DNA from: Microscillaceae bacterium
GTDB taxonomy: Bacteria; Bacteroidota; Bacteroidia; Cytophagales; Microscillaceae
Direction: 5' to 3'
Length of the DNA: 64,000 nucleotides
Assembly (NCBI GenBank): GCA_011390205.1
Contig: JAABSX010000003.1
Coordinates: 1 to 64,000, forward strand
In this document: positions 1 to 64,000 of the stretch, piece by piece
How the letters are laid out: each line of letters starts with the position of its first letter
Numbering within the stretch: the first letter of the stretch is position 1
Made by a program: the position numbers and the translations under genes
Notes under the pieces: generated by a model
Database searches by the model: none
Told to the model about the DNA's origin: nothing
What the model saw: the letters and a program-made list of their open reading frames with translations, nothing else

Positions 1-1328
1 GTGTCGAGTTTTCAACTACTCCCATCAATACTTCTACCCTAAGCACTTTGCACATGGATATCTGGACACCAGACCCCATCAACGAAGGAAGTGAGTTTAA
101 GGTCTTATTGATTGATTTTGGTGCAAATGGTACATTTAACGGAGGAGATGACTCCAGCCACGAAATCACGTTGAATAGTTCTTCATTATCCTCTGGAAAT
201 TGGATAAGCTTAGATATTCCACTTGCTGATTTTACAGGACTCAACTCCAGAGCAAACCTAGCACAAATGGTACTCTCTGGTACACTTGCCAATTTGTATA
301 TAGACAATGTCTATTTCTATGGAGAAGCAGAAGCGCCCCCCTCAGTTACGCCTTTGGTAGCTGCACCTGTGCCTACAGAGCCTGCTGCGGAGGTGCTTTC
401 TATATTTAGTGATACTTATACCAATGTAGCTGGGACTAACTTTTACCCTAACTGGGGTCAGCCCGCTCCTGGTGTAACCGTAACAGAAACACCGATTCAG
501 GGAAATAATACCTTGCATTATGCCAATTTCACCTATCAAGGTGTAGAGTTAGGGAGTGCACAAGATGTGTCTGGATACCAATTCTTACACCTTGATTATT
601 ATTCGGTTAACTCAACTGGATTGAATGTATCTCTTATTGGAGGTGGTGAAACGCTTTATGCTTTGACTGTTCCTACCTCGGGGTGGAGTAGCATAGATAT
701 TCCTTTATCTGCATTTGCGGGTGTTAATTTAAGTCAAGTGATTCAATTCAAATTTGATGGCGGCAACGGTAGCGATATTTTCTTAGACAATATCTACTTT
801 CATACCCTTGGCGGCGGAGGTAATAGCAACTGTCCAACTCCTCCAGCAGGTGAGTTTATCGTAGATGGCGGCTTTGAAGCCAATGAAGGATGCTGGCAGC
901 TTAATTCTCCACCTGCTGCTTCAATTGTAACAAATGAAAGTAATGGTGGAACTAACTCCGCACGGCTAGAAACATTTGTAAGTGGTGCTCCTAATATCAA
1001 ACAAGAACGTTTCGGTGCTGGTGCCATCCAACCAAATACTGCTTATACAGTAACCTTTGACATACGCTCAGATGCAAATGACCCTCTTATTGATGGCGCT
1101 ATTCTTCAAGTATTGGCATTTTCTGAATCTTCATCTGGAGCAACTCAAGCAATTCTTGAACCAGCATATTCAGATATACCTTCTACTTGGACGACAAGAA
1201 CTTATAGCTTCACAACTTCAGCAAATGTAAATGAAGGTGTATCACTTTTAATACAGTTAACAGGTAGCGGTATACCAACTACATCAGGTACTATTTTCAT
1301 AGACAATGTATCTTTTAGAGCACAATAA
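1..1328 (+). CDS. C-terminal part of a secreted beta-glucan-binding or GH16-type protein (5' end outside window)
   Basis: The frame is open to the window edge: codons from position 3 read VEFSTTPINTSTLSTLHMD, so the first in-window start (TTG at 48) is not the real one. Three all-beta modules are visible. Two are related and end in LYIDNVYFYG and IFLDNIYFH, each with a W-x-S-x-DIPLx-F motif. They are joined by a Pro/Ala-rich linker. The third, after a GGGG-Cys linker, starts IVDGGFEANEGCW and resembles CBM4/9 carbohydrate-binding folds. Modules containing FSDxYTNVxGT...NWGQ are familiar from the C-termini of Bacteroidota GH16 beta-glucanases and surface glycan-binding proteins. No T9SS tail is seen. 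With a phosphorylase and GH17 and GH30 enzymes downstream, the parent protein probably binds or cuts beta-1,3-glucan at the cell surface. The catalytic part, if any, is not in the window. Confidence 0.75.
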   Translation, partial: VEFSTTPINTSTLSTLHMDIWTPDPINEGSEFKVLLIDFGANGTFNGGDDSSHEITLNSSSLSSGNWISLDIPLADFTGLNSRANLAQMVLSGTLANLYIDNVYFYGEAEAPPSVTPLVAAPVPTEPAAEVLSIFSDTYTNVAGTNFYPNWGQPAPGVTVTETPIQGNNTLHYANFTYQGVELGSAQDVSGYQFLHLDYYSVNSTGLNVSLIGGGETLYALTVPTSGWSSIDIPLSAFAGVNLSQVIQFKFDGGNGSDIFLDNIYFHTLGGGGNSNCPTPPAGEFIVDGGFEANEGCWQLNSPPAASIVTNESNGGTNSARLETFVSGAPNIKQERFGAGAIQPNTAYTVTFDIRSDANDPLIDGAILQVLAFSESSSGATQAILEPAYSDIPSTWTTRTYSFTTSANVNEGVSLLIQLTGSGIPTTSGTIFIDNVSFRAQ

Positions 1329-1353
1329 TCATTAATTTAAAAATCAAGTTCTA

Positions 1354-1472
1354 CAGCCCCACAGCCCCCTAAATCTCCCGAAGGGGGACTTCCAAACTCC
1401 CCTCAGGGGAGGGTAGGGGTAGGGTCTAAAACTCCCCCTTCGGGGGTTGGGGGGCTTTTAGGGGCTTTTTTT
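1354..1472. repeat. GC-rich palindromic intergenic repeat, copy 1
   Basis: A three-part element in an otherwise AT-rich gap. The left arm resembles AGCCCCCTAA followed by a CCC-GAA-GGGGG hairpin. The middle is a CTCCCCTC-AGGGGAGGG hairpin. The right arm, CCCCCTTCGGGGGTTGGGG-GGCTT, is close to the reverse complement of the left arm. It ends in GGGGCTTTTTTT, so it could also act as an intrinsic terminator between the binding-protein gene and the phosphorylase. Related copies lie at 4902-4965, 5006-5050, 6290-6497 and 10471-10569. Confidence 0.85.
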
Positions 1473-1497
1473 AATAACTAACAACTGACAATCAATA

Positions 1498-4400
1498 ATG
1501 AACACTTTACAAAGCGTTGTCATCAACGAAGAAATTTTTTATAAAATCCCAAACGCACATTCAATGCGTCCTTTTTTTATGAGCATCGTGAGCAATTCTA
1601 ATCACTGGCTCTTCGTCTCTAGCAATGGAGGCATCAGTGCAGGAAGAAAAAACTCGGAGTTTGCCTTATTCCCTTACTATACTGATGACAAAATAACCGA
1701 CACCGCAGAAGTTACGGGAAGTAAGACCATTCTTCGCATCTCTAAAAATGGCAAAGTAACCGTATGGGAGCCTTTCTCAATTCGCAGTGAGGGTCATTTC
1801 TCCATTAGTAGAAATATATACCAAAACCGCTTTGGCAACAAAGTCATTTTTGAAGAAATCAACCACGACATTGAGGTAAGTTTTCAATATGAATGGAACT
1901 CAAGCAACCTCTATGGCTTCGTAAAACAATCCAAATTAGTCAATGCTTCTAGCGAAAAATTAGAAATAGAATTTATAGATGGCTTGCAAAATATCATGCC
2001 CTACGGTGTACCAAGTGATTTGCAGACCAGCACAAGCAACCTTGCCGATGCCTACAAACGCAGCGAGTTAGTACCCGAAACAGGACTGGGATTGTTTGCT
2101 CTGAGTGCCATCATTGTCGACAAAGCCGAACCCAGCGAAGCCCTCAAAGCCAATGTAGCATGGAGCTTGGGTATAGAAAATCCCACTTACTTCCTTTCTT
2201 CTTTGCAACTCCAAAAATTCAGAAAAGGAGAAAAAATTAACCAAGAAGAAGACATCAAAGGTGAAAAAGGAGCTTACTTTGTAGCAGGCAAAGCTACACT
2301 CGAGGCAGGACAGGAAAAATACTGGCTCACCGTAGCCAATGTGAATCAAACCCAATCTGCCGTAGTTGCCCTCAATGAGGAAATCAAAAACAACCAACAA
2401 TTAAGGGATAAAGTCCTCCAAAATATCCAAGAAGGCACAGTGCATCTGACTGAGCTAAACGCCAGTGCCGATGCTTTGCAATACACTGCTGATGAGCTAA
2501 AAGATACAAGGCACTTCTCTAACGTACTTTTCAACATCATGCGAGGAGGAATTTTTGATAATAATTATCAAATCGAAAAACAAGATTTTGAAACGTATCT
2601 CCGAAAAGCCAATAAACAGGTTTTCGAACTGGCACAAGCCTCATTAAAAACATTGCCTACCACATTTTCGCTTTTTGAACTCAAAGACATTCTAGACAAA
2701 ATTCCTACTTCAGGTGTGGGGGGGCTTGATTTTACACGTTTAGCAACAGAGTATCTACCCCTGAAATTTAGCCGAAGACACGGCGACCCAAGCCGCCCTT
2801 GGAATCAGTTTTCTATCAATACCCACAGCGAAATAGATGGCTCAAAAATCTTAGATTATCAAGGAAACTGGCGTGATATATTTCAAAACTGGGAGGCATT
2901 GGTACACGCTTATCCTGGCTTTATCGAAGGCATGATTTATCGCTTTCTAAATGCTTCTACCTTTGATGGCTACAACCCTTACCGTGTTACCAAAGATGGC
3001 TTTGATTGGGAAACCATCGAGCCTGACAACCCTTGGTCTTATATTGGCTACTGGGGCGACCACCAAATTATCTATCTCTTGAAGTTTTTAGAATTTGCCG
3101 AGCAAAAAGAGGCTGGAATGATTGAAAAACTCTTAGGTAAAAATGATTTTGTCTATGCCAATGTGCCTTATCAAATCAAGCCCTATGCTGAGATTGTAAA
3201 AAACTCGAAAGATACCATCGTATTTGACGACAAGAGCGAAGAACAAATACAACAACGCATCAAAACCATGGGGGCTGACGGGGCTTTGCTCATCAATCAA
3301 GCCAATGAAATACACCGTGTAAACTTTGCCGAAAAAATCCTAGCTACCTTGCTTAGTAAGTTATCTAACTTTATTCCCGAAGGCGGTATTTGGATGAATA
3401 CCCAAAGGCCCGAATGGAATGACGCCAACAATGCCCTCGTAGGCAATGGCGTATCTATGGTTACGCTGTATTATCTGAGAAGATTTTTGAACTTTTTTCA
3501 ACCCATTTTGCAACAATCAAGCACTCAAAACTTGGAAGTTTCCGCAGAACTGCAAACGTTTTTTGCTCAAATACTAGAAATTTTTACAAAACACAAGTCG
3601 GTACTTTCTGCCTCTATCAATGATGCCCAAAGAAAACAAATCACCGATGCCCTAGGCAATGCTGCTAGTCAATACAGAAGCCAGATTTATAAAGATAGTT
3701 TTGCGGGTGAGAAGAAAACAATTTCTACAAAAGATGTATCTACCTTGGTAGAAACTGCACTTGAATTTTTAGAACATTCTATCAAAGCTAACAGAAGAGA
3801 AGATTACCTGTACCATGCCTATAACCTGATGAGCTACGAAGAAAAGGGTATCAAAATCACGTATCTGAGCGAAATGCTAGAAGGGCAAGTGGCTGTGCTG
3901 AGTGCGGGTTACCTATCGGCTGAGGAAAGTCTCAAAGTGCTGGATGCTTTGCGTAGCAGTGCACTCTACCGAGCAGACCAAAACAGTTATATCTTATACC
4001 CCAATAAAAATCTACTCGGGTTTTTACAAAAAAATAATATCCCCAAAGCACTTTTTGAAAGCTCCAAATTACTCACAAAACTCTTAGAAGAAGGCAATAA
4101 TAGCATCGCTGAAAAAGATGTAAAAGGAAACTTTCACTTCAACGGAAATTTCAAAAATGCAGGTGATTTGAGTCAAGGAATAGAGGAATTGGCAGAAAAA
4201 CACCAATCTTTAGCAGCCACTGACAAAGCTTTGGTGCTTAGCATTTTTGAGAAAGTATTTAATCACAAAGAATTTACGGGCAGGTCAGGTACTTTCTATG
4301 GCTATGAAGGCTTGGGCTCTATTTACTGGCACATGGTTTCTAAATTGCTCCTCGCAGTGCAAGAAACTTGCTTGCAAGCCATTGCCCAAAACGCCGACAA

Positions 4401-4944
4401 AGCCACTGTCCAGCAATTAATTGACCACTATTACCAAGTCAATGACGGGATTGGTGTGCATAAATCGCCTGAAGTCTATGGTGCTTTTCCTATTACGCCT
4501 TATTCTCATACGCCTCTTGGCAAAGGAGCACAGCAGCCAGGCATGACGGGGCAAGTGAAAGAAGATATTTTGAGCCGATGGGGTGAGCTGGGTGTCTTTG
4601 CTAAAGATGGGAAACTGCATTTTGAGCCAACACTGTTACGAAAAGAAGAATTTTTACCAAAAGAAAAATCTGTGGTTTTGTTTGATGTGAATGGTAAAAA
4701 ACAGGAAATCATCATCCCTCAAAATGCCCTCTGTTTTACAATTTGTAAAGTACCCGTAATTTATGAAATGGCTGATAGCGAAAGTATTGAAGTTTTTGAT
4801 GACAAGCAATCTTCAAAGAAATACGAGCAGTCATTCCTAAATAAAGAGGATTCCGAAAATGTGTTTAGACGCAACGGAAAAGTTAGCTTGATAAAGGTGA
4901 GAAGCCCCCTACCCCAAAGAGGAGAATACACAAAAAATATATAA
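1498..4944 (+). CDS. Beta-1,3-glucan (oligo)phosphorylase-like enzyme, GH149/GH161 type
   Basis: A 1148-residue protein with no signal peptide, so cytoplasmic. It starts at ATG 1498. The segment WLFVSSNGGISAGRKNSEFALFPY near residues 38-60 (N-terminal beta domain) and the motif PEWNDANNALVGNG around residues 639-652 match the pattern of the GH94-like phosphorylase clan. By analogy with the WND motif of cellobiose phosphorylases, D642 is the likely general acid. The length fits GH149 and GH161 rather than GH94 (about 800). Those families reversibly cleave beta-1,3-oligoglucans with phosphate, giving glucose 1-phosphate, which saves ATP. The neighbours (GH17, GH30, sugar symporter) support this substrate. 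The last 15 residues (VRSPLPQRGEYTKNI) are encoded by a degenerate copy of the local GC-rich repeat and are probably not native. Family assignment is by motif and length; choosing between GH149 and GH161 needs a profile search. Confidence 0.8.
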   Translation: MNTLQSVVINEEIFYKIPNAHSMRPFFMSIVSNSNHWLFVSSNGGISAGRKNSEFALFPYYTDDKITDTAEVTGSKTILRISKNGKVTVWEPFSIRSEGHFSISRNIYQNRFGNKVIFEEINHDIEVSFQYEWNSSNLYGFVKQSKLVNASSEKLEIEFIDGLQNIMPYGVPSDLQTSTSNLADAYKRSELVPETGLGLFALSAIIVDKAEPSEALKANVAWSLGIENPTYFLSSLQLQKFRKGEKINQEEDIKGEKGAYFVAGKATLEAGQEKYWLTVANVNQTQSAVVALNEEIKNNQQLRDKVLQNIQEGTVHLTELNASADALQYTADELKDTRHFSNVLFNIMRGGIFDNNYQIEKQDFETYLRKANKQVFELAQASLKTLPTTFSLFELKDILDKIPTSGVGGLDFTRLATEYLPLKFSRRHGDPSRPWNQFSINTHSEIDGSKILDYQGNWRDIFQNWEALVHAYPGFIEGMIYRFLNASTFDGYNPYRVTKDGFDWETIEPDNPWSYIGYWGDHQIIYLLKFLEFAEQKEAGMIEKLLGKNDFVYANVPYQIKPYAEIVKNSKDTIVFDDKSEEQIQQRIKTMGADGALLINQANEIHRVNFAEKILATLLSKLSNFIPEGGIWMNTQRPEWNDANNALVGNGVSMVTLYYLRRFLNFFQPILQQSSTQNLEVSAELQTFFAQILEIFTKHKSVLSASINDAQRKQITDALGNAASQYRSQIYKDSFAGEKKTISTKDVSTLVETALEFLEHSIKANRREDYLYHAYNLMSYEEKGIKITYLSEMLEGQVAVLSAGYLSAEESLKVLDALRSSALYRADQNSYILYPNKNLLGFLQKNNIPKALFESSKLLTKLLEEGNNSIAEKDVKGNFHFNGNFKNAGDLSQGIEELAEKHQSLAATDKALVLSIFEKVFNHKEFTGRSGTFYGYEGLGSIYWHMVSKLLLAVQETCLQAIAQNADKATVQQLIDHYYQVNDGIGVHKSPEVYGAFPITPYSHTPLGKGAQQPGMTGQVKEDILSRWGELGVFAKDGKLHFEPTLLRKEEFLPKEKSVVLFDVNGKKQEIIIPQNALCFTICKVPVIYEMADSESIEVFDDKQSSKKYEQSFLNKEDSENVFRRNGKVSLIKVRSPLPQRGEYTKNI

Positions 4945-4965
4945 TCTGCCTTCGGGGCTTTTAGA
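4902..4965. repeat. Degenerate GC-rich repeat across the 3' end of the phosphorylase gene
   Basis: AGCCCCCTACCCCAAAGAGG at 4902-4921 is a degraded left arm of the local repeat and still lies in the phosphorylase reading frame. The right part, TTCGGGGCTTTTA, lies after the stop codon. The AGCCCC/GGGGCT pair can fold into a weak hairpin between the phosphorylase and GH17 genes. Confidence 0.7.
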
Positions 4966-4985
4966 CATTAAAATTAAAGTAAAAT

Positions 4986-6299
4986 ATGAAAAATGCTGTA
5001 AAATTCCCCCTTTGGGGGTTAGGGGGCTGCCCTTTGGGGGTTAGGGGGCTTTCAGGAGTCTTGTTCCTATTTTTAACTATTATTATCTTTCAGTCTTGCA
5101 ATACTATGAATCAAACAAGAAAAAATATGACCGCTGCACAAATATTAGGAAATTCTGCGTACACTGCCATCTCTTATGGGGGATACCGTACCCAGAGCCG
5201 AAGGGTGCAGCCTACCGTTGCCCAACTCAAAGAAGACCTCAAAACACTTTCAGCCATGGGCATCAGAATCGTCAGAACGTACAACGTGCATTTGCCACAC
5301 GCCATCAATGTAGTAAAGGCAATCAGTGAGCTAAACAAAGAACAGCTTGACTTTGAAATGTATGTGATGCTAGGGGCTTGGATTGACTGCAAAAATGCTT
5401 GGACAGGCTTCGAGCCCAATCACTACGAAGAGAGTGAAAGAAATGCTACAGAAATAGCACACGCTGTAGAGCTGGCTCAAAAGTATCCCGAAATTATCAA
5501 AATTATTGCCGTAGGCAATGAAGCCATGGTCAAATGGGCTGCCGACTATTATGTCCAGCCCTACACTATTTTAAAATGGGTAAACCATCTGCAAGAGTTA
5601 AAGAAAAAAGGTGAATTGTCTAAAGATTTATGGATTACAAGTTCTGATAATTTTGCCTCTTGGGGAGGTGGTGATGCTGAGTACCATGTGGAAGATTTAA
5701 ACAAACTCATCAAAGCTGTTGATTATATTTCTATGCACACTTACCCTATGCACGATACGCATTACCATCCTGTTTTTTGGGGTATAAATGAAGAGGAAAG
5801 TGGCAAATCAAAAGAAGCACAGATAGACTTGGCAATGGAGCGCTCTGTACGCTACGCCAAATCACAATACGAATCAGTCAAAAAATACATGCAAAGCCTT
5901 GAGGTAGAAAAACCCATTCATATTGGCGAAACAGGCTGGGCAAGCGCTGCCAACGAACTCTATGGAAATGAAGGCTCAAAAGCTACTGATGAGTACAAAT
6001 CAGGACTTTTCTATAAAAAAATGAGAGAGTGGACAGATAAAGAAGGCATTGCTTGCTTCTATTTTGAGGCATTTGATGAGATATGGAAAGATGCCGCCAA
6101 TCCTGGAGGCTCTGAAAATCACTTCGGGCTTTTTACTCTTGAGGGCAAAGCAAAATGGGCTATTTGGGATTTGGTGGATAAAGGTGTTTTCAAAAATCTA
6201 ACAAGAGATGGAAATCCTATCCAAAAAACATACAATGGGGATTTTAAAAAACTCCTAAATGAGGTGGAAAGCCCACCAGTAAAAACCCCAGCCCCCTAA
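4986..6299 (+). CDS. GH17 beta-1,3-glucanase, lipoprotein
   Basis: A 437-residue GH17 glycosidase. The likely acid/base is E179 in AVGNEAM and the nucleophile is E315 in HIGETGWAS. The 136-residue spacing is like that of classical endo-beta-1,3-glucanases. A hydrophobic stretch (residues 25-36) followed by FQSC makes C38 a lipid-anchor candidate, so it probably works on the periplasmic face or cell surface. The N-terminal residues 7-23 (PLWGLGGCPLGVRGLSG region) are encoded by two tandem copies of the GC-rich repeat, giving an odd n-region without the usual lysines. The last residues (SPPVKTPAP) also run into the next repeat. ATG 4986 is the only ATG before the hydrophobic segment. It lies 41 bp after the phosphorylase, so the two are probably co-transcribed. 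The enzyme would shorten laminarin-type chains before uptake. Confidence 0.88.
   Translation: MKNAVKFPLWGLGGCPLGVRGLSGVLFLFLTIIIFQSCNTMNQTRKNMTAAQILGNSAYTAISYGGYRTQSRRVQPTVAQLKEDLKTLSAMGIRIVRTYNVHLPHAINVVKAISELNKEQLDFEMYVMLGAWIDCKNAWTGFEPNHYEESERNATEIAHAVELAQKYPEIIKIIAVGNEAMVKWAADYYVQPYTILKWVNHLQELKKKGELSKDLWITSSDNFASWGGGDAEYHVEDLNKLIKAVDYISMHTYPMHDTHYHPVFWGINEEESGKSKEAQIDLAMERSVRYAKSQYESVKKYMQSLEVEKPIHIGETGWASAANELYGNEGSKATDEYKSGLFYKKMREWTDKEGIACFYFEAFDEIWKDAANPGGSENHFGLFTLEGKAKWAIWDLVDKGVFKNLTRDGNPIQKTYNGDFKKLLNEVESPPVKTPAP
5006..5050. repeat. Tandem GC-rich repeat arm inside the GH17 signal-peptide region
   Basis: Two identical 21-nt units (5008-5028 and 5030-5050), each CCCTTTGGGGGTTAGGG plus GGCT, sit in tandem with a 22-nt period. 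They correspond to the right arm of the intergenic repeat. Because 22 is not a multiple of 3, the two units are read in different frames in the GH17 protein. Confidence 0.9.
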
Positions 6300-6497
6300 C
6301 CCCCAAAGGGGGAACTTCTGTATTGCGAAGCTCCGGCTTCGCAACTTTGACTAAAAAAGTCATTCACAGATTGGGAATTAGGAGAAGTAAAAAACAAGGA
6401 AATCCCCCCTAACCCCGAAGGGAAAAGTTCTTTCTCCCTTCCCCAGTGGGAGGATCGGGGTGGGGTCAAACTCTCCCTTTGGGGGTTGGGGGGCTTC
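6290..6497. repeat. GC-rich palindromic repeats, copies between the GH17 and GH30 genes
   Basis: A left-arm unit at 6290-6317 (AGCCCCCTAACCCCC, AAA, GGGGGAACTT) overlaps the GH17 stop codon. A second, full three-part element occupies about 6402-6497: a CCCCCCTAACCCCGAAGGG left arm, a CTCCCTTCCCC...GGGGTGGGGTC middle, and a CTCCCTTTGGGGGTTGGGG-GGCTTC right arm. This 222-bp gap holds no gene. Confidence 0.88.
6323..6344. repeat. Small hairpin, 9-bp stem
   Basis: TTGCGAAGC (6323-6331) and GCTTCGCAA (6336-6344) form a perfect 9-bp stem with the stable loop TCCG. It lies between two GC-rich repeat units. It has no T-run, so it is more likely a repeat remnant or an RNA-stability hairpin than a terminator. 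Confidence 0.6.
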
Positions 6498-6521
6498 TAA
6501 TAACTCATAACTAATTTAAAA

Positions 6522-8045
6522 ATGAAATGCACAATGAAACTAAAAATTACAGCACTTGCAACATTAAACCTTCTGATGATGAACTGTCAATCTCCTCAAC
6601 AACAAGAAAAAGAAAGCAAAGAAAACAAAAACTTGGCAGTAGAAATTTATGAAACTTCGGCAAAGGGCAATAAACTGACTAAAATTGAAGAACGCTCTGC
6701 CTCCGATAGTGCCATTAAAATTATTCTAAGGCCTGAAGAAAAATTCCAGAAAATTACAGGTTTTGGAGGGTCTTTTACGGAAAGTTCTGCCTATCTGCTC
6801 AACAAATTAGGCAAAGAAAACCGTGAAAAAATCTTACAAGCTTATTTTGGAGAAGAGGGTGCCAATTATTCGCTCACTCGCACACATATCAACTCTTGTG
6901 ATTTCTCTTTGAGCAACTACTCTTATACACCTACCCCCGACGAAGAACTGAAAGACTTCAGCATCAAAGAGGATATGGATGACTTGATACCTATGATAAA
7001 AGATGCCCAAAAAATCTCAAAAGAGGGCTTTAAAATTGTTTCTTCGCCTTGGACTGCCCCACCTTGGATGAAAGACAACAACAATTGGGTAGGTGGAAAA
7101 CTTCTCCCAAAATACAATGAAGCCTGGGCTTTGTTTTATGCCAAATACCTCAGCGAATACAAAAAGCAAGGCATTGATATCTGGGGGATTACCGTAATCA
7201 ATGAACCACACGGAAACGGAAACAACTGGGAAAGCATGCTCTTCTCGCCCAAAGAAATGACTGACTTCGTGCAAGACTTCTTAGGCCCAAGACTAGAAAA
7301 AGAAGGCTATGAACATATCAAAATACTAGGCTATGATCAAAACCGAGCTGGGCTACAAGAGTGGGTAGATGAAATGTTTCGTGATGAAAAATCTTCCAAA
7401 TATTTTGCTGGCACAGCCATCCACTGGTATGAAAGCACCTATGATTATTTTCCTGATGCCCTGCAATATGCCCACAAAAAAGCCCCTGAAAAACACCTCA
7501 TCCAAACCGAGGCCTGTGTAGATGCCGAAGTACCCAAATGGCAAGACGATGACTGGTACTGGAGCAAAGAAGCCACCGACTGGGGCTGGGACTGGGCCGC
7601 AGAAGAAGAAAAATACCTACACCCCAAATATGTGCCTACTTACCGATATGCCCGAGACATCATTGGCTGCCTCAATAACCACGTAGATGGCTGGATAGAC
7701 TGGAATATGGTGCTAGACACAAAAGGCGGACCCAACTGGTTCAAAAACTGGTGCGTGGCGCCCGTCATTGTCGACCCCGACAAAGACGAAGTGTATTTTA
7801 CACCTTTGTATTATGTGATGGCACATTTCAGTAAATTTATTCGCCCTGATGCTGTGCGTATAGGTTTTGAAAATCCTGATAAAGATTTGATGGCTACTGC
7901 CGCCCAAAATCCTGACGGATCTATTGCCGTGGTGCTGCTCAATCAAAGCGAGAAAGTCCAAAATATTAGCCTACAACTTGGCGAAAAAAAGGTGAATTTC
8001 AGCATAGATGCCAAGGCAGTACAAACCCTAGTAATCAATCCTTAA
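6522..8045 (+). CDS. GH30 family beta-glucanase/beta-glucosidase, lipoprotein
   Basis: A 507-residue GH30 enzyme. Motifs in order: GFGGSFTESSAYLL (residues 84-97, start of the catalytic barrel), SPWTAPPWMK, VINEPHG with acid/base E228, QTEACVD with nucleophile E330, and a C-terminal beta domain ending in NP. The N-terminus has a hydrophobic segment and LLMMNC, so C22 is a lipidation site (C18 if translation starts at the second ATG, 6534). GH30 members in beta-1,3-glucan clusters of marine Bacteroidota remove beta-1,6-linked glucose branches from laminarin. That role is inferred here from context; GH30 also includes glucosylceramidases and other activities. It lies 38 bp upstream of the transporter-GH17 fusion with no repeat between, so those two are tightly linked. 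Confidence 0.85.
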   Translation: MKCTMKLKITALATLNLLMMNCQSPQQQEKESKENKNLAVEIYETSAKGNKLTKIEERSASDSAIKIILRPEEKFQKITGFGGSFTESSAYLLNKLGKENREKILQAYFGEEGANYSLTRTHINSCDFSLSNYSYTPTPDEELKDFSIKEDMDDLIPMIKDAQKISKEGFKIVSSPWTAPPWMKDNNNWVGGKLLPKYNEAWALFYAKYLSEYKKQGIDIWGITVINEPHGNGNNWESMLFSPKEMTDFVQDFLGPRLEKEGYEHIKILGYDQNRAGLQEWVDEMFRDEKSSKYFAGTAIHWYESTYDYFPDALQYAHKKAPEKHLIQTEACVDAEVPKWQDDDWYWSKEATDWGWDWAAEEEKYLHPKYVPTYRYARDIIGCLNNHVDGWIDWNMVLDTKGGPNWFKNWCVAPVIVDPDKDEVYFTPLYYVMAHFSKFIRPDAVRIGFENPDKDLMATAAQNPDGSIAVVLLNQSEKVQNISLQLGEKKVNFSIDAKAVQTLVINP

Positions 8046-8083
8046 TGATACACATAATCTAAATTACCTAATGAAATATTGAT

Positions 8084-10459
8084 ATGGAAACAACTACAAT
8101 GAGTGAAAATGGCAAAGTTCCCTTCGGGCAAAAAGTAGCTTTTGGTTTAGGAATGTTAGCGAACCAAATGTTCCCTGCTATCCTTGGGATATTTATGGTT
8201 GTCTTAATCCAAAATCTGGGCTTCCCAGGCTGGATGTTGGGCATTATTTATTTTTTACCAAGGGTTTTTGACTCACTCACTGACCCCATTATGGGCTTTA
8301 TCTCCGACAATACCAAATCAAGATGGGGGCGTAGGCGGCAGTATGTTTTCATAGGAGCAATCATTATGGGGCTTGCCTTTATAGTGATGTGGCAGCTTTA
8401 CAAAGAAGATGGCGTACAGTACAACTTCATGTATTTCTTGCTTTGGTCTTTTGTGTTTTATTTAGGGCTGACCATTTTCAGTGTCCCTTATGTGGCAATG
8501 GGCTACGAAATGAGCAACGATTTCCACGAGCGTACCAACATTATGGCAATTTCCCAATGGATAGGACAGTGGGCTTGGGTCATTGCACCTTGGTTTTGGG
8601 TAATTATGTATGACCCCACATGGTTTCCGACTGCCGAAGCAGCTACACGGCAACTGGCTTTTTGGGTGGGGATTACGTGTATGTTATTTGCGATGGTGCC
8701 TGCCATTTTTATCAAAAGCAAATCCACCCTCCATGAAGATTATTCTCCTTTAAATATCAGAACCATTGGAAGCAGCCTGAAAGAAATCTTAGCAGGTTTT
8801 AAAGAGGCTTTTCAATCAACCCCCTTCAGAAAACTCTGTATTGCTACTTTCTTTATTTTCAATGCTTTTAATACTGTTGCCGCTTTTTCTTTCTTTATTG
8901 TAGTGCATTATCTGTTCCGTGGAAATGCTGAAGAAGCAGGTATTTGGATACCTCTTTTTGGGAGTTTGGGCGCATTGGTAACTACTTTTGCAGTGATTCC
9001 AGTTGTAGCAAGAATGTCTAAGACAATGGGCAAGAAAAAAGCCTTTCTCGTATCCCAAGGCATTTCAATCATTGGCTATATCTTGCTGTGGTTCTTATTT
9101 ATCCCAGGTAAGCCCTATATGTTTATTTTTGCTTTGCCTTTCTTTTCTTTTGGGATTGGTAGTTTATTTACCCTGATGATGTCTATGACCTCTGATGTGA
9201 TAGATTTAGATGAACTCAACACAGGCAAGCGCAGAGAAGGTGTTTTTGGTGCGATTTATTGGTGGATGGTGAAGTTTGGGCTGGCCATTGCAGGGGCTTT
9301 GAGTGGGATTATCCTTGATGTAGTTGGATTCAATGCAGCCATTAGCCCACAGCCTGAGGCTACCCTCATTGGTTTGAGGGCCTTTTACTCAGGAGTGCCC
9401 ATCATAGGCACACTGATTGCCATTGCGATTATGTGGAATTATAACCTAGATGAAGCACGTGCCAGAGAGATTAGTGCCGAATTAGAAAAGCGAAAAGCCA
9501 AGCCAACACCTACAGGTTCTTCATCTTATCGTACTAAGTTGGGCTTACTTACCAGCAATTACTTGGCTTTTGACAGTACCGTAACCACTGATTTTTCTCA
9601 CAAAAGTGAAGAAGAAATCCAATCTATCTTTGCACAGTCTCTGGTAAGTCAAGTACACGGGCTTTGCTTTAGTCCTTACATGGAAAACCAAACCATTGGG
9701 GATATTCTCAGCGAGGCACAAATCCGACGAAGAATGAAAATCATTCAGCCTTACACCCAATGGGTGCGTTCATTTTCTTGCACCGAAGGCAATGAACACA
9801 TCCCTAAAATAGCCCACGAACACGGACTAAAAACCATCGCAGGGGCTTGGATAAGCAATGACAGAGCAAACAACGAGCAAGAAATCAATAACTTGATAGC
9901 GCTTGCCAAAGCAGGACAGGTGGACATTGCGGCAGTAGGCAATGAAGTATTGCTCAGGGGAGAGCTCTCAAAAGATGAATTAATTGGCTACATCAAACGA
10001 GTCAAAGAAGCCCTGCCCAACATGCCTGTGGGCTGTGTAGATACTTATTATCAATTTAGCGAACACCCCGAACTGGTAGAAGCTTGTGATGTGATTCTGG
10101 CGAATTGCTATCCTTTCTGGGAAGGTTATGACATTAGAGAAGCCTCCGCTTATTTGCAAAAAATGTATGCCTTTGTAGAGCAAGCTGCCAAGAATAAAAA
10201 AATAATCATCACCGAAACGGGCTGGCCAAGCCAAGGTAATCCTAATAACCAAGCTGTACCTTCTAAACCCAACGTAATGAAGTACTTCATTGACCTTAAT
10301 AACTGGAGTAAGAAGAAAAACATAGAAGTATTCTACTTCTCTTCTTTTGATGAGGCTTGGAAAGTACACCATGAGGGAGATGTAGGGCAACGCTGGGGTC
10401 TATGGGATAAATTCGAGAAGCCAAAATATACAGAAGAAAAAAAATCACTACTTAAATAA
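8084..10459 (+). CDS. GPH/MFS sugar symporter fused to a C-terminal GH17 glucanase domain
   Basis: A single 791-residue open frame with two parts. Residues 1 to about 465 are a 12-helix glycoside-pentoside-hexuronide:cation symporter. It carries the family signature FDSLTDPIMGFISDNTKSRW and then GRRR after helix 2. After a charged linker (about 466-500, AELEKRKAKPTPTGSSS) comes a GH17 domain (about 500-790) with VGNEVLL (acid/base E621) and ITETGWPS (nucleophile E711). A 12-helix carrier has both termini in the cytoplasm, so the glycosidase should sit at the cytoplasmic mouth of the transporter. The GH17 part is closely similar to the free GH17 protein encoded next (shared HGLCFSPY, RSFSCT, CDVILxNCYPFWEG, FYFSSFDE). 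Inferred role: import of beta-1,3-gluco-oligosaccharides coupled to hydrolysis or transglycosylation, feeding the phosphorylase. The start could be ATG 8084 or 8099. Confidence 0.92.
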   Translation: METTTMSENGKVPFGQKVAFGLGMLANQMFPAILGIFMVVLIQNLGFPGWMLGIIYFLPRVFDSLTDPIMGFISDNTKSRWGRRRQYVFIGAIIMGLAFIVMWQLYKEDGVQYNFMYFLLWSFVFYLGLTIFSVPYVAMGYEMSNDFHERTNIMAISQWIGQWAWVIAPWFWVIMYDPTWFPTAEAATRQLAFWVGITCMLFAMVPAIFIKSKSTLHEDYSPLNIRTIGSSLKEILAGFKEAFQSTPFRKLCIATFFIFNAFNTVAAFSFFIVVHYLFRGNAEEAGIWIPLFGSLGALVTTFAVIPVVARMSKTMGKKKAFLVSQGISIIGYILLWFLFIPGKPYMFIFALPFFSFGIGSLFTLMMSMTSDVIDLDELNTGKRREGVFGAIYWWMVKFGLAIAGALSGIILDVVGFNAAISPQPEATLIGLRAFYSGVPIIGTLIAIAIMWNYNLDEARAREISAELEKRKAKPTPTGSSSYRTKLGLLTSNYLAFDSTVTTDFSHKSEEEIQSIFAQSLVSQVHGLCFSPYMENQTIGDILSEAQIRRRMKIIQPYTQWVRSFSCTEGNEHIPKIAHEHGLKTIAGAWISNDRANNEQEINNLIALAKAGQVDIAAVGNEVLLRGELSKDELIGYIKRVKEALPNMPVGCVDTYYQFSEHPELVEACDVILANCYPFWEGYDIREASAYLQKMYAFVEQAAKNKKIIITETGWPSQGNPNNQAVPSKPNVMKYFIDLNNWSKKKNIEVFYFSSFDEAWKVHHEGDVGQRWGLWDKFEKPKYTEEKKSLLK

Positions 10460-10470
10460 AGTCCCTTAAC

Positions 10471-10569
10471 AGCCCCCACCCCCCGAACAGGGAGTCTTTG
10501 ACTTCATCCCAATCCTCCCCTCATAGGAAGGGAGTCTAAAAAGTTCCCCCTTTGGGGGTAGGGGGCTGA
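10471..10569. repeat. GC-rich palindromic repeat between the fusion and the free GH17 gene
   Basis: A full three-part copy: left arm AGCCCCCACCCCCCGAACAGG, middle CCTCCCCTCATAGGAAGGG, right arm AAGTTCCCCCTTTGGGGGTA followed by GGGGGCT. The right arm is the reverse complement of the left-arm consensus, so the element is a terminal-inverted-repeat palindrome of about 100 bp. Confidence 0.85.
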
Positions 10570-10597
10570 TTAATAACTAACAAATTAATTATTACTT

Positions 10598-11485
10598 ATG
10601 TCATTTAGAAACGCAAAAGTGATGCACCTTACGGGAGTACATCACAAAGATTTAAGTGAAAAGGCGCTGGTCGACCTTTACAACGAAACACTCCAAGCGG
10701 GCATGCATGGCTTGTGTTTTAGCCCTTATGAAGAAGGGCAAAAACCTGGAGACCAGCTTTCTGAGGAACAGATTCAACGGAGGATGCAAGTTATCAAGCC
10801 TTACACAAAGTGGATACGCTCCTTTTCGTGTACGGATGGCAACGAGCTAATCCCCAAAATTGCTAAAGAACATGGCCTAAAAACACTGGTAGGGGCTTGG
10901 CTTGGTGATGACCCCGAAATCAACCAACGTGAAATAGAAGGACTGATTCGTATTGCAAACGAAGGGCTCGTAGATGTTGCAGCAGTGGGCAATGAAGTGA
11001 TGTACCGCAAAGACCTCACCGAAGAGGAGCTGCTAGAGTTTATCTACAAAGTAAAAGAGGCCTTGCCTAGTGATATTCCCGTGGGCTATGTAGATGCTTA
11101 CTATGAATTTGCCCACCGACCCAAAATCACAGAGGCTTGTGATGTCATTCTTTCCAACTGCTACCCCTTCTGGGAAGGCTGCCATTGTGAGTATTCTCTG
11201 CCATACATGAAAGACATGTATCACCAAGCACTGCATGCAGGCAATGGTAAGAAAGTAATCATCACCGAGACAGGCTGGCCTAGCCAAGGCACGAGCTTAC
11301 AGGGAGCTGAACCTTCTGATGCCAATTTTATGAAATACTTCATCAATACCCAGCGATGGTCTAAGGAAGAAGGTATAGAAATCTTTTACTTCTCTTCTTT
11401 TGATGAATCTTGGAAAGTAGGTGCAGAAGGCGACGTAGGGGCTTATTGGGGTATTTGGGACAAAGAAGAAGACCTGAAATACTAA
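10598..11485 (+). CDS. Cytoplasmic GH17 glycosidase (short form)
   Basis: A 295-residue GH17 protein with no signal peptide or membrane segment, starting at ATG 10598. Catalytic candidates are E133 in AVGNEVMY and E224 in ITETGWPS, 91 residues apart, the same short spacing as in the preceding fusion domain (90) and unlike the lipoprotein GH17 (136). It is a paralogue of that fusion domain over its whole length, so one probably arose by duplication. The short GH17 branch includes microbial endo-glucanases and glucanosyltransferases. It would act on oligosaccharides already inside the cell, alongside the phosphorylase. It is the last gene of the cluster and is followed by a strong hairpin. Confidence 0.87.
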   Translation: MSFRNAKVMHLTGVHHKDLSEKALVDLYNETLQAGMHGLCFSPYEEGQKPGDQLSEEQIQRRMQVIKPYTKWIRSFSCTDGNELIPKIAKEHGLKTLVGAWLGDDPEINQREIEGLIRIANEGLVDVAAVGNEVMYRKDLTEEELLEFIYKVKEALPSDIPVGYVDAYYEFAHRPKITEACDVILSNCYPFWEGCHCEYSLPYMKDMYHQALHAGNGKKVIITETGWPSQGTSLQGAEPSDANFMKYFINTQRWSKEEGIEIFYFSSFDESWKVGAEGDVGAYWGIWDKEEDLKY

Positions 11486-11502
11486 AAATTTTATTGATCT
11501 AG

Positions 11503-11552
11503 GCTTTACATACCTGATGGTTTTTCAAAAAATAAAATCAGGTATGTAAGGC
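11503..11552 (+). terminator. Hairpin after the glucan cluster
   Basis: TTACATACCTGAT (11506-11518) pairs perfectly with ATCAGGTATGTAA (11537-11549). One more base on each side extends the stem with a mismatch. The loop is 18 nt. There is no long T-run after it, so termination efficiency is uncertain, but its place 20 bp after the last GH17 stop fits the end of the operon. Confidence 0.6.
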
Positions 11553-11741
11553 AAGATTACGGCACTGCTAGTCGTAATTTATAATCCTGACTACAGAACC
11601 TAAGATTTTTAATCTGCCTAAGCAACATTTTTTAGAGTACTGAGTTTTGGAAACAACAATATTTATTGACCGTATTTAGAGATAATATGGACATAAATAG
11701 ATAATTTCGCAGTTAATATTTCAAAACCAAAAATCATAAGA

Positions 11742-12395
11742 ATGAAGAAGCTAGTTTTTTTAAGTACAATTATTTTGTGGGTCTTCGGTAGTGCTGTTCA
11801 GGTATCTGCCCAAGATGTGCGTCTGGGGGTAACTTTTGCTCCAACGATTTCTTTCAACCAAGCAAACTTTACGCCCAATGATGCAAGCAATGCAGCCAGT
11901 ATAAAATCGGGTTCTGCTGGGATGCGTTTTATCTTTGGCTTGGTTTCAGATTTTAACATCAGTGATGATAAATACTACTTCAGCACAGGTTTGGTATATA
12001 CTACTAAAAAAGCAAGCCTCACACAAGAAGGGCTAACAGATGAAATACACTACAATCTTCAGTACCTTCAAGTGCCAATTACCCTGAAGTTATTCACAAA
12101 TGAGATTGTCCCCTCAGGTAGATTGTTCTTTCAGCTAGGTGGAGGCTTAGAAGTAAAGATTTCTGAAAAAAATAAAACAGAAAATAACACATCCAATGCA
12201 GACCCCATTGATTTCCAAGTGGTAGATGTGCCCCTAATCTTGGCAACAGGGATGGAGTTTGACTTAGGTGAAAACATCCTCTATGGCTCAATAGGATACC
12301 AAAGAGGTCTGGTAAATTCAGCAAAAAAAATAGATGCAGGCGACCTCATCATCCGCAATCAATTATTGACTTTTAATGTAGGTTTCTTTTTTTAG
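11742..12395 (+). CDS. Outer-membrane beta-barrel protein (porin-like family)
   Basis: A 217-residue protein with a signal peptide (MKKLVFLSTIILWVFGS..VSAQ) and alternating hydrophobic strands: RLGVTFAPTISF, MRFIFGLVSDF, YYFSTGLVYTTKKA, LQYLQVPITLKLF, LFFQLGGGLEVKI, ILYGSIGYQRGL. It ends in a C-terminal aromatic strand, LLTFNVGFFF. This pattern is the eight-strand outer-membrane barrel common in Bacteroidota (often annotated porin family or OMP_b-brl_2). The substrate or role is unknown. It has its own upstream gap of about 190 bp after the glucan-cluster hairpin and a strong terminator after it, so it is probably a single-gene unit. Confidence 0.8.
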   Translation: MKKLVFLSTIILWVFGSAVQVSAQDVRLGVTFAPTISFNQANFTPNDASNAASIKSGSAGMRFIFGLVSDFNISDDKYYFSTGLVYTTKKASLTQEGLTDEIHYNLQYLQVPITLKLFTNEIVPSGRLFFQLGGGLEVKISEKNKTENNTSNADPIDFQVVDVPLILATGMEFDLGENILYGSIGYQRGLVNSAKKIDAGDLIIRNQLLTFNVGFFF

Positions 12396-12416
12396 ACCCC
12401 TACAAAATCTTATTCC

Positions 12417-12450
12417 AAAAAGCCTCAAAATATACTTTGAGGCTTTTTTT
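12417..12450 (+). terminator. Rho-independent terminator after the barrel gene
   Basis: AAAAAGCCTCAAA (12417-12429) and TTTGAGGCTTTTT (12436 onward) form a perfect stem with a 6-nt loop, followed by a seven-T run. Confidence 0.9.
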
Positions 12451-12536
12451 ATGCCTTCTCAAAAGACAAAAAGGGGCTTTGTGAGTTAAATGAATAGCAA
12501 AAGTATTTTTCACAAAAAACATAACTATCTAAAATT

Positions 12537-13391
12537 ATGAACAAAGTATGGTTTATCACAGGTTGCTCTACAGGTTTTGGGCGTGAGCTCGCCAAAGTAG
12601 CTGCCCAAAAAGGAGATTTTGTAGTGGCTACTCTCCGAAAAGAAGCTCAAATAGAAGAAATAGAGGCTCTAAATCCAGATAAAATCAAGGGAATTTTATT
12701 AGATGTAACCCACCAAGCACAAATCGAGGCTGGAGTAGCCAAAGCCATAGAGGTCTTTGGGCGCATAGATGTGCTGGTCAATAATGCAGGCTATGGCTCT
12801 ATCGGTGCCATAGAAGAAGTACCCGAAGAAGAAGTAAGAAGGCAGTTTGATGTCAATGTATTCGGTGCAATCGCTATGATTAGAGAAGTAATGCCACACA
12901 TGCGCAAGCAAAAAAGCGGACATATTCTTAACATTACTTCCATTGCGGGCATTCAGGGCTTCCCTGGAGTCGGGATTTACAATGGCTCTAAATTCGCCCT
13001 AGAAGGCATTGGTGAGGCACTTGCCGCCGAGGTAAAGCACTTAGGAATCTATGTTACCAATGTAGAGCCTGGTCCATTCCGTACTGATTGGGCTGGCCGC
13101 TCGGCTACTTTTATCAAGGCAGGCATAGAAGATTACAAAGAATCAGCCCATAAAAACTTGGCTTCTATTGAAGGAAACAGCGGTAAGCAAATCGGAGACC
13201 CTGTGCGTGCAGTAGAGGCAATGTATGCCCTCACAGAGCTAGAGAATCCTCCCGTACATCTTCCCCTCGGTGCACCTGCTTACCACAGAGTACGTACCAA
13301 AGCCACTACTTTCTTGAAAGAAGTAGATGAATTTGAGCACATAGGTTTGCCCACAGACTATACAGAAGATGAACTGGCAAAAATGGGCTAG
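12537..13391 (+). CDS. Short-chain dehydrogenase/reductase
   Basis: A 284-residue classical SDR. It has a Rossmann nucleotide-binding motif TGCSTGFG (residues 8-15), NNAGYG (about 82-87), NITSIAG with the catalytic Ser, and YNGSK with catalytic Tyr and Lys. The next part, VEPGPFRTDW, is the usual substrate-loop region. NAD(P)-dependent oxidoreductase activity is well supported; the substrate is not. The TGCSTGFG...SIAG pattern fits the subgroup often annotated oxidoreductase or short-chain dehydrogenase of unknown substrate. It starts at ATG 12537. It stands alone between two terminators. Confidence 0.9.
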   Translation: MNKVWFITGCSTGFGRELAKVAAQKGDFVVATLRKEAQIEEIEALNPDKIKGILLDVTHQAQIEAGVAKAIEVFGRIDVLVNNAGYGSIGAIEEVPEEEVRRQFDVNVFGAIAMIREVMPHMRKQKSGHILNITSIAGIQGFPGVGIYNGSKFALEGIGEALAAEVKHLGIYVTNVEPGPFRTDWAGRSATFIKAGIEDYKESAHKNLASIEGNSGKQIGDPVRAVEAMYALTELENPPVHLPLGAPAYHRVRTKATTFLKEVDEFEHIGLPTDYTEDELAKMG

Positions 13392-13425
13392 AGAGTTTGT
13401 TCTAATCATCTTGACCTACCAGCAC

Positions 13426-13464
13426 AAACTGGTCAGCGGGAAGTTCCTACTGACCAGTTTTTTA
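13426..13464 (+). terminator. Terminator after the SDR gene, repeated family copy A
   Basis: AAACTGGTCAG (13426-13436) pairs with CTGACCAGTTT (13450-13460), followed by TTT. Almost the same hairpin and flank (CAGTTTTTTATGGCTT) recurs at 14596-14634. Confidence 0.9.
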
Positions 13465-13561
13465 TGGCTTTATGCATTGATTTAGAACTATTTTAGGGCC
13501 AGTACTAAAATAATGCTTCAACTTTACAACCACTTTAATCCAACTGCGTAATACATCCATT

Positions 13562-13939
13562 ATGAAAAAAGTAGATAGCATTTTAGAAGCTTCCTTGATG
13601 ACAATGATATACTGTTTGGCATTGCTATCAGTAGTCAGTCATCACTTTAGTGCTGGTTCTACTTCTTCAGATTACTCCTCAGAAGTACACCCAAGTTATG
13701 TTTCTGCTGACGCCATTGATTTATTTTTTCATGCCGCACAGGTTGAAATCTCGTCAAGTGTGGTCAATAGCAATGTAATTCCTAATTTCAAAAATCAATT
13801 TCAAGGCTTTTCTGCCATCTTACTGCATCAAGAGATTATCTTTGGAAGTGCTTTTCATCAGTACCACAGCACATTCACTAATCTTTTGATTAGGTTTAGA
13901 AAGGCCAACCTCATTTTCCCCTTTCATGATTTCTGGTAG
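13562..13939 (+). CDS. Small hypothetical protein with N-terminal hydrophobic segment
   Basis: A 125-residue protein, not recognised. Residues 9-30 (ILEASLMTMIYCLALLSVVS) are a membrane segment or uncleaved signal. The rest is predicted extracytoplasmic, with His-rich patches (SHHFSAG, FFHAAQ, HQYHSTF) and a C-terminal block LLIRFRKANLIFPFHDFW ending in aromatics. Small Bacteroidota proteins with a terminal FPFHxFW signature occur, but I know of no function. ATG 13562 is preceded by an AT-rich stretch. It has no terminator before the next frame at 14058, so the two may be co-transcribed. Confidence 0.6.
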   Translation: MKKVDSILEASLMTMIYCLALLSVVSHHFSAGSTSSDYSSEVHPSYVSADAIDLFFHAAQVEISSSVVNSNVIPNFKNQFQGFSAILLHQEIIFGSAFHQYHSTFTNLLIRFRKANLIFPFHDFW

Positions 13940-14057
13940 CTCATTTTAAAATTGCTTACTCAAAGTGAAGCAATTCAATTGATTTTTTTGTGGGTTTTGT
14001 CTTTTGGCAAAGCCTAAAACACTTTTTATGTATCAAGAATCAATAAATAATTTTAAA

Positions 14058-14558
14058 ATGAACTTAGAAAACATCCTTCTTAATACCATTTTGGTAGTCC
14101 TTTGTATTATCCCCTTTATTTTAATGGGTAGATTTCAGCAAAGACGTAAAAATCAACTTCTAAAATCTTTAGAGGCCTTGGCTTCGGAGCAAAATGCACA
14201 CATTACACAAAAAGAATTTTGTGGGAATATTGTGATTGGTCTTGATGAAAACAAAAACCTATTGTTTTTCTTTAAGCAAAATAACGCTGATAATAGCCAA
14301 ATAGCAAAACAAGTCATAGACCTCTCAAAAGTAAGTAATTGTAGAATCATCAATACAAGTAAATCTGTCAAAACCAAAGAAGGGAATAATACAACCATAG
14401 AAAAACTTGAGCTGGATTTCTCTTACACTGCGGATAATGAGCCCAACACAATTTTAGAATTTTATGATAAAGAAGAGAAATGGCAACTGAGCGGCGAAGT
14501 GCAGCTCATAGAAAAGTGGGAAAAACTCTTAAAGCCAAGAATCAAAGCATTGGTATAG
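14058..14558 (+). CDS. Hypothetical membrane-anchored protein
   Basis: A 166-residue protein if started at ATG 14058; the frame extends upstream to ATG 14028 or TTG 14004 without adding a recognisable domain. Starting at 14058 puts a single membrane helix at the very N-terminus (ILLNTILVVLCIIPFILMG) followed by a basic stop-transfer segment (RFQQRRKNQ), giving a cytoplasmic soluble domain. That domain alternates strands and helices (GNIVIGLDENKNLLFFFKQ, KLELDFSY, ILEFYD, WEKLLKPRI). The layout of one N-terminal helix followed by a small alpha/beta domain that ends in WxKLLKP is seen in unnamed Bacteroidota proteins. No function can be given. Confidence 0.6.
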   Translation: MNLENILLNTILVVLCIIPFILMGRFQQRRKNQLLKSLEALASEQNAHITQKEFCGNIVIGLDENKNLLFFFKQNNADNSQIAKQVIDLSKVSNCRIINTSKSVKTKEGNNTTIEKLELDFSYTADNEPNTILEFYDKEEKWQLSGEVQLIEKWEKLLKPRIKALV

Positions 14559-14595
14559 GTCAAAATTTAAATTGACTTGGTAGTTTGAAGTATTC

Positions 14596-14634
14596 AACTG
14601 GTCAGAGGGAACCTTCCCGTCTGACCAGTTTTTT
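14596..14634 (+). terminator. Terminator after the 14058-14558 gene, repeated family copy B
   Basis: AACTGGTCAG (14596-14605) pairs with CTGACCAGTT (14621-14630), followed by TTTT. Stem and 3' flank nearly duplicate the hairpin at 13426-13464, while the loop differs (AGGGAACCTTCCCGT). Confidence 0.88.
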
Positions 14635-14848
14635 ATAGCTTCACCAAACCCTCGTGCAGGATTACTGGCTTGTGTTGTGAATAAAAAACATGAAGCAATG
14701 CTTTATTGTACTCTAAATTTTAGGCGATTTTGCTTGAGTTCGATATTAAATTACCAAAGATTTTATTACTGTCAAATATATTTTTTGAGATGGCTTTTTC
14801 GTTCTTTTCTTATATTTTATTTACACACATCTTTAAAAAAATATCCAA

Positions 14849-15451
14849 ATGAGAACTCTTATTCTAATTTTCTTACTTTTAATTCCTAGTATTTCCCACA
14901 GCCAAAGCATCAAAAAATTTTATGATTCTTTTCAGCATGAGAGGCGTAAATCTTGCCAAAATACCAAGACAAATCAGGTACTCATCGATGATAAGAATGC
15001 TTTTATCCAGATTCAAAACCCTGAGATGCCCGGCGATGTGATTCGTTTTAAATGCTTCACAGCACAAGACCAAAGCAAAGTTTTTGGATTTCAGTACGAT
15101 GATTCGCAGCCAGGGATAGGTTTGGAAATAACCAGAACAGAGTTTTATGTGCTTAGGGACAAAAAATGGCAGGAAGTTACCTATGAAGTATATCCTACAC
15201 TTGGGTTTAAGAGTTTTTGGGGCGAGCAGGCATTGCCCAATCAGCAATCACAACAGTTAAACATTGACTTGGTATTGCCCCGAGAAGGTACGACCATTAT
15301 GGTAGAAAGCTCACCCGCAGTCGCTGTACAGTTTCCGTATAATATTCTGCCCAATGGCTATGAAGAAGTGATTCAAAAAAGAAAATACAAAACCATCGAG
15401 CTCAACTGGAATAGCAAAGCAGGTGAATTTGAAATTGGAAGAAAATTCTAG
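14849..15451 (+). CDS. Secreted protein of unknown function
   Basis: A 200-residue protein with a clear signal peptide (MRTLILIFLLLIPSISHS-Q), so periplasmic or exported. The mature part is mainly beta (VIRFKCFTAQDQSKVFGFQ, ITRTEFYVLRDKKWQEVTYEV, TTIMVESSPAVAVQFPYNI, KTIELNWNSKAGEFEIGRKF). There is no lipobox, T9SS tail or recognised motif. The end of the protein (ELNWNSKAGEFEIGRKF) resembles a closing beta sandwich, but I would not name a family. It is separated from the upstream hairpin by about 210 bp. Confidence 0.65.
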   Translation: MRTLILIFLLLIPSISHSQSIKKFYDSFQHERRKSCQNTKTNQVLIDDKNAFIQIQNPEMPGDVIRFKCFTAQDQSKVFGFQYDDSQPGIGLEITRTEFYVLRDKKWQEVTYEVYPTLGFKSFWGEQALPNQQSQQLNIDLVLPREGTTIMVESSPAVAVQFPYNILPNGYEEVIQKRKYKTIELNWNSKAGEFEIGRKF

Positions 15452-15458
15452 TTTTTAT

Positions 15459-15660
15459 ATTGGAGACTGAGTAAAAGTCTTGCATCTAAAATTTGTTTTG
15501 AAGACGAATATCTTTTTGGAATGGAAAATTGAAAATTGAGACTGGAAAATGAGTGAAATATCCGTGCAAGTAGTTGTTCCTACAATTTTCAATTCTCCAT
15601 TTACTTATTTCCTGTAATTTTCCATTTTCAATTCTCCATCTTGGCTAGACAGACTATAAA
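15459..15660. repeat. Composite noncoding repeat with inverted A-rich units
   Basis: The 315-bp gap 15452-15766 holds no gene. Its left part, ATTGGAGACTGAGTAAAAGT then CTTGC, matches the left end of the MITE-like element at 57642. It is followed by direct units of the type TGGAAAATTGAAAATTGAG (from 15522) and inverted units of the type TTTTCAATTCTCCAT (15586-15600 and about 15621-15639). The inverted arms can fold into a long imperfect hairpin. No right terminal inverted repeat is visible, so this looks like a decayed or chimeric element. Confidence 0.65.
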
Positions 15661-15766
15661 GATTGCCAAACAACCAGTTTTCACCTAAAAAAACATCCTT
15701 ACTATTTGGAATAATTCTAAATAAACAGTATCTTGGCTTCTGACTCATCACTAATCATCTATTAAA

Positions 15767-16126
15767 ATGCCACATACATTACAATCTGCACATTTTACAG
15801 AAGTATTCAGAACCGAAAAAGGGGCAGTGTATCAATCAGACCGTGAGCGATGCCTCTGGCTTGAGTTTCGGGGGCAAAAGGAAGCCTATAAAATCAAAGA
15901 TTTCAAAAAATTAAAACAACAAATAGACAAAATCAACCTTGCCGAAATGGCCTCCAATGCAGGCATTGCCTTTGATTTGGAGATTATCTATCCCCCTGCG
16001 CAAGAGCATTGCTGGGTGCTGAACCTCTGCGAAATCGTCCATATTAAAGCTTTGCTAGAAGGTGCTTGGGCAATGCTAGAGCTCAATAGCATCTTAAATG
16101 AAAGACTTTACCCCCTGTCAGTTTAA
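15767..16126 (+). CDS. Small hypothetical cytoplasmic protein
   Basis: A 119-residue protein without signal or membrane segment. It is not recognised. The first half is beta-rich (FTEVFRTEKGAVYQSDRERCLWLEF) with a charged helical middle (KIKDFKKLKQQIDKINLAEM). The second half contains AFDLEIIYPP, a cysteine-containing core (HCWVLNLCEIVHIKALLEGAWAML) and a helix (LELNSILNERL). Two Cys and His in the region could bind metal, but no standard motif is present. It lies between a noncoding repeat and the ferritin gene, about 200 bp upstream of the latter. A co-function with ferritin is possible but unsupported. Confidence 0.55.
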   Translation: MPHTLQSAHFTEVFRTEKGAVYQSDRERCLWLEFRGQKEAYKIKDFKKLKQQIDKINLAEMASNAGIAFDLEIIYPPAQEHCWVLNLCEIVHIKALLEGAWAMLELNSILNERLYPLSV

Positions 16127-16322
16127 GTAAGAGATTGCTTATTAAGGCATTGATAATGCGTGTTTTAGTGAAAGTAAACAGTCATTTTCTCTTGAAGCTA
16201 CTTTTGAATAAGCAAGACTTGTCTTTTTTTAGACTAATTCTATATTTAAACTAAGCTAGAACCAAACCAAGCAGTATTTTGTAATTTTATAGTAATCAAA
16301 CTTTTAATCATTAAATAAAAAA

Positions 16323-16874
16323 ATGAAAGACCTCGTAAGACTTAAAACATCTCTCAGTGAAGAGATTGAAAATATCCTCAATGAACAAGTAAAAATAGAA
16401 GGTGTATCTTCTTCTAAATACCTCGCCATGGCATCTTGGTGTGGGGAGCATGGCTTCGAGAATAGCGAAGCATTTTTTATGAATCAATCAGAGGAAGAAC
16501 GCAAGCATATGCTCAAAATATTCAAATACATAGCTGATGTAGGCGGCAAACCCTTCTCACCTGAAGTAAGTAACCTAAACCACGAGTTTGGCTCACTCCG
16601 TGAAGTATTTGAGACTGCCCTGGAGCAAGAAATCGGTGTAACCCGTGCCATTCACCGCATTGTAGAGGCTTGCCGTAAAGCCAATGATTATACTACTGAG
16701 CAGTTTATGCAGTGGTTTATCCAAGAGCAAATAGAAGAAGAATACATCGCACGCCGTATTGTAGAGCTTTTTGATGTGATTGGTGAAGACACTCCTGGCG
16801 GATTGTATATGATAGACAATGCCATTACGAAGGTAACCTATGCTGGAGGGGTAGCCGCAGAAAGTGCTGCTTAG
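16323..16874 (+). CDS. Ferritin (non-heme)
   Basis: A 183-residue ferritin-like four-helix bundle. Ferroxidase residues are visible: E26 and Y33 on the first helix (EGVSSSKYLAMA), E59 and H62 on the second (SEEERKHMLKIF), and glutamates on the third and fourth helices (ALEQEIGVTRAI; FIQEQIEEEYIARRIVEL). The length is in the normal range for bacterial ferritins; no Met ligand pattern of bacterioferritin is seen. It oxidises Fe(II) and stores iron in a 24-subunit cytoplasmic shell. It starts at ATG 16323 after an AT-rich leader, and a strong terminator follows, so it is probably a single-gene unit. No Fur box was identified by eye. Confidence 0.92.
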   Translation: MKDLVRLKTSLSEEIENILNEQVKIEGVSSSKYLAMASWCGEHGFENSEAFFMNQSEEERKHMLKIFKYIADVGGKPFSPEVSNLNHEFGSLREVFETALEQEIGVTRAIHRIVEACRKANDYTTEQFMQWFIQEQIEEEYIARRIVELFDVIGEDTPGGLYMIDNAITKVTYAGGVAAESAA

Positions 16875-16947
16875 CCAGTCTGATGGCTTAAAAGTGCGGA
16901 AAGCTTGCGGACAGTGTTCGGAAAGATTTTCTTGGCATTTTTCAAAT

Positions 16948-16991
16948 AAAAAATCCTTGATAACCATCATAGGTTATCAAGGATTTTTTTT
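16948..16991. terminator. Bidirectional terminator between ferritin and the ABC permease
   Basis: AAAAATCCTTGATAACC and GGTTATCAAGGATTTTT form a perfect long stem with a 6-nt loop (ATCATA). A-rich and T-rich flanks serve both the + strand ferritin and the convergent - strand ABC permease. Confidence 0.92.
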
Positions 16992-17014
16992 GTCTTCTGT
17001 TGAGTTTTGTTTGT

Positions 17015-18370
17015 TTATAATTTATAAAAAATCCATTTTCCCAATTCTTTAAAACTGGGTTTTTTACCATTCATCAATATACCAATGCGGTATATGCGGG
17101 CTGCCACCCAAGTAGTCAGGATAAAACCTCCTATCAAAGCAATCATAGACAGGACCAACTCCCACACAGCCACACCACCAAAGGGCAAGCGTGCCATCAT
17201 CACGACAGGAGATGTAAAAGGAATGATGGAAGCCCATACAGCCGCCACACCGTCAGGGTCTTTAATCACCGAAAACTGTGCAATCATAAACCCAATGATA
17301 AGCGGAATAGAAATAGGCAACTGAAACTGCTGCGTGTCGGCTTCATTATCTACAGCAGAGGCTACGGCCGCAAACAAAGCACTGTAGAGCATATAGCCCC
17401 CCACAAAATAAAACAAGAAGGCTCCTATCACCAGTGGCAGGTTAATGGTGCCCAGGGCGGAGAATATCTTAGTGATGCCTTTTTGGGTATTTGCTGCTTT
17501 TTGGGCATCTTTATCTTCTGCCCCTTTTTTATCTATCACAGAGCTATCTTCTGCCACGAGTTCGGTTTGTTGGGCTTTGGCTTGTTCTTCGGCTACTTTG
17601 TCTAAATCAAGGAATGCCGATGCTCCCATCACGAGTAGGTAAGTCAATACAATCCAGAGTACAAACTGCGTAACACCGACCAGCCCTACACCCAGTATTT
17701 TGCCCATCATGAGCTGAAAAGGTTTTACAGAAGAGATAATTACTTCTATGATTCGGCTTGATTTTTCTTCTATTACTCCACGCATCACCTGTGAGCCATA
17801 GAGAAAGACCGCCATATAAATGGCAAACATCGCCAAAAAGCCTACCATTGTGGCAGCTCCTGAGCTGCTTTCTTCTCCGCTGAGGGTCTCTGTGCCGAGG
17901 TTTACATTGGTCTTGATATTTGCCAGCACATCCTTGTCTATGCCTGAGCGGGTTAGTTTGAGGTCTTCTATGCTGCTTTCTACTTCTTCTCTTACATCTC
18001 GCTCTATGTCTATGCTGATGCTTTTTTTGGAAAAAATCTTAATACCCTCTGTATTTTCTACACTATTTTTAGGGATATAAAGCAAGGCATAACTTTTACT
18101 TTTTTCTAGGGAGGCCTTGCCATCGGCGAGTTTGCTATGCTTAGACTTGATGAAAGTCAGTTGATTTTGATTTTTGAGCATAGGGGCGATTTCTCCACTT
18201 TCGTCTATGACTTCTACTATTTTTTCAGATTGAAAGCTAGTAGAGAGTAATACAGGCACTATAAACAAGGCTGCCATCAAGATAGGGGTCAGCAAAGTCA
18301 TAATCAGAAAGGTGCGTTTGCGGACACGCACTAAATATTCACGCTTGAGGATTAATAGTATTTTATCCAT
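17015..18370 (-). CDS. ABC-2 type transporter permease (NatB-like)
   Basis: 451 residues from ATG 18370, chosen because MDKILLILKREYLVRVRKRTF is the usual start of this family; the frame extends five residues further to 18385. The first membrane helix (about 23-47) is followed by a large extracytoplasmic domain (about 50-180). Then come helices around FLAMFAIYMAVFLYG, GVGLVGVTQFVLWIVLTYLLVM, LVIGAFLFYFVGGYMLYSALFAAVASAVD, a segment rich in IPLIIGFMIAQF, and the last helix. The motif VIEEKSSRIIEVIISSVKPFQLMMGKILGVG is the cytoplasmic coupling loop of ABC-2/NatB permeases. It pairs with the ATPase encoded 34 bp upstream. Relatives export Na+, lipids or peptides; the substrate is unknown. Confidence 0.88.
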   Translation of the reverse strand: MDKILLILKREYLVRVRKRTFLIMTLLTPILMAALFIVPVLLSTSFQSEKIVEVIDESGEIAPMLKNQNQLTFIKSKHSKLADGKASLEKSKSYALLYIPKNSVENTEGIKIFSKKSISIDIERDVREEVESSIEDLKLTRSGIDKDVLANIKTNVNLGTETLSGEESSSGAATMVGFLAMFAIYMAVFLYGSQVMRGVIEEKSSRIIEVIISSVKPFQLMMGKILGVGLVGVTQFVLWIVLTYLLVMGASAFLDLDKVAEEQAKAQQTELVAEDSSVIDKKGAEDKDAQKAANTQKGITKIFSALGTINLPLVIGAFLFYFVGGYMLYSALFAAVASAVDNEADTQQFQLPISIPLIIGFMIAQFSVIKDPDGVAAVWASIIPFTSPVVMMARLPFGGVAVWELVLSMIALIGGFILTTWVAARIYRIGILMNGKKPSFKELGKWIFYKL

Positions 18371-18404
18371 GATTTTTTGATTCAATGTTCTTTTAAAGCC
18401 AATA

Positions 18405-19361
18405 TTAGATTTCTATGTCTGTGTCTAAGGGAGTCTTTTTGAGTGATTCGGCAGGGTTTTTTCCAGTTACGAGGGTGATGAATATATCATTCATACTGGG
18501 CATTCGCTCTTGGAAGGCCGAGATTTCTACCTGAGGCATCAGTTCTTGCAGTAGTTGATTGGGGCTTAGCCCTTCTGCTGCTTTGAGGTTGGCTTGGTAG
18601 TAGTTGTCATCTAGTTTTTCTTGTGCCAAGATGGTATAAGCATTGGAAGTATTCAGGTGTCCTCTGTATTCTAGGCGGAAGATATTGCTTTTAAATTGCT
18701 CTTTTACTTGTTGTTTAGGGCCGTCTAAGATTTTTTCAGACTTATTAATCAGTGCAATGTGGTCACAGAGTTCTTCTACAGATTCCATTCTGTGCGTAGA
18801 AAAAATAATGGTGCTTCCTTTTCGGCGCAGCTCTAAGATTTCATCTTTGATAAGGTTGGCATTCACAGGGTCAAAACCTGAGAAAGGCTCATCTAAAATA
18901 ATTAATTTAGGCTCGTGCAAAACGGTGGCGACGAACTGAATTTTTTGCTGCATTCCTTTGGAGAGATCTTCTATGTTTTTATCCCACCAAGTCTTGATAT
19001 CAAACTTCACAAACCATTCTTTGAGGCGGTGCATGGCTTCACTTTTGCTGAGCCCTTTGAGCTGTGAGAGGTACAAAAGCTGCTCGCCTACTTTCATTTT
19101 CTTGTAAAGTCCTCTTTCTTCGGGTAGGTAGCCAATCTGGGCAATGTGCTCAGGTGAGAGAGGCTTTCCATCAAAGAGTATTTCCCCTTCATCTTTGCTG
19201 ATAATCTGTGTGATGATTCGGATAAGGCTTGTTTTGCCTGCCCCATTGGGCCCGAGAAGCCCGAAAATGGTTTTTTCGGGGATACTCAAGCTTACATTTT
19301 TGAGAGCTTGGTGCGTGGCATAGTTTTTAGAAATATTTTTAACAACTAATATATCACTCAT
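18405..19361 (-). CDS. ABC transporter ATP-binding protein (NatA-like)
   Basis: A 318-residue nucleotide-binding subunit. It has Walker A GPNGAGKT (about residues 35-42), Q-loop TQIISKDEGEILFDG then GYLPEERGLYKKM, signature LSKGMQQK, Walker B KLIILDEPFSG and the switch FSTHRM. The C-terminal 90 residues, after HIALINKSEKILDG, form the small DUF4162-type domain common in NatA-like ATPases. It is co-transcribed with the permease 34 bp downstream, forming one export system. It starts at ATG 19361. The name NatA is given only by resemblance. Confidence 0.92.
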   Translation of the reverse strand: MSDILVVKNISKNYATHQALKNVSLSIPEKTIFGLLGPNGAGKTSLIRIITQIISKDEGEILFDGKPLSPEHIAQIGYLPEERGLYKKMKVGEQLLYLSQLKGLSKSEAMHRLKEWFVKFDIKTWWDKNIEDLSKGMQQKIQFVATVLHEPKLIILDEPFSGFDPVNANLIKDEILELRRKGSTIIFSTHRMESVEELCDHIALINKSEKILDGPKQQVKEQFKSNIFRLEYRGHLNTSNAYTILAQEKLDDNYYQANLKAAEGLSPNQLLQELMPQVEISAFQERMPSMNDIFITLVTGKNPAESLKKTPLDTDIEI

Positions 19362-19722
19362 GATTTTTAAGGATGTTTTGGATGATGAGTAGAAGGTTTC
19401 AGAGATTTATTACAATTTCAGGAGGTAAAACTAATAATTCATTTCAAATTATAGTCATCATTTCCAAAGTATTCTATGTGAGGGGCTACTTACTGGCTAT
19501 TCTGCCACCAAAATAGCCCTTGTCAATCCACAAAATCACAAAATCTTACATCATTTTTTGATAAATCATTTTGAGAGGACATAGGATACTATTTTTATTA
19601 CAACAAATTTTATAAATTTGACATTAATAATTCTTTATAAATCACTAAAGACAGTAGATACACTCTCATTAGGCACATAGACAAGGAGTTTAAATAGTTT
19701 TTTCATTCACCAAAAAAATCAA
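19362..19722. other. Intergenic region between divergent ABC and metalloprotease genes
   Basis: 361 bp, AT-rich and gene-free. TAAATTTG at 19613-19620 matches the Bacteroidota -7 box, but no TTTG lies at the expected distance upstream, so it is only a weak promoter candidate for the metalloprotease. No hairpin or repeat was seen. Confidence 0.5.
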
Positions 19723-22700
19723 ATGATGCTAAAATTAATTTATCGTAGCTTGATAGTGTTCAGCTATCTGCTTTATTTTGCACCTGTTCACTTGCAGGCA
19801 CAGGATGCACTTTGGCAGCCCGTAGGCAGTGTAGAATCCAAAAATCTAGGAAAATCACAGATTGACACGAAAGCAGGAAATTTACAAAAGATAGACTTAG
19901 CATCACTCAAAGCATCTCTTCAGGGTATCCCCTCTGGAAAAGCATTTGAGGCAAAATATACCAATACGCTCATTCAACTCCCGATGCCCAATGGTGAACT
20001 AATGCCCTTTAGAGTGATTGAATCTTCCATTTTATCCCCTGAGCTTGCCAAGAAGCTGCCCCAAGTCCGTACTTATGCAGGGGAGGCTCTCCATGATGCC
20101 CGCATCCATGCACGCATGGACATTACGCAGCATGGCTTTCACGCCATTATCTTCAGACCCGAAGGCACAGTCTATATAGACCCCTACCAAAAAGGAAATA
20201 CTACGCACTACCTTGTCTATTGGAAAAAAGATTTTGTCAGTAGCCAAAAGAATACCCTGAATGAGGGCTGCCAAGTAGAGAACAAAAACCAAAAAAACCA
20301 TCATCAAGAAGAAAGCAATGCTACAAACGCACAAGTGAAAAGTGGGATAGCTGCCCGCCCCTCTGGCACAGAACTGCGCACTTACAGACTTGCCGTAGCC
20401 GCCACTGGAGAGTACACACAGTTTCACAATGATGGCAATGCAAGCAATGGCACGGCCGTGGAAGATGCGCAGGCAGCAATCATCACTACTTTTAACAGAG
20501 TTACAGGGATTTATGAAAAAGAAGTCGCTGTTTCGTTTATCTTAGTGGATAACTCCTCAATAGTATTTGAAGATGGACCTACTGACCCTTTCAGCAACAA
20601 CAATGCAGGCATGCTGATTAATCAAAGCCAAGATGTCATAGACAGCAATATTGGGTTTAATAATTACGACATAGGGCATACCGTCAGCACTGGAGGCGGT
20701 GGTTTGGCTGGGCTAGGGGTGGTTTGTACTAGTAGCAAGGCTAGAGGAATTACAGGCTCAGGGCAGCCCATCGGAGACCCCTATGATGTGGATTATGTAG
20801 CCCACGAAGTGGGGCATCAGTTTGGAGGGCCTCATACTTTTAATGGGAATACTGGTGCTTGTGTCGGAGGAAATCGCTCAGGAGACTCCGCGTATGAGCC
20901 TGGCAGTGGCACCACGATTATGGCATATGCAGGCATTTGTAACCCTCAAAATATCCAGAACAACAGCGATGATTATTTTCACACACAAAGTTTTGATGCC
21001 ATTCTCAATCATACCCTAAATGGTGCGGGTAATAACTGCCCTGCTACCAACAACACGGGCAACACTCCCCCTGTGGTGAGTGTGCCAGCAAGTGGCTTTA
21101 CGATTCCGATTAATACACCTTTTGCACTCACGGGTTCGGCAAGTGATGCCGATGGGGATGCGATCAGCTATGCCTGGGAGCAGTTTGATTTAGGCCCGAC
21201 AGGTGCACCTGATAGCCCAAGTGGCAATGCACCTATTTTTCGTTCTTTTCGTGCTGTGGAGAGCCCCACACGTACCTTTCCACGCTTAGAAGACATCATC
21301 AACAATGCCCAGACTATAGGGGAGATTTTGCCAAGTTATACAAGAAATCTTCATTTTAGACTCACAGCCAGGGATAATCAAGCCGTTGGAGGGGTAAATT
21401 ATGCCTCTATGAGCTTCAATGTAAGCAATACTGCGGGCCCTTTTTTGGTAACTGCTCCCAACACAGCCCTCACTTGGGAAGCAGGAAGCAGCCAAAAGAT
21501 TACTTGGGAGGTAGCCAATACTGACAAAGCCCCCGTGAACTGCCAAAAGGTCAATATTTTACTTTCTTTGGATGGTGGCTTTACCTACCCGATTACGCTG
21601 GCAAGTGATGTAGCAAACAGTGGTGCACATTGGATAGCAGTCCCGAACCAAGCTACCAGCCAAGCACGCATCAAGATAGAAGCAGCCGACAATGTGTTTT
21701 TTGATATTTCTAACCAAAATTTTACCATCAATGCAGCTTCTGCACCTACATTTACACTGGTGGCAAACCCTGCAAGGGCATTGTCTTGTGCCCCTGCAGG
21801 TGTAAGCTATGAGATTTTTATAGGAAGTATTCTAGGTTTTGCAGATGCCGTTACGCTTTCTACTGATAATCTTCCAAGTGCTTTGAATGCCAGTTTTGCG
21901 CAGAATCCTCTTGTACCCGAAGGCAGCACTACACTGACACTCAGCAATACGGCGGCACTCAGCACAGGCAATTATTCTTTCAGTATCGTGGCTGTATCGG
22001 GTGCTACCACAAGGAGTATTTTGGTCAATCTTGTGCTGGTCAATGGAAACCCAGAGGTGGCAGTACTACATACCCCTGCCAATACTGCTGTAGATGTATC
22101 AATAAATACACTCTTTAATTGGACGGATGCTGAGGGCAGTGCTTCATATTTGTTAGAAGTGGCTACAGATGTTAATTTCACGAATATTGTTCTTCAAGAA
22201 ATTATCTTCAGTAGTAGTTTTGAACCCAATACTCCCTTAGCATCTAACACAATGTACTACTGGAGAGTCCGTACTAATAACCCATGTGGAGGTTTTAGTC
22301 AGAGTGAGGTAGCAAGTTTTACCACTTTTAATTCTACTTGTATTACTTATACAGGCACTGACCTACCGATTGCTATTTCTGATGGTTCACCCAATACAAT
22401 TAATTCTATTATCAATATCACAGATAATTTTCAGATTATAGACGTAAACTTGATAAATATCTCGGGTACGCATACTTGGATTAGTGACCTTACTTTTACC
22501 TTGATAAGCCCAAGTGGCACAGAGGTTATCTTGATGGCACAGCCTTGTGAAGACGAAGAAAACTTCAACATCGGTTTTGATGATGAGGCATTGAGCGCAG
22601 ATTATCCTTGCCCTCCCGTTGATGGAAATACTTACAAAGCTTTTGAAAATTTAGCTGTATTCATAGGTGAAAACAGTGCGGGTAACTGGACGCTCAGAGT

Positions 22701-23730
22701 CAGTGATGGATTAAATTTTGACGGGGGCAGTCTAGATAGCTGGACACTGGAGCTCTGTAGTGCAGAAGATGGCAACACAGCTCCCCTCATCACCCAAAAC
22801 CAAAGACTCCTCCGCTCTCCTGGTGCGGAAAGTTACACTCTAAGCAATACACAACTACAAGCCACAGATGCCGAAGATGAGGATGGTAGCCTTATATATG
22901 TCATAGAGCAAACACCTATTCGGGGTAGCCTCAAACGAAATAATCAGACACTAGAAGTAGGAAGTGTATTCACACAATCAGAGCTAAACAATGCCCAGAT
23001 TAGCTATCACCCCAATACTACAAATGCTTCTCAGAATGATAGTTTTAGATTTAGGGTGCGTGATAGCGGCAATCTTAGCACAGCATCTAATACTTTTAAT
23101 ATTTCACTTGACTACCCTCCCGTACTGATTATCAATGAGCCACTGATAGATATTCCTGTGCGAAATAGATACCTCATTACGCAAGCTCTCCTTAAGGCAA
23201 GTGATGCAGAAGACAATAGTAATTTACTCAATTATGTCATTACACAAGTACCACAGCAGGGCATACTGAGCGTACAGAGTTTTGAGGTGTTTCAAGGAAA
23301 TGCTTTTTCTCAGAATAGCATCAATAGTGCTGCCGTAGCTTATGTGCCTAATTTATCAGAAAATAGCACGCAGGATAGTTTTAAGTTTAGGCTCAGAGAT
23401 TCGGCAGGAAATGAGACCGAAGAGTTTACTTTTATCATCAATATTGATATTGTCAATAACCTGAGTAGCAATCTTTTGCAAGCAGGTACACAGGTATCTC
23501 CTAACCCAAGTGAAGGTGTTTTTAAGGTAGATTTAGATTTCCCTTACCAAGGCAATATCAGTCTGGATGTTCTCTCTGTAGAAGGCAAGCTATTGAAAGA
23601 ACTAAGCATTGAGAAGACGACCATCAGCACAGCAATTAGTCTTGATTTGAGTTATTTGGCAGCAGGGGTTTATTTTCTAAGAATCCGAAGCAGTGAAGCA
23701 ATCAGCACCAAACGCCTGATGAAAAAATAA
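19723..23730 (+). CDS. Secreted reprolysin-like zinc metalloprotease with P domain, cadherin-like repeats and T9SS tail
   Basis: A 1335-residue multidomain protein. Signal peptide about 1-27. A propeptide-like region lies about 30-205 (HARIHARMDITQHGFHAII). The catalytic domain, about 215-445, contains HEVGHQFGGPH with zinc ligands H361, H365 and H371 and catalytic E362, plus a Met-turn-like IMAYAGIC. Ig/fibronectin-like modules follow, then a proprotein-convertase P domain (about 875-1020: WISDLTFTLISPSGTEVILM...NWTLRVSD...LDSWTLELC). Next are two related repeats beginning with ITQNQRLL and IINEPLIDIPV (each with LxASDAED-like motifs, CSPG/cadherin-like). The last about 85 residues (VSPNPSEGVFKVDL...AAGVYFLRI) are a type A T9SS sorting domain. 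It is exported by the Por system and anchored or released as a protease. It starts at one of the adjacent ATGs 19723 and 19726. Confidence 0.92.
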   Translation: MMLKLIYRSLIVFSYLLYFAPVHLQAQDALWQPVGSVESKNLGKSQIDTKAGNLQKIDLASLKASLQGIPSGKAFEAKYTNTLIQLPMPNGELMPFRVIESSILSPELAKKLPQVRTYAGEALHDARIHARMDITQHGFHAIIFRPEGTVYIDPYQKGNTTHYLVYWKKDFVSSQKNTLNEGCQVENKNQKNHHQEESNATNAQVKSGIAARPSGTELRTYRLAVAATGEYTQFHNDGNASNGTAVEDAQAAIITTFNRVTGIYEKEVAVSFILVDNSSIVFEDGPTDPFSNNNAGMLINQSQDVIDSNIGFNNYDIGHTVSTGGGGLAGLGVVCTSSKARGITGSGQPIGDPYDVDYVAHEVGHQFGGPHTFNGNTGACVGGNRSGDSAYEPGSGTTIMAYAGICNPQNIQNNSDDYFHTQSFDAILNHTLNGAGNNCPATNNTGNTPPVVSVPASGFTIPINTPFALTGSASDADGDAISYAWEQFDLGPTGAPDSPSGNAPIFRSFRAVESPTRTFPRLEDIINNAQTIGEILPSYTRNLHFRLTARDNQAVGGVNYASMSFNVSNTAGPFLVTAPNTALTWEAGSSQKITWEVANTDKAPVNCQKVNILLSLDGGFTYPITLASDVANSGAHWIAVPNQATSQARIKIEAADNVFFDISNQNFTINAASAPTFTLVANPARALSCAPAGVSYEIFIGSILGFADAVTLSTDNLPSALNASFAQNPLVPEGSTTLTLSNTAALSTGNYSFSIVAVSGATTRSILVNLVLVNGNPEVAVLHTPANTAVDVSINTLFNWTDAEGSASYLLEVATDVNFTNIVLQEIIFSSSFEPNTPLASNTMYYWRVRTNNPCGGFSQSEVASFTTFNSTCITYTGTDLPIAISDGSPNTINSIINITDNFQIIDVNLINISGTHTWISDLTFTLISPSGTEVILMAQPCEDEENFNIGFDDEALSADYPCPPVDGNTYKAFENLAVFIGENSAGNWTLRVSDGLNFDGGSLDSWTLELCSAEDGNTAPLITQNQRLLRSPGAESYTLSNTQLQATDAEDEDGSLIYVIEQTPIRGSLKRNNQTLEVGSVFTQSELNNAQISYHPNTTNASQNDSFRFRVRDSGNLSTASNTFNISLDYPPVLIINEPLIDIPVRNRYLITQALLKASDAEDNSNLLNYVITQVPQQGILSVQSFEVFQGNAFSQNSINSAAVAYVPNLSENSTQDSFKFRLRDSAGNETEEFTFIINIDIVNNLSSNLLQAGTQVSPNPSEGVFKVDLDFPYQGNISLDVLSVEGKLLKELSIEKTTISTAISLDLSYLAAGVYFLRIRSSEAISTKRLMKK

Positions 23731-23778
23731 CCACTCCATCTTATTTGCTTACTCATCTAAAATTCACAAAATAAAAAA

Positions 23779-23814
23779 ACCGAGGGCTTTCTATAACAAT
23801 AGGAAGCCCTCGGT
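23779..23814. terminator. Bidirectional terminator between metalloprotease and OmpA genes
   Basis: ACCGAGGGCTT (23779-23789) pairs with AAGCCCTCGGT (23804-23814). A run of A precedes it and a T-rich stretch follows, serving both convergent genes. Confidence 0.92.
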
Positions 23815-23842
23815 AATTATTTAAAACAAGGATGAGTATTGT

Positions 23843-25255
23843 TTACTTCTCTAAGTGAATTTCTACTCTTCTGTTTTGAGCACGACCTTCAGCAGTAGCA
23901 TTAGAAGCAATAGGCTTCTCGATACCATATCCAATACTTTCAAGTCTGCTTGCAGCGATGCCCTTGTCTGTAAAATACTTTTTAACAGCATCTGCTCTTT
24001 GTTGAGAAAGTGTTTTGTTAGCAGCTGCATTTCCTACATTGTCAGTATATCCCTCAATCGTGAATTTAGAGTTAGGGTACTGGTTCATAAGTTCCACTAC
24101 TTTATTAAGTGCTGTGATTGATTCTTTTCTGATGACTGATTTGCCTGTCTCAAATTGGATTTGTTTTGCATCCATTTCAAGTTCTTTTTCTATTTCCTCT
24201 TTCGGGATAGGACATCCGTTATTGTCTTTGGGTCCTGCTTCTGTGGGGCATTTGTCATCCTTGTCTGCTATGCCATCACCATCTGTATCGGGGCAGCCCA
24301 TAAGAGATGGAAGGCCAGCTTCATCAGGGCATTGGTCATTTTTATCTGCCACACCATCACCATCACGGTCAGGGCATCCTTTAAGGTCTTTTGAGCCTGC
24401 TTCTGTGGGGCAGTCATCATCTTTGTCTGCTATGCCATCACCATCAGTATCAGGGCAGCCATTGAGTTCTTTTAAACCTGCTACTTCTGGGCATTGGTCA
24501 TTTTTATCTGCTACGCCATCACCATCTGTATCGGGGCATCCTTTAAATTCAGCCAAACCTGCCTCATTGGGGCATTCGTCTTCATTGTCTGGGATTCCGT
24601 CAGCATCAGTATCAGGGCAACCGTTAAATTCTTTAAGTCCTGCCTTGGTTGGGCATGCGTCTTTGTCATCACTGATTCCATCACCATCTGTGTCATTTCC
24701 TTTTCCTATTCTGAATCTAAGCCCTACGGTATGGTGCATATAGTTATCGATTTCATCTGTGAAAAGGTTGTTGTAGTTACTTTCTACAAAGAAAGCCATT
24801 TCAGGGAAAGCCCAGAAATTAAAGCCTAGACCTCCATTGATTTTGCCATAAAAATCGCGTGATTCGTGGAAACCTGCTCCGATAAAGATATAAGGCTCAA
24901 ACCAAGAGTTTTCGGGGAGGATGTATCCATTGGCAAACTTATATTCTAGGTCTGCACTAAGATCTAAGATATTTTGGATATCACTGTTTGTGTTTGCTAA
25001 TGGGAGGTTATCTCCTGGGGTGGCAAAGCCTGATAGCCTTACATTGAATGATGGGCTAATGTGGCGGATACCAGCGAAGTTAAATCCTGCTGACATTTTA
25101 GAGAGGTTAAATCCTTCTCCATTGGGTGTACCAAAGTCATAAGCTGTTCCGCCTACCCTAACACCCCACTTGTAATACTGATTTTGGGCAGAGAGTATCT
25201 GACCTTGTAGCAGAATCCCCATAAAAATGATTGTGATGAATATTAATTTCTTCAT
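23843..25255 (-). CDS. OmpA-family outer-membrane protein with thrombospondin type 3 repeats
   Basis: 470 residues. Signal peptide (about 1-23, ending ILSAQ). A beta-barrel follows at about 25-186 (FRIGKGN end). Next are six exact-length 27-residue TSP3 repeats (188-349) of the pattern [19 protein letters not shown]...GCP, which bind calcium as a rigid stalk. The C-terminal OmpA domain (about 363-470) has GYTDNVG and [13 protein letters not shown], the peptidoglycan-binding pattern, and ends RRVEIHLEK. It links the outer membrane to the cell wall. It is a typical abundant Bacteroidota envelope protein. A promoter candidate lies just upstream and a shared terminator lies after it. Confidence 0.93.
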
Positions 25256-25305
25256 ACGTTTGATTTTAAATTAAAAAATAATAGATTAATTTTAGTACTT
25301 TTTTA

Positions 25306-25339
25306 CAAAAATAGAAATAATTGCTGAACTGGCATCAAC
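25306..25339 (-). promoter_or_regulatory. Candidate Bacteroidota promoter for the ompA-like gene
   Basis: Read on the minus strand: GTTG (25339-25336), a 22-nt spacer, then TATTTTTG (25313-25306), which matches the TAnnTTTG -7 box. The -33 box deviates from TTTG. The start codon lies about 50 nt downstream. Confidence 0.4.
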
Positions 25340-25398
25340 TATTTTTATTTTTAAGAAGACTTTAATGGGTGATAAAGTCACATCATTTTTATTTTTAT

Positions 25399-28092
25399 TT
25401 AGAATCTCAGCCCTATGATAAGGATATCATCCATTTGTTTGTAGGTACTTTTCCAATCTAAGAAGACCTGCTGGAGGGTATTTTTTTGCTCGTCTAGGTT
25501 TTGGTCTTGTATTTCAAGGAGTAGTTTTTTGAATCTTTTGGTTGTAAATTTTCGGTTTTCTGGCCCTCCGAATTGGTCGGGGTATCCATCTGAATAGATG
25601 TAAAGTGTATCTCCTTCTTGTAGTTTGAGGTCATGTTTGGTAAATATTTTTGCTTTTTTGTATTTAAAATTTCCTCCGATGGGGAAGGCATTTCCTTTAA
25701 ACTCGATGAGTTCACCATTTCGGATAAGGATGAGGGGCCTGTATGCTCCTGCATAGCTAAGGGTTTTTTCGTAGATATTGAGTGAGCAAAGTGCTACATC
25801 CATTCCGTCTCTGCTTTGGGAGTTTTCTTCTTTTTGTTTGAGTACTTCGGCTACTTCTTGGTCAAGCTTGTTGAGGATAACATCGGGCTGCGTGATGCCC
25901 TGCTCTATGACGATTTGGTTGAGGTTAGAATATCCGATGATAGACATAAAAGCCCCTGGCACGCCATGCCCTGTGCAATCTACGGCAGCGATGAGTGCGT
26001 GTTCGTTTTTTTCGGCAAACCAATAAAAATCCCCGCTTACGATGTCTTTTGGTACATACATCACAAAGTGCTGCAAGAATCCCTTCCCGATAAGTTTTTC
26101 GCTTGGGAGGATAGCTTCTTGGATTCTTTGGGCGTATTCTATGCTTGAGGTAATGTCTTTATTTTTCTTTTCGAGCTCAGTTACGAGGCTTGCAATTCGG
26201 TTTGCCTCTTCGAGCTGTTGTTCTGTTTTTTTCTTTTCAGTAATATCCCTAATGGATAAGACCCGCATTTCTTCACCTTCATAGCTTACTTCTCTTGCTT
26301 GTATTTCTATGGGGAAGGTATCAGTATTTTTTTTCATGGCGAGTGTTTCGTGCATTCGTCCATCTTCTAAGATTCTTTTTTCTTCTATCTCAAATCTGTA
26401 TTGAGGTGCGATGAGCTGTATATAGTTTTGCTGTATGAGTTCTTGTGTGTTTTCATAGCCCATCATTTTGAGCAAGACAGAGTTGGTATCTTTGATGAGC
26501 GAGCCATTGAGGAAGAGCAGGCCTTCTTGTGTTACTTCGGAGAGTTTTCTGAATCTTTCTTCATTGTCTCTAATTTTTCGGAGGCTTTGCCTGAGCTGTT
26601 TTTGAGCCATTTGAGAGTCGGCAAAGAGCTGGTTAATTCGTTTTTGGTCTTGTAGTGCATTGAGGTGAGCGGCTATGTTGGTCGCCATTTTTTCTAGGAG
26701 CTGGAGGTGTCTTGGCTCAAAGGCACTGGTATTGCTGATTTCTAATACTCCTGCAAGTTGGTCATTGTAGATAAGCGGCAGCACATAGAGTGCTGCGGGG
26801 CTTAGGGTCTGTGTAGCAGTCTGTGTTTGGTAAGCCTGAGCCTGCCCGTTGAGGCGTGTGAGCAAGATAGCTTTTCGGCTTTTGGCGGCTTGCCCCACAA
26901 ACTGGTCTCCTAGTTCTATTTCCATTCGGGCGGAGTCATAGATATTTTCGAGGGCATATCCTCCTGTGAGCATGAGCGTGTTTTTGTCGGGGTCATAGGC
27001 ATAGAGTACACCTTGGTATGCTTTGATGTATGGGATGAGTTCGTTGAGTAGTTTTTCTGACCAAGAGAAGAGGGTTTGATTATTTCTCCACCTCATAATG
27101 TCTGTAAAATCATTGAGAGATTTGTCTAAGTATCTGGCAGATTCTAGCTCTTGGTTTGCTTTGATGAGTGTATCTGTTTTTTCTAATTTTTTATTTTTTT
27201 CTATCAGTTCTTGGTTAGAGGTGATAAGTTCTTCTTTGATATGTAATAATTTTTGGTGGCTTTCTTTGAGTGCTTCGGCATCGAGTCTTTCTTTTTCTTT
27301 GATGGCTATGAGTTCTTCATTGGCTTCTACGATTTCTTGGTTTTTGGTTTGTGCTATTTGGTGGGCTTCTTCTAGGTTTTGGAGGTAGAGTTTGATTTTG
27401 CTGACGATTTGGGGGAAGAGGACAAAGGCTTCTATGGCAAGTATGAAGAAAGCAAGCCCTAGTACAAGGCTTTGGTATAGTTTGATTCTTTTGATATAGT
27501 CTTGGGCTTCTTGGTCATAGAGTTTGGCTACTTGGCTCAGTTTGAGCGTCAGGACTTGCTCTCTGAAGAGGAGTTTTTGGGTATTGAGTACGATGCTATT
27601 TTGTAGCCCTAGCTCTTGTGATGGGTTTATCTCAGGGGTTTCTTTAAGTCTGATGAGTGCTTTGCTTGCGTCTATGATTTGTTTAAATGAGTAAGTGTGA
27701 TTGCTCTGGATGAGTGAATCGATGAGTTTATTTTCTACACCATTTTCTTTGAGTGCTTGGTGATTTTGGAGCAGTGCTTCCTCATTTTTTATAAATTTTT
27801 TGACGGTATTGTTTAGTTCTTTGACATACTCTTGGCATCTACCTTCTGTGCTACAGTATCTGAGCATGAGTGTTTGCTTGGCTATTTCTTGGCTCAGTGT
27901 GTTTTGTTTTCCTATGGTATTGATTTGGCTTACAAAGTTTGCCTGCTTGTCAAGGGTAGCAATCAGGAGGTGATAGCTGGCATAGAACAGTATAGCAGTG
28001 ATGACCAATACGAGCCAGTATCTGTACTGAAACTGTATGGCAGTAATTTTTGATTTTTGCTTGATGATAGATAAATTGAAGTATTTTGACAT
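25399..28092 (-). CDS. Membrane-bound SpoIIE-type (PP2C) serine phosphatase with GAF and PAS domains
   Basis: 897 residues. First membrane helix about 28-50 (YWLVLVITAILFYASYHLLI). An extracytoplasmic helical domain about 50-205 is of the nitrate-sensor-like four-helix type. A second helix (LVLGLAFFILAIEAFVLF) follows, then a long coiled coil (about 235-320), a GAF domain (about 330-485, RWRNNQTLFSW...YVLPLIYNDQLAGVLEISN), a PAS domain (about 515-635, RFRKLSEVTQEGLLFLNGS; ISIRDITEKKK) and a C-terminal SpoIIE phosphatase (about 665-897) with SGDFYWFAEK, DCTGHGVPGAFMSIIG and DTLYIYSDGYPDQF (metal-binding Asp). It would dephosphorylate a protein such as an anti-sigma-factor antagonist in response to a signal. 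The start overlaps no other gene; the PAS/GAF sensor ends 50 bp upstream. Confidence 0.9.
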   Translation of the reverse strand: MSKYFNLSIIKQKSKITAIQFQYRYWLVLVITAILFYASYHLLIATLDKQANFVSQINTIGKQNTLSQEIAKQTLMLRYCSTEGRCQEYVKELNNTVKKFIKNEEALLQNHQALKENGVENKLIDSLIQSNHTYSFKQIIDASKALIRLKETPEINPSQELGLQNSIVLNTQKLLFREQVLTLKLSQVAKLYDQEAQDYIKRIKLYQSLVLGLAFFILAIEAFVLFPQIVSKIKLYLQNLEEAHQIAQTKNQEIVEANEELIAIKEKERLDAEALKESHQKLLHIKEELITSNQELIEKNKKLEKTDTLIKANQELESARYLDKSLNDFTDIMRWRNNQTLFSWSEKLLNELIPYIKAYQGVLYAYDPDKNTLMLTGGYALENIYDSARMEIELGDQFVGQAAKSRKAILLTRLNGQAQAYQTQTATQTLSPAALYVLPLIYNDQLAGVLEISNTSAFEPRHLQLLEKMATNIAAHLNALQDQKRINQLFADSQMAQKQLRQSLRKIRDNEERFRKLSEVTQEGLLFLNGSLIKDTNSVLLKMMGYENTQELIQQNYIQLIAPQYRFEIEEKRILEDGRMHETLAMKKNTDTFPIEIQAREVSYEGEEMRVLSIRDITEKKKTEQQLEEANRIASLVTELEKKNKDITSSIEYAQRIQEAILPSEKLIGKGFLQHFVMYVPKDIVSGDFYWFAEKNEHALIAAVDCTGHGVPGAFMSIIGYSNLNQIVIEQGITQPDVILNKLDQEVAEVLKQKEENSQSRDGMDVALCSLNIYEKTLSYAGAYRPLILIRNGELIEFKGNAFPIGGNFKYKKAKIFTKHDLKLQEGDTLYIYSDGYPDQFGGPENRKFTTKRFKKLLLEIQDQNLDEQKNTLQQVFLDWKSTYKQMDDILIIGLRF

Positions 28093-28142
28093 GGTTTGGT
28101 GCTAGATTAGATGCGGTGCTATGTGGTCATTTTTTTTAGGGT

Positions 28143-30956
28143 TTACTGAGTTATCAGGGTTTTATTTTTCCCGTTGATGTGTGTGGGCATCAGTGAGATA
28201 ATTCCGATAATTTTTTGAATATCTTTTTTTTCATCTAGCACAGGGATATAGCTTTCGTGTAGGGCAAGTGATGTTTGGTCTTTGGCATTTTTGATGAAGC
28301 TCCCCTCTACCATTTGTTTTTTGTGGAGTATTTTCCAGAAGCCTTTGTCATATTCTTGTTCATTTTCAGTTTTTTGAAGGAGTATTTTATGGTGTTTTCC
28401 GAGGAGGTCTTGCTTGTTGTATTTTACCCAGCCTAAGAATTTATCATTGGCATAAGTAATTTTACCTTCGGGGTCTAGTTCTATAATTCCTTTAAACTGG
28501 GTGATGGCATTGAGCTGTGCTTCTAGTTTTTGTGTATTTTGTTTGAGGTTGGTCTGTGTTTTTTCTAGGTCTATGAGATAATCTTTGATTTGTTCTTCTT
28601 GCTTTACCTCATTGCTGATGTCAGTGGCGAGTTGGAGTATTTTGCTGATGTTTCCGTTTTTGTCAGTTACGGGGTAGTAGCTTCCTCTGAGCCAGATTGC
28701 TTCTCCTGATTTGGCTTTGAATTGAAACTCTCCGTCTATGAATTCATTTTGGTGCAGTCTTTCCCAGAGGAGTCTATAAGATTTAGAGTTTGCCACTTTG
28801 GTGTCCACGAGTGCTTTGTGTTCTTGTCCTAAGAGCTCTTCGGAGGTGTACTGCGTGATTTTTTTAAATTTGTCATTGGCATATTTCACGAATCCATGGG
28901 CATCATACTCCACCATGGCTGTGGAGAGGTTAATGGCATTGAGTTGGGCTTGTAAGGCGGCGGCTTTTTCTTGTACTTCGGTTTGTAGTTCTTTCATTAT
29001 GTCAAGGTTACGCCTCATCATTTCTTCTTTTTCGGCAAGCACATTGAGTTGGTCTTTAATTTTCTTTTCTTGCTCTATTTCGGTGCTGATATCATATGCC
29101 AGCACACGGATTCTCTGTTCGTTTCCTTCTTCTAGGGAGTAGTGGTTGGCACGCATCCAAAAGGCTGAGCCATCTTTGCCTTTGCAGTGATATTCAGCCT
29201 CAGCATATCCTCTCTGATAGATGTCTTCCCATAGTTTTTTGTAGGCGGGTGAGAGGGTGTATTCGTCTTCTAGGAAGATATTTTGGTGTCGGTGTTGAAG
29301 TTCTTCTTGGGTATATCCAGAGAGTTGTCTGAAATTTTCATTGACATGGCTTATTTTTCCGTGTTGGTTATATTCTAAGACAAGCATGGAGCGGTCAATG
29401 GCTTGAAACTGTGTCTGAAATTCTGTGGCTCTTTGCTCTACCTCTCTTTTGGTATTTTCTAGTTCACGTGCATTTTCTTGTAGCTGTGCAGTCATTTGCT
29501 GTGATTGTGTGAGGAGTTTTTGTGTACGCAAGATGCCCCTCATGCTCTGTAGCATGGCAGCTAGGTTTTTGGCAAGCCTTTGAATTAGCTCTTGGTGTAG
29601 CTCATCTATTTTGGCTACCACGGCTATTTCTAGTACGCCTTGCAGTGCTTCATTGTAAAGCAGTGGCACGATGAGCAGACTTCGGCTATGCACTCTGGTA
29701 AGTGCGGATTCTATGATGATTCCGTCTTCGGGCAAGTCTTGTAGGTAGATGGTTTTTTTTGTTTTGATGATTTGCCCTAAGATTCCTTCCCCCACTTTAA
29801 ATTCAGCTTGTTTTACTGATTGTGTAGTGCAGGCGTATCCTGCGGTCATTCTGAGGCAGTTTTGGTCTTCATCATAGATATAAAAAGCTCCTTGTGCAGC
29901 CTGTATCATTTCGGCAAGGTGCTGTATGACCACATCCGAGAATGCCTCTACGGGAGAGTCATATTCTAGCCTCATAATGTCATCAAACTGCGTGAGGTTA
30001 CGCTCTAGCCACTGTGAGCGTTCCATTTTAGTTTGTCTTTCACGCAGCTCTTTTTCTACTTTTTCCATTTGCTCTTGGTTTTCGAGCAGCCTGACTTTCT
30101 GGCTTTCCATTTCATCTTGAGTAGCCTGTAGCTCCTCCATGTTTTGGCGAAGCTCCTCTTCATTGGCTTGTGTAGCTTCTAAGGCTTCTTGAAGGTCTTG
30201 TGTTTTCTTTTTTACGTTTTCGGCAAGTTGTTCATTAGATTCTTCTACTTCTAGCTGTTTGGTCAATATTTCTTGTCTTGAGCGGACTTCATTGATGGTC
30301 TGAAGGTATAAAAATCTTGCCCATAAGCCTGCCAGAGTTACCTGCAAAAATGAAACACCAATGTAAAAGCCCAGCCCACGCCAGTCAATAGATTTTCCGC
30401 CCTCATTGGTAGGCATGAGGTTGAGTATAAAATCACGGTAGCCTGCCAAATAAGCATACTCTAAGTAGCTGCTTAAGTAAGTAAGCACAAACATTTGCCC
30501 AAAAAACAGCAGTACACTTGGCCAGATGGCTCGCCAGTCTTGATATACAATCAGAATTGTAAAGGAAGTAAAAAAGAATAAGCGAACCTCTGCTTGCCCC
30601 TCGGTCAGGTAGATAAACAGCAGTACAAAAGCCTGAAGCACAACCCCTGCCAATGCACGTGTAAAAAAACTACAAGGCTTTAGATAAACGCTCAGGTTAA
30701 AGATAAATACCAAAGAAAAGCCTACCCCCAGGAATACGCCCCAAGAAGTGCCATAAAAAAAGGTGAAAACAGCCCCAAGTAAAAAGTGCATCCATACGAA
30801 CCCCACCATGGCAAGGTCTCCACGGTGATGCACTTCGTGGAGTGCGTCTTTAATCAGTGTTTCGGAAAGCTGGTTTTGGTTGTCTTTCTCGAATTTACCG
30901 TAAAGTGTCTTTGTTACGTTTAATCTTTCAAGGATTTCTCCTGTGCTAGTAATCAT
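28143..30956 (-). CDS. Membrane PAS/GAF sensor protein without a recognisable output domain
   Basis: 937 residues. The N-terminal 50 residues are cytoplasmic and followed by five or six membrane helices (about 52-220, e.g. GFVWMHFLLGAVFTFFYG, VLLFGQMFVLTYL). Then come a coiled coil (about 230-330), a GAF domain (about 335-480), and three PAS domains (about 520-640, 675-790, 815-925), the first two with the PAC motif (IRVLAYDISTEIEQEKKIK; ILQLATDISNEVKQEEQIK). It ends after the third PAS. No histidine-kinase, GGDEF, phosphatase or DNA-binding domain is present. The GAF region resembles that of the SpoIIE phosphatase encoded 50 bp downstream. That suggests the two act together, for example as a heteromer or a shared signal-input unit. 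It is preceded by a good promoter candidate. Confidence 0.85.
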   Translation of the reverse strand: MITSTGEILERLNVTKTLYGKFEKDNQNQLSETLIKDALHEVHHRGDLAMVGFVWMHFLLGAVFTFFYGTSWGVFLGVGFSLVFIFNLSVYLKPCSFFTRALAGVVLQAFVLLFIYLTEGQAEVRLFFFTSFTILIVYQDWRAIWPSVLLFFGQMFVLTYLSSYLEYAYLAGYRDFILNLMPTNEGGKSIDWRGLGFYIGVSFLQVTLAGLWARFLYLQTINEVRSRQEILTKQLEVEESNEQLAENVKKKTQDLQEALEATQANEEELRQNMEELQATQDEMESQKVRLLENQEQMEKVEKELRERQTKMERSQWLERNLTQFDDIMRLEYDSPVEAFSDVVIQHLAEMIQAAQGAFYIYDEDQNCLRMTAGYACTTQSVKQAEFKVGEGILGQIIKTKKTIYLQDLPEDGIIIESALTRVHSRSLLIVPLLYNEALQGVLEIAVVAKIDELHQELIQRLAKNLAAMLQSMRGILRTQKLLTQSQQMTAQLQENARELENTKREVEQRATEFQTQFQAIDRSMLVLEYNQHGKISHVNENFRQLSGYTQEELQHRHQNIFLEDEYTLSPAYKKLWEDIYQRGYAEAEYHCKGKDGSAFWMRANHYSLEEGNEQRIRVLAYDISTEIEQEKKIKDQLNVLAEKEEMMRRNLDIMKELQTEVQEKAAALQAQLNAINLSTAMVEYDAHGFVKYANDKFKKITQYTSEELLGQEHKALVDTKVANSKSYRLLWERLHQNEFIDGEFQFKAKSGEAIWLRGSYYPVTDKNGNISKILQLATDISNEVKQEEQIKDYLIDLEKTQTNLKQNTQKLEAQLNAITQFKGIIELDPEGKITYANDKFLGWVKYNKQDLLGKHHKILLQKTENEQEYDKGFWKILHKKQMVEGSFIKNAKDQTSLALHESYIPVLDEKKDIQKIIGIISLMPTHINGKNKTLITQ

Positions 30957-31276
30957 GTTGGTGTCGTGATTTTGATATTTTGGATACTCAGTATCTTCTA
31001 CTGAATAGATGGTTAAAATTACTGTGGGCTTACAATCCCATTTAGATTGTCTAGGGGGAAAGCTTCTAAAAACCTCCCCACACAGTTATTTTATATAAAG
31101 TACTCGGTCTAAAACAGTTCGGATTCTTTCAAATATAAAACATTGGATTGATATTTTACAAAGAAAAAAATCCAAAAATAGAGACTTGTGAATACTTAGT
31201 GCTATTTGTTTTTGTCTAATTTATATGCTTATAACGATTTTTCACTTATTTGTTTTCAAAATTGTGATTTTCGTGT
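30957..31276. other. Gene-free gap upstream of the sensor-phosphatase operon
   Basis: 320 bp between two minus-strand genes. It contains the promoter candidate at 31140-31172 and a short inverted repeat (ACAATC, GATTGT, 31029-31047), but no coding sequence I accept. Confidence 0.5.
31140..31172 (-). promoter_or_regulatory. Candidate Bacteroidota promoter for the sensor-phosphatase operon
   Basis: Read on the minus strand: TTTG (31172-31169), a 21-nt spacer, then TATATTTG (31147-31140). Both boxes match the Bacteroidota -33/-7 consensus. This implies a leader of about 175 nt before the start at 30956. Confidence 0.5.
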
Positions 31277-32191
31277 TTACTTGTTTTTTTCAAGCACGGA
31301 AAGCCCTGCTTTATTTTCTTTGGCAAGGTCTCTTTCTAGTTCTTGTTCTTTTTTAAGGACAAATTTTCTAATTATTTTGAAGAAATAGGAGGGGAAGAGC
31401 CTTTTAATCCACCACATGCGCTTTGCTTGCCGAGTAATGATGATATGAAATTTTCCTTTCCCAGCCTCTCTCAATATGATTTGAGCCACTTCGTCTGCAC
31501 TTAGCGTAGCCTCCTCTATAGATTTTTGCCCCATGCGTTTGGTTTTTTCAGAGCCTCTGGCATGTTGTATGATATTGGTCTTAAAAAACCAAGGCATCAC
31601 ACAGCAGACCTTTATATTGTCTTCATATAATTCTGTTTTGAGTGTTTCGGAGAGTGAGAGTACAGCAGCTTTGGTTACGTTGTAGGCGCCCATCTGTGGG
31701 GCATTTGCAATAGCAGCAGCACTGGCAGTGCTGATGATGCAGCCTGATTTTTGGGCTTTCATGGCAGGTACAAAATAATGACAGCCATAAATGACCCCCA
31801 TTTGATTGATGCCAATCATCCAAGCCCAGTTTTCTAGAGAGTATTCCCCTAGTTTACCTCCATCTCCTACGCCTGCATTGTTAAACAAAATATCGATTCC
31901 TCCTGCTTTTTCCAAAAAATCATCTGCTACATGGGCATACTCTATATGGTCAGACACATCAAAAATATACACCAAGGGCTTGCCTCCTTTTTGGCTTATC
32001 TTGGCAGCTACTTTCTGCAAATCTGCCTCATTGATGTCTGTAATGCCTATTTGCCAGCCCTCAGAAGCAAGCTGTAGTGCAAGGGCTTCACCTAGCCCTG
32101 AAGCTGCTCCAGTGATAAAGGCTCTTTTTTGGGGGTACTGTCTGCTCAGTTGTAATGGGGAGTGCATCATTCTTCTAATATTTAGTTTCAT
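31277..32191 (-). CDS. Short-chain dehydrogenase/reductase
   Basis: 304 residues, classical SDR. TGAASGLG (about 27-34) is the dinucleotide-binding loop. NNAGVG is the structural motif, STASAAA includes the catalytic Ser, and YNVTK has the catalytic Tyr and Lys. The last about 40 residues (RMWWIKRLFPSYFFKIIRKF) form an amphipathic or membrane-associated helix, a pattern seen in SDRs that act on lipophilic substrates. The substrate is unknown. It starts at ATG 32191, although M8 or M9 (about 32170) would give a shorter leader. It is not closely similar to the SDR at 12537. It is divergent from the helical protein at 32532. Confidence 0.88.
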   Translation of the reverse strand: MKLNIRRMMHSPLQLSRQYPQKRAFITGAASGLGEALALQLASEGWQIGITDINEADLQKVAAKISQKGGKPLVYIFDVSDHIEYAHVADDFLEKAGGIDILFNNAGVGDGGKLGEYSLENWAWMIGINQMGVIYGCHYFVPAMKAQKSGCIISTASAAAIANAPQMGAYNVTKAAVLSLSETLKTELYEDNIKVCCVMPWFFKTNIIQHARGSEKTKRMGQKSIEEATLSADEVAQIILREAGKGKFHIIITRQAKRMWWIKRLFPSYFFKIIRKFVLKKEQELERDLAKENKAGLSVLEKNK

Positions 32192-32531
32192 TAAATTTAG
32201 TATAAAAAGGTAAGAATCACTAAAGAACAGCCTAAAAAAAAATATTTAAAATAAATTTGAGAAAATTCACCTTAAAAAAGCGATAAAATACTAGGAAATC
32301 TAAGATAAAATGTTAATTTTGCTTTGGTACATACACTTAGATAGAGTAATTTTTGGGAGTTATAACTTGATTTATGTAAGTTTTATTTTTTTCTCCCCTG
32401 TTTATCAGTGTTTTCATTTTTTAAACTTAGTTTTCTGTGATTTTTGCAATTTAATAAATGCCACATCTCCAAAACTCACTCAAAATCAGACACAATTATT
32501 TTAATATTTTTTAATCTTTGATTCCCCCCAA
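32192..32531. other. Divergent intergenic region, no gene accepted
   Basis: 340 bp, very AT-rich. A 64-codon open frame at 32310-32504 has no coding character (runs of F, Y and C). TAAATTTG near 32253 matches a -7 box but has no partner box. No repeat was seen. Confidence 0.5.
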
Positions 32532-34064
32532 ATGGAAGCACTTCGTGAATTAGTAGAACTTGTTACACGCAAACGAGTCAAAAAAGTAGAACTCTTTGAT
32601 GAGCAAAGCCGAAACAAAAACAGCAATTATTACCAGTTATTTGAAGGAATTCATACCCAAAAATATGACTCCGATGAGGCAGCCGCACAGGATATTTACC
32701 AATGCGATGCCTCTGCCAAAAAATACCTCATTCTTAAGACACGCCTTAAGCAAAAACTCCTCAACACCTTGTTTTTCTTAGATACAAACATTCAAGAACA
32801 CCTATCCCCAAGAGAAGTAGCACTCCACGAATGCGAAAGGGCTCTTTATCATTCTAAAATACTGCTCCAAAACCAGTCTGCCTCTATCGCCATCCCGATA
32901 GCAGAGAAGACTTACAAAAAAGCCAAAGAATACCAGCTCACCAGCATAGAGTATGACTGTGCCCAGATTTTGGCAAGATACCATGCCGAAGAAAAAAATT
33001 ACCGTGATTTTGTGAATTTTAGAAATCTCAGCGAAAGACTCGAGAAAAAAAGACAAGCAGAAGACCGTGCCGAAAGGTATTACTTAGAAACCATCACCAC
33101 ATACCAAAAATCAAAACTCAGCAGAGAGGCGGCTCGAGAAATGGCACCCGCCCACATCCAACACATCAGGGAGGATTTACAAAAATACAAAAGCCAAGTA
33201 CTAGAAAGCTACTTGCTCAAGCTACAAACACTGCACAGCCAATACGAAAATAACTATGCTGCCACACTCAAATCTCTCAGTGAAAGGGAGCAAAGGCTAA
33301 AACAAAATACCTCACTCTACGCCCCTGAAGCCCACAACATACTGCAGCTAGAGAAAATGGTTACTTTCTTACACCTTAAAGATTATGAAAATGGTGAAAA
33401 ATATTACCAGACCATCCACCAAATCCAAGATGAAGGAAGCACACAGTGGTTTGCACTGCAAGAGCTGAGACTCTTGCTTGCCCTCCATACACAAGAATAC
33501 ACCGCTGCCGCCCAAGTATTTAAGCACAGCCTTGAGCAGAGTAATTTCAAAAATATCAGTGATGCCGAGAAAGAAAAATGGCTCGTCTTTCAGGCTTATC
33601 TGCACTACAGTTACCGCTACCAAAAGCAAAAAGAAATACGCCCACTGATTCAAAATACAAAACTTAACTTTAAACTCAGTGAATTTGTAGATGACCGCCC
33701 ACCTTTCTCGAAAGAATCTCGTGGACTGCAAGTCTGTATGCTTGCCGTTCAGGTCTTGTACTATCTCGAAAGGCTAGATACCGAAGGGGCAAAAGACTGC
33801 ATACAAGCACTCGAAAACTACCGCCGCCGCTACCCCAAAAAAGATGAATACTACAGAAGTGAATGCCTTATCGGGATGCTCCTAGAGATGAAAGAACAAG
33901 ATTTTAGATTCTATCAGACACGTAAAAAAACCAGTAAGACATTCCAAGAACTCAGAAGCACCTCCATAGAATCTAAAAATGACCCCAAACTATTAGAAGT
34001 GTTTCCCTTTGAATTTATTTGGGAAAATATCTTAGAAAAACTTAAAAATTTCAGGTATGGTTAA
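32532..34064 (+). CDS. Large helical protein of unknown function (TPR-like)
   Basis: 510 residues, no signal peptide or membrane segment. Almost entirely predicted alpha-helical and rich in Lys, Glu and Gln, with helix pairs such as ALHECERALYHSKILLQNQ, LEKMVTFLHLKDYENGEKYYQTIHQIQ, LRLLLALHTQEYTAAAQVFKHSLEQ and MLAVQVLYYLERLDTEGAKDCIQALENYRRRYP. These have TPR-like spacing but diverge from the consensus. A cytoplasmic scaffold or adaptor is the most likely general role. I do not recognise a named family. It starts at ATG 32532. The next gene (SusC) has its own -7 box 60 bp after the stop, so linkage is not implied. Confidence 0.65.
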   Translation: MEALRELVELVTRKRVKKVELFDEQSRNKNSNYYQLFEGIHTQKYDSDEAAAQDIYQCDASAKKYLILKTRLKQKLLNTLFFLDTNIQEHLSPREVALHECERALYHSKILLQNQSASIAIPIAEKTYKKAKEYQLTSIEYDCAQILARYHAEEKNYRDFVNFRNLSERLEKKRQAEDRAERYYLETITTYQKSKLSREAAREMAPAHIQHIREDLQKYKSQVLESYLLKLQTLHSQYENNYAATLKSLSEREQRLKQNTSLYAPEAHNILQLEKMVTFLHLKDYENGEKYYQTIHQIQDEGSTQWFALQELRLLLALHTQEYTAAAQVFKHSLEQSNFKNISDAEKEKWLVFQAYLHYSYRYQKQKEIRPLIQNTKLNFKLSEFVDDRPPFSKESRGLQVCMLAVQVLYYLERLDTEGAKDCIQALENYRRRYPKKDEYYRSECLIGMLLEMKEQDFRFYQTRKKTSKTFQELRSTSIESKNDPKLLEVFPFEFIWENILEKLKNFRYG

Positions 34065-34126
34065 TATAAGTGTTAATATATTTTAAAATAACATACATAA
34101 AGCTGCAAAAAATACAGGTGATTTAT

Positions 34127-34134
34127 TAATTTTG
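34127..34134 (+). promoter_or_regulatory. Candidate -7 box upstream of susC-like gene
   Basis: TAATTTTG matches TAnnTTTG and lies 33 bp before the start codon at 34168. No good -33 box is visible about 20 nt upstream. Confidence 0.35.
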
Positions 34135-34167
34135 GATTCATAATGTCAAAACACTAAAAATTTGCTT

Positions 34168-37158
34168 ATGAAGCAAAGCTACTTACTTATTATTTTGTAT
34201 TTGAGCAGCATACAAATCCTCTTTGCCCAAGATTTCCATTTCGTCTCGGGTACTGTCAAAGATACTAAAGGAGAAACCCTGCCTGGTGTTACGGTGCAGT
34301 TACAAGGCACTTCAGTGGGCACAGTTACCAATCCAGAAGGGTATTATCGCCTGAGAGTACCCAATGAAGGTGGTACACTGGTTTTTTCTTTCTTGGGAAT
34401 GAAAAAACTTACACAAACAATCGGCGCACAAAGTGTACTTGATGTGGTTATGCAAGAAGATGTAACGGCACTTGAAACCATCGTGGTAACAGGCTACGGA
34501 GGAGAGCGAAACAAACGTGATTTGGTGGGTAGCTATGAGCAAATATCTTCAGAGCAGCTCCAGCCCAACCGCCCCGTAGAGAGTTTTGATAAATTACTGA
34601 CAGGGCTAGTGGCAGGTGTGCAAGTAGAAAGCAATACAGGCGAGCCTGGACTGCCTGTGCGGGTTAGAATCAGAGGAGAGGGTTCTCTTGTGCCAGTATC
34701 AAGAAATGATGTAGCAAGCTCAGGGCAGCCTCTGTATGTGCTTGATGGTGTTCCGCTGTATGACATCACAGACCGCAACACCACCAACACACAATTTAGT
34801 GATGTTACTGAGCAAAAACTCAATCCGCTTGCCTCACTCAATCCTGAAGACATTGAGTCAATCACAGTACTCAAAGATGCGGCAGCCTCTGCCATTTATG
34901 GGGCAAATGCAGCCAATGGTGTGGTGCTTATCACCACCAAGCGAGGCATAAGTGGCAAAAGTCAAGTAAATCTTAGCATCAATTATGGGTTTCAAAACCC
35001 CGTCAATGAGCCACAGTTTTTGAACAGCAGCCAGTATGTAGCTCTTTATCGTGAAAGTTTATTTAATTCTGGCGGAAATCCTTCACTTGCAGGCTCAGAT
35101 GCTGTCAATACTGATTGGCGTGATTTGGTAACACGGACAGGCACTAACCTCAGTGCCAATTTGGGCATTAGTGGAGGCACAGCACAAACTCGTTTTCGTT
35201 TTTCAGCAGGTTATTTTAAGCAAGAAGCCATCTCAAAAGGCAATGATATAGAGCGTATCAGTTTCAGAATTGGTATCAATCATCAAATTGGAAAGAATTT
35301 TTCTATGAGTTTTGATTTAGGGGCAGCCTTCAATGGCAAAACCTCTTTCAACAGCTTTGGCGTTACTACCTTTGCTCCTAACCTTTCCCCCATAAATGAT
35401 GATGGTACATTTAATAATCAAGGCTTTTTCTTAAACCGCCCCAACCCCTTGGCAGCTCTTGAGCAAAACGAATTTACCCACAAGGGCTTTGCTACCAATG
35501 GCAACATCACCCTAGAATACCAAGTACTTCCTTCGCTCAAAATACGCTCTACCATAGGCATAGATTATTACCAAAACAGGCAAAATGAGTTTCGCTCTGC
35601 CCTCAATGGCTCGGGGCGTAGCCGTAATGGATACGCCAACAAAGTGGATAGAAATAATCAACGCTGGATTTCTTTCACACAGCTAGTCTGGAACAAAAAA
35701 ATAGCTGAAAAACATAATTTTAATGCTGTATTGGGTTTTGAAGCCCAAGAGCAAACGACTGCTTTGCTACGTGCTACGGGTACTAATTTTCCTTTTGACG
35801 GGCTAAGGCAGCTTACCGTAGTGAGTGATGAAAATAGCAGTGTGGCATCTTCAGACCAAGAAGAAGCCACTGTGTCTTTTTATGGGCAAATGGGGTATAA
35901 TTTTGACCAGAAATACATTTTTTCGCTCAATGTAAGGCGTGATGCCTCTTCTATTTTTGGAGGGGATGTACGCAATGCCAATTTTGCCTCAGCTGGGCTG
36001 GGCTGGCTGATTAGTGAAGAAGACTTTATGAAACGCTTTGATTTCATTTCTTTGCTCAAATTGCGTGGCACTTTTGGCAGCACAGGCAACTCACGCATAG
36101 GCACTTATGCCGCAAGGGGGCTCTATCGCTTTGATAGTGGCTTTCAATATGGAGGCTTGCTGGGCAGCGCTCCCATTGCAGCTCCTAACCCTCGCCTCTC
36201 TTGGGAGACCAACCTCAAACTCAATCTAGGCTTAGACATTACCCTCTGGAAAGGACGAATCGGCCTGACCACAGAGTTTTACCAAAACCGAATCTTCAAT
36301 GCCATCTCTACCATTGATGTGCCACAAGAAACAGGATTTATCTCTATCCCTGCCAATACTGCCAATATGCAAAATACAGGCTGGGAGTTTACCCTCAATA
36401 CCAAGAATATCTCCAAAGAAGACTTTACTTGGAGTACTAATTTTAACATTGCTTTTAATAGAAATAAAATCACCAAGCTTGCCCTTGAGCGCCCACCACG
36501 CAGCACTGAGCAATCAAGCGGCTTGGTGGTCGGGCAAGATGTAAGTGCCATTTATGGAGTGCCTTATGCAGGTGCAGACCCCTACAACGGCAAGCCCCTC
36601 TGGTACTTGCCCGATGGCAGTATCACAGATGATGTACGCCTTGCCAATGCCATAGAAAATAGAGTGGTAATTGGCACACGAAGCCCCGATTTTTTAGGAG
36701 GGTTTACCAATAACCTTACTTACAAAAACCTCTCTCTGGGTGTTTTAATGACTTACAGTGTAGGCTCGCAAATCTTGGTGCCTAACTCTAGCATGACTGA
36801 TGGAAGAAGCTTAGCTTTTGATAATCAGAGTATTAATTTGCTTGATAGATGGCAGCAACCTGGTGATATTACTGATGTGCCACGCTTACACCCACTTAAT
36901 TTTCCGGCACGTAACAACACCCGATTTTTATTTGACAATACTTTCTTAAAAATTGACAATGTCAATCTAGGCTACAGTGCTCCAAGTGCCATCGCCAAGA
37001 AAATATATATGAGCAGCCTAAGGTGCTTTGTGCAAATAAATAATGTGGCTTATTTTTATACCACTACTTCGGCACGCAATCGCAACAACATCGCACAATA
37101 TCGGTTTCCCTTTCCTGAAAGCAGAACGGTGATGCTGGGCTTGAATGCCGTGTTTTAG
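34168..37158 (+). CDS. SusC/RagA-family TonB-linked outer-membrane transporter
   Basis: 996 residues from ATG 34168 (the frame reaches a TTG two codons upstream). Signal peptide to about residue 21 (ILFAQ). A CarboxypepD_reg-like domain (FVSGTVKDTKGETLPGVTVQLQGT; about 24-100) carries the carboxy-terminal TonB-box-like ETIVVTGYG. The plug domain follows, with the RIRGEGSL and PLYVLDGVPL signatures, then PEDIESITVLKDAAASAIYGANAANGVVLITTKRG (strong SusC hallmark) and a barrel with many repeated strands ending in MLGLNAVF. It imports a bulky ligand together with the SusD lipoprotein encoded 65 bp downstream, energised by TonB-ExbBD. The substrate is not evident; the surroundings lack glycosidases. 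Confidence 0.94.
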   Translation: MKQSYLLIILYLSSIQILFAQDFHFVSGTVKDTKGETLPGVTVQLQGTSVGTVTNPEGYYRLRVPNEGGTLVFSFLGMKKLTQTIGAQSVLDVVMQEDVTALETIVVTGYGGERNKRDLVGSYEQISSEQLQPNRPVESFDKLLTGLVAGVQVESNTGEPGLPVRVRIRGEGSLVPVSRNDVASSGQPLYVLDGVPLYDITDRNTTNTQFSDVTEQKLNPLASLNPEDIESITVLKDAAASAIYGANAANGVVLITTKRGISGKSQVNLSINYGFQNPVNEPQFLNSSQYVALYRESLFNSGGNPSLAGSDAVNTDWRDLVTRTGTNLSANLGISGGTAQTRFRFSAGYFKQEAISKGNDIERISFRIGINHQIGKNFSMSFDLGAAFNGKTSFNSFGVTTFAPNLSPINDDGTFNNQGFFLNRPNPLAALEQNEFTHKGFATNGNITLEYQVLPSLKIRSTIGIDYYQNRQNEFRSALNGSGRSRNGYANKVDRNNQRWISFTQLVWNKKIAEKHNFNAVLGFEAQEQTTALLRATGTNFPFDGLRQLTVVSDENSSVASSDQEEATVSFYGQMGYNFDQKYIFSLNVRRDASSIFGGDVRNANFASAGLGWLISEEDFMKRFDFISLLKLRGTFGSTGNSRIGTYAARGLYRFDSGFQYGGLLGSAPIAAPNPRLSWETNLKLNLGLDITLWKGRIGLTTEFYQNRIFNAISTIDVPQETGFISIPANTANMQNTGWEFTLNTKNISKEDFTWSTNFNIAFNRNKITKLALERPPRSTEQSSGLVVGQDVSAIYGVPYAGADPYNGKPLWYLPDGSITDDVRLANAIENRVVIGTRSPDFLGGFTNNLTYKNLSLGVLMTYSVGSQILVPNSSMTDGRSLAFDNQSINLLDRWQQPGDITDVPRLHPLNFPARNNTRFLFDNTFLKIDNVNLGYSAPSAIAKKIYMSSLRCFVQINNVAYFYTTTSARNRNNIAQYRFPFPESRTVMLGLNAVF

Positions 37159-37223
37159 TCCTGCTTTTAGCCTTTAACCTCCCAAGTGAGGGAGCGTGTT
37201 TTGTAATGAATGATTATTGACTT

Positions 37224-38666
37224 ATGAAAAAATATTACTTATCTTTCTTTTGCTGTTTTATGCTTGGTGCTTGCAGCAATTTTTTAGACAAAGCCCCGCA
37301 AGATGAAGTTTCTAATGATGATGCTTTAATTGATATTCAGCGGGCAAATATTGCGATGATAGGTACTTATAGTGGATTGCTGGGTGGAAGTTATTATTTT
37401 ACGATGATGATGGCCTACCCTGAGTATGCAGGCGGAAACATAAAACCTGGCAACAATGCACTGAGCGTAGGGCTGAACCGCTATGAAAGAGTGTATGCCT
37501 TTAGCAGCACTGCCATCCCCCAAGCAGATGCCACTTCTTTTGAGCTAGACATTTACGGAGATATTTACAAAGTAATAAGCCGTGCCAATAACATCATTGA
37601 AGCCCTACCTACTTTGCCTGATGGCACAGAGGCACAAAAAAATAACCTCACAGGAGAGGCCAAATTTATGCGTGCTTTGGCGTATTTTGATTTGGTACGT
37701 ATCTATGGGCAGAACTACCGCTTTACGGATGATGCCAGTCATCTGGGCATACCTGCTCTGCGCCAGAATCCGCAAGTGTTTGAGTATCCTCGCCGTAATA
37801 CTGTCAAAGAAGTCTATGATTTAATTATTGAAGATTTGCAAGATGCTGCCACACATATCAATGCCAATGCCGTCAGAACAAGCAACGCCAAAATATGGCT
37901 TTCTGTTTGGGCTGCCAAGGCACTGCTCGCTAGGGTATATCTCTACCAAGGCGAATGGCAAAAAGCCATAGACCTTTGTGATGAAATCATCGCAAGTAAT
38001 CAGTTTCAACTTGCTTCGCAAGTAAACTACTCCAGCATCTGGAGGCGCAGTGGTGCAGGCAAACAAGAGGTTATTTTTGAAATAGACATGGGGACAAATC
38101 GGCGCAATTCTGTTGGAGAAATCTACGGACAAGGACAAACCCAGGCATTCGCTTCTGCCACCAATGATTTGATAGGGCTCTTTAACCCCAATGACATCAG
38201 AGGTACAGCAGGTATGATTGAAAACTATGTCGCACCCAATGGGAACTCTGATTTTTTGAGCCGAAAATTTATTTTCTCGCTTGATGAGACCTACCCCATT
38301 GTTGTACTTAGATTGGCAGAGCTACACCTTGCACGTGCCGAAGCACTCGCCGAGCTTGGCCTAGATGTCCTTGCAAGGGCAGACCTGAACCTCATCAGGC
38401 AGCGTGCCAACCCCAATGCCTCAAACATCAACGCATCTGGTACGGCACTCAAAGAAGAGATTGGATTGGAGCGAAGGCGTGAGTTTGCCTTTGAGGGGCA
38501 TTTGTTTTTTGACCTTACCCGAAGAAAGCGTGGAGTCATCAGGATAGACTGCCCTGCTAATAATCCTAATTGTAATGTGGCTTACCCCAGTGATTTGTTT
38601 GTGCTGCCCATCCCACAAAAACAATTAGATGCGAACTCTGAAATTGTACAAAATCCAGGATATTGA
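37224..38666 (+). CDS. SusD/RagB-family lipoprotein
   Basis: 480 residues. Lipobox MLGAC puts the lipidated cysteine at C17. The helical SusD fold is visible: TPR-like helices (NNIIEALPTLP, LTGEAKFMRALAYFDLVRIYGQNYR) and the late family hallmark LRLAELHLARAEALAELG followed by RADLNLIRQRANPNA, then FEGHLFFDLTRR and the end LPIPQKQLDANSEIVQNPGY. It sits on top of SusC and binds the incoming ligand at the cell surface. It is part of the operon starting at 34168, with the next gene only 24 bp downstream. Confidence 0.95.
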   Translation: MKKYYLSFFCCFMLGACSNFLDKAPQDEVSNDDALIDIQRANIAMIGTYSGLLGGSYYFTMMMAYPEYAGGNIKPGNNALSVGLNRYERVYAFSSTAIPQADATSFELDIYGDIYKVISRANNIIEALPTLPDGTEAQKNNLTGEAKFMRALAYFDLVRIYGQNYRFTDDASHLGIPALRQNPQVFEYPRRNTVKEVYDLIIEDLQDAATHINANAVRTSNAKIWLSVWAAKALLARVYLYQGEWQKAIDLCDEIIASNQFQLASQVNYSSIWRRSGAGKQEVIFEIDMGTNRRNSVGEIYGQGQTQAFASATNDLIGLFNPNDIRGTAGMIENYVAPNGNSDFLSRKFIFSLDETYPIVVLRLAELHLARAEALAELGLDVLARADLNLIRQRANPNASNINASGTALKEEIGLERRREFAFEGHLFFDLTRRKRGVIRIDCPANNPNCNVAYPSDLFVLPIPQKQLDANSEIVQNPGY

Positions 38667-38690
38667 TACACTTTTTAAAGAAAATAGGAG

Positions 38691-39215
38691 ATGAAATTAC
38701 TTTTTAAATACATTGGTTTTGCTTTGATCATGCTGAATTTATGGGCATGTAAAGATTTTCGTGCAGACCAGCGCGACTTGAATGTATTTGACCCTGCCAA
38801 TAGTTTTGTAAGGTTTGACTATAAAAGTACACTTACAGCACCCGCCCGAGATACAGCACATGTCTTTGTGCAGTCACCATTAGAGATTCAGATCCCTGTG
38901 GCACTTTCTGCTTCACCACAAAGCCAAGCTGTAGTGCTTACCTTTCAGCTACATACACAGAGCAATCTCGGTGAAGCTGTCAATTATGAAATACGCAATG
39001 CTGCTGGTGTAGCCTCAGGTGATAGAAGAATATTCTTAGAGGCGGGTTCTTTTGATAGTTTTATTACTTTTAAATTACTTGCTCCTCCTCCGCCTAGCCC
39101 TACAGGGCAGCATCTACTAAAAATAGAACTCATAGACATTAGTATCCCTAATGTGAGTTTAGGTTTTCCTGGCTCAGGAAGAGGAAGAATATTTGAAGTC
39201 TTCATTTTTGATTAA
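38691..39215 (+). CDS. Small lipoprotein (DUF4843-like)
   Basis: 174 residues. LNLWAC makes C20 the lipidation site. Mature part is beta-rich (NSFVRFDYKSTLTAP, LEIQIPVALSAS, VVLTFQLHTQ, FITFKLLAPPPPSPTGQHLLKIELIDI). Small lipoproteins with this RFDY...IPVALSAS layout follow SusCD in Bacteroidota operons and are often called DUF4843. It is presumably a surface-exposed partner of the SusC/SusD complex. The stop codon precedes the next start (39280) by 64 bp. No catalytic motif is visible. Confidence 0.75.
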   Translation: MKLLFKYIGFALIMLNLWACKDFRADQRDLNVFDPANSFVRFDYKSTLTAPARDTAHVFVQSPLEIQIPVALSASPQSQAVVLTFQLHTQSNLGEAVNYEIRNAAGVASGDRRIFLEAGSFDSFITFKLLAPPPPSPTGQHLLKIELIDISIPNVSLGFPGSGRGRIFEVFIFD

Positions 39216-39279
39216 AAGAAACCTTGCACTGAATTGTCAATCATACAGCATAAATTGCAAACAAAGAATTAAAAAATCA

Positions 39280-40200
39280 ATGAAATACTGCTTTTTATTC
39301 CTAATTTTATTCATCACATCAGCTTGCATCAGAGAAGATGCACCTGTGCGTGTGGGGCCGCTCAATCTTGCTTTTTCTGAAATACAAAAAGATTTGGAAG
39401 TAAATGGAGAAGTGAAGCTTAGTATTTTTTTGAGCCAAGCTCAGCCCAGTGCACAAAATGTGCAGCTACGCATCGGGGGTACAGCCATAGAAGGAGAGGA
39501 CTATGCAGCCATTCCAAGAACCCTCCTTATCCCTGCCCAAGTTACGGAGGTAGCACTGAACATCGTATCACTTGAAAATGACAATGATAAAATAGGCAAA
39601 ACCATAGAAGTAGAAATACTACGCCCCGAAAATGGCTTGGTACGCCCTGAAGCCGCTATCTGTACTGTTACGTTTATAATCACACATACAGTAAACCTAA
39701 GCATTTGGGCAAAAGACCTTGCTTTTCCGCAGTTGTTTGGCTACTCTTCGGGCAGCATCGCCCCTGTGCCTGATGGAGGTGGGCAAAATGCCAATCCTCA
39801 CTTTTCATTTGCTTACAAAAGCAAAACCAATCAGAATGTGATAGGCATGCTCAATAATACCAACCCGACTTCAAGCACCAATGCCTTGAATATGCACCGA
39901 CTTTATGCAAATTTTAATGTTTCCTCAGCCTCTGCCAATATCAGAATCCCCGAGATGATTCGATTTATTCCTAACTTTGAGGGGGCTACAGAAGGTACCG
40001 TAGAGATTATCCCACAGAGAGTCAGAATCACAAGAATGCCATCTTCAGCTCTGCCGCCCTTCGAGGTAGGTATCTCAGGCGAAGGTACCTATAGCGAGGC
40101 CACAGGCATTATTGAGGCAGTAGTCTATTTTGACGAAACCGAGATAGGAGGGGAAGAAAACATCCCAAGAAGGTATGTCTTTGAGAAAGAACCAAGATAA
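39280..40200 (+). CDS. Lipoprotein with Calx-beta-like domain
   Basis: 306 residues from ATG 39280, chosen because MKYCFLFLILFITSAC is a proper lipoprotein signal (C16); the open frame runs back to TTG 39193 but that part has no signal character. Residues about 25-125 show the Calx-beta pattern (VKLSIFLSQAQPSAQNVQL, GTAIEGEDYAAIPRTLLIP then VALNIVSLENDNDKIGKTIEVEIL). The rest is a beta-rich domain (FEGATEGTVEIIPQRVRI; EGTYSEATGIIEAVVYFDE). It is likely another surface lipoprotein of the SusCD operon, perhaps binding substrate or calcium. Not recognised further. Confidence 0.75.
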   Translation: MKYCFLFLILFITSACIREDAPVRVGPLNLAFSEIQKDLEVNGEVKLSIFLSQAQPSAQNVQLRIGGTAIEGEDYAAIPRTLLIPAQVTEVALNIVSLENDNDKIGKTIEVEILRPENGLVRPEAAICTVTFIITHTVNLSIWAKDLAFPQLFGYSSGSIAPVPDGGGQNANPHFSFAYKSKTNQNVIGMLNNTNPTSSTNALNMHRLYANFNVSSASANIRIPEMIRFIPNFEGATEGTVEIIPQRVRITRMPSSALPPFEVGISGEGTYSEATGIIEAVVYFDETEIGGEENIPRRYVFEKEPR

Positions 40201-40277
40201 AGAAATCTTAAAGCCTATTGACTAAAAATTAACAGAAGAAATGGCAATCATATAATTACAACTTAAATATACATCCA

Positions 40278-42221
40278 ATGAAGCAAACCTATTTTATCTT
40301 CTTATGTCTGCTACTTAGCCTAAGTAGTCTAAAAGCACAAGTCCCTCAGTTACTCAAAGACATCAATCCAGGTGCAGGAGTGGGTGCACCATTTGAGTTC
40401 ACAGAATACAACGGTTTGGTGTATTTTAGGGCAAACGATGGTACAAATGGCATTGAACTCTGGAAAACCGATGGTACAGAGGCAGGCACTGTATTGGTGC
40501 AAGATATCAATGCAGGAGCAGGCAATTCACTCCCCACAGGGCTGACGGTATTTGATGGTAAACTTTTTTTAAGGGCCAATAATGGTACTAGTGGTACAGA
40601 GTTATTTGTATTTGATGGTACTGACCTGACGCTGCTAAAGGATATCAATCTTGGTACTGCCAATGCAGCTCCATCTAATTTAACACCATTCGATGGCTTG
40701 CTTTATTTTTCTGCCAATGACGGCGTAAGTGGTGTCGAACTCTGGAAAACTGATGGCACAACAGCAGGCACGTCACTCATAAGCGACCTGAATCCCAGTG
40801 GAAATTCATCTCCCAATAATTTTATTGTTTTTCAAGATAAACTTTATTTTCAGGCAACCAATGGCACATTAGGAAGAGAATTGTTCGTGTTTGATGGTAC
40901 AGATATTGGTTTGGTAGCTGATATCAATCTAGGTACAGGAAACTCAAGCCCCAGTGAAATGATTGTGTACAATGATAAACTTTACTTTGAAGCAGACAAT
41001 GGCACAAGCCGACAACTTTGGGTCTATGATGGCACAAACCCTCCTAGCGAGATTAGTATTAATCCCGAAGGCAATGCGACTCCTACTAATCTTGCTGTGT
41101 TTAAGGGGCGGCTCTACTTCAGTGCCATTCGTTCAGGTACAGCCTCTTCACCTCGCTCTTTATTTTATTATGAGGATTCAGATCCGGGCATCATCGTACA
41201 GGTTTTGGGTGGTGATGTAGCCACAAACCCCCTAAGAATGACTGTGGTAGATGATTTGCTATTTTTCTCAGCGGATGATGGCATCAATGGTTCAGAGCTT
41301 TGGGCTTTTGATGGAGGAGCAAACACGCCTTACTTAGTAAAAGACATTAACCCTAGCATAGGAAGTGTGCCAAGCAATTTTATGGCAATCAGAGGAAAAC
41401 TTTATTTTACTGCAAATGAGGGCACAGGCACAGGGGCAGCCTCACGCTCGGAACTATGGACAAGTGATGGCACAGAATCAGGCACACAACGCACATCACC
41501 CGAAAAAATAAACAATGATGCCAATGCAGTAGTCAATAACTTACTTTATTCTGAGGCACTAAGCACCCTCTTTTTCTCTGCTACACCTCCCAATTTAGGC
41601 AATGAACTTTGGAGCTTTGTCATCGCCCCTGAGTTGAGTATTTTTCAGAATGTAGTACCTATTGCCAATAACACCACTTTCAATTTTGCCAATACAGATG
41701 TATTGGGTGAGAATGAAGTCGTATTCAGATTGCAAAATACAGGCAATGCTCTGCTTAATATTAGCAGCATCACAGTTACAGGAGATGGCTTTGAGCTCGT
41801 AGGGGATGCCCCTTCCCTGATTTCACCTTCCGAAGAAGAAAGCATCGTGCTGCGGTTTGCCACTGAAGATGTAGGCAGTCAGACAGGCTCACTTAACATA
41901 GCAAGCAGTGACCCTGCTACACCTGATTTTACGGTAAATCTATCAGGGCTTATCACAAGTCTAAACAATGCCCTTGTGCAATCCATCAAGGTTTATCCAA
42001 ATCCTAGTACTGAGGAGTTACAAATAGACCTGAGTGCATTGGCAAACCAAGAGGTCGGCTTACGCATTGTAGATAGCCAAGGCAGAGAAGTATATCGCCA
42101 AAACCTACAAAATCAAGGATCAATCTCTAGGTTCAGTATACAAGGCCTAAAAGCAGGGGTATATCATTTAGAACTCACTGCCAATCAGGTGCGTTCTATA
42201 CATAGAATTGTAAAACAATAA
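40278..42221 (+). CDS. Secreted ELWxxDGT-repeat protein with choice-of-anchor-D-like domain and T9SS tail
   Basis: 647 residues. Signal peptide ending about residue 20 (LKAQ). Repeats of the type ELWKTDGTEAGT / LFVFDGTD with F-x-A-N-D-G-x-x-G recur about every 50 residues up to about 430, building a propeller-like array. A domain about 455-560 (FRLQNTGNALLNISSITVTGDGF) resembles choice-of-anchor D. The final part (VYPNPSTEELQIDL...LKAGVYHLEL) is a type A T9SS sorting signal, so it is exported through the Por system. Fifth gene of the SusCD operon, followed by a perfect hairpin. Function of ELWxxDGT proteins is unknown; adhesive or surface-display roles are only suggested. Confidence 0.88.
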   Translation: MKQTYFIFLCLLLSLSSLKAQVPQLLKDINPGAGVGAPFEFTEYNGLVYFRANDGTNGIELWKTDGTEAGTVLVQDINAGAGNSLPTGLTVFDGKLFLRANNGTSGTELFVFDGTDLTLLKDINLGTANAAPSNLTPFDGLLYFSANDGVSGVELWKTDGTTAGTSLISDLNPSGNSSPNNFIVFQDKLYFQATNGTLGRELFVFDGTDIGLVADINLGTGNSSPSEMIVYNDKLYFEADNGTSRQLWVYDGTNPPSEISINPEGNATPTNLAVFKGRLYFSAIRSGTASSPRSLFYYEDSDPGIIVQVLGGDVATNPLRMTVVDDLLFFSADDGINGSELWAFDGGANTPYLVKDINPSIGSVPSNFMAIRGKLYFTANEGTGTGAASRSELWTSDGTESGTQRTSPEKINNDANAVVNNLLYSEALSTLFFSATPPNLGNELWSFVIAPELSIFQNVVPIANNTTFNFANTDVLGENEVVFRLQNTGNALLNISSITVTGDGFELVGDAPSLISPSEEESIVLRFATEDVGSQTGSLNIASSDPATPDFTVNLSGLITSLNNALVQSIKVYPNPSTEELQIDLSALANQEVGLRIVDSQGREVYRQNLQNQGSISRFSIQGLKAGVYHLELTANQVRSIHRIVKQ

Positions 42222-42231
42222 AAAATACCTT

Positions 42232-42273
42232 CACATTGTTTTGCTGTTTGTGGGCAGGCAGCAAAACAATGTG
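42232..42273. terminator. Perfect 15-bp hairpin after the ELWxxDGT gene
   Basis: CACATTGTTTTGCTG (42232-42246) pairs perfectly with CAGCAAAACAATGTG (42259-42273); loop 12 nt, weak T content after it. It may end or attenuate transcription before the peroxidase gene. Confidence 0.75.
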
Positions 42274-42316
42274 CTTTAAAAATAAATTTTTGTGCTAAAT
42301 ATAGTCTAAGCCTTGT

Positions 42317-43471
42317 ATGCCAAATTTAAAAAAGTATTATTTCCCCTCTTTTTTTCTTGCTGTGTTGTGTTGGCTAAGTGTTTTTTTAGTAAACACCTCT
42401 TTTGTGGGGCAGAGTGCATTGCTTTATGACAGTGATGAGCTCCGCCAACTTTACAGCCAGCCTACAGAAAAATGGCCCAAGCCACACATAGATAAAGGGG
42501 TGAAATTTGAAGAGATTGGTTTGCTTCCAGAAGTACAGTTTCCTGAGAATAATTCTTTTTCTAAAGAAAAAGCAGCTCTAGGCAAAGCCCTTTTTTTTGA
42601 CCCACGTCTCTCAAAATCTGGACAGATTGCCTGTGCCTCTTGCCACGACCCCGACTTGGGCTGGGGAGATGGCAGAAGGGTGGCCTTTGGGCATGACCGG
42701 AAGCAGGGCACACGCAATGCCTCTACCATTCTGAATGTAGGTTATGTAGATAAACTATTCTGGGATGGGCGCGCCCATACTTTGGAGCAGCAAGCTCTTT
42801 TTCCGATACAAGACCACCTTGAGATGAATGCCTCACCAGAAGAATTAGAACAAAAGCTGAACGGGATAGAAACCTATCAGAAAATGTTTAAAGAGGTCTT
42901 TGGCTCAGAAAAAATCACCCTCTACCGTGTGAGTCAGGCGATTGCTACTTTTGAACGTACCATTAAAAGCCGTACAAGTAGGTTTGATTTGTTTTTGAAG
43001 GGAAAGCAAGATGCCCTCAGTGATACAGAGCTATTGGGCTTACATCTTTTCAGAACTAAAGCCCGTTGCATTAATTGCCACAGCAGTCCACTCTTTTCTG
43101 ACAATCAATTTCACAATGATGGCTTTACTTTTTTTGGTAGAACCTCTGAAGATTTGGGGCGCTACCTCATCACCGAAAGACCTGAAGATTTGGGTGCCTT
43201 CAGAACCCCCTCTCTGCGTGATGTAGTGTTTACTGGCCCTTGGATGCACACTGGCACTATGGCAAGCCTCGAGGAGATCATAGAGATGTATAACCTAGGC
43301 ATGCCACAGCCCATACCCGAAAGTGCTAAAGACCGCCCCCTACTGCCCAAAAGTTCTCCTTTACTCAAACCACTGGCACTAAGTAAAGAAGAAAAAGCGG
43401 CACTATTGGCCTTTTTGCACGCCATTTCGGCACGTCCACAGAGCATCAATCCTCCTGATTTGCCTCATTAG
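42317..43471 (+). CDS. Di-heme cytochrome c peroxidase (MauG/CcpA family)
   Basis: 384 residues. N-terminal hydrophobic segment about 10-28 (signal or anchor). Two heme-binding motifs, CASCH (C106, C109, H110) and CINCH (C251, C254, H255), the classical di-heme layout. Typical family motifs GKALFFDPRLSKSGQIAC, FWDGRAHTLEQQALFPIQDHLEMN, FRTPSLRDVVFTGPWMHTG and the closing LAFLHAISA. It reduces peroxide in the periplasm or modifies another protein. It lies downstream of the SusCD operon after the 42232 hairpin and convergent to the GH13 gene. SusCD loci with di-heme enzymes can concern metal or heme handling, but that is inference. Confidence 0.9.
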   Translation: MPNLKKYYFPSFFLAVLCWLSVFLVNTSFVGQSALLYDSDELRQLYSQPTEKWPKPHIDKGVKFEEIGLLPEVQFPENNSFSKEKAALGKALFFDPRLSKSGQIACASCHDPDLGWGDGRRVAFGHDRKQGTRNASTILNVGYVDKLFWDGRAHTLEQQALFPIQDHLEMNASPEELEQKLNGIETYQKMFKEVFGSEKITLYRVSQAIATFERTIKSRTSRFDLFLKGKQDALSDTELLGLHLFRTKARCINCHSSPLFSDNQFHNDGFTFFGRTSEDLGRYLITERPEDLGAFRTPSLRDVVFTGPWMHTGTMASLEEIIEMYNLGMPQPIPESAKDRPLLPKSSPLLKPLALSKEEKAALLAFLHAISARPQSINPPDLPH

Positions 43472-43520
43472 TCGGGTGTGTTTTAGAGTTGGCTAAAAAT
43501 CAGAGCCAAGCCCCACAAAC

Positions 43521-43555
43521 CATTGGTCTGCCCAACGGAAAGCCGAAGACCAATG
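43521..43555. terminator. Hairpin between peroxidase and GH13 genes
   Basis: CATTGGTCT (43521-43529) pairs with AGACCAATG (43547-43555); loop 17 nt. It has no clear T-run; it is a weak terminator candidate between convergent genes. Confidence 0.55.
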
Positions 43556-43589
43556 ACAACAAGGCTGGATAAGATGCCCAAATCAAGCT

Positions 43590-45014
43590 TTAATCTAATA
43601 AAATTTTATACTCCCAGGGCTTTAGTTCAATGCCAGACTTGGTGTTGATTTTAACATCTTTGTTTCCTAAGAAATCAGTGTAATTTCCCAGTGTTTTTTC
43701 ATCTTTGAGCATAATTTTTTGTGCTTTGCCAGAGAAGTTAAAGATGGCCAATACTTTTTTACCTTCTTTTTCACGTGTAAATGAAAGCACGTCGGAATCT
43801 TTGCCATTCTCTACAAAAATCATTTTTCCTCCTGATGCACCATTCCAAAGGGCGGGCGTATCTTTTTTGAGTTTGATAAGTTTTTTGTAAAGTTCACCCA
43901 CAGGGTGCAGGGTATCAGCCCAAGTGATGGGGTCTTTTTCAAAAAACTTTAAAGAGCGGTTTAGCCCTATTTCTTGCCCTGTATAGATGAGGGGCATTCC
44001 ATTGGCTACACAAGTGAGGGCTACAAACGCTTCTAGACTCTCCCCAAATTTAAACATCGTCCCTTCCCAAGAGTTTTTGTCGTGGTTATCTACAAAGAGC
44101 ATTCTGTAAGCATCTTCAGGAAATTTCTTCTGGTCTTTCTCAAAATATACTTTTAAAGAATCAGCATTTGCTTTCCCTCCTGATACTTTATACATTAAAT
44201 CATACAATGTCCAAGCATAGGTCATATCAAAAGCTTTTTCGTGCAAGTCAGTAGTTTCCCACTCGGCGAGCATAAATACAGGTTTAATTTTATCCAAGGC
44301 AGGTCTTACATTGTTCCAGAAGTCAGTAGGCACTTTGCCTGCTACATCACATCTGTAGCCATCTATATCAGCTTCTTTTACCCAAAACTCAAGTGCTTTG
44401 GTCATTTCGGCACGCAATTCTTTGTTGTCATAATCTAGCTGTATCACATCTGTCCAGTCAGTATCTTTGGGGGGCATAAAGTTTCCCTGTTTGCTTTTGG
44501 CATACCAGTCAGGGTGAGCCTTTGCCCAAGGGTGGTCCCAGGCAGTATGGTTAGGAACCCAATCTATGATGACATACATACCCTGTGCATGGGCAGTTTT
44601 CACCAAGTCTTTAAAATCGTCCATTGTACCAAACTCAGGGTTTACTGCCATATAATCTTGCACTGCGTAGTAGCTTCCGAGTTCTCCTTTTCGGTTTTTT
44701 TTGCCGATAGGGTGTATGGGCATCAGCCAGATAATGTCAGTGCCTAGTGCTTTGACTTTGGAGAGTTGGTTTTGAAATGCCTTGAAAGTGCCTTCGGGTG
44801 TATATTGGCGGATATTTACTTCATAGATACTGGCATTGCTGCTCCACTCAGGGTGTCTTGGGACAGGCTCAGAGCTGGTTTCAGCAGATGTCGTATCCGT
44901 GATGAGCTCATAAATGTCTGCTTGGCGATTGTCATTTCTACAGGCAAATAAAGCCAAGAGTAAGCCCCAACTTATGAGGTAAAAGGTTGAAAGAGAGTAA
45001 GATGATTTTTTCAT
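43590..45014 (-). CDS. GH13 alpha-amylase-family lipoprotein
   Basis: 474 residues. LLALFAC gives lipid-anchor C25. The catalytic (beta/alpha)8 barrel begins IYEVNIRQYTPEGTF. Conserved regions in order: DWVPNHTAWDH, DGYRCDVAG with nucleophile D223, MLAEWE with acid/base E251, and FVDNHDKN with stabilising D312. GMPLIYTGQEIGLN follows. A small C-terminal beta domain ends the chain (LSFTREKEGKKVLAIFNFSGKAQ). It hydrolyses alpha-1,4-glucans such as starch or glycogen, or maltodextrins, at the outer surface or periplasm. It is a single gene on the minus strand, divergent from the small gene upstream of mnmA. Confidence 0.9.
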   Translation of the reverse strand: MKKSSYSLSTFYLISWGLLLALFACRNDNRQADIYELITDTTSAETSSEPVPRHPEWSSNASIYEVNIRQYTPEGTFKAFQNQLSKVKALGTDIIWLMPIHPIGKKNRKGELGSYYAVQDYMAVNPEFGTMDDFKDLVKTAHAQGMYVIIDWVPNHTAWDHPWAKAHPDWYAKSKQGNFMPPKDTDWTDVIQLDYDNKELRAEMTKALEFWVKEADIDGYRCDVAGKVPTDFWNNVRPALDKIKPVFMLAEWETTDLHEKAFDMTYAWTLYDLMYKVSGGKANADSLKVYFEKDQKKFPEDAYRMLFVDNHDKNSWEGTMFKFGESLEAFVALTCVANGMPLIYTGQEIGLNRSLKFFEKDPITWADTLHPVGELYKKLIKLKKDTPALWNGASGGKMIFVENGKDSDVLSFTREKEGKKVLAIFNFSGKAQKIMLKDEKTLGNYTDFLGNKDVKINTKSGIELKPWEYKILLD

Positions 45015-45142
45015 AAGTCATAAGTATTTTAAGATAGTATCTTGAACTCCACAAATAAACTACATTCTATTTGATTTTTGACAATAAACTTTTCGATTAA
45101 GTAAAAAAAAATAAGACAAGGGCGGGTATTTTGATGCTCAAG

Positions 45143-45170
45143 TATTTTTAGCGACACCCTGCTAAAAATA
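45143..45170. repeat. Perfect 10-bp inverted repeat
   Basis: TATTTTTAGC (45143-45152) and GCTAAAAATA (45161-45170), separated by GACACCCT. Its position in a divergent promoter region suggests an operator or a short hairpin. Confidence 0.45.
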
Positions 45171-45273
45171 GTGATACATTCAAGAACTAACAAGCCAGAT
45201 TTGTAGAAACAAGGACTCTCAGGAAAAATAAATTCGTTCTACCAGGTATTCCTTTCTTTATCATCTCCAAAAA

Positions 45274-45305
45274 ATTGTGATAAATTTCGTTTTTCTATAA
45301 TTTTG
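45274..45305 (+). promoter_or_regulatory. Candidate Bacteroidota promoter for the small gene-mnmA unit
   Basis: ATTG (45274-45277), a 20-nt spacer, then TAATTTTG (45298-45305). The -7 box matches TAnnTTTG; the -33 box is one base off TTTG. The start codon at 45358 lies about 50 nt downstream. Confidence 0.4.
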
Positions 45306-45357
45306 CAAGGTCAAGAAAACAAGCAAAGTCTTGGCTTTGCACAAAGCAAAAAACTTT

Positions 45358-45528
45358 ATGGAAAAAAACGTGGTTATCGAGCTAGCAAAGGTCATTTTAT
45401 CTGATAAAATACCACAAAAAAGTACGGAAATACAGGGAGCAAATCAAGAAGAAAAGCTAGAAAACCTCATAGAGGCAATCAAAATAGCTGATAAATCTGC
45501 CAAAGCCCCACATACTTTTGGAAAATAA
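45358..45528 (+). CDS. Small hypothetical protein upstream of mnmA
   Basis: 56 residues from ATG 45358 (the frame reaches TTG 45331). MEKNVVIELAKVILSDKIP followed by a charged helical tail (EEKLENLIEAIKIADKSAKAP). No family recognised. It ends 40 bp before the mnmA start, downstream of a promoter-like sequence, which argues for translation as the first gene of a two-gene unit. It is short, so it could also be an accidental frame in a leader. Confidence 0.45.
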   Translation: MEKNVVIELAKVILSDKIPQKSTEIQGANQEEKLENLIEAIKIADKSAKAPHTFGK

Positions 45529-45568
45529 ATCACAAATCAAACAAAATTATCAATCTAAGAAATATATC

Positions 45569-46687
45569 ATGAGCAAAAAGGGAAGAGTTTTGATGGCAAT
45601 GAGTGGCGGAATAGACAGCTCTCTAGCAGCAGTGCTTCTGCATGAGCAAGGCTATGAAGTGATAGGGATGACCATGAAAACTTGGGATTATGCCTCCTCA
45701 GGTGCGAGCGGCAAAGAAACAGGCTGCTGTAGCTTAGATTCTATCAATGACGCACGCAACATCGCCGTGCAGCTAGGTTTTCCGCATTATATCTTAGACA
45801 TCAGAGAAGAGTTTGGGGATTATGTCATTGACCACTTTACGGACGAATACCTAGCGGGGCGAACCCCCAACCCCTGCGTACTCTGCAATACACACATTAA
45901 ATGGGATGCCCTCTTACGCCGAGCAGACAAGCTAGACTGTGAGTTTATAGCCACGGGGCACTATGCCAATGTACGCCCAGAAAATGGGCGTTATGTCATC
46001 TCCAAAGGAATAGACCTCAACAAAGACCAATCTTATGCACTCTGGGGCGTATCACAAGAGAGCCTTAGCCGTACTATTTTGCCTCTGGGGCAGCTCCACA
46101 AACCTGAAATCAGGGCAATGGCGACTGAGCGGGGCTTTGTGGATTTGGTCAATAAATCAGAATCTTACGAAATTTGTTTTGTGCCTGACAATGATTATCG
46201 AGGCTTTTTGAAAAGAAGGGTAGAAGGGCTAGAAGAGCGTGTGGCAGGAGGTGATTTTATACTAGAAGATGGTACCATAGTAGGCAAGCATGAGGGTTAC
46301 CCTTTTTACACCATCGGGCAACGCAAAGGGCTAGGCATCGCACTGGGTTATCCTGTGTTTGTAACTGGCATAGACAAAAAAAATAACCGAGTGGTGCTGG
46401 GGCAAAAAGAAGATTTGGGTAGAAATGGCATGACCGTTCGACAGCTAACCCTCTCTAAATATACAGACCTCATCAATAAACCCACAGAAACAAACACTAA
46501 AGTACGCTACAACCACGAAGGAGCACCAGCACTCATAGAGCAGGTAGCCCCCGACGAAATACAAGTCCATTTTCACGAATACGTAGATGCCATCGCTCCT
46601 GGGCAAGCTGCGGTCTTTTATGAGGGTGATGATGTGATAGGTGGAGGCTGGATAGCAGAGAGTTTTAAAGTGCCTTCTTCTCTCTGA
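45569..46687 (+). CDS. mnmA: tRNA-specific 2-thiouridylase MnmA
   Basis: 372 residues from ATG 45569; the frame upstream of this M has no sequence relation. PP-loop AMSGGIDSS (about residues 9-17) binds ATP. TPNPCVLCN carries the catalytic cysteine of the first region, and YEICFVPD carries the second catalytic cysteine. GHYAN and the C-terminal YTIGQRKGLGIA and RVVLGQ are family hallmarks. It puts the 2-thio group on U34 of tRNA(Lys), tRNA(Glu) and tRNA(Gln), using sulfur relayed from cysteine desulfurase. Normal length. A terminator follows, so it ends the unit. Confidence 0.97.
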   Translation: MSKKGRVLMAMSGGIDSSLAAVLLHEQGYEVIGMTMKTWDYASSGASGKETGCCSLDSINDARNIAVQLGFPHYILDIREEFGDYVIDHFTDEYLAGRTPNPCVLCNTHIKWDALLRRADKLDCEFIATGHYANVRPENGRYVISKGIDLNKDQSYALWGVSQESLSRTILPLGQLHKPEIRAMATERGFVDLVNKSESYEICFVPDNDYRGFLKRRVEGLEERVAGGDFILEDGTIVGKHEGYPFYTIGQRKGLGIALGYPVFVTGIDKKNNRVVLGQKEDLGRNGMTVRQLTLSKYTDLINKPTETNTKVRYNHEGAPALIEQVAPDEIQVHFHEYVDAIAPGQAAVFYEGDDVIGGGWIAESFKVPSSL

Positions 46688-46781
46688 TAAGCACTTGGGC
46701 TTGGCTGGTTTGCATTATTTTTTATATAATGTATTGATAATTAGCACATTTACTTAAAATCAAATAACCTTAGGGGCATTG

Positions 46782-46823
46782 TTGGGTTTTCTGTGTCAAT
46801 GGCAGAAAGCCCAAATTTTTTTT
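46782..46823 (+). terminator. Rho-independent terminator after mnmA
   Basis: TTGGGTTTTCTG (46782-46793) pairs with CAGAAAGCCCAA (46803-46814) with one G-U pair; followed by an eight-T run. Confidence 0.8.
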
Positions 46824-46853
46824 GTCGGTCTATTACTTTTAAGCTTTTAAAGA

Positions 46854-48029
46854 ATGCTCACTCAGCAACGTATTTACACTCCTGCTTTTTTGCTTTTGTG
46901 TACGAGTTCATTTTTATTTTTTGCAAGTTTTGGGATGATTTTGCCTGAGCTTCCAGCGTATCTTACAGGCTTGGGTGGAGCAGATTACAAGGGCTATATT
47001 ATTTCTTTGTTTACGCTTGCTGCGGCGATTTCACGTCCTTTTAGTGGCAAGTTGGCAGATAATATTGGGCGAACTCCCGTGATTTTCTTTGGCATTTTCG
47101 TTTCTTTTTTGGCAGGTCTGTTTTATCCTGTGGTGCTGACAGTGAGTGGGTTTTTATTGTTGCGTTTTTTGCATGGGTTTTCTACGGGTTTTACACCTAC
47201 AGGCACATCGGCGTATGTGGCAGACATTGTGCCGCCTCACAGGCGGGGAGAGGCTATGGGGATTTTGGGTTTGATTAGCAACATCGGGACGGCTTTTGGC
47301 CCTGCTTTGGGGAGTGAGCTTGCCAATAAATTCTCTACAGAGTCTATGTTTTATTGTGCTTCGGGTTTTGCTTTGTGCTCTATGGTGTTGCTTTTGCGGC
47401 TGCCTGAGACACTAGAAAACAAGCAGCGTTTTCATGTCCGTTTTTTGAAGGTAGGCTGGCACGAGATTATAGAGAAGCGGGTGCTTGTGCCTTCGCTGGT
47501 GATGCTGCTTACGCTTTTTTCTTTCGGGGCTGTGCTTACGATTGTGCCCGACTTTAGTGTGCATTTAGGTTTAGAAAACAAGGGTGTTTTCTTCACAATT
47601 TATACTTTGGCATCTCTGGCTACCCGTTTTTTGGCAGGCAGGGTTTCCGACCGTTTCGGGCGGGAGATAGTGATGAAGTGGGCTTTGTTTATACTCATCA
47701 TCGCAATGATATACTTGGGATTTTCAGATAGTATTTTTCATTTTCTGGTGGCATCAGCCATTCTTGGTGTTTCTACGGGGATGTCATCTCCTACATTATT
47801 TGCTTGGACCATTGATTTAAGCCATGATAAATACAGAGGAAGAGCCCTTGCCACACTTTACATTGCCTTGGAGATAGGTATCGGGGTGGGTGCTTTGGTG
47901 GCAGGCTGGGTGTATGGCAATGAAGCGGCTTATCTTGGCTATCCTTTTTTCATCTCTGCGGGCTTGGCATCTCTGGCACTGTTGTTTATGCTTTTATTTG
48001 CCAAAAAGCTCACGCCTCCTATGCTGTAA
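46854..48029 (+). CDS. MFS transporter
   Basis: 391 residues, 12 predicted membrane helices. The loop between helices 2 and 3 has the MFS motif GKLADNIGRTPVI, repeated in the second half as GRVSDRFGREIVMKW. The sequence around helices 4 and 5 (GFSTGFTPTGTSAYVADIVPPHRRGEAMGILGLISNIGTAFGP) fits the drug:H+ antiporter type families. Substrate unknown. It starts at ATG 46854 (MLTQQR), 40 bp after the mnmA terminator, so it is transcribed separately. It is unrelated to the GPH fusion transporter at 8084. Confidence 0.9.
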   Translation: MLTQQRIYTPAFLLLCTSSFLFFASFGMILPELPAYLTGLGGADYKGYIISLFTLAAAISRPFSGKLADNIGRTPVIFFGIFVSFLAGLFYPVVLTVSGFLLLRFLHGFSTGFTPTGTSAYVADIVPPHRRGEAMGILGLISNIGTAFGPALGSELANKFSTESMFYCASGFALCSMVLLLRLPETLENKQRFHVRFLKVGWHEIIEKRVLVPSLVMLLTLFSFGAVLTIVPDFSVHLGLENKGVFFTIYTLASLATRFLAGRVSDRFGREIVMKWALFILIIAMIYLGFSDSIFHFLVASAILGVSTGMSSPTLFAWTIDLSHDKYRGRALATLYIALEIGIGVGALVAGWVYGNEAAYLGYPFFISAGLASLALLFMLLFAKKLTPPML

Positions 48030-48183
48030 GGCTGGCTGCTTGCCATCATTGGTTACTGGTATTTATCAAAAAACCTTGTTATCTTGCATGGTTCTTGATG
48101 TATGAAAATCAATTAAATTACAGATATACAAAGATTCTCAAACAATAAATTGCCCCAAATCACATAGACAAAACGCCAAGACC

Positions 48184-48729
48184 ATGTACACACAAAAAAC
48201 CTTCTTCCTTCTCATCATTATATGGGCAATAGCCAGTCAAAGTCTTGTTGCACAATGTGATAAAGATTATATGAACCGAGCCTATGAAAAAGCACAAAAC
48301 GGAAACTACAGAGCTGCACTCAGATACTATGACCGAGCCATCAAAGAAGACCCCCAAAATGCTGATGCTTACTATCACAGAGGCAATATCAAGTATGACC
48401 TCAAAGATTATTCAGGGGCTATCTATGACTGTAGCAAGGCATTGGCACTGGACCCTGAGCTAAAAGATGCTTATTTTAATATTGCCATTTCTAAATATCA
48501 CCTAGAAAAATACCAAGAGGCACTCCTTGATTTTGACAAGGCAATCCTTGCCAATGCAGAAGACCACGAGTCTCTCTGCTGGAGAGGCATCACGCATCAT
48601 AAATTAAAAGACAATACCAAGGCCTGCAAAGATTGGAACAAAGCAAAAAACTTGGGCAACAGCTATGTAAATCAGTATCTTAACAAATACTGTGGACAAG
48701 AAAATCAAATAGATACAGGAGAACAATAA
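48184..48729 (+). CDS. Secreted TPR-repeat protein
   Basis: 181 residues. Signal peptide (LLIIIWAIASQSLVA-Q, about 1-22). Three or four tetratricopeptide repeats of the type NYRAALRYYDRAIKEDPQNADAYYHRGNIKYDLKDYSGAIYDCSKALALDPELKDAYFNIA; the last has CKDWNKAKNLGNSYVNQYLNKYC. TPR arrays mediate protein binding in the periplasm. It is a paralogue of the next gene (same repeat type, same CxDWxxAxNxG end). It starts at ATG 48184. The intergenic space has a promoter-like sequence for the next gene, so the two may be separately expressed. Confidence 0.85.
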   Translation: MYTQKTFFLLIIIWAIASQSLVAQCDKDYMNRAYEKAQNGNYRAALRYYDRAIKEDPQNADAYYHRGNIKYDLKDYSGAIYDCSKALALDPELKDAYFNIAISKYHLEKYQEALLDFDKAILANAEDHESLCWRGITHHKLKDNTKACKDWNKAKNLGNSYVNQYLNKYCGQENQIDTGEQ

Positions 48730-48743
48730 AATCAATTCGGTGA

Positions 48744-48778
48744 TTTGTAAAAAGAAATTAAAATCTGCCTTAACTTTG
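48744..48778 (+). promoter_or_regulatory. Candidate Bacteroidota promoter for the second TPR gene
   Basis: TTTG (48744-48747), a 23-nt spacer, then TAACTTTG (48771-48778). Both boxes match the consensus. The start codon (48826) lies about 48 nt downstream. Confidence 0.5.
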
Positions 48779-48825
48779 GCAGGTTGTTTTGGTCAGGAGA
48801 TTTAACGACTAATATTTTAAATAAT

Positions 48826-49998
48826 ATGAAAAAAAAATACCTTTTTGCACTGCTTTTCTGCTGTAGTCTAGGCACAGCCCTCGCACAAAATGCCAGCCAA
48901 TATACTCAAAGAGGGCAAGCCCTCGCACAGCAAGGAAATTATACAGAAGCCATCCGAAACTACACCTTGGCCATCTCACTAGAGCCTGCCAATGCCCTCT
49001 CTTACGCACTCAGGGCATCTGCCAAGACTAAAGCACTCTGGTATGAGCCCGCCATAGATGACTATAGTCTTGCTATTAAATTGAATGGAAATGACACACA
49101 ATCTTTGCTCAATAGAGGAATCACGTACATCAAACTAGGAAAATACACAGAAGCGATACAAGATTTTGACCGAGTCATTGGCCTCCAAGATGATTTTTCG
49201 CTGGCTTGGTTTATGCGTGCCGAAGCCAAATACAAATCTATACAAGGATGCTATGCTACCCAAAAACCTTACTCTTACCGTGAGATAGTGGCAGATTATA
49301 CCAAAGCCGTAAACCTAGATAAAAATTTTGCACTGGCATTTCACCAGAGAGGTGCAGCAAGGATGGACTCCCTGCACAGCTCTAGCAGGTTGATAAGTAA
49401 GAATGAATTGGCTTCTATTTGCCAAGATTGGTATATGGCAGTCGATTTAGGAGATGCCTCCGTAGAGGGTGTCATCAAAGAATACTGTGGCAATGAAATG
49501 CCTGAAGTAATGATTCATCAAATGTGGCAAATCGCACGCTCATTGCAAGGCGGCAACCGCTCTCTCGAGATGCTTAGTCTCCTTGACCAGCTCATAGATA
49601 CACGCCGATTTGACCTAGACCCTGTCTATGAAGCACTGCAAACACGCATAGAATTTAAACTTAAAAACAAAGAACTCTCCGAAGCCCTCCAAGATGCCGA
49701 GCTGTTGCTTAGTGTCTGTGCCGAAGCAAGTCCACAAAGAGCCAAGGCACTTTATCTGCGTGCATTGTGTCTAGCAAATCTCCGAAAATTTACCCAAGCA
49801 CTCTTAGACATGGATGAGGCTATTTTATTGGGCTATCAGACTTCATGGGTTTATTATGAGCGAGGCAATCTGCAGTATGAACTCAACAACCAAACACAGG
49901 CTTGTCTTGACTGGCAAGAAAGTAAAAATAGGGGAGATAAAAGGGCTGAGGATAAGCTAAAGATTTATTGTAAGACGGGGATTTTTAAAAAGAGATAA
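48826..49998 (+). CDS. Secreted TPR-repeat protein
   Basis: 390 residues from ATG 48826, chosen because MKKKYLFALLFCCSLGTALA-Q is a signal peptide; the frame extends 14 codons upstream. Several TPRs in two blocks (about 25-140 and 280-375), the first AIRNYTLAISLEPANALSYALRASAKTKALWYEPAIDDYSLAIKLNGNDTQSL. A central region (about 170-260) with IKEYCGNE resembles the end of the preceding protein. Ends in LDWQESKNRGDKRAEDKLKIYCKTGIF. Function unknown; periplasmic protein-protein interaction is likely. It has its own promoter candidate. Confidence 0.85.
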   Translation: MKKKYLFALLFCCSLGTALAQNASQYTQRGQALAQQGNYTEAIRNYTLAISLEPANALSYALRASAKTKALWYEPAIDDYSLAIKLNGNDTQSLLNRGITYIKLGKYTEAIQDFDRVIGLQDDFSLAWFMRAEAKYKSIQGCYATQKPYSYREIVADYTKAVNLDKNFALAFHQRGAARMDSLHSSSRLISKNELASICQDWYMAVDLGDASVEGVIKEYCGNEMPEVMIHQMWQIARSLQGGNRSLEMLSLLDQLIDTRRFDLDPVYEALQTRIEFKLKNKELSEALQDAELLLSVCAEASPQRAKALYLRALCLANLRKFTQALLDMDEAILLGYQTSWVYYERGNLQYELNNQTQACLDWQESKNRGDKRAEDKLKIYCKTGIFKKR

Positions 49999-50045
49999 AA
50001 CAAAGTTTAAAAGTAAATCCAAACATTATTTTATAATATCCAAAA

Positions 50046-51215
50046 GTGATTACCTCCCCCAAAATTAGCCGACTGATTCTAAGTATTTTGTATTTTTCTT
50101 TGCCATTGTTATCGCTTGGGCTACAGCAGTATGCATCTGCTTGTGGCATTGGGCTTACTTTTGATTCATTTCAGTATCTACAGGCAGCTAGAGATTTTGA
50201 GGTGGGGCATGCACTCAGGATGGCAGATGGAAGCCCTTTTGTAGCATATCCGCCATTTTTTCCTTGGGTTTTATCTTGGTTTGGGGGGCGCCGTCTGGAA
50301 TGGATGCCTGTGTTTCAAGGTTTTTTATTGTTACTCAATCTCATGATTTGGCTGTATTTGGGCACCTGTTATCTTCATTCGGTTTTTATAAGATTCTTAT
50401 TTGGGTTTAGTATCTGTCTGAGCACTCCTTTTTTATTATTGCATAGTTTTTTATGGTCAGAGCCCTTGTTTGTTTGTCTGCTTTCGGGCTTGCTGCTTTA
50501 CTTTCATTTTTACCCTGTCAGACTTACCTTGTTTAGTTTGTGCGTATTGTTATCCATGTGTGTATTACTGATACTTCAGCGCAATGCGGGTATTTGGTGG
50601 AGTCTGGGCGTTCTGACTTGGAGTTTGTTTTTTCAGGTGCATGCCCGTGTTTATTTTAGATGGATGCTGATGCTTTCTCTGGCGTTGGTTTTAGGATACG
50701 GCTGGTATCTGCAGAGCATACTTACAGACTATTACAAACATGCTTCTTTGCTTCATTTTTTTTATGAGTTTATAGAAAATATAGGCATCTGTACTGCACA
50801 GTTGGGTGCGTGGTTTTTGCCCTTATTTATACCTTGGGTATTTAGGAGTATATTTTCTTTTTTGGTCTTGGGGCTGATACTTTGGGCATTGAGCAGGCAC
50901 ACACGTGATTTTACAGCTTTTATATACTTGCTGATGGTAGCCTGTGGCATTTATGGGGCTGGTCTATTGATATTAAGACCCTCGGCACTGCATTACGCTG
51001 ATTTGGAAAGATTTATGGCTGTGATGGTGCCTGGTTTTTTTCTTATTTACTACCATGCTGTCCAGATTTTAGTTGGGTCAGTCTCTCATAAATTTCTCAG
51101 ATATACACTCTATTTTTCGTGGATACTTTTTCTCATCTATCCCGCTTACCGAAGCCCTAAAAATGCACAATTTTGGCAAGAGAATCACTGCAAGTCTGTG
51201 GAAAAATCAGCTTAG
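50046..51215 (+). CDS. Polytopic membrane protein, GT-C glycosyltransferase-like
   Basis: 389 residues from GTG 50046; no ATG is present nearby, so the start is uncertain. About ten membrane helices. The first extracytoplasmic loop, LTFDSFQYLQAARDFEVGHALRMADGSPFVAYPPFFPWVLSW, has an acidic residue followed by Y and then PP-x-x-P, the pattern of GT-C transferases that use lipid-linked sugars. No other motif is clear. A membrane glycosyltransferase acting on cell-surface glycans is a cautious guess. It starts about 50 bp after the TPR gene and has no visible terminator after it. Confidence 0.6.
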   Translation: MITSPKISRLILSILYFSLPLLSLGLQQYASACGIGLTFDSFQYLQAARDFEVGHALRMADGSPFVAYPPFFPWVLSWFGGRRLEWMPVFQGFLLLLNLMIWLYLGTCYLHSVFIRFLFGFSICLSTPFLLLHSFLWSEPLFVCLLSGLLLYFHFYPVRLTLFSLCVLLSMCVLLILQRNAGIWWSLGVLTWSLFFQVHARVYFRWMLMLSLALVLGYGWYLQSILTDYYKHASLLHFFYEFIENIGICTAQLGAWFLPLFIPWVFRSIFSFLVLGLILWALSRHTRDFTAFIYLLMVACGIYGAGLLILRPSALHYADLERFMAVMVPGFFLIYYHAVQILVGSVSHKFLRYTLYFSWILFLIYPAYRSPKNAQFWQENHCKSVEKSA

Positions 51216-51258
51216 AAAGTTATTTTTGATGTTTACTTAGGATTTGATGGATTTGCAC

Positions 51259-51387
51259 TCAATCTTCTGCTTCTTCGGGGCTTAGCCCCAGTGCCAAGAG
51301 TTTGGCAAGTAGCTTTTCGGCATGGGTCTTTTCTTTTTCTTTTTGGGCTACTCCTCTCAGGATTACTTCTTTAGCTGTCAAAATCAT
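51259..51387 (-). pseudogene. Short coiled-coil ORF resembling a nuclease C-terminal tail
   Basis: A 42-residue frame starting at ATG 51387: MILTAKEVILRGVAQKEKEK then THAEKLLAKLLALGLSPEEAED. The charged KEKEK...LAKLLALGLSPEEA pattern is that of the C-terminal tails of Uma2-like or Rpn-like PD-(D/E)XK nuclease family proteins. It begins inside the last codons of the preceding minus-strand gene (51371-51661), 17 nt overlap, in another frame. It may be the frameshifted 3' part of that gene or a tiny separate ORF. Confidence 0.4.
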
Positions 51388-51661
51388 GTATTCCTACATT
51401 AGATGCCGTCATAAAATCACGGTTTGTCCAGTTGATTTCATCATTTTGGAGCGTATCAATACTCAGTCTTTGTTGTTTTTCGGAGAATAGATTATCCACA
51501 GGCTCATCTCTTTCGGTGATGTATTTTTCATAATCAATGTCTTCAAATTCATAGTAAATGGTATGTACATACACAATCTTACCACGCTCGTTTGCCACCA
51601 CTTCATAGTCATTCTTGAGCCCTAGCTCATCTATGAGTGATATTTCTTCTGGGTTTTCCAT
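51371..51661 (-). CDS. Hypothetical acidic protein
   Basis: 96 residues, acidic, no signal peptide: MENPEEISLIDELGLKNDY, then VVANERGKIVYVHTIYYEFEDIDYEKYI and EPVDNLFSEKQQRLSIDTL. It has the feel of a small regulatory or nuclease-associated protein but matches nothing I recognise. It ends in IHDFDS just where the 42-codon frame at 51259-51387 begins, so together they may represent one longer gene split by a frameshift. Confidence 0.5.
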   Translation of the reverse strand: MENPEEISLIDELGLKNDYEVVANERGKIVYVHTIYYEFEDIDYEKYITERDEPVDNLFSEKQQRLSIDTLQNDEINWTNRDFMTASNVGIHDFDS

Positions 51662-51873
51662 TATTTTTAGTTTTTAGGGAAAGCTACGAATTTTCCATTT
51701 CTCTGAAGTCAGAATTGATTTTGCCATACTTTCCAACCAAACATGCATCTTTTTAGCTCAATTATGCTATTGCCTATACAGACAAAAATAAAATATTTTC
51801 TTTGAAAAAATCAATCTAATGTTAATTTAATCTAAAAAAACCTTGTGTAAGTTTTACTTCCAAAACAATCCTT

Positions 51874-51881
51874 TATTTTTG
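51874..51881 (+). promoter_or_regulatory. Candidate -7 box upstream of the M16 peptidase gene
   Basis: TATTTTTG matches TAnnTTTG and lies 36 bp before the start codon. The upstream candidate TTTT (51852-51855) is a poor -33 box at an 18-nt distance. Confidence 0.35.
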
Positions 51882-51917
51882 GACTTATTAATCATATTAC
51901 TCAAAATCCATTAAACT

Positions 51918-54812
51918 ATGAATTTAAAAAAATCACTCACCACAATGCTCATCATGCTCACAGTGCATTTTGTAGCACTAGGACAGACCAAACTGATAGA
52001 AAAGGTAAACAGACAAGGCGATGAGCTGGTCATTCCTTACGAAAAGTATGTGCTGCCCAATGGCCTGACACTCATCATCCACGAAGACCATTCTGACCCC
52101 TTGGTGCATGTAGATGTAACCTATCACGTAGGCTCAGCCCGTGAAGAAGTAGGCAAATCTGGTTTTGCACACTTTTTTGAGCACATGATGTTTCAAGGCT
52201 CTGAAAATGTGGCCGACGAAGAGCACTTCAAAGTCATCACAGAAGCAGGCGGCACACTCAATGGTACTACCAATCGTGACCGTACCAATTATTTTGAAAC
52301 CGTACCCGCCAATCAGTTAGAGCTCATGCTTTGGCTAGAGGCTGACCGTATGGGCTTTTTGCTGGATGCCGTTACTCAGAAAAAATTCGAAGTGCAGCGT
52401 GCCACCGTCAAAAACGAAAAAGGTCAAAACTATGACAACAGCCCCTACGGGCGCTGGAGCGAAATCAATGCGGCTGCTCTATACCCCTACGGACACCCCT
52501 ACTCTTGGCTCACCATCGGTAAGCTAGAAGACCTAGACAGGGTAGATGTGAATGACTTGAAGAAGTTTTTTATGCGCTGGTATGGGCCTAACAATGCTAC
52601 CGTAACTGTGGGCGGAGATGTAAAAGCTCAAGATGTAGTCAAAATGGTAGAGAAGTATTTTGGCTCTATCCCTGCTGGCCCCAAAGTAGAAGCCATGAAG
52701 TTAGCCTCCGTAACACTTGAGCAAAATAGATACGTGTCTTATGTAGATAACAATATCCGATTCCCTGCACTGCTTGTTACTTACCCCACAGTGCCTCAAT
52801 ACCACGAAGATGAAGCAGCCCTTGATTGCTTGGCTGATATTCTTGGCAGTGGAAGAAGTGCTTATTTTTACAAAAAATTTGTAGATACACGCAAAGCCAT
52901 CCAATCAAGTGTATTTCACAATACAAGTGAACTTTCAGGTGAGTTCATTATGTTCGTGCTGCCTTTCCCGGGCACTACATTGAAAGATTTTGAAACACAG
53001 ATGCAGGAAGCTCTTGCCGAATTTGAAAAAACTGGCGTAAGCGAAGATGACATTGCCAAATTTAGGGCAGAATATGAAGCAAGCAGCATTAACAGGCTTA
53101 CAAGCGTAAGCGGCAAAGTATCTCAGCTCGCTGCATTCCAAATTTATACAGGCAACCCAAACCAAATCAAAAAAGACCTTGAGCGATACACCTCTATCAC
53201 CAAAGAAGATGTGATGAGGGTCTATGAAAAATATGTGAAAGGAAAATACGCCATCATTCAGAGTGTATTGCCCAAAGGAATGGAGGAAATGGCAGTACAA
53301 GCTGATAATTTTCAACCACAAACCGAAGGTGAAAATCCTTTTCCTGTAACAGATTACAACGGATTGACTTACAACAAGCCCACTGACAGTTTTGACAGAA
53401 GCAAAAAACCAACACCAGGGCAAGCACCCCTTGTAAGCATTCCAGCATTTTGGCAGATGAAAACAAGCAATGGCATCAAAATCATCGGTACAGAAAGTGA
53501 TGAAATCCCTACAGTAACGTTGCAGCTCACCATAGACGGAGGGCAGCAGCTCGAAGCCAATGACCTGAGCAAAGCGGGCATCGCCTCCCTGACTGCCAGC
53601 ATGATGAATGAGTCCACAAAAAACTACAGCTCCGAAGCTATCTCCGAAGAATTGCGCAAGCTAGGAAGTAGCATCTCCTTCGGAAGTGGAAGAAACAGCA
53701 CAAGTGTCAGTGTACAGAGTTTGAAGAAAAACCTGCCTGCCACACTCAAAATCCTAGAAGAAAAACTATTCAATCCTAAATTTAGTGAAGAAGATTTTGA
53801 CAGACTCAAAAAACAGCAGGTAGAAAATGCAAAATCATCTGAAAAACAGCCTGTGTCTATTGCCAATCGTGTCTATGACCGCTTGCTTTATGGCGAAAAC
53901 AGCATCCAGTCATACCCTGTGTCGGGCATAGAGACAAGCATCAACAACATTACGCTAGAAGATGTAAAGGCTTTTTATGAGAAAAACTACGCCCCCAATG
54001 TTGCAAAGCTTGTCATCGTGGGGGATATCTCCCAAGAAGATGCCACGAAGTCTGTCGCTTTCTTAAATCAATGGAAGAAAAAAGAAGTCAAAATACCTAC
54101 AATGGCAGAAGTAAAAGAAGTGGATAAAACCAAAATATACCTCATAGACAAGACTGATGCCCCTCAATCTGAGATTAGAATCGGGTACAGAACAGCCCTG
54201 CCTTATGATGCCTCAGGAGATTATTTTAAGACTACTTTGATGAATTACCCATTGGGAGGAGCATTTAACAGTAGAATTAATCTAAACCTACGTGAAGACA
54301 AAGGCTATACTTACGGCGCTCGCTCTGGATTTAGTGCAGGCAAAGAATCGGGTGAGTTTACAGCCTCAGCAGGAGTGCGCACTGATGTAACTGACTCTTC
54401 TGTAGTAGAGTTTTTGAAAGAAATGCGTGGCTATTATCAAGATGGAATCACCCTTGAAGAGCTTGAATTTATGAAAAAATCAATCGGTCAGCGTGATGCC
54501 CGTGAATACGAGACACCTTTCCAAAAAGCCTCTTTCCTGAGTCGCATCTTGACCTATGATTTGAACCCCAATTACGTGAAAAAACAGAAGAAAATCATAG
54601 ACCAAATCACCAAGAAAGAAATAGATGCCTTTGCTAAAAAATATGTAAACCCTGAGAAAATGAATATTCTCGTGGTAGGTGATGAGAAAACCGTCAAGAA
54701 AGGGCTACAACGCATCGGCTATGAAATCATAGTGCTAGACAGTGAAGGAAATCCTGTAAAAGACAAACCTGCCGATGGCTCACAAGCAGGCGAAGGTGGT
54801 AAAAATAAATAG
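51918..54812 (+). CDS. M16-family zinc metallopeptidase (two M16 halves)
   Basis: 964 residues. Signal peptide (about 1-22, ending ALGQ), so periplasmic or exported. The N-terminal half has the inverted zinc motif HFFEH (H85, E88, H89) with third ligand E167 in TVKNEKGQ, typical of pitrilysin/insulinase peptidases. The second half (about 500-930) is the inactive M16C-type lobe (ending in DLNPNYVKKQKKIIDQITKKEIDAFAKKYVNPEKMNILVVGDEK), which together with the first closes a chamber. It degrades peptides. C-terminal tail is low-complexity (PADGSQAGEGGKNK). It stands alone with a candidate promoter and terminator. Confidence 0.93.
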   Translation: MNLKKSLTTMLIMLTVHFVALGQTKLIEKVNRQGDELVIPYEKYVLPNGLTLIIHEDHSDPLVHVDVTYHVGSAREEVGKSGFAHFFEHMMFQGSENVADEEHFKVITEAGGTLNGTTNRDRTNYFETVPANQLELMLWLEADRMGFLLDAVTQKKFEVQRATVKNEKGQNYDNSPYGRWSEINAAALYPYGHPYSWLTIGKLEDLDRVDVNDLKKFFMRWYGPNNATVTVGGDVKAQDVVKMVEKYFGSIPAGPKVEAMKLASVTLEQNRYVSYVDNNIRFPALLVTYPTVPQYHEDEAALDCLADILGSGRSAYFYKKFVDTRKAIQSSVFHNTSELSGEFIMFVLPFPGTTLKDFETQMQEALAEFEKTGVSEDDIAKFRAEYEASSINRLTSVSGKVSQLAAFQIYTGNPNQIKKDLERYTSITKEDVMRVYEKYVKGKYAIIQSVLPKGMEEMAVQADNFQPQTEGENPFPVTDYNGLTYNKPTDSFDRSKKPTPGQAPLVSIPAFWQMKTSNGIKIIGTESDEIPTVTLQLTIDGGQQLEANDLSKAGIASLTASMMNESTKNYSSEAISEELRKLGSSISFGSGRNSTSVSVQSLKKNLPATLKILEEKLFNPKFSEEDFDRLKKQQVENAKSSEKQPVSIANRVYDRLLYGENSIQSYPVSGIETSINNITLEDVKAFYEKNYAPNVAKLVIVGDISQEDATKSVAFLNQWKKKEVKIPTMAEVKEVDKTKIYLIDKTDAPQSEIRIGYRTALPYDASGDYFKTTLMNYPLGGAFNSRINLNLREDKGYTYGARSGFSAGKESGEFTASAGVRTDVTDSSVVEFLKEMRGYYQDGITLEELEFMKKSIGQRDAREYETPFQKASFLSRILTYDLNPNYVKKQKKIIDQITKKEIDAFAKKYVNPEKMNILVVGDEKTVKKGLQRIGYEIIVLDSEGNPVKDKPADGSQAGEGGKNK

Positions 54813-54841
54813 CCTCAGAGATAAATGCTCACATTCATAAA

Positions 54842-54874
54842 AATAGCCCACGAGTACCATACCCGTGGGCTATT
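54842..54874. terminator. Bidirectional terminator between M16 and PhoD-like genes
   Basis: AATAGCCCACG (54842-54852) pairs with CGTGGGCTATT (54864-54874), with A-rich and T-rich flanks on either side. Confidence 0.9.
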
Positions 54875-54902
54875 CTTTTGTGGCATCCCTACCAATGAGG
54901 AT

Positions 54903-55934
54903 TTATTCAAGGTCTAATTTGACTTCTTTGCTGTAGTAGCGTTTGTTTTCTTCGCCTCTGATTTCTATGTGAAGCTTTTTCTTTTGCCAGTCAATCTCTA
55001 TCAGACCAAAGTTCAAGTCCCTCATCAAAGGGCTGATGCGGTATCGGTTTGCTTCATCAGGGAGGGTTTTGCCTGAGTGTGTCAGTCCGCTAGAAGTAAT
55101 TTCATAAAGTTGATACGCAGATTGAGGGTCTTTCCATTGAGCTACCTCTGCAATATGCCTATCACCACTTAGCAAAAAGGTGTTTTTGCTTTGAAGTTTT
55201 GTAAGTAAATGCAAAAAACGCTCTCGTTCTTGGGGGAAGTTGGCCCATTTTTCATAAGGGTGCTCCTCTGCTATGACTTGAATACTGCTGCCTATGATGT
55301 GTATATCTGCTTGGCTATCTGTAAGTTCTTTCTCTAGCCAAGCCCACTGTGCTTCTCCTAAAAGAGACCCTGAAAAATTGGGCTGATAGACCTTATCGAT
55401 GCGAGTAAGCGAATCACGAAAATAGCGTGTGTCTAGCAATATGATTTTTATTCTTTTGCCTTTCTGCCCAAAGTCATATGCAGCATAGATGCCTGCACGC
55501 TTCCTTTGAGGGGCATATTGGGGCACATCTAAGAAATCTAAGAGAAGCTCTTGGCTTTCTTCTTTTTTGGCAAAGCCAATTCCTCCGTCATTCTGTCCAT
55601 AATCATGGTCATCCCAGATACCGATGATGGGCGTTTTTCTCTTAAATCTTTGATATGCTTTTCGGGCATTCTGCAAGGTATATTTCTGTGCCATCTTTTG
55701 CATATCTTCAGTATCTCCGTAGATATTATCACCTAGCCAAATCCATAAATCAGGCTTGTGTCTTCCAATGTGTTTCCAGAGAGGTTGTGGCTTGTCGTGT
55801 TTATTACAAGACCCAAAGGCAATGAGGTCTAGGGTCTCTTTACGAGCAGGTACGGAAGCTACCTCAGGAGGGGCAGCCTCTTTGGCTAAGAATAGACCTA
55901 AGAAAAATAAGACAAATTGATATGTAAAGTGCAT
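54903..55934 (-). CDS. PhoD-like alkaline phosphatase/phosphodiesterase
   Basis: 343 residues from ATG 55934, chosen because MHFTYQFVLFFLGLFLAKEA is a signal peptide; the frame extends 23 codons upstream. Metal-site motifs in order: IAFGSCNKHD, WIWLGDNIYGD, GIWDDHDYGQND, IILLDTRYFRDSL and LLSGDRHIAE. These match the PhoD/calcineurin-like metallophosphoesterase family. It cleaves phosphodiesters or phosphomonoesters in the periplasm; exact substrate unknown. It is a single minus-strand gene with a candidate -7 box (TAATTTTG read on the minus strand, 55963-55956). Confidence 0.9.
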   Translation of the reverse strand: MHFTYQFVLFFLGLFLAKEAAPPEVASVPARKETLDLIAFGSCNKHDKPQPLWKHIGRHKPDLWIWLGDNIYGDTEDMQKMAQKYTLQNARKAYQRFKRKTPIIGIWDDHDYGQNDGGIGFAKKEESQELLLDFLDVPQYAPQRKRAGIYAAYDFGQKGKRIKIILLDTRYFRDSLTRIDKVYQPNFSGSLLGEAQWAWLEKELTDSQADIHIIGSSIQVIAEEHPYEKWANFPQERERFLHLLTKLQSKNTFLLSGDRHIAEVAQWKDPQSAYQLYEITSSGLTHSGKTLPDEANRYRISPLMRDLNFGLIEIDWQKKKLHIEIRGEENKRYYSKEVKLDLE

Positions 55935-56288
55935 AATTTTGTATTTTTTTAAACCCAAAATTATGGATAATCTTTCTAAGAATGAGAAATTGAATATTAT
56001 CATCTTGTAAAATTTATACTACATAATTTGAGATTAAAAACAGGCTCACTTGCTCTTGTATAAGTTCATGTGTGTTTTAAGGATTAAAAAAGCCTTTAAT
56101 CCTCGAATAATAATAATAAAAAGCAAAACAGCCAGCCCCGAGATTATATGTGAATAATACTAAAAAATCTTATTTTACTTTAAAAACCTGAAAAAAATAC
56201 GCCCAAATCTTTTAAAATTATGCACAGCATTTGCACCAGCACAAAGCTTTTGTTTTTTTTACGATAAACAATCAAAAACACTATTGAT
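55935..56288. other. Divergent intergenic region
   Basis: 354 bp, AT-rich, no gene. A 9-bp inverted repeat AGGATTAAA (56080-56088) and TTTAATCCT (56095-56103) with a 6-nt loop may be a hairpin or operator. A -7 box for the PhoD-like gene lies at 55956-55963. Confidence 0.45.
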
Positions 56289-56906
56289 ATGAAAAAGCAA
56301 TTTTCTAAAAAACAACCCACTTGCAAAGTAACTTTTCAACTGCCACAAGAGGCCGCCCCCAATGCACAGACCGTCATGGTGGTCGGTGATTTTAATGAAT
56401 GGCAGCCACAACAAGGCACTACTCTGAAGCTTGACCGCAGCGGTTTTTTCAAAGCCGAGCTAGACCTAGCTACTGGGAGAGAGTATCAGTTTCGTTATCT
56501 GATTGACAATACCTACTGGGAAAATGACTGGTCTGCTGATAAGTATGTTCCTACTCCTTTCCAAGGCATAGAAAACTCGGTAGTTTCTCTTTTGGAGGGC
56601 AAGAACACTGCAAAAACAAGCCAAAAAGCCAATCCTAAAAAGACAAGCGTACAAGCTGATGACCTTAAAAAAATAGAGGGAATAGGGCCTAAAATCGCTC
56701 AATACCTTCAAGAAGCAGGCATTAGTACTTATGAAGCCCTTGCCAAGGCTTCCATTAGCCAACTCAAAGAAGTGCTCAGCACTGCAGGCCCTCGCTACAA
56801 AATGCATGACCCCAACACTTGGGTAAAACAAGCACAACTTGCACAAGAAGGAAAGTGGGAAGAGCTCAAAAGCTGGCAAAAAACACTTAAAGGAGGTAAG
56901 AAATAA
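56289..56906 (+). CDS. CBM48-like (isoamylase early set) domain fused to helix-hairpin-helix domain
   Basis: 205 residues, no signal, basic. Residues about 12-100 are a glycogen-binding E-set/CBM48 domain (CKVTFQLPQEAAPNAQTVMVVGDFNEW; FFKAELDLATGREYQFRYLIDNTYWENDWSADKYVPTPFQG). After a Lys-rich linker, residues about 118-180 form a helix-hairpin-helix module: DDLKKIEGIGPKIAQYLQEAGISTYEALAKAS. The IEGIGPKIA turn is the classical DNA/RNA backbone-binding hairpin, also found in C-terminal extensions of Bacteroidota L21-type proteins. So it links a polysaccharide-binding fold with a nucleic-acid-binding fold. Function unknown; glycogen-associated RNA/DNA binding is speculative. Single gene. Confidence 0.85.
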   Translation: MKKQFSKKQPTCKVTFQLPQEAAPNAQTVMVVGDFNEWQPQQGTTLKLDRSGFFKAELDLATGREYQFRYLIDNTYWENDWSADKYVPTPFQGIENSVVSLLEGKNTAKTSQKANPKKTSVQADDLKKIEGIGPKIAQYLQEAGISTYEALAKASISQLKEVLSTAGPRYKMHDPNTWVKQAQLAQEGKWEELKSWQKTLKGGKK

Positions 56907-56962
56907 AAATTATAGGCTTGTGTTCTCGAGTTTGTGAGCCAGGGTATCAAAACTCTCTGACC

Positions 56963-56995
56963 AGGGATGTGCACACTCTGAGCAGGCACATCCCT
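56963..56995. terminator. Hairpin between CBM48-HhH and ruvC genes
   Basis: AGGGATGTGC (56963-56972) pairs with GCACATCCCT (56986-56995), with a 13-nt loop; it sits between two convergent genes. Confidence 0.7.
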
Positions 56996-57032
56996 TTCAC
57001 TTCAAAGTTTGGATTTCGTGTATTTTGTTCGA

Positions 57033-57605
57033 TTATTTTTTTACCCTGTCAGGGTTAGCCTTGACGAAAGCAGCCCAGCCCGCCGATTTGTTCTGAGGGG
57101 TTTTACTCTGAAAATAATGGCAAAGTGCTACGCCAAGTGCATCTGTGGCATCTAGCAGCGCTGCATCATCTTCAAATTTTAATATTTTTTTGAGCATTGC
57201 TGCCACTTGTTCTTTAGAGGCGTTGCCATTGCCTGTTACAGACTGCTTAATCTTGCGGGGGGCATACTCCATAATCGGGATTTCATTGAGAAGGGCCGCT
57301 GCCATTGCCACGCCCTGAGCCCTGCCGAGCTTGAGCGCTACTTGAATATTTTTGCTGTAAAAAGGTGCTTCTAGAGCCATTTCGTCAGGGTTATATTCTC
57401 GGATGAGCTCTGAGGTTCGCTCAGATATTCTTTTGAGTTTGAGGGCATGATTGCTGTATTTTTTGAGATAAATCACACCATAATTTAAAATAGACACTTC
57501 TTTACCCAGTACTCTGATGAGTCCGTAGCCCATAATCTGAGTGCCAGGGTCTATTCCCATAATGATTCTTTCCTTTGGGCTTTGTGTTGTATCTTTGCTT
57601 TGCAT
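57033..57605 (-). CDS. ruvC: Crossover junction endodeoxyribonuclease RuvC
   Basis: 190 residues. Catalytic acidic residues lie in the family motifs: GIDPGT with D19, ALEAPF with E79 and the late pair DATDALGVALCH. Length fits RuvC. It resolves Holliday junctions together with RuvAB. It starts at ATG 57605; the MITE-like element begins only 37 bp upstream, so at least the promoter-distal leader, and perhaps the promoter, lies in that element. No ruvA or ruvB is nearby, as is common outside Proteobacteria. Confidence 0.95.
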   Translation of the reverse strand: MQSKDTTQSPKERIIMGIDPGTQIMGYGLIRVLGKEVSILNYGVIYLKKYSNHALKLKRISERTSELIREYNPDEMALEAPFYSKNIQVALKLGRAQGVAMAAALLNEIPIMEYAPRKIKQSVTGNGNASKEQVAAMLKKILKFEDDAALLDATDALGVALCHYFQSKTPQNKSAGWAAFVKANPDRVKK

Positions 57606-57641
57606 ATTTTTTAGAGATAAAAATAAGATGTACTTGTCTAT

Positions 57642-57969
57642 ATTGGAGACTCAGGAAAAGTCTTGCCTTTAAATTTATTTTAGGTATAGAATAGTTTTTA
57701 AGAAGCATTTTATACCCCAGAGGGGTTTCATCTTTGTAGAAAAGTCTGATATGTTCAAATCTGAACTCCGTAGGAACTGTGTTAAATTCCAAATAAAAGC
57801 CAAATAAAATTTGTTTTTCATTTTCAAGTAGTTTTTTGCATATCAATATGGAGTGAAATATTCAAGACAATTTATTTCACTCCTACAGAGTTCGCATGCA
57901 TTTTGTATCTATTTCTACAAAGATTTCACTCCTACGGAGTAGTGAAGATAGATTTCCTAGGTCTCCAAT
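57642..57969. mobile_element. MITE-like noncoding element with terminal inverted repeats
   Basis: A 328-bp gene-free element with ends ATTGGAGACTCAGGAAA (57642-57658) and its inverted partner TTTCCTAGGTCTCCAAT (57953-57969), 15 of 17 matched. Inside are several TTTCACTCCTACGGAGT-like and ACTCCGTAGGA-like direct and inverted units and TTTGTAGAAA/TTTCTACAAA motifs, common in Bacteroidota dispersed repeats. The left end also occurs at 15459. It has no transposase; a 114-codon antisense frame overlapping ruvC is not a gene. No clear target duplication was checked. Confidence 0.75.
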
Positions 57970-58024
57970 GTCTATATTTAAAATTAAAGTAGGTTAGACT
58001 TTCATTTCCTTCAATATTGTTAAA

Positions 58025-59170
58025 ATGGTTTTGGCAATTAGTGTATTTTTAGCAATATACATCTTTTTGAGTATATTTTTATGGTTGGGCTGGGAAAAAA
58101 CTAGAGAATTTGAGATTCCCCCTGATTTTAAGGCTACCATCAATGAAGGTCAGCCAAAGCTTTCTGTAATCATTCCTGTACGAAACGAAGGCAGCAATAT
58201 CTTTGCTTTGCTTTCTGATTTGGCACATCAGTCTATTTCTTTTGTAGATTTTGAAGTCATCATTGTGAATGATTGTTCAGAAGATGACACGGTGGCAAAA
58301 GTAAATACCTTCCAAAAAACAAGCCCTTACGCCCTGCATCTTTTGCACCTTCCCGAAAAACACAACTTTACTGCCCCCAAAAAAGAAGCCCTGCGGAGGG
58401 GGGTGTCAAAGGCAAAAGGGGAGCTAATCATCACTACAGATGGCGACTGTCGTGTGCCTACCGACTGGCTCAAAACCTTTTGGGCATTTTACAAGATATA
58501 CAGTCCTAAACTCATCAGTGCTGGGGTTACTTTTCATATAGAATCCAGTCTTTTTGCGAGGCTTCAGGTCATTGAGTTTGCGAGCTTGGTAGGCAGTGGG
58601 GCATCTACTTTGGCTTGGGGCAGCCCTACAATGGCAAACGGGGCAAACATAGCCTACCCCAAGGCAGTCTTTGAGGAAGTACGAGGCTTTGAAGGCTATA
58701 CAGAAATGGCTTCGGGAGATGATGAGTTTTTAATGCAAAAAATAGCCAAACGATACCCCCACTCTGTTTATTTCTTAAAAAACAGGGCTGCCATTGTGCA
58801 TACCAATGCACAAGAAAGTCTTCAAAGTTTTTATGCCCAAAGGCAGCGCTGGGGTAGTAAATGGAAGTATTATCAAGATTGGCGGCCAAAATTATTGGCT
58901 TTTTTTATTTTTATCTTACATTTGGGCTTGCTAATGGCTGGATGCTTGAGTATTTTTGGTGAATATCCCTTAAAAATCTTTGGCTTGCAACTTGGGGCAA
59001 AATTTTTGGTAGAGTTCGGATATTTATCTCGGTTGTTATTCTTTTTTGGCAAAGGGCAGCTTATAGCACTAATTATCCCCTTGCAATGGATTTATCCTTT
59101 TTATGTAGTAATTTTAGGCTTGGCATCACAGACCAAGACTTACTACTGGAAAGGCAGAGCGTTAAAATAA
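58025..59170 (+). CDS. Glycosyltransferase family 2, membrane-associated
   Basis: 381 residues. N-terminal membrane helix (about 1-24, LAISVFLAIYIFLSIFLWLGW). GT2 catalytic domain: SVIIPVRNEGSNI, VNDCSEDDT, ITTDGDCRVPTDWL (metal-binding DxD type, DGD), SGDDEFLMQKI and QRQRWGSKWKYYQD, the typical product-binding QxxRW. Two to three C-terminal helices (FFIFILHLGLLMAGCLSIF; LIALIIPLQWIYPFYVVILG). Processive beta-glycan synthesis or lipid glycosylation is possible; the donor is unknown. It is the first gene of a unit with the next three genes (10-bp, 70-bp and overlapping gaps). Confidence 0.9.
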   Translation: MVLAISVFLAIYIFLSIFLWLGWEKTREFEIPPDFKATINEGQPKLSVIIPVRNEGSNIFALLSDLAHQSISFVDFEVIIVNDCSEDDTVAKVNTFQKTSPYALHLLHLPEKHNFTAPKKEALRRGVSKAKGELIITTDGDCRVPTDWLKTFWAFYKIYSPKLISAGVTFHIESSLFARLQVIEFASLVGSGASTLAWGSPTMANGANIAYPKAVFEEVRGFEGYTEMASGDDEFLMQKIAKRYPHSVYFLKNRAAIVHTNAQESLQSFYAQRQRWGSKWKYYQDWRPKLLAFFIFILHLGLLMAGCLSIFGEYPLKIFGLQLGAKFLVEFGYLSRLLFFFGKGQLIALIIPLQWIYPFYVVILGLASQTKTYYWKGRALK

Positions 59171-59180
59171 AAAATCAAAA

Positions 59181-59447
59181 ATGACTGACCTAGAATTTGA
59201 TGTTTTAGATGAGCTTTATTTTGTGCAGACCTTCGCAACACTCCGAGAAGCACTCCTTGATGACATGGAAGAGGCTACTTTGGTCAGTGTATTGTATGAT
59301 TTGGCACAGAAAGGCTGGGTAAAGTGCCTTCGCCCCAATAAAGACGAGCCTATCCATCAGGAAGCACTTGATATCAAAAGGGATTATCAACAGTATTGTT
59401 ATTTGGCTACTAAAGCAGGGCTGATGGCTCATAATATGGGCGAATAA
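59181..59447 (+). CDS. Small winged-helix-like protein
   Basis: 88 residues: TDLEFDVLDELYFVQTFATLREALLDDMEEATLVSVLYDLAQKGWVKCLRP. The three helices plus a beta-wing (GWVKCLRPNKDEP) fit a small winged-helix fold. It lies 10 bp after the GT2 gene. No family name can be given with certainty. It may be a regulator or an adaptor of the following transporter. Confidence 0.65.
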   Translation: MTDLEFDVLDELYFVQTFATLREALLDDMEEATLVSVLYDLAQKGWVKCLRPNKDEPIHQEALDIKRDYQQYCYLATKAGLMAHNMGE

Positions 59448-59517
59448 ATTTATCAGATAGTTTTTTTTAAAATGCTGATACCATTAAATCATAAGAACAA
59501 ATTATAAAGTCTAATAT

Positions 59518-60762
59518 ATGCAACAGGAGACGGTACGCACGCCTTTTTATTACATAAAGAAAAGATTTTTTGCCAATAAGCCAGCTGTGTTTGGGATGGT
59601 AGTCATTGTCTTGTCTGTGCTTGTGTCTATTTTGGGCTACTCTATCATGCCCGATAAAACGCCCTATGCAGATGACCGAGCAGACCAAATCAGCAAACAG
59701 CCCCCTGGTTTTTCGGTAACGGTAATTCGATTTCATAAAAATCTCAAAGTAAAACAATACAATTTCTTTTATGCTACTCTTTTCGGGCAGCCTAGCAAGT
59801 ATCAGACCATCCCTGTGGAGAGCTACAGGGTAGATGAAACTGACCTGAAACTTTATGCAAAAATATTTGGAGAAGGTGGAAAAGAGACAGCTTTCCCGCT
59901 AATAGATGTAGTAGAGCCTATTTATGTGGGGCAGTCCAAAAAAATGCGAGGACTAAACTATGCTTACAATCCTGAAACCAGAGAAGCAACTTACCTAGAC
60001 TTGCAAGGCAACAAGCACGTCTCAAGCCGAGTAGAGATTTTGGCAGAATTTGAGAAAAACTGTGTAGAAAAAAGAACTTACTGGCTTGGCACAGACAAGG
60101 CAGGGCGAGATATGATGAGCCGCCTACTCTTTGGTGTCAGGATTTCGCTGGGCATTGGCTTGATTTCGGTCGTGATTTCGTTTGTAGTAGGTATTTTTTT
60201 AGGCTCTCTGGCTGGTTTTTTTGGAGGCTGGATTGATAGCCTTGTGCTGTGGTTTATGACTGTGGTTTGGTCTATTCCAGGCATTATGCTCGTGATAGCC
60301 ATTAGCCTTGCATTGGGCAGAGGTATTTTTGTGGCTTTTATCGCCATTGGGCTTACCACTTGGGTAGAGATAGCCCGTGTGGTCAGAGGGCAGATTATGG
60401 GCATCAAACAGATGCAATACATCGAGGCTGCCCGTGCAATGGGCATGCGCAACTACCGCATTATCTTCGTACATATTTTGCCCAATATTTTCGGGCCATT
60501 GATTGTGATTCTGACCTCTAACTTTGCCTCTGCCATTCTGACAGAAGCAGGGCTGAGCTTTTTGGGGCTGAGTGCACAGCCGCCTATGGCATCTTGGGGA
60601 GTGATGGTCAATGAAGGCTTTAACTTCATCACTGTGAAAGGAGGGTTTTACTTGGTATTGCTTCCTAGCCTTTGCATAGCACTGATGGTGCTTGCTTTTA
60701 ATTTATTCGGTAATGGTTTAAGAGATGCTTATGACCCCAAAACAACAGCGAGAGCAAAGTAA
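59518..60762 (+). CDS. ABC transporter permease, DppC/OppC-type, with long insertion
   Basis: 414 residues. First membrane helix about 21-43 (AVFGMVVIVLSVLVSILGYSIM). An unusual extracytoplasmic region (about 45-185) precedes the standard core. The EAA-type cytoplasmic loop is EAARAMGMRNYRIIFVHILPN, as in oligopeptide permeases; ends in LFGNGLRDAYDPKTTA. It forms the channel with a partner permease, two ATPases and a binding protein, none of which is in the window. It is the third gene of the GT2 unit. Its 3' end overlaps the start of the next gene by 38 nt. Confidence 0.92.
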   Translation: MQQETVRTPFYYIKKRFFANKPAVFGMVVIVLSVLVSILGYSIMPDKTPYADDRADQISKQPPGFSVTVIRFHKNLKVKQYNFFYATLFGQPSKYQTIPVESYRVDETDLKLYAKIFGEGGKETAFPLIDVVEPIYVGQSKKMRGLNYAYNPETREATYLDLQGNKHVSSRVEILAEFEKNCVEKRTYWLGTDKAGRDMMSRLLFGVRISLGIGLISVVISFVVGIFLGSLAGFFGGWIDSLVLWFMTVVWSIPGIMLVIAISLALGRGIFVAFIAIGLTTWVEIARVVRGQIMGIKQMQYIEAARAMGMRNYRIIFVHILPNIFGPLIVILTSNFASAILTEAGLSFLGLSAQPPMASWGVMVNEGFNFITVKGGFYLVLLPSLCIALMVLAFNLFGNGLRDAYDPKTTARAK

Positions 60763-61990
60763 TTACAAAGCAAAGTTTCACCAAGTAGAGTTAGAGCTAA
60801 ATGCCATTCTAGAGATTACGCAGGCGATTAACAACAATGTCCCAGAAGATGCATTGTATAAAATGTATAAATTTACGCTCCGAGGCAATCTGCACATAGA
60901 GCGCATGGCACTTTTTGTATTGGATGAAATTTGGGAGTGTAAGGTGCATTTTGGCGTAGCAGAAGACATTATCAGGCACTCCGAAGAGTTACAAAAACTC
61001 TCTCACATCAAAGACATTACGCCCATAGAAGAAATTTTTTCTGGACATCCTGTCTTTGGGCAGTTTAATTTTATCATTCCTGTATTGCACAAAGACAGAA
61101 TCCTGTCTTATGTCTTTATTAGCCAAAACCAACCTGCCAAAGAACTCTATAAAAAAGAAGTAGATAACCGATTCGTACAAGCCCTTAGCAATATCATCTT
61201 AGTAGCCATAGAGAATAAAAAACTTGTTCGCCGCCAAATCAGCCAAGAAGCCTATAAAAAGGAAATGGAAATTGCCCAAAAAGTGCAGTCTCTCTTATTT
61301 CCCAAAAAACTCCCTTATACCCAACAAGTCAAAATCAAAGCTACTTACTTTCCGCACGACTTGATAGGAGGGGATTATTATGACTATATCCCCATTAATG
61401 AAGATAAATTCTTAGTCTGTATTGCAGATGTATCTGGCAAAGGGATTCCGGCAGCACTGTTGATGTCTAATTTTCAGGCATCACTGCGTACACTCATCAG
61501 ACAGACAGAAGATTTAGAACAGATTGTAGAAGAACTTAACTACTCTATCTACCAAAATGCACAAGGAGAGCATTTTATTACCTTTTTGATTGCACTCTTT
61601 GACCAAAAGACCCAAACACTCCAATACATCAATGCGGGGCATAATCCTGCTTATTTTTATGATGAACAAAGAGAAGAGAGCATCCTACTCAATAAAGGGA
61701 CTACCATTTTAGGGATCTTTTCGCCTCTTCCATTTCTTGAGAAAACCATACTCACAGATTTGAATGGCTTCTTCTTATTTGCCTATACAGATGGCGTGAC
61801 AGAGATAGAAAACCCAGATGATGAGCAGTTTGGCTTAGATAGGCTCATTACTTTTTTAGATTCTAGGCGCAAAAAAGACCTATCCGACATACACGGGAAC
61901 CTGATTACTAGAATCAATAATTTCAAAAAAGGTAAGCAATATACAGATGATATTACCCTTCTTTCTTGCCGAGTTGAGCCTTCAGTATAG
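60725..61990 (+). CDS. Soluble SpoIIE-type serine phosphatase with N-terminal GAF-like domain
   Basis: 421 residues from ATG 60725 (or 60731). GAF-like domain about 20-170 (LNAILEITQAINNNVPEDALYKMYKFTLRGNLHIERMALFVLDE). A coiled segment (SQEAYKKEMEIAQKVQSLLFPKKLP) leads into the SpoIIE/PP2C domain (about 205-420): IGGDYYDYIPINEDKFLVCIADVSGKGIPAALLMSNF, NAGHNPAYFY and LFAYTDGVTEIEN (metal-binding Asp residues). It likely dephosphorylates an anti-sigma-factor antagonist, in a partner-switching system. Translation is probably coupled to the upstream permease because the coding regions overlap. Not membrane bound, unlike the homologue at 25399. Confidence 0.9.
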   Translation: MLMTPKQQREQSNYKAKFHQVELELNAILEITQAINNNVPEDALYKMYKFTLRGNLHIERMALFVLDEIWECKVHFGVAEDIIRHSEELQKLSHIKDITPIEEIFSGHPVFGQFNFIIPVLHKDRILSYVFISQNQPAKELYKKEVDNRFVQALSNIILVAIENKKLVRRQISQEAYKKEMEIAQKVQSLLFPKKLPYTQQVKIKATYFPHDLIGGDYYDYIPINEDKFLVCIADVSGKGIPAALLMSNFQASLRTLIRQTEDLEQIVEELNYSIYQNAQGEHFITFLIALFDQKTQTLQYINAGHNPAYFYDEQREESILLNKGTTILGIFSPLPFLEKTILTDLNGFFLFAYTDGVTEIENPDDEQFGLDRLITFLDSRRKKDLSDIHGNLITRINNFKKGKQYTDDITLLSCRVEPSV

Positions 61991-62136
61991 TGCTTGCTTT
62001 CCGCAGTCTTTTTTTAGGATGATTGGTTCATAGAAGTTATTTTGCTTTCAGAGCAAAAAATTTATAGAATCATTTTTTTAAATCATGGGATTTTATTTAT
62101 TTTTCCATTTGATAAAACTAAAAGCTAGTAGCCTAT

Positions 62137-63333
62137 ATGAAGTTTAAATGGAATTATTGCCTCTTACCATTCTTGATTCTGTTAGAATCCTGCAACTTAT
62201 CTCAATCAGAAAGTACAAATATCATCACCAACCACGAAGTGCTCATCCCTTACAGAGAAGGAGAAGAATGGGGATTTGCCAATCAGCAGCAGAAGGTCAT
62301 CATCAAACCCAAATATCAAGAAGTATTTAGATTCTCGGAAGGGCTTGCCAAAGTAAAACAACAAAGCAAATACGGATTTATCAATCCAAAAGGGGAGGAG
62401 GTAGTCCCACTCAAATATGATTGGGCTTGGGATTTTATGGACGGGCTCGCACTGGTCAAACACAATGGAAAATGGGGCTGCATCAATACCAAAGGCGAGG
62501 TAGTCATCCCGATAGAATACACAGCCTTTGAAAAATTTAGTGAAGGGCTTGCCGTCGTGCAGGTCAAAGATAAATTCGGTGCAGTCAATCAAAAAGGCGT
62601 GCTCATCATCCCACCTGAGTATGATGTCTTGTCGCCCTACCAGCAAGGAATCGCCAAGGCTGCCAAAAAAAATCAATACGGATTTCTCGATACACAAGGC
62701 AAAGTAATCTTGCCATTCAAATACAATTTATACATTGAATTTAAAGAAAAACTTGCCAAGATACGTAACCAAGACCTCTACGGATACATCAACCTCAAAG
62801 GGGATACCATCATAGAAGCAAAATACTTAGAAGTTACCCCATTTCAAGGTGATTTTGCAAAGGTAAAACCTGACCGAAAATGGCACATCATCAACAAGCA
62901 AGGCACACAAATCACACAAAAAGGATATAATTTTATCTTTGATTTTTCAGAAAATATTGCCAAAGTACAAGACAGCACACACTATGGATTTATCAATCAA
63001 AAAGGTGCTGAAATCATCCCACCAAAATACCAACTGGCACAAGACTTCAAAGAAGGACTTGCCCTAGTGAAGCAAGACACGGCTTGGTTTTTTATTGACC
63101 TGCAAGGCAAAAAAGTAATAGACCTCCCCTATGATGAGGCCGTGAGCTTTACAGAGGGGCTTGCTGTGGTCAGAAAGGGTACAAAATATGGATTTATTAA
63201 TCAAAAAGGTGCTGAAATCATTCCGCCCAAATATGAAATGGCTCGAAGCTTTGAGCAAGGAATCGCCCATGTGAAATACAACGGAAAATGGGGATTCATA
63301 GACAAAGCAGGGCAGGAGTATTGGCAAGATTAA
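62137..63333 (+). CDS. WG-repeat lipoprotein
   Basis: 398 residues. LLPFLILLESC gives lipid-anchor candidate C19. Then about twelve repeats of 25-30 residues with the core YGFINPKGEEVVPLKYDWAWDF / WGCINTKGEVVIPIEYTAFEKFSEGLAVV, typical of WG_beta_rep (beta-hairpin) proteins. Function of such proteins is unknown; ligand or protein binding at the outer membrane is possible. It starts at ATG 62137 (MKFKWNYC). Single gene between the SpoIIE phosphatase and the GH31 gene. Confidence 0.88.
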   Translation: MKFKWNYCLLPFLILLESCNLSQSESTNIITNHEVLIPYREGEEWGFANQQQKVIIKPKYQEVFRFSEGLAKVKQQSKYGFINPKGEEVVPLKYDWAWDFMDGLALVKHNGKWGCINTKGEVVIPIEYTAFEKFSEGLAVVQVKDKFGAVNQKGVLIIPPEYDVLSPYQQGIAKAAKKNQYGFLDTQGKVILPFKYNLYIEFKEKLAKIRNQDLYGYINLKGDTIIEAKYLEVTPFQGDFAKVKPDRKWHIINKQGTQITQKGYNFIFDFSENIAKVQDSTHYGFINQKGAEIIPPKYQLAQDFKEGLALVKQDTAWFFIDLQGKKVIDLPYDEAVSFTEGLAVVRKGTKYGFINQKGAEIIPPKYEMARSFEQGIAHVKYNGKWGFIDKAGQEYWQD

Positions 63334-63409
63334 AGACTCAAAAATGAGTGAAAACAATAAAAAAATGGCTTATCTTCGTCTATCAAAAAAATAAACAAGC
63401 AATAAACAC

Positions 63410-64000
63410 ATGGCACAAGAACACTTTAACAAGCCCCTCGGTGAGGTACAAGATTTACAAATAAAAGGACAAATTTTTCATTTTATTACACCCGAAGCCA
63501 AATTACAACTGACTGTATTCTCCGAATCAGTGCTGAGGGTCAGGGCTTTGCAGATAGACCGCCCTTGGGAAGATTTCTCTTATGCAGTCATTGCCCAACC
63601 CATAACCGTTGATTTTGAGTGGGAAGAAAGCGATGCCCACTATCACCTCAGAACCGAAAAAATTCACTTAGAGATTTCTAAAAATCCACTTCGTTTTCGC
63701 TTCTTTGATGCCTACGATAATCTTCTTAATGAAGATGACCCTGCTTTCGGGATTTCTTGGATAGGCAATGAAGTATCTACCTACAAAACCCTCCAACCTG
63801 GGGAGCGTTTCGTGGGGCTAGGGGCTAAAACGGGCGGCATAGACCAGCGCAATAAAAGCTTCACTAACTGGAACTCTGATGCCTTTGGCTATGGCTATGA
63901 GACAGACCCACTCTATACTTCTGTGCCTTTTTTTATGGGAATCTTGCCCGAAATCGAAAAAAGCTACGGGATTTTTATGGACAATACCTATCAGAGCCGC
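63410..64000 (+). CDS. GH31 family glycosidase, N-terminal part (truncated by window end)
   Basis: 197 residues in the window, still open at the edge. Starts at ATG 63410 (MAQEHFNKPLGEVQDLQIKG) with no signal peptide. The region is the N-terminal beta-sandwich of GH31 enzymes: LQLTVFSESVLRVRA, then FVGLGAKTGGIDQRNKSF with TNWNSDAFGYGYETDPLYTSVPFFMGI. This TNWNxDAFGYGxxxDPLY run is a hallmark of bacterial GH31 alpha-glucosidases. The catalytic Asp residues lie downstream, outside the window. It would hydrolyse terminal alpha-glucosyl groups in the cytoplasm. Confidence 0.9.
   Translation, partial: MAQEHFNKPLGEVQDLQIKGQIFHFITPEAKLQLTVFSESVLRVRALQIDRPWEDFSYAVIAQPITVDFEWEESDAHYHLRTEKIHLEISKNPLRFRFFDAYDNLLNEDDPAFGISWIGNEVSTYKTLQPGERFVGLGAKTGGIDQRNKSFTNWNSDAFGYGYETDPLYTSVPFFMGILPEIEKSYGIFMDNTYQSR

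Follow-up and report, generated by a model that had tools for sequence, protein, structure and literature searches.

The window analysed here is a stretch of 64,000 nucleotides from a draft genome of a Microscillaceae bacterium (G000; 124 contigs). Its first base is also the first base of the contig, so that regulators and any upstream SusCD pair fall beyond the contig. A GH149 gene is followed by genes for a GH17A lipoprotein, a GH30 lipoprotein, a fused symporter-GH17 protein and a free GH17 enzyme, in this order (Table 1). The fused gene is the only one of its kind in the source genome. No Rfam or tRNA features were found in the 64,000-nucleotide window. Inspection by eye revealed two further proteins: a ferritin-like one at 16323-16874 and, at 19723-23730, a large secreted one that resembles metalloproteases and bears a sorting-type tail at its C-terminus.

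Table 1. Features of the fused gene and its neighbourhood (positions within the window)
Feature	Position	Strand	Basis
CBM_4_9 domain protein, near contig start	48..1328	+	Pfam match
GH149 beta-1,3-glucan phosphorylase, no signal peptide	1498..4944	+	NF058639, 1741 bits (curated cut-off 1150)
GH17A-like laminarinase, hydrophobic N-terminus with Cys, lipoprotein-like	4986..6299	+	Pfam; N-terminus
GH30 enzyme, lipoprotein-like N-terminus	6522..8045	+	Pfam; N-terminus; beta-1,6-glucosidase expected from FbGH30 (PMC6246565, excerpts)
Fused GPH symporter-GH17 protein (P0001), 791 aa	8084..10459	+	ATG start, single unbroken frame; domain and fold matches
Symporter domain, residues 15-455, 12 TM helices, N-in/C-in	8126..9448	+	MFS_2; MelB alignment (16-467); fold; charge bias
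D63 and D67, aligned with MelB cation-site D55 and D59	8270..8284	+	Alignment; invariant in 85 homologues; MelB D55C/D59C entries among fold matches
Flexible linker, residues 473-487, lysine/arginine-rich	9500..9544	+	pLDDT <50; K+R 6.8 in residues 451-480
GH17 TIM barrel, residues 509-783	9608..10432	+	Pfam; RmBgt17A alignment; AlphaFold; fold comparison
E621, acid/base (Glu133 of MlGH17B)	9944..9946	+	Alignment; invariant in 85 fused homologues
L624, position of acceptor-platform Tyr136 (MlGH17B)/Tyr102 (RmBgt17A)	9953..9955	+	Alignment
E711, nucleophile (Glu233 of MlGH17B)	10214..10216	+	Alignment; invariant in 85 fused homologues
Free GH17 sister enzyme, 295 aa, no signal peptide	10598..11485	+	Pfam; 57% identical to fused domain
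Tyr136 codon of free GH17	11003..11005	+	

A preliminary description of this DNA had placed a symporter and a GH17 domain in one uninterrupted frame and had proposed a domain search. Both domains were indeed matched within the single protein of 791 codons: residues 20-457 by Pfam MFS_2 (E 1e-66; 225.7 bits, cut-off 27) and residues 690-783 by Glyco_hydro_17 (E 3.6e-12; 47 bits, cut-off 28.2). The TIGR00792 'gph' model matched residues 17-470 with 200.8 bits, below its curated cut-off of 231.35. Having passed MFS_2 widely and missed the TIGR00792 cut-off, the symporter domain is, on profile scores, a divergent GPH relative. Its best solved sequence relative was MelB, aligned over about residues 16-473, and residues 548-768 of the GH17 part aligned to Rhizomucor RmBgt17A (PDB 4wtp/4wtr; E 5e-33). 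An AlphaFold model built from 85 fused homologues (mean pLDDT 83) comprised 12 long transmembrane helices, an amphipathic helix at 457-472, a disordered linker at 473-487 and a TIM barrel; Foldseek matched this model to MelB (TMt 0.84) and RmBgt17A (TMt 0.86). The barrel and the two catalytic glutamates, E621 and E711, are those expected of a GH17 enzyme, and the glutamates, described earlier as kept, were invariant in all 85 fused homologues. In two close pairs, dN/dS of the GH17 part was 0.04-0.12.

The transporter part has the features of a MelB-type GPH carrier: 12 transmembrane helices, N-terminus and C-terminus inside, and the helix II cation-site aspartates. It shares its fold and these aspartates with MelB (PDB 4m64, 7l16, 8t60); however, identity to MelB is 16-17%, and the positions of MelB D19 and D124 are Q28 and S133 here. 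Because of these two replacements, a sugar other than that of MelB is expected. By analogy with MelB, the carrier would perform cation-coupled uptake of beta-1,3-gluco-oligosaccharides. When the N-in 12-helix topology was applied to more than 80 fused homologues, inside loops (161 residues) held a mean of 31.3 lysines and arginines, and outside loops (80 residues) a mean of 3.9. No signal peptide was detected in the fused protein. Because of the 12 helices, the lack of a signal peptide and the positive-inside charge bias, a cytoplasmic position of the GH17 domain, as proposed earlier, is well supported by the predicted topology; the free sister enzyme is likewise signal-less.

About 85 homologues keep the fused frame. 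To survey it we used samples of 241 genomes of the same order and 395 genomes of the phylum, which are free of similarity-selection bias, and 80 named loci from a species-level genome collection, which were picked by similarity to the fused protein and therefore over-represent fusions. Full fusions (frames of 782-809 aa, 65-85% identity) were present in 12 of the 241 order genomes, all 12 of which also have the free copy, and the phylum-wide sample contributed further fusions. Among the named loci, 74 of 80 carried the fusion; they belong to Cytophagales, Flavobacteriia, Saprospirae, Chitinophagaceae and Balneolaceae, with one Burkholderiaceae MAG. The closest named relative is a Microscillaceae MAG (85% identity). 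At least six lineages have lost the fused GH17 domain: they hold the same transporter without it and retain just the free enzyme. The fusion on the contig binned as Burkholderiaceae (L130/L139) was the only one among the 398 genomes that were sampled in its phylum, and reflects either horizontal transfer or a binning error.

The preliminary description knew of no characterised example of such a protein. A precedent exists: FbGH17B (FORMB_24740, AOR29491.1) of Formosa sp. Hel1_33_131 was named and assayed in 2018 as an N-terminal 12-TM MFS domain with a C-terminal GH17 domain (PMC6246565). Its GH17 part released glucose from debranched laminarin and hydrolysed oligosaccharides in vitro, and Unfried et al. 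proposed a coupling of hydrolysis and uptake (PMC6246565). A metagenome study of 2023 recorded the same fusion in most of the expressed 'variant 1' laminarin PULs of Bacteroidota among bloom bacteria, and also in the Gammaproteobacteria SAR92, Luminiphilus and SAR86 (PMC10108472). As far as its excerpts show, that study offers a census remark and does not analyse topology, residues or paralogues. We defined an FbGH17B-type fusion by a GPH/MFS_2 domain followed by GH17 in one frame, a laminarin locus, and exo-acting hydrolysis of laminari-oligosaccharides. The present protein has the two domains in this order in one frame, and its surroundings hold the genes of such a locus (GH17A, GH30 or GH3, and GH149). 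FbGH17B shares with it the 12-TM MFS and GH17 parts, a place in a laminarin locus that also holds GH17A, GH30 and GH149, and a residue other than Tyr at the acceptor site; however, this residue is Met there and Leu here, and Formosa belongs to another bacterial class than the Microscillaceae-like genome. A Formosa MAG relative (L083), compared in place of FbGH17B itself, was 67% identical and has Met at the acceptor site. The architecture is thus already known, and the Microscillaceae protein is a further FbGH17B-type fusion.

The order GH149-GH17A-(GH30)-fusion-free GH17 is conserved. Across the 80 loci, GH149 was found in 67, a GH17A-like gene in 73, GH30 in 52 and free GH17 in 72. The stretch of GH30 is taken by a GH3 gene in those Cecembia and Polaribacter loci that were checked. 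The free GH17 gene directly adjoins the fusion in 66 of the 74 fused loci; in four of the eight exceptions it lies on another contig. The excerpts of the Formosa paper (PMC6246565) contained no discussion of the free sister copy, and our literature search found no published account of the fusion and the free GH17 in tandem. The counterpart of the free copy is MlGH17B (WIW39500.1) of Muricauda lutaonensis, a 295-aa GH17 enzyme beside an MFS gene, with the Tyr/Trp/Glu triad and no reported signal peptide (PMC11005184, PMC13188888). Muricauda, however, encodes the MFS transporter in a gene of its own, and one GH17 of this kind has been described there.

The two copies in tandem differ at the acceptor site. 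FbGH17B has Met at this position and is hydrolytic, MlGH17B has Tyr and is transglycosylating, and the Tyr102Ala variant of RmBgt17A loses transglycosylation (PMC11005184). The closest solved GH17 fold (30% identity) is that of the fungal transglycosylase RmBgt17A from Rhizomucor miehei. Its acceptor triad is Tyr102/Trp157/Glu158; the fused domain departs from it by Leu624 in place of the tyrosine and keeps W679 and E680. The triad is complete in the free copy (motifs NEVMYR and NCYPFWEG). Among 93 fused domains the acceptor position was Leu in 67, Met in 15, Tyr in 5, and His, Gln and Phe in 2 each; among 100 free copies it was Tyr in 91 and Leu in 9. Other fused/free differences near the aglycone subsites are Gln657 for Glu170, His762-His763 for Gly275-Ala276, and Arg770 for Tyr283.

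In the tree, fused and free GH17 domains formed two separate clades. The two copies are, as judged from alignment and tree, ancient paralogues with diverged acceptor subsites. Five changes of the acceptor residue were counted on the tree, and no more than two independent fused/free pairs. Four unfused proteobacterial GH17 copies (L148-L151), whose genomes hold separate MFS genes, have Leu at this position. A general rule that fused domains lack Tyr is weakened by the one or two independent pairs, the five fused domains with Tyr and the Leu of the unfused proteobacterial copies. Because the splits are few and ancient and Leu occurs in these unfused copies, the residue does not seem to be dictated by fusion itself; on this phylogeny, it is a marker of enzyme lineages within Bacteroidota. 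In a free tree search, a small number of fused domains with Tyr or Phe branched off basally, but a single fused clade was not rejected (p-AU 0.586).

Some loci have other arrangements. In L045 (514-2976, - strand) a Tyr-bearing free-type GH17 is joined to the transporter and the fused-type domain is gone. The beginning of an enzyme of the free type (MSFREERF...) can still be recognised in its linker, and L045 is, by this trace, an independent later fusion. L051 (277-2856) and L052 (1504-4002) carry a fused-type GH17 on a different transporter lineage, about 48% identical. Branch values favour joining to a second transporter lineage, the AU test was not significant (p-AU 0.182), and the two cases would represent either a swapped domain or a second fusion. 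In 17 loci, e.g. L061 (9298-10239), L097 (9296-10231) and L122 (7982-8932), the neighbourhood of the free copy also holds a third, distant GH17 paralogue (motifs GNEACVD and HTYPVWEY).

From the activities associated with Met in FbGH17B, Tyr in MlGH17B and Tyr102Ala in RmBgt17A, we infer that the fused copy is hydrolase-like and the free one transferase-like; the tandem arrangement suggests that the two split the work. We consider it probable, with some reserve, that the genes form a 'variant 1' laminarin locus in which GH149 is fed by two enzymes, one a hydrolase tethered to the membrane at the exit of the importer and the other a soluble transglycosylase. In such a locus, the lipoproteins GH17A and GH30 would trim laminarin in the periplasm, and the GPH symporter, to judge from its MelB homology, would bring in beta-1,3-gluco-oligosaccharides with a cation. 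The tethered cytoplasmic GH17 domain would then hydrolyse arriving oligosaccharides near the carrier exit, as the activity of FbGH17B suggests. The free GH17 would rearrange oligosaccharides as a soluble beta-1,3-glucanosyltransferase, consistent with MlGH17B and the conserved Tyr/Trp/Glu residues. Finally, the GH149 phosphorylase would convert the chains to glucose-1-phosphate; GH149 enzymes use acceptors of DP>=1, down to glucose (PMC6484121). As to the processing of beta-1,3-gluco-oligosaccharides suggested in the preliminary description, synteny with GH149, the GH17A lipoprotein and GH30 upholds the outline; its 'vectorial' element, in which each sugar is cut on emergence from the carrier, is conjectural. 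We found no measurement of hydrolysis-transport coupling. The predicted disorder of the linker argues against strict channelling; proximity of the enzyme to the carrier may speed product clearance. A more specific version is tentative: a two-speed cytosolic module, in which the tethered hydrolase would have lost acceptor binding and the free enzyme would lengthen short imports for GH149 in the manner of MalQ. In maltose use, MalQ rebuilds chains for MalP.

Division of work between the copies has to be weighed against the rival view that the two are functionally equivalent, with a second copy that provides dosage alone and with Leu/Tyr reflecting neutral drift in old clades. Trp and Glu of the triad are kept in both copies, Leu occurs in some free copies and Tyr in some fused ones, proteobacterial single copies have Leu, and the lineages that dropped the fused domain manage with the free enzyme alone. 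However, several classes retain the two copies next to each other, several clade-specific differences cluster at the aglycone side, and FbGH17B and MlGH17B are reported to differ in activity; we regard equivalence of the copies as unlikely. It is less likely still that the fused GH17 serves as a tether or allosteric part which raises transporter turnover by product removal and contributes little hydrolytic flux relative to GH149. The flexible linker, the coupling suggested by Unfried et al. and the genomes with the same transporter lineage but no GH17 domain fit such a role, but the invariant catalytic glutamates and subsite residues, the purifying selection on the domain and the in vitro hydrolysis of oligosaccharides by the FbGH17B domain speak for a working enzyme.

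A periplasmic GH17 domain that feeds the transporter from outside would agree with the other GH17 enzymes of laminarin loci, which are periplasmic lipoproteins, and with the Formosa paper, which in its excerpts treats periplasmic degradation and does not fix the side of FbGH17B (PMC6246565). This placement is very improbable and in practice ruled out by charge bias and helix count: the protein has 12 helices with the N-terminus inside, a strong positive-inside bias and a K/R-rich linker, and it lacks a signal peptide, as do the free sister enzyme and MlGH17B. That the joined frame arose by sequencing or assembly error could be imagined for a contig of a 124-contig draft; its probability is negligible, since dozens of independent genomes, some of them from isolates, carry the same fusion. 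The preliminary description had named a stop or frameshift between about residues 460 and 500 as fatal to the fusion; the recurrence of the joined frame across many genomes, at 63-85% identity, refutes this possibility.

Laminarin is a major algal storage sugar, and an enzyme tied to its importer may shape the competition of Bacteroidota for laminarin. The tandem of a tethered hydrolase-like copy and a free transferase-like copy, present in the same genome and directed at the same substrate, provides a natural comparison for the benefit of tethering.
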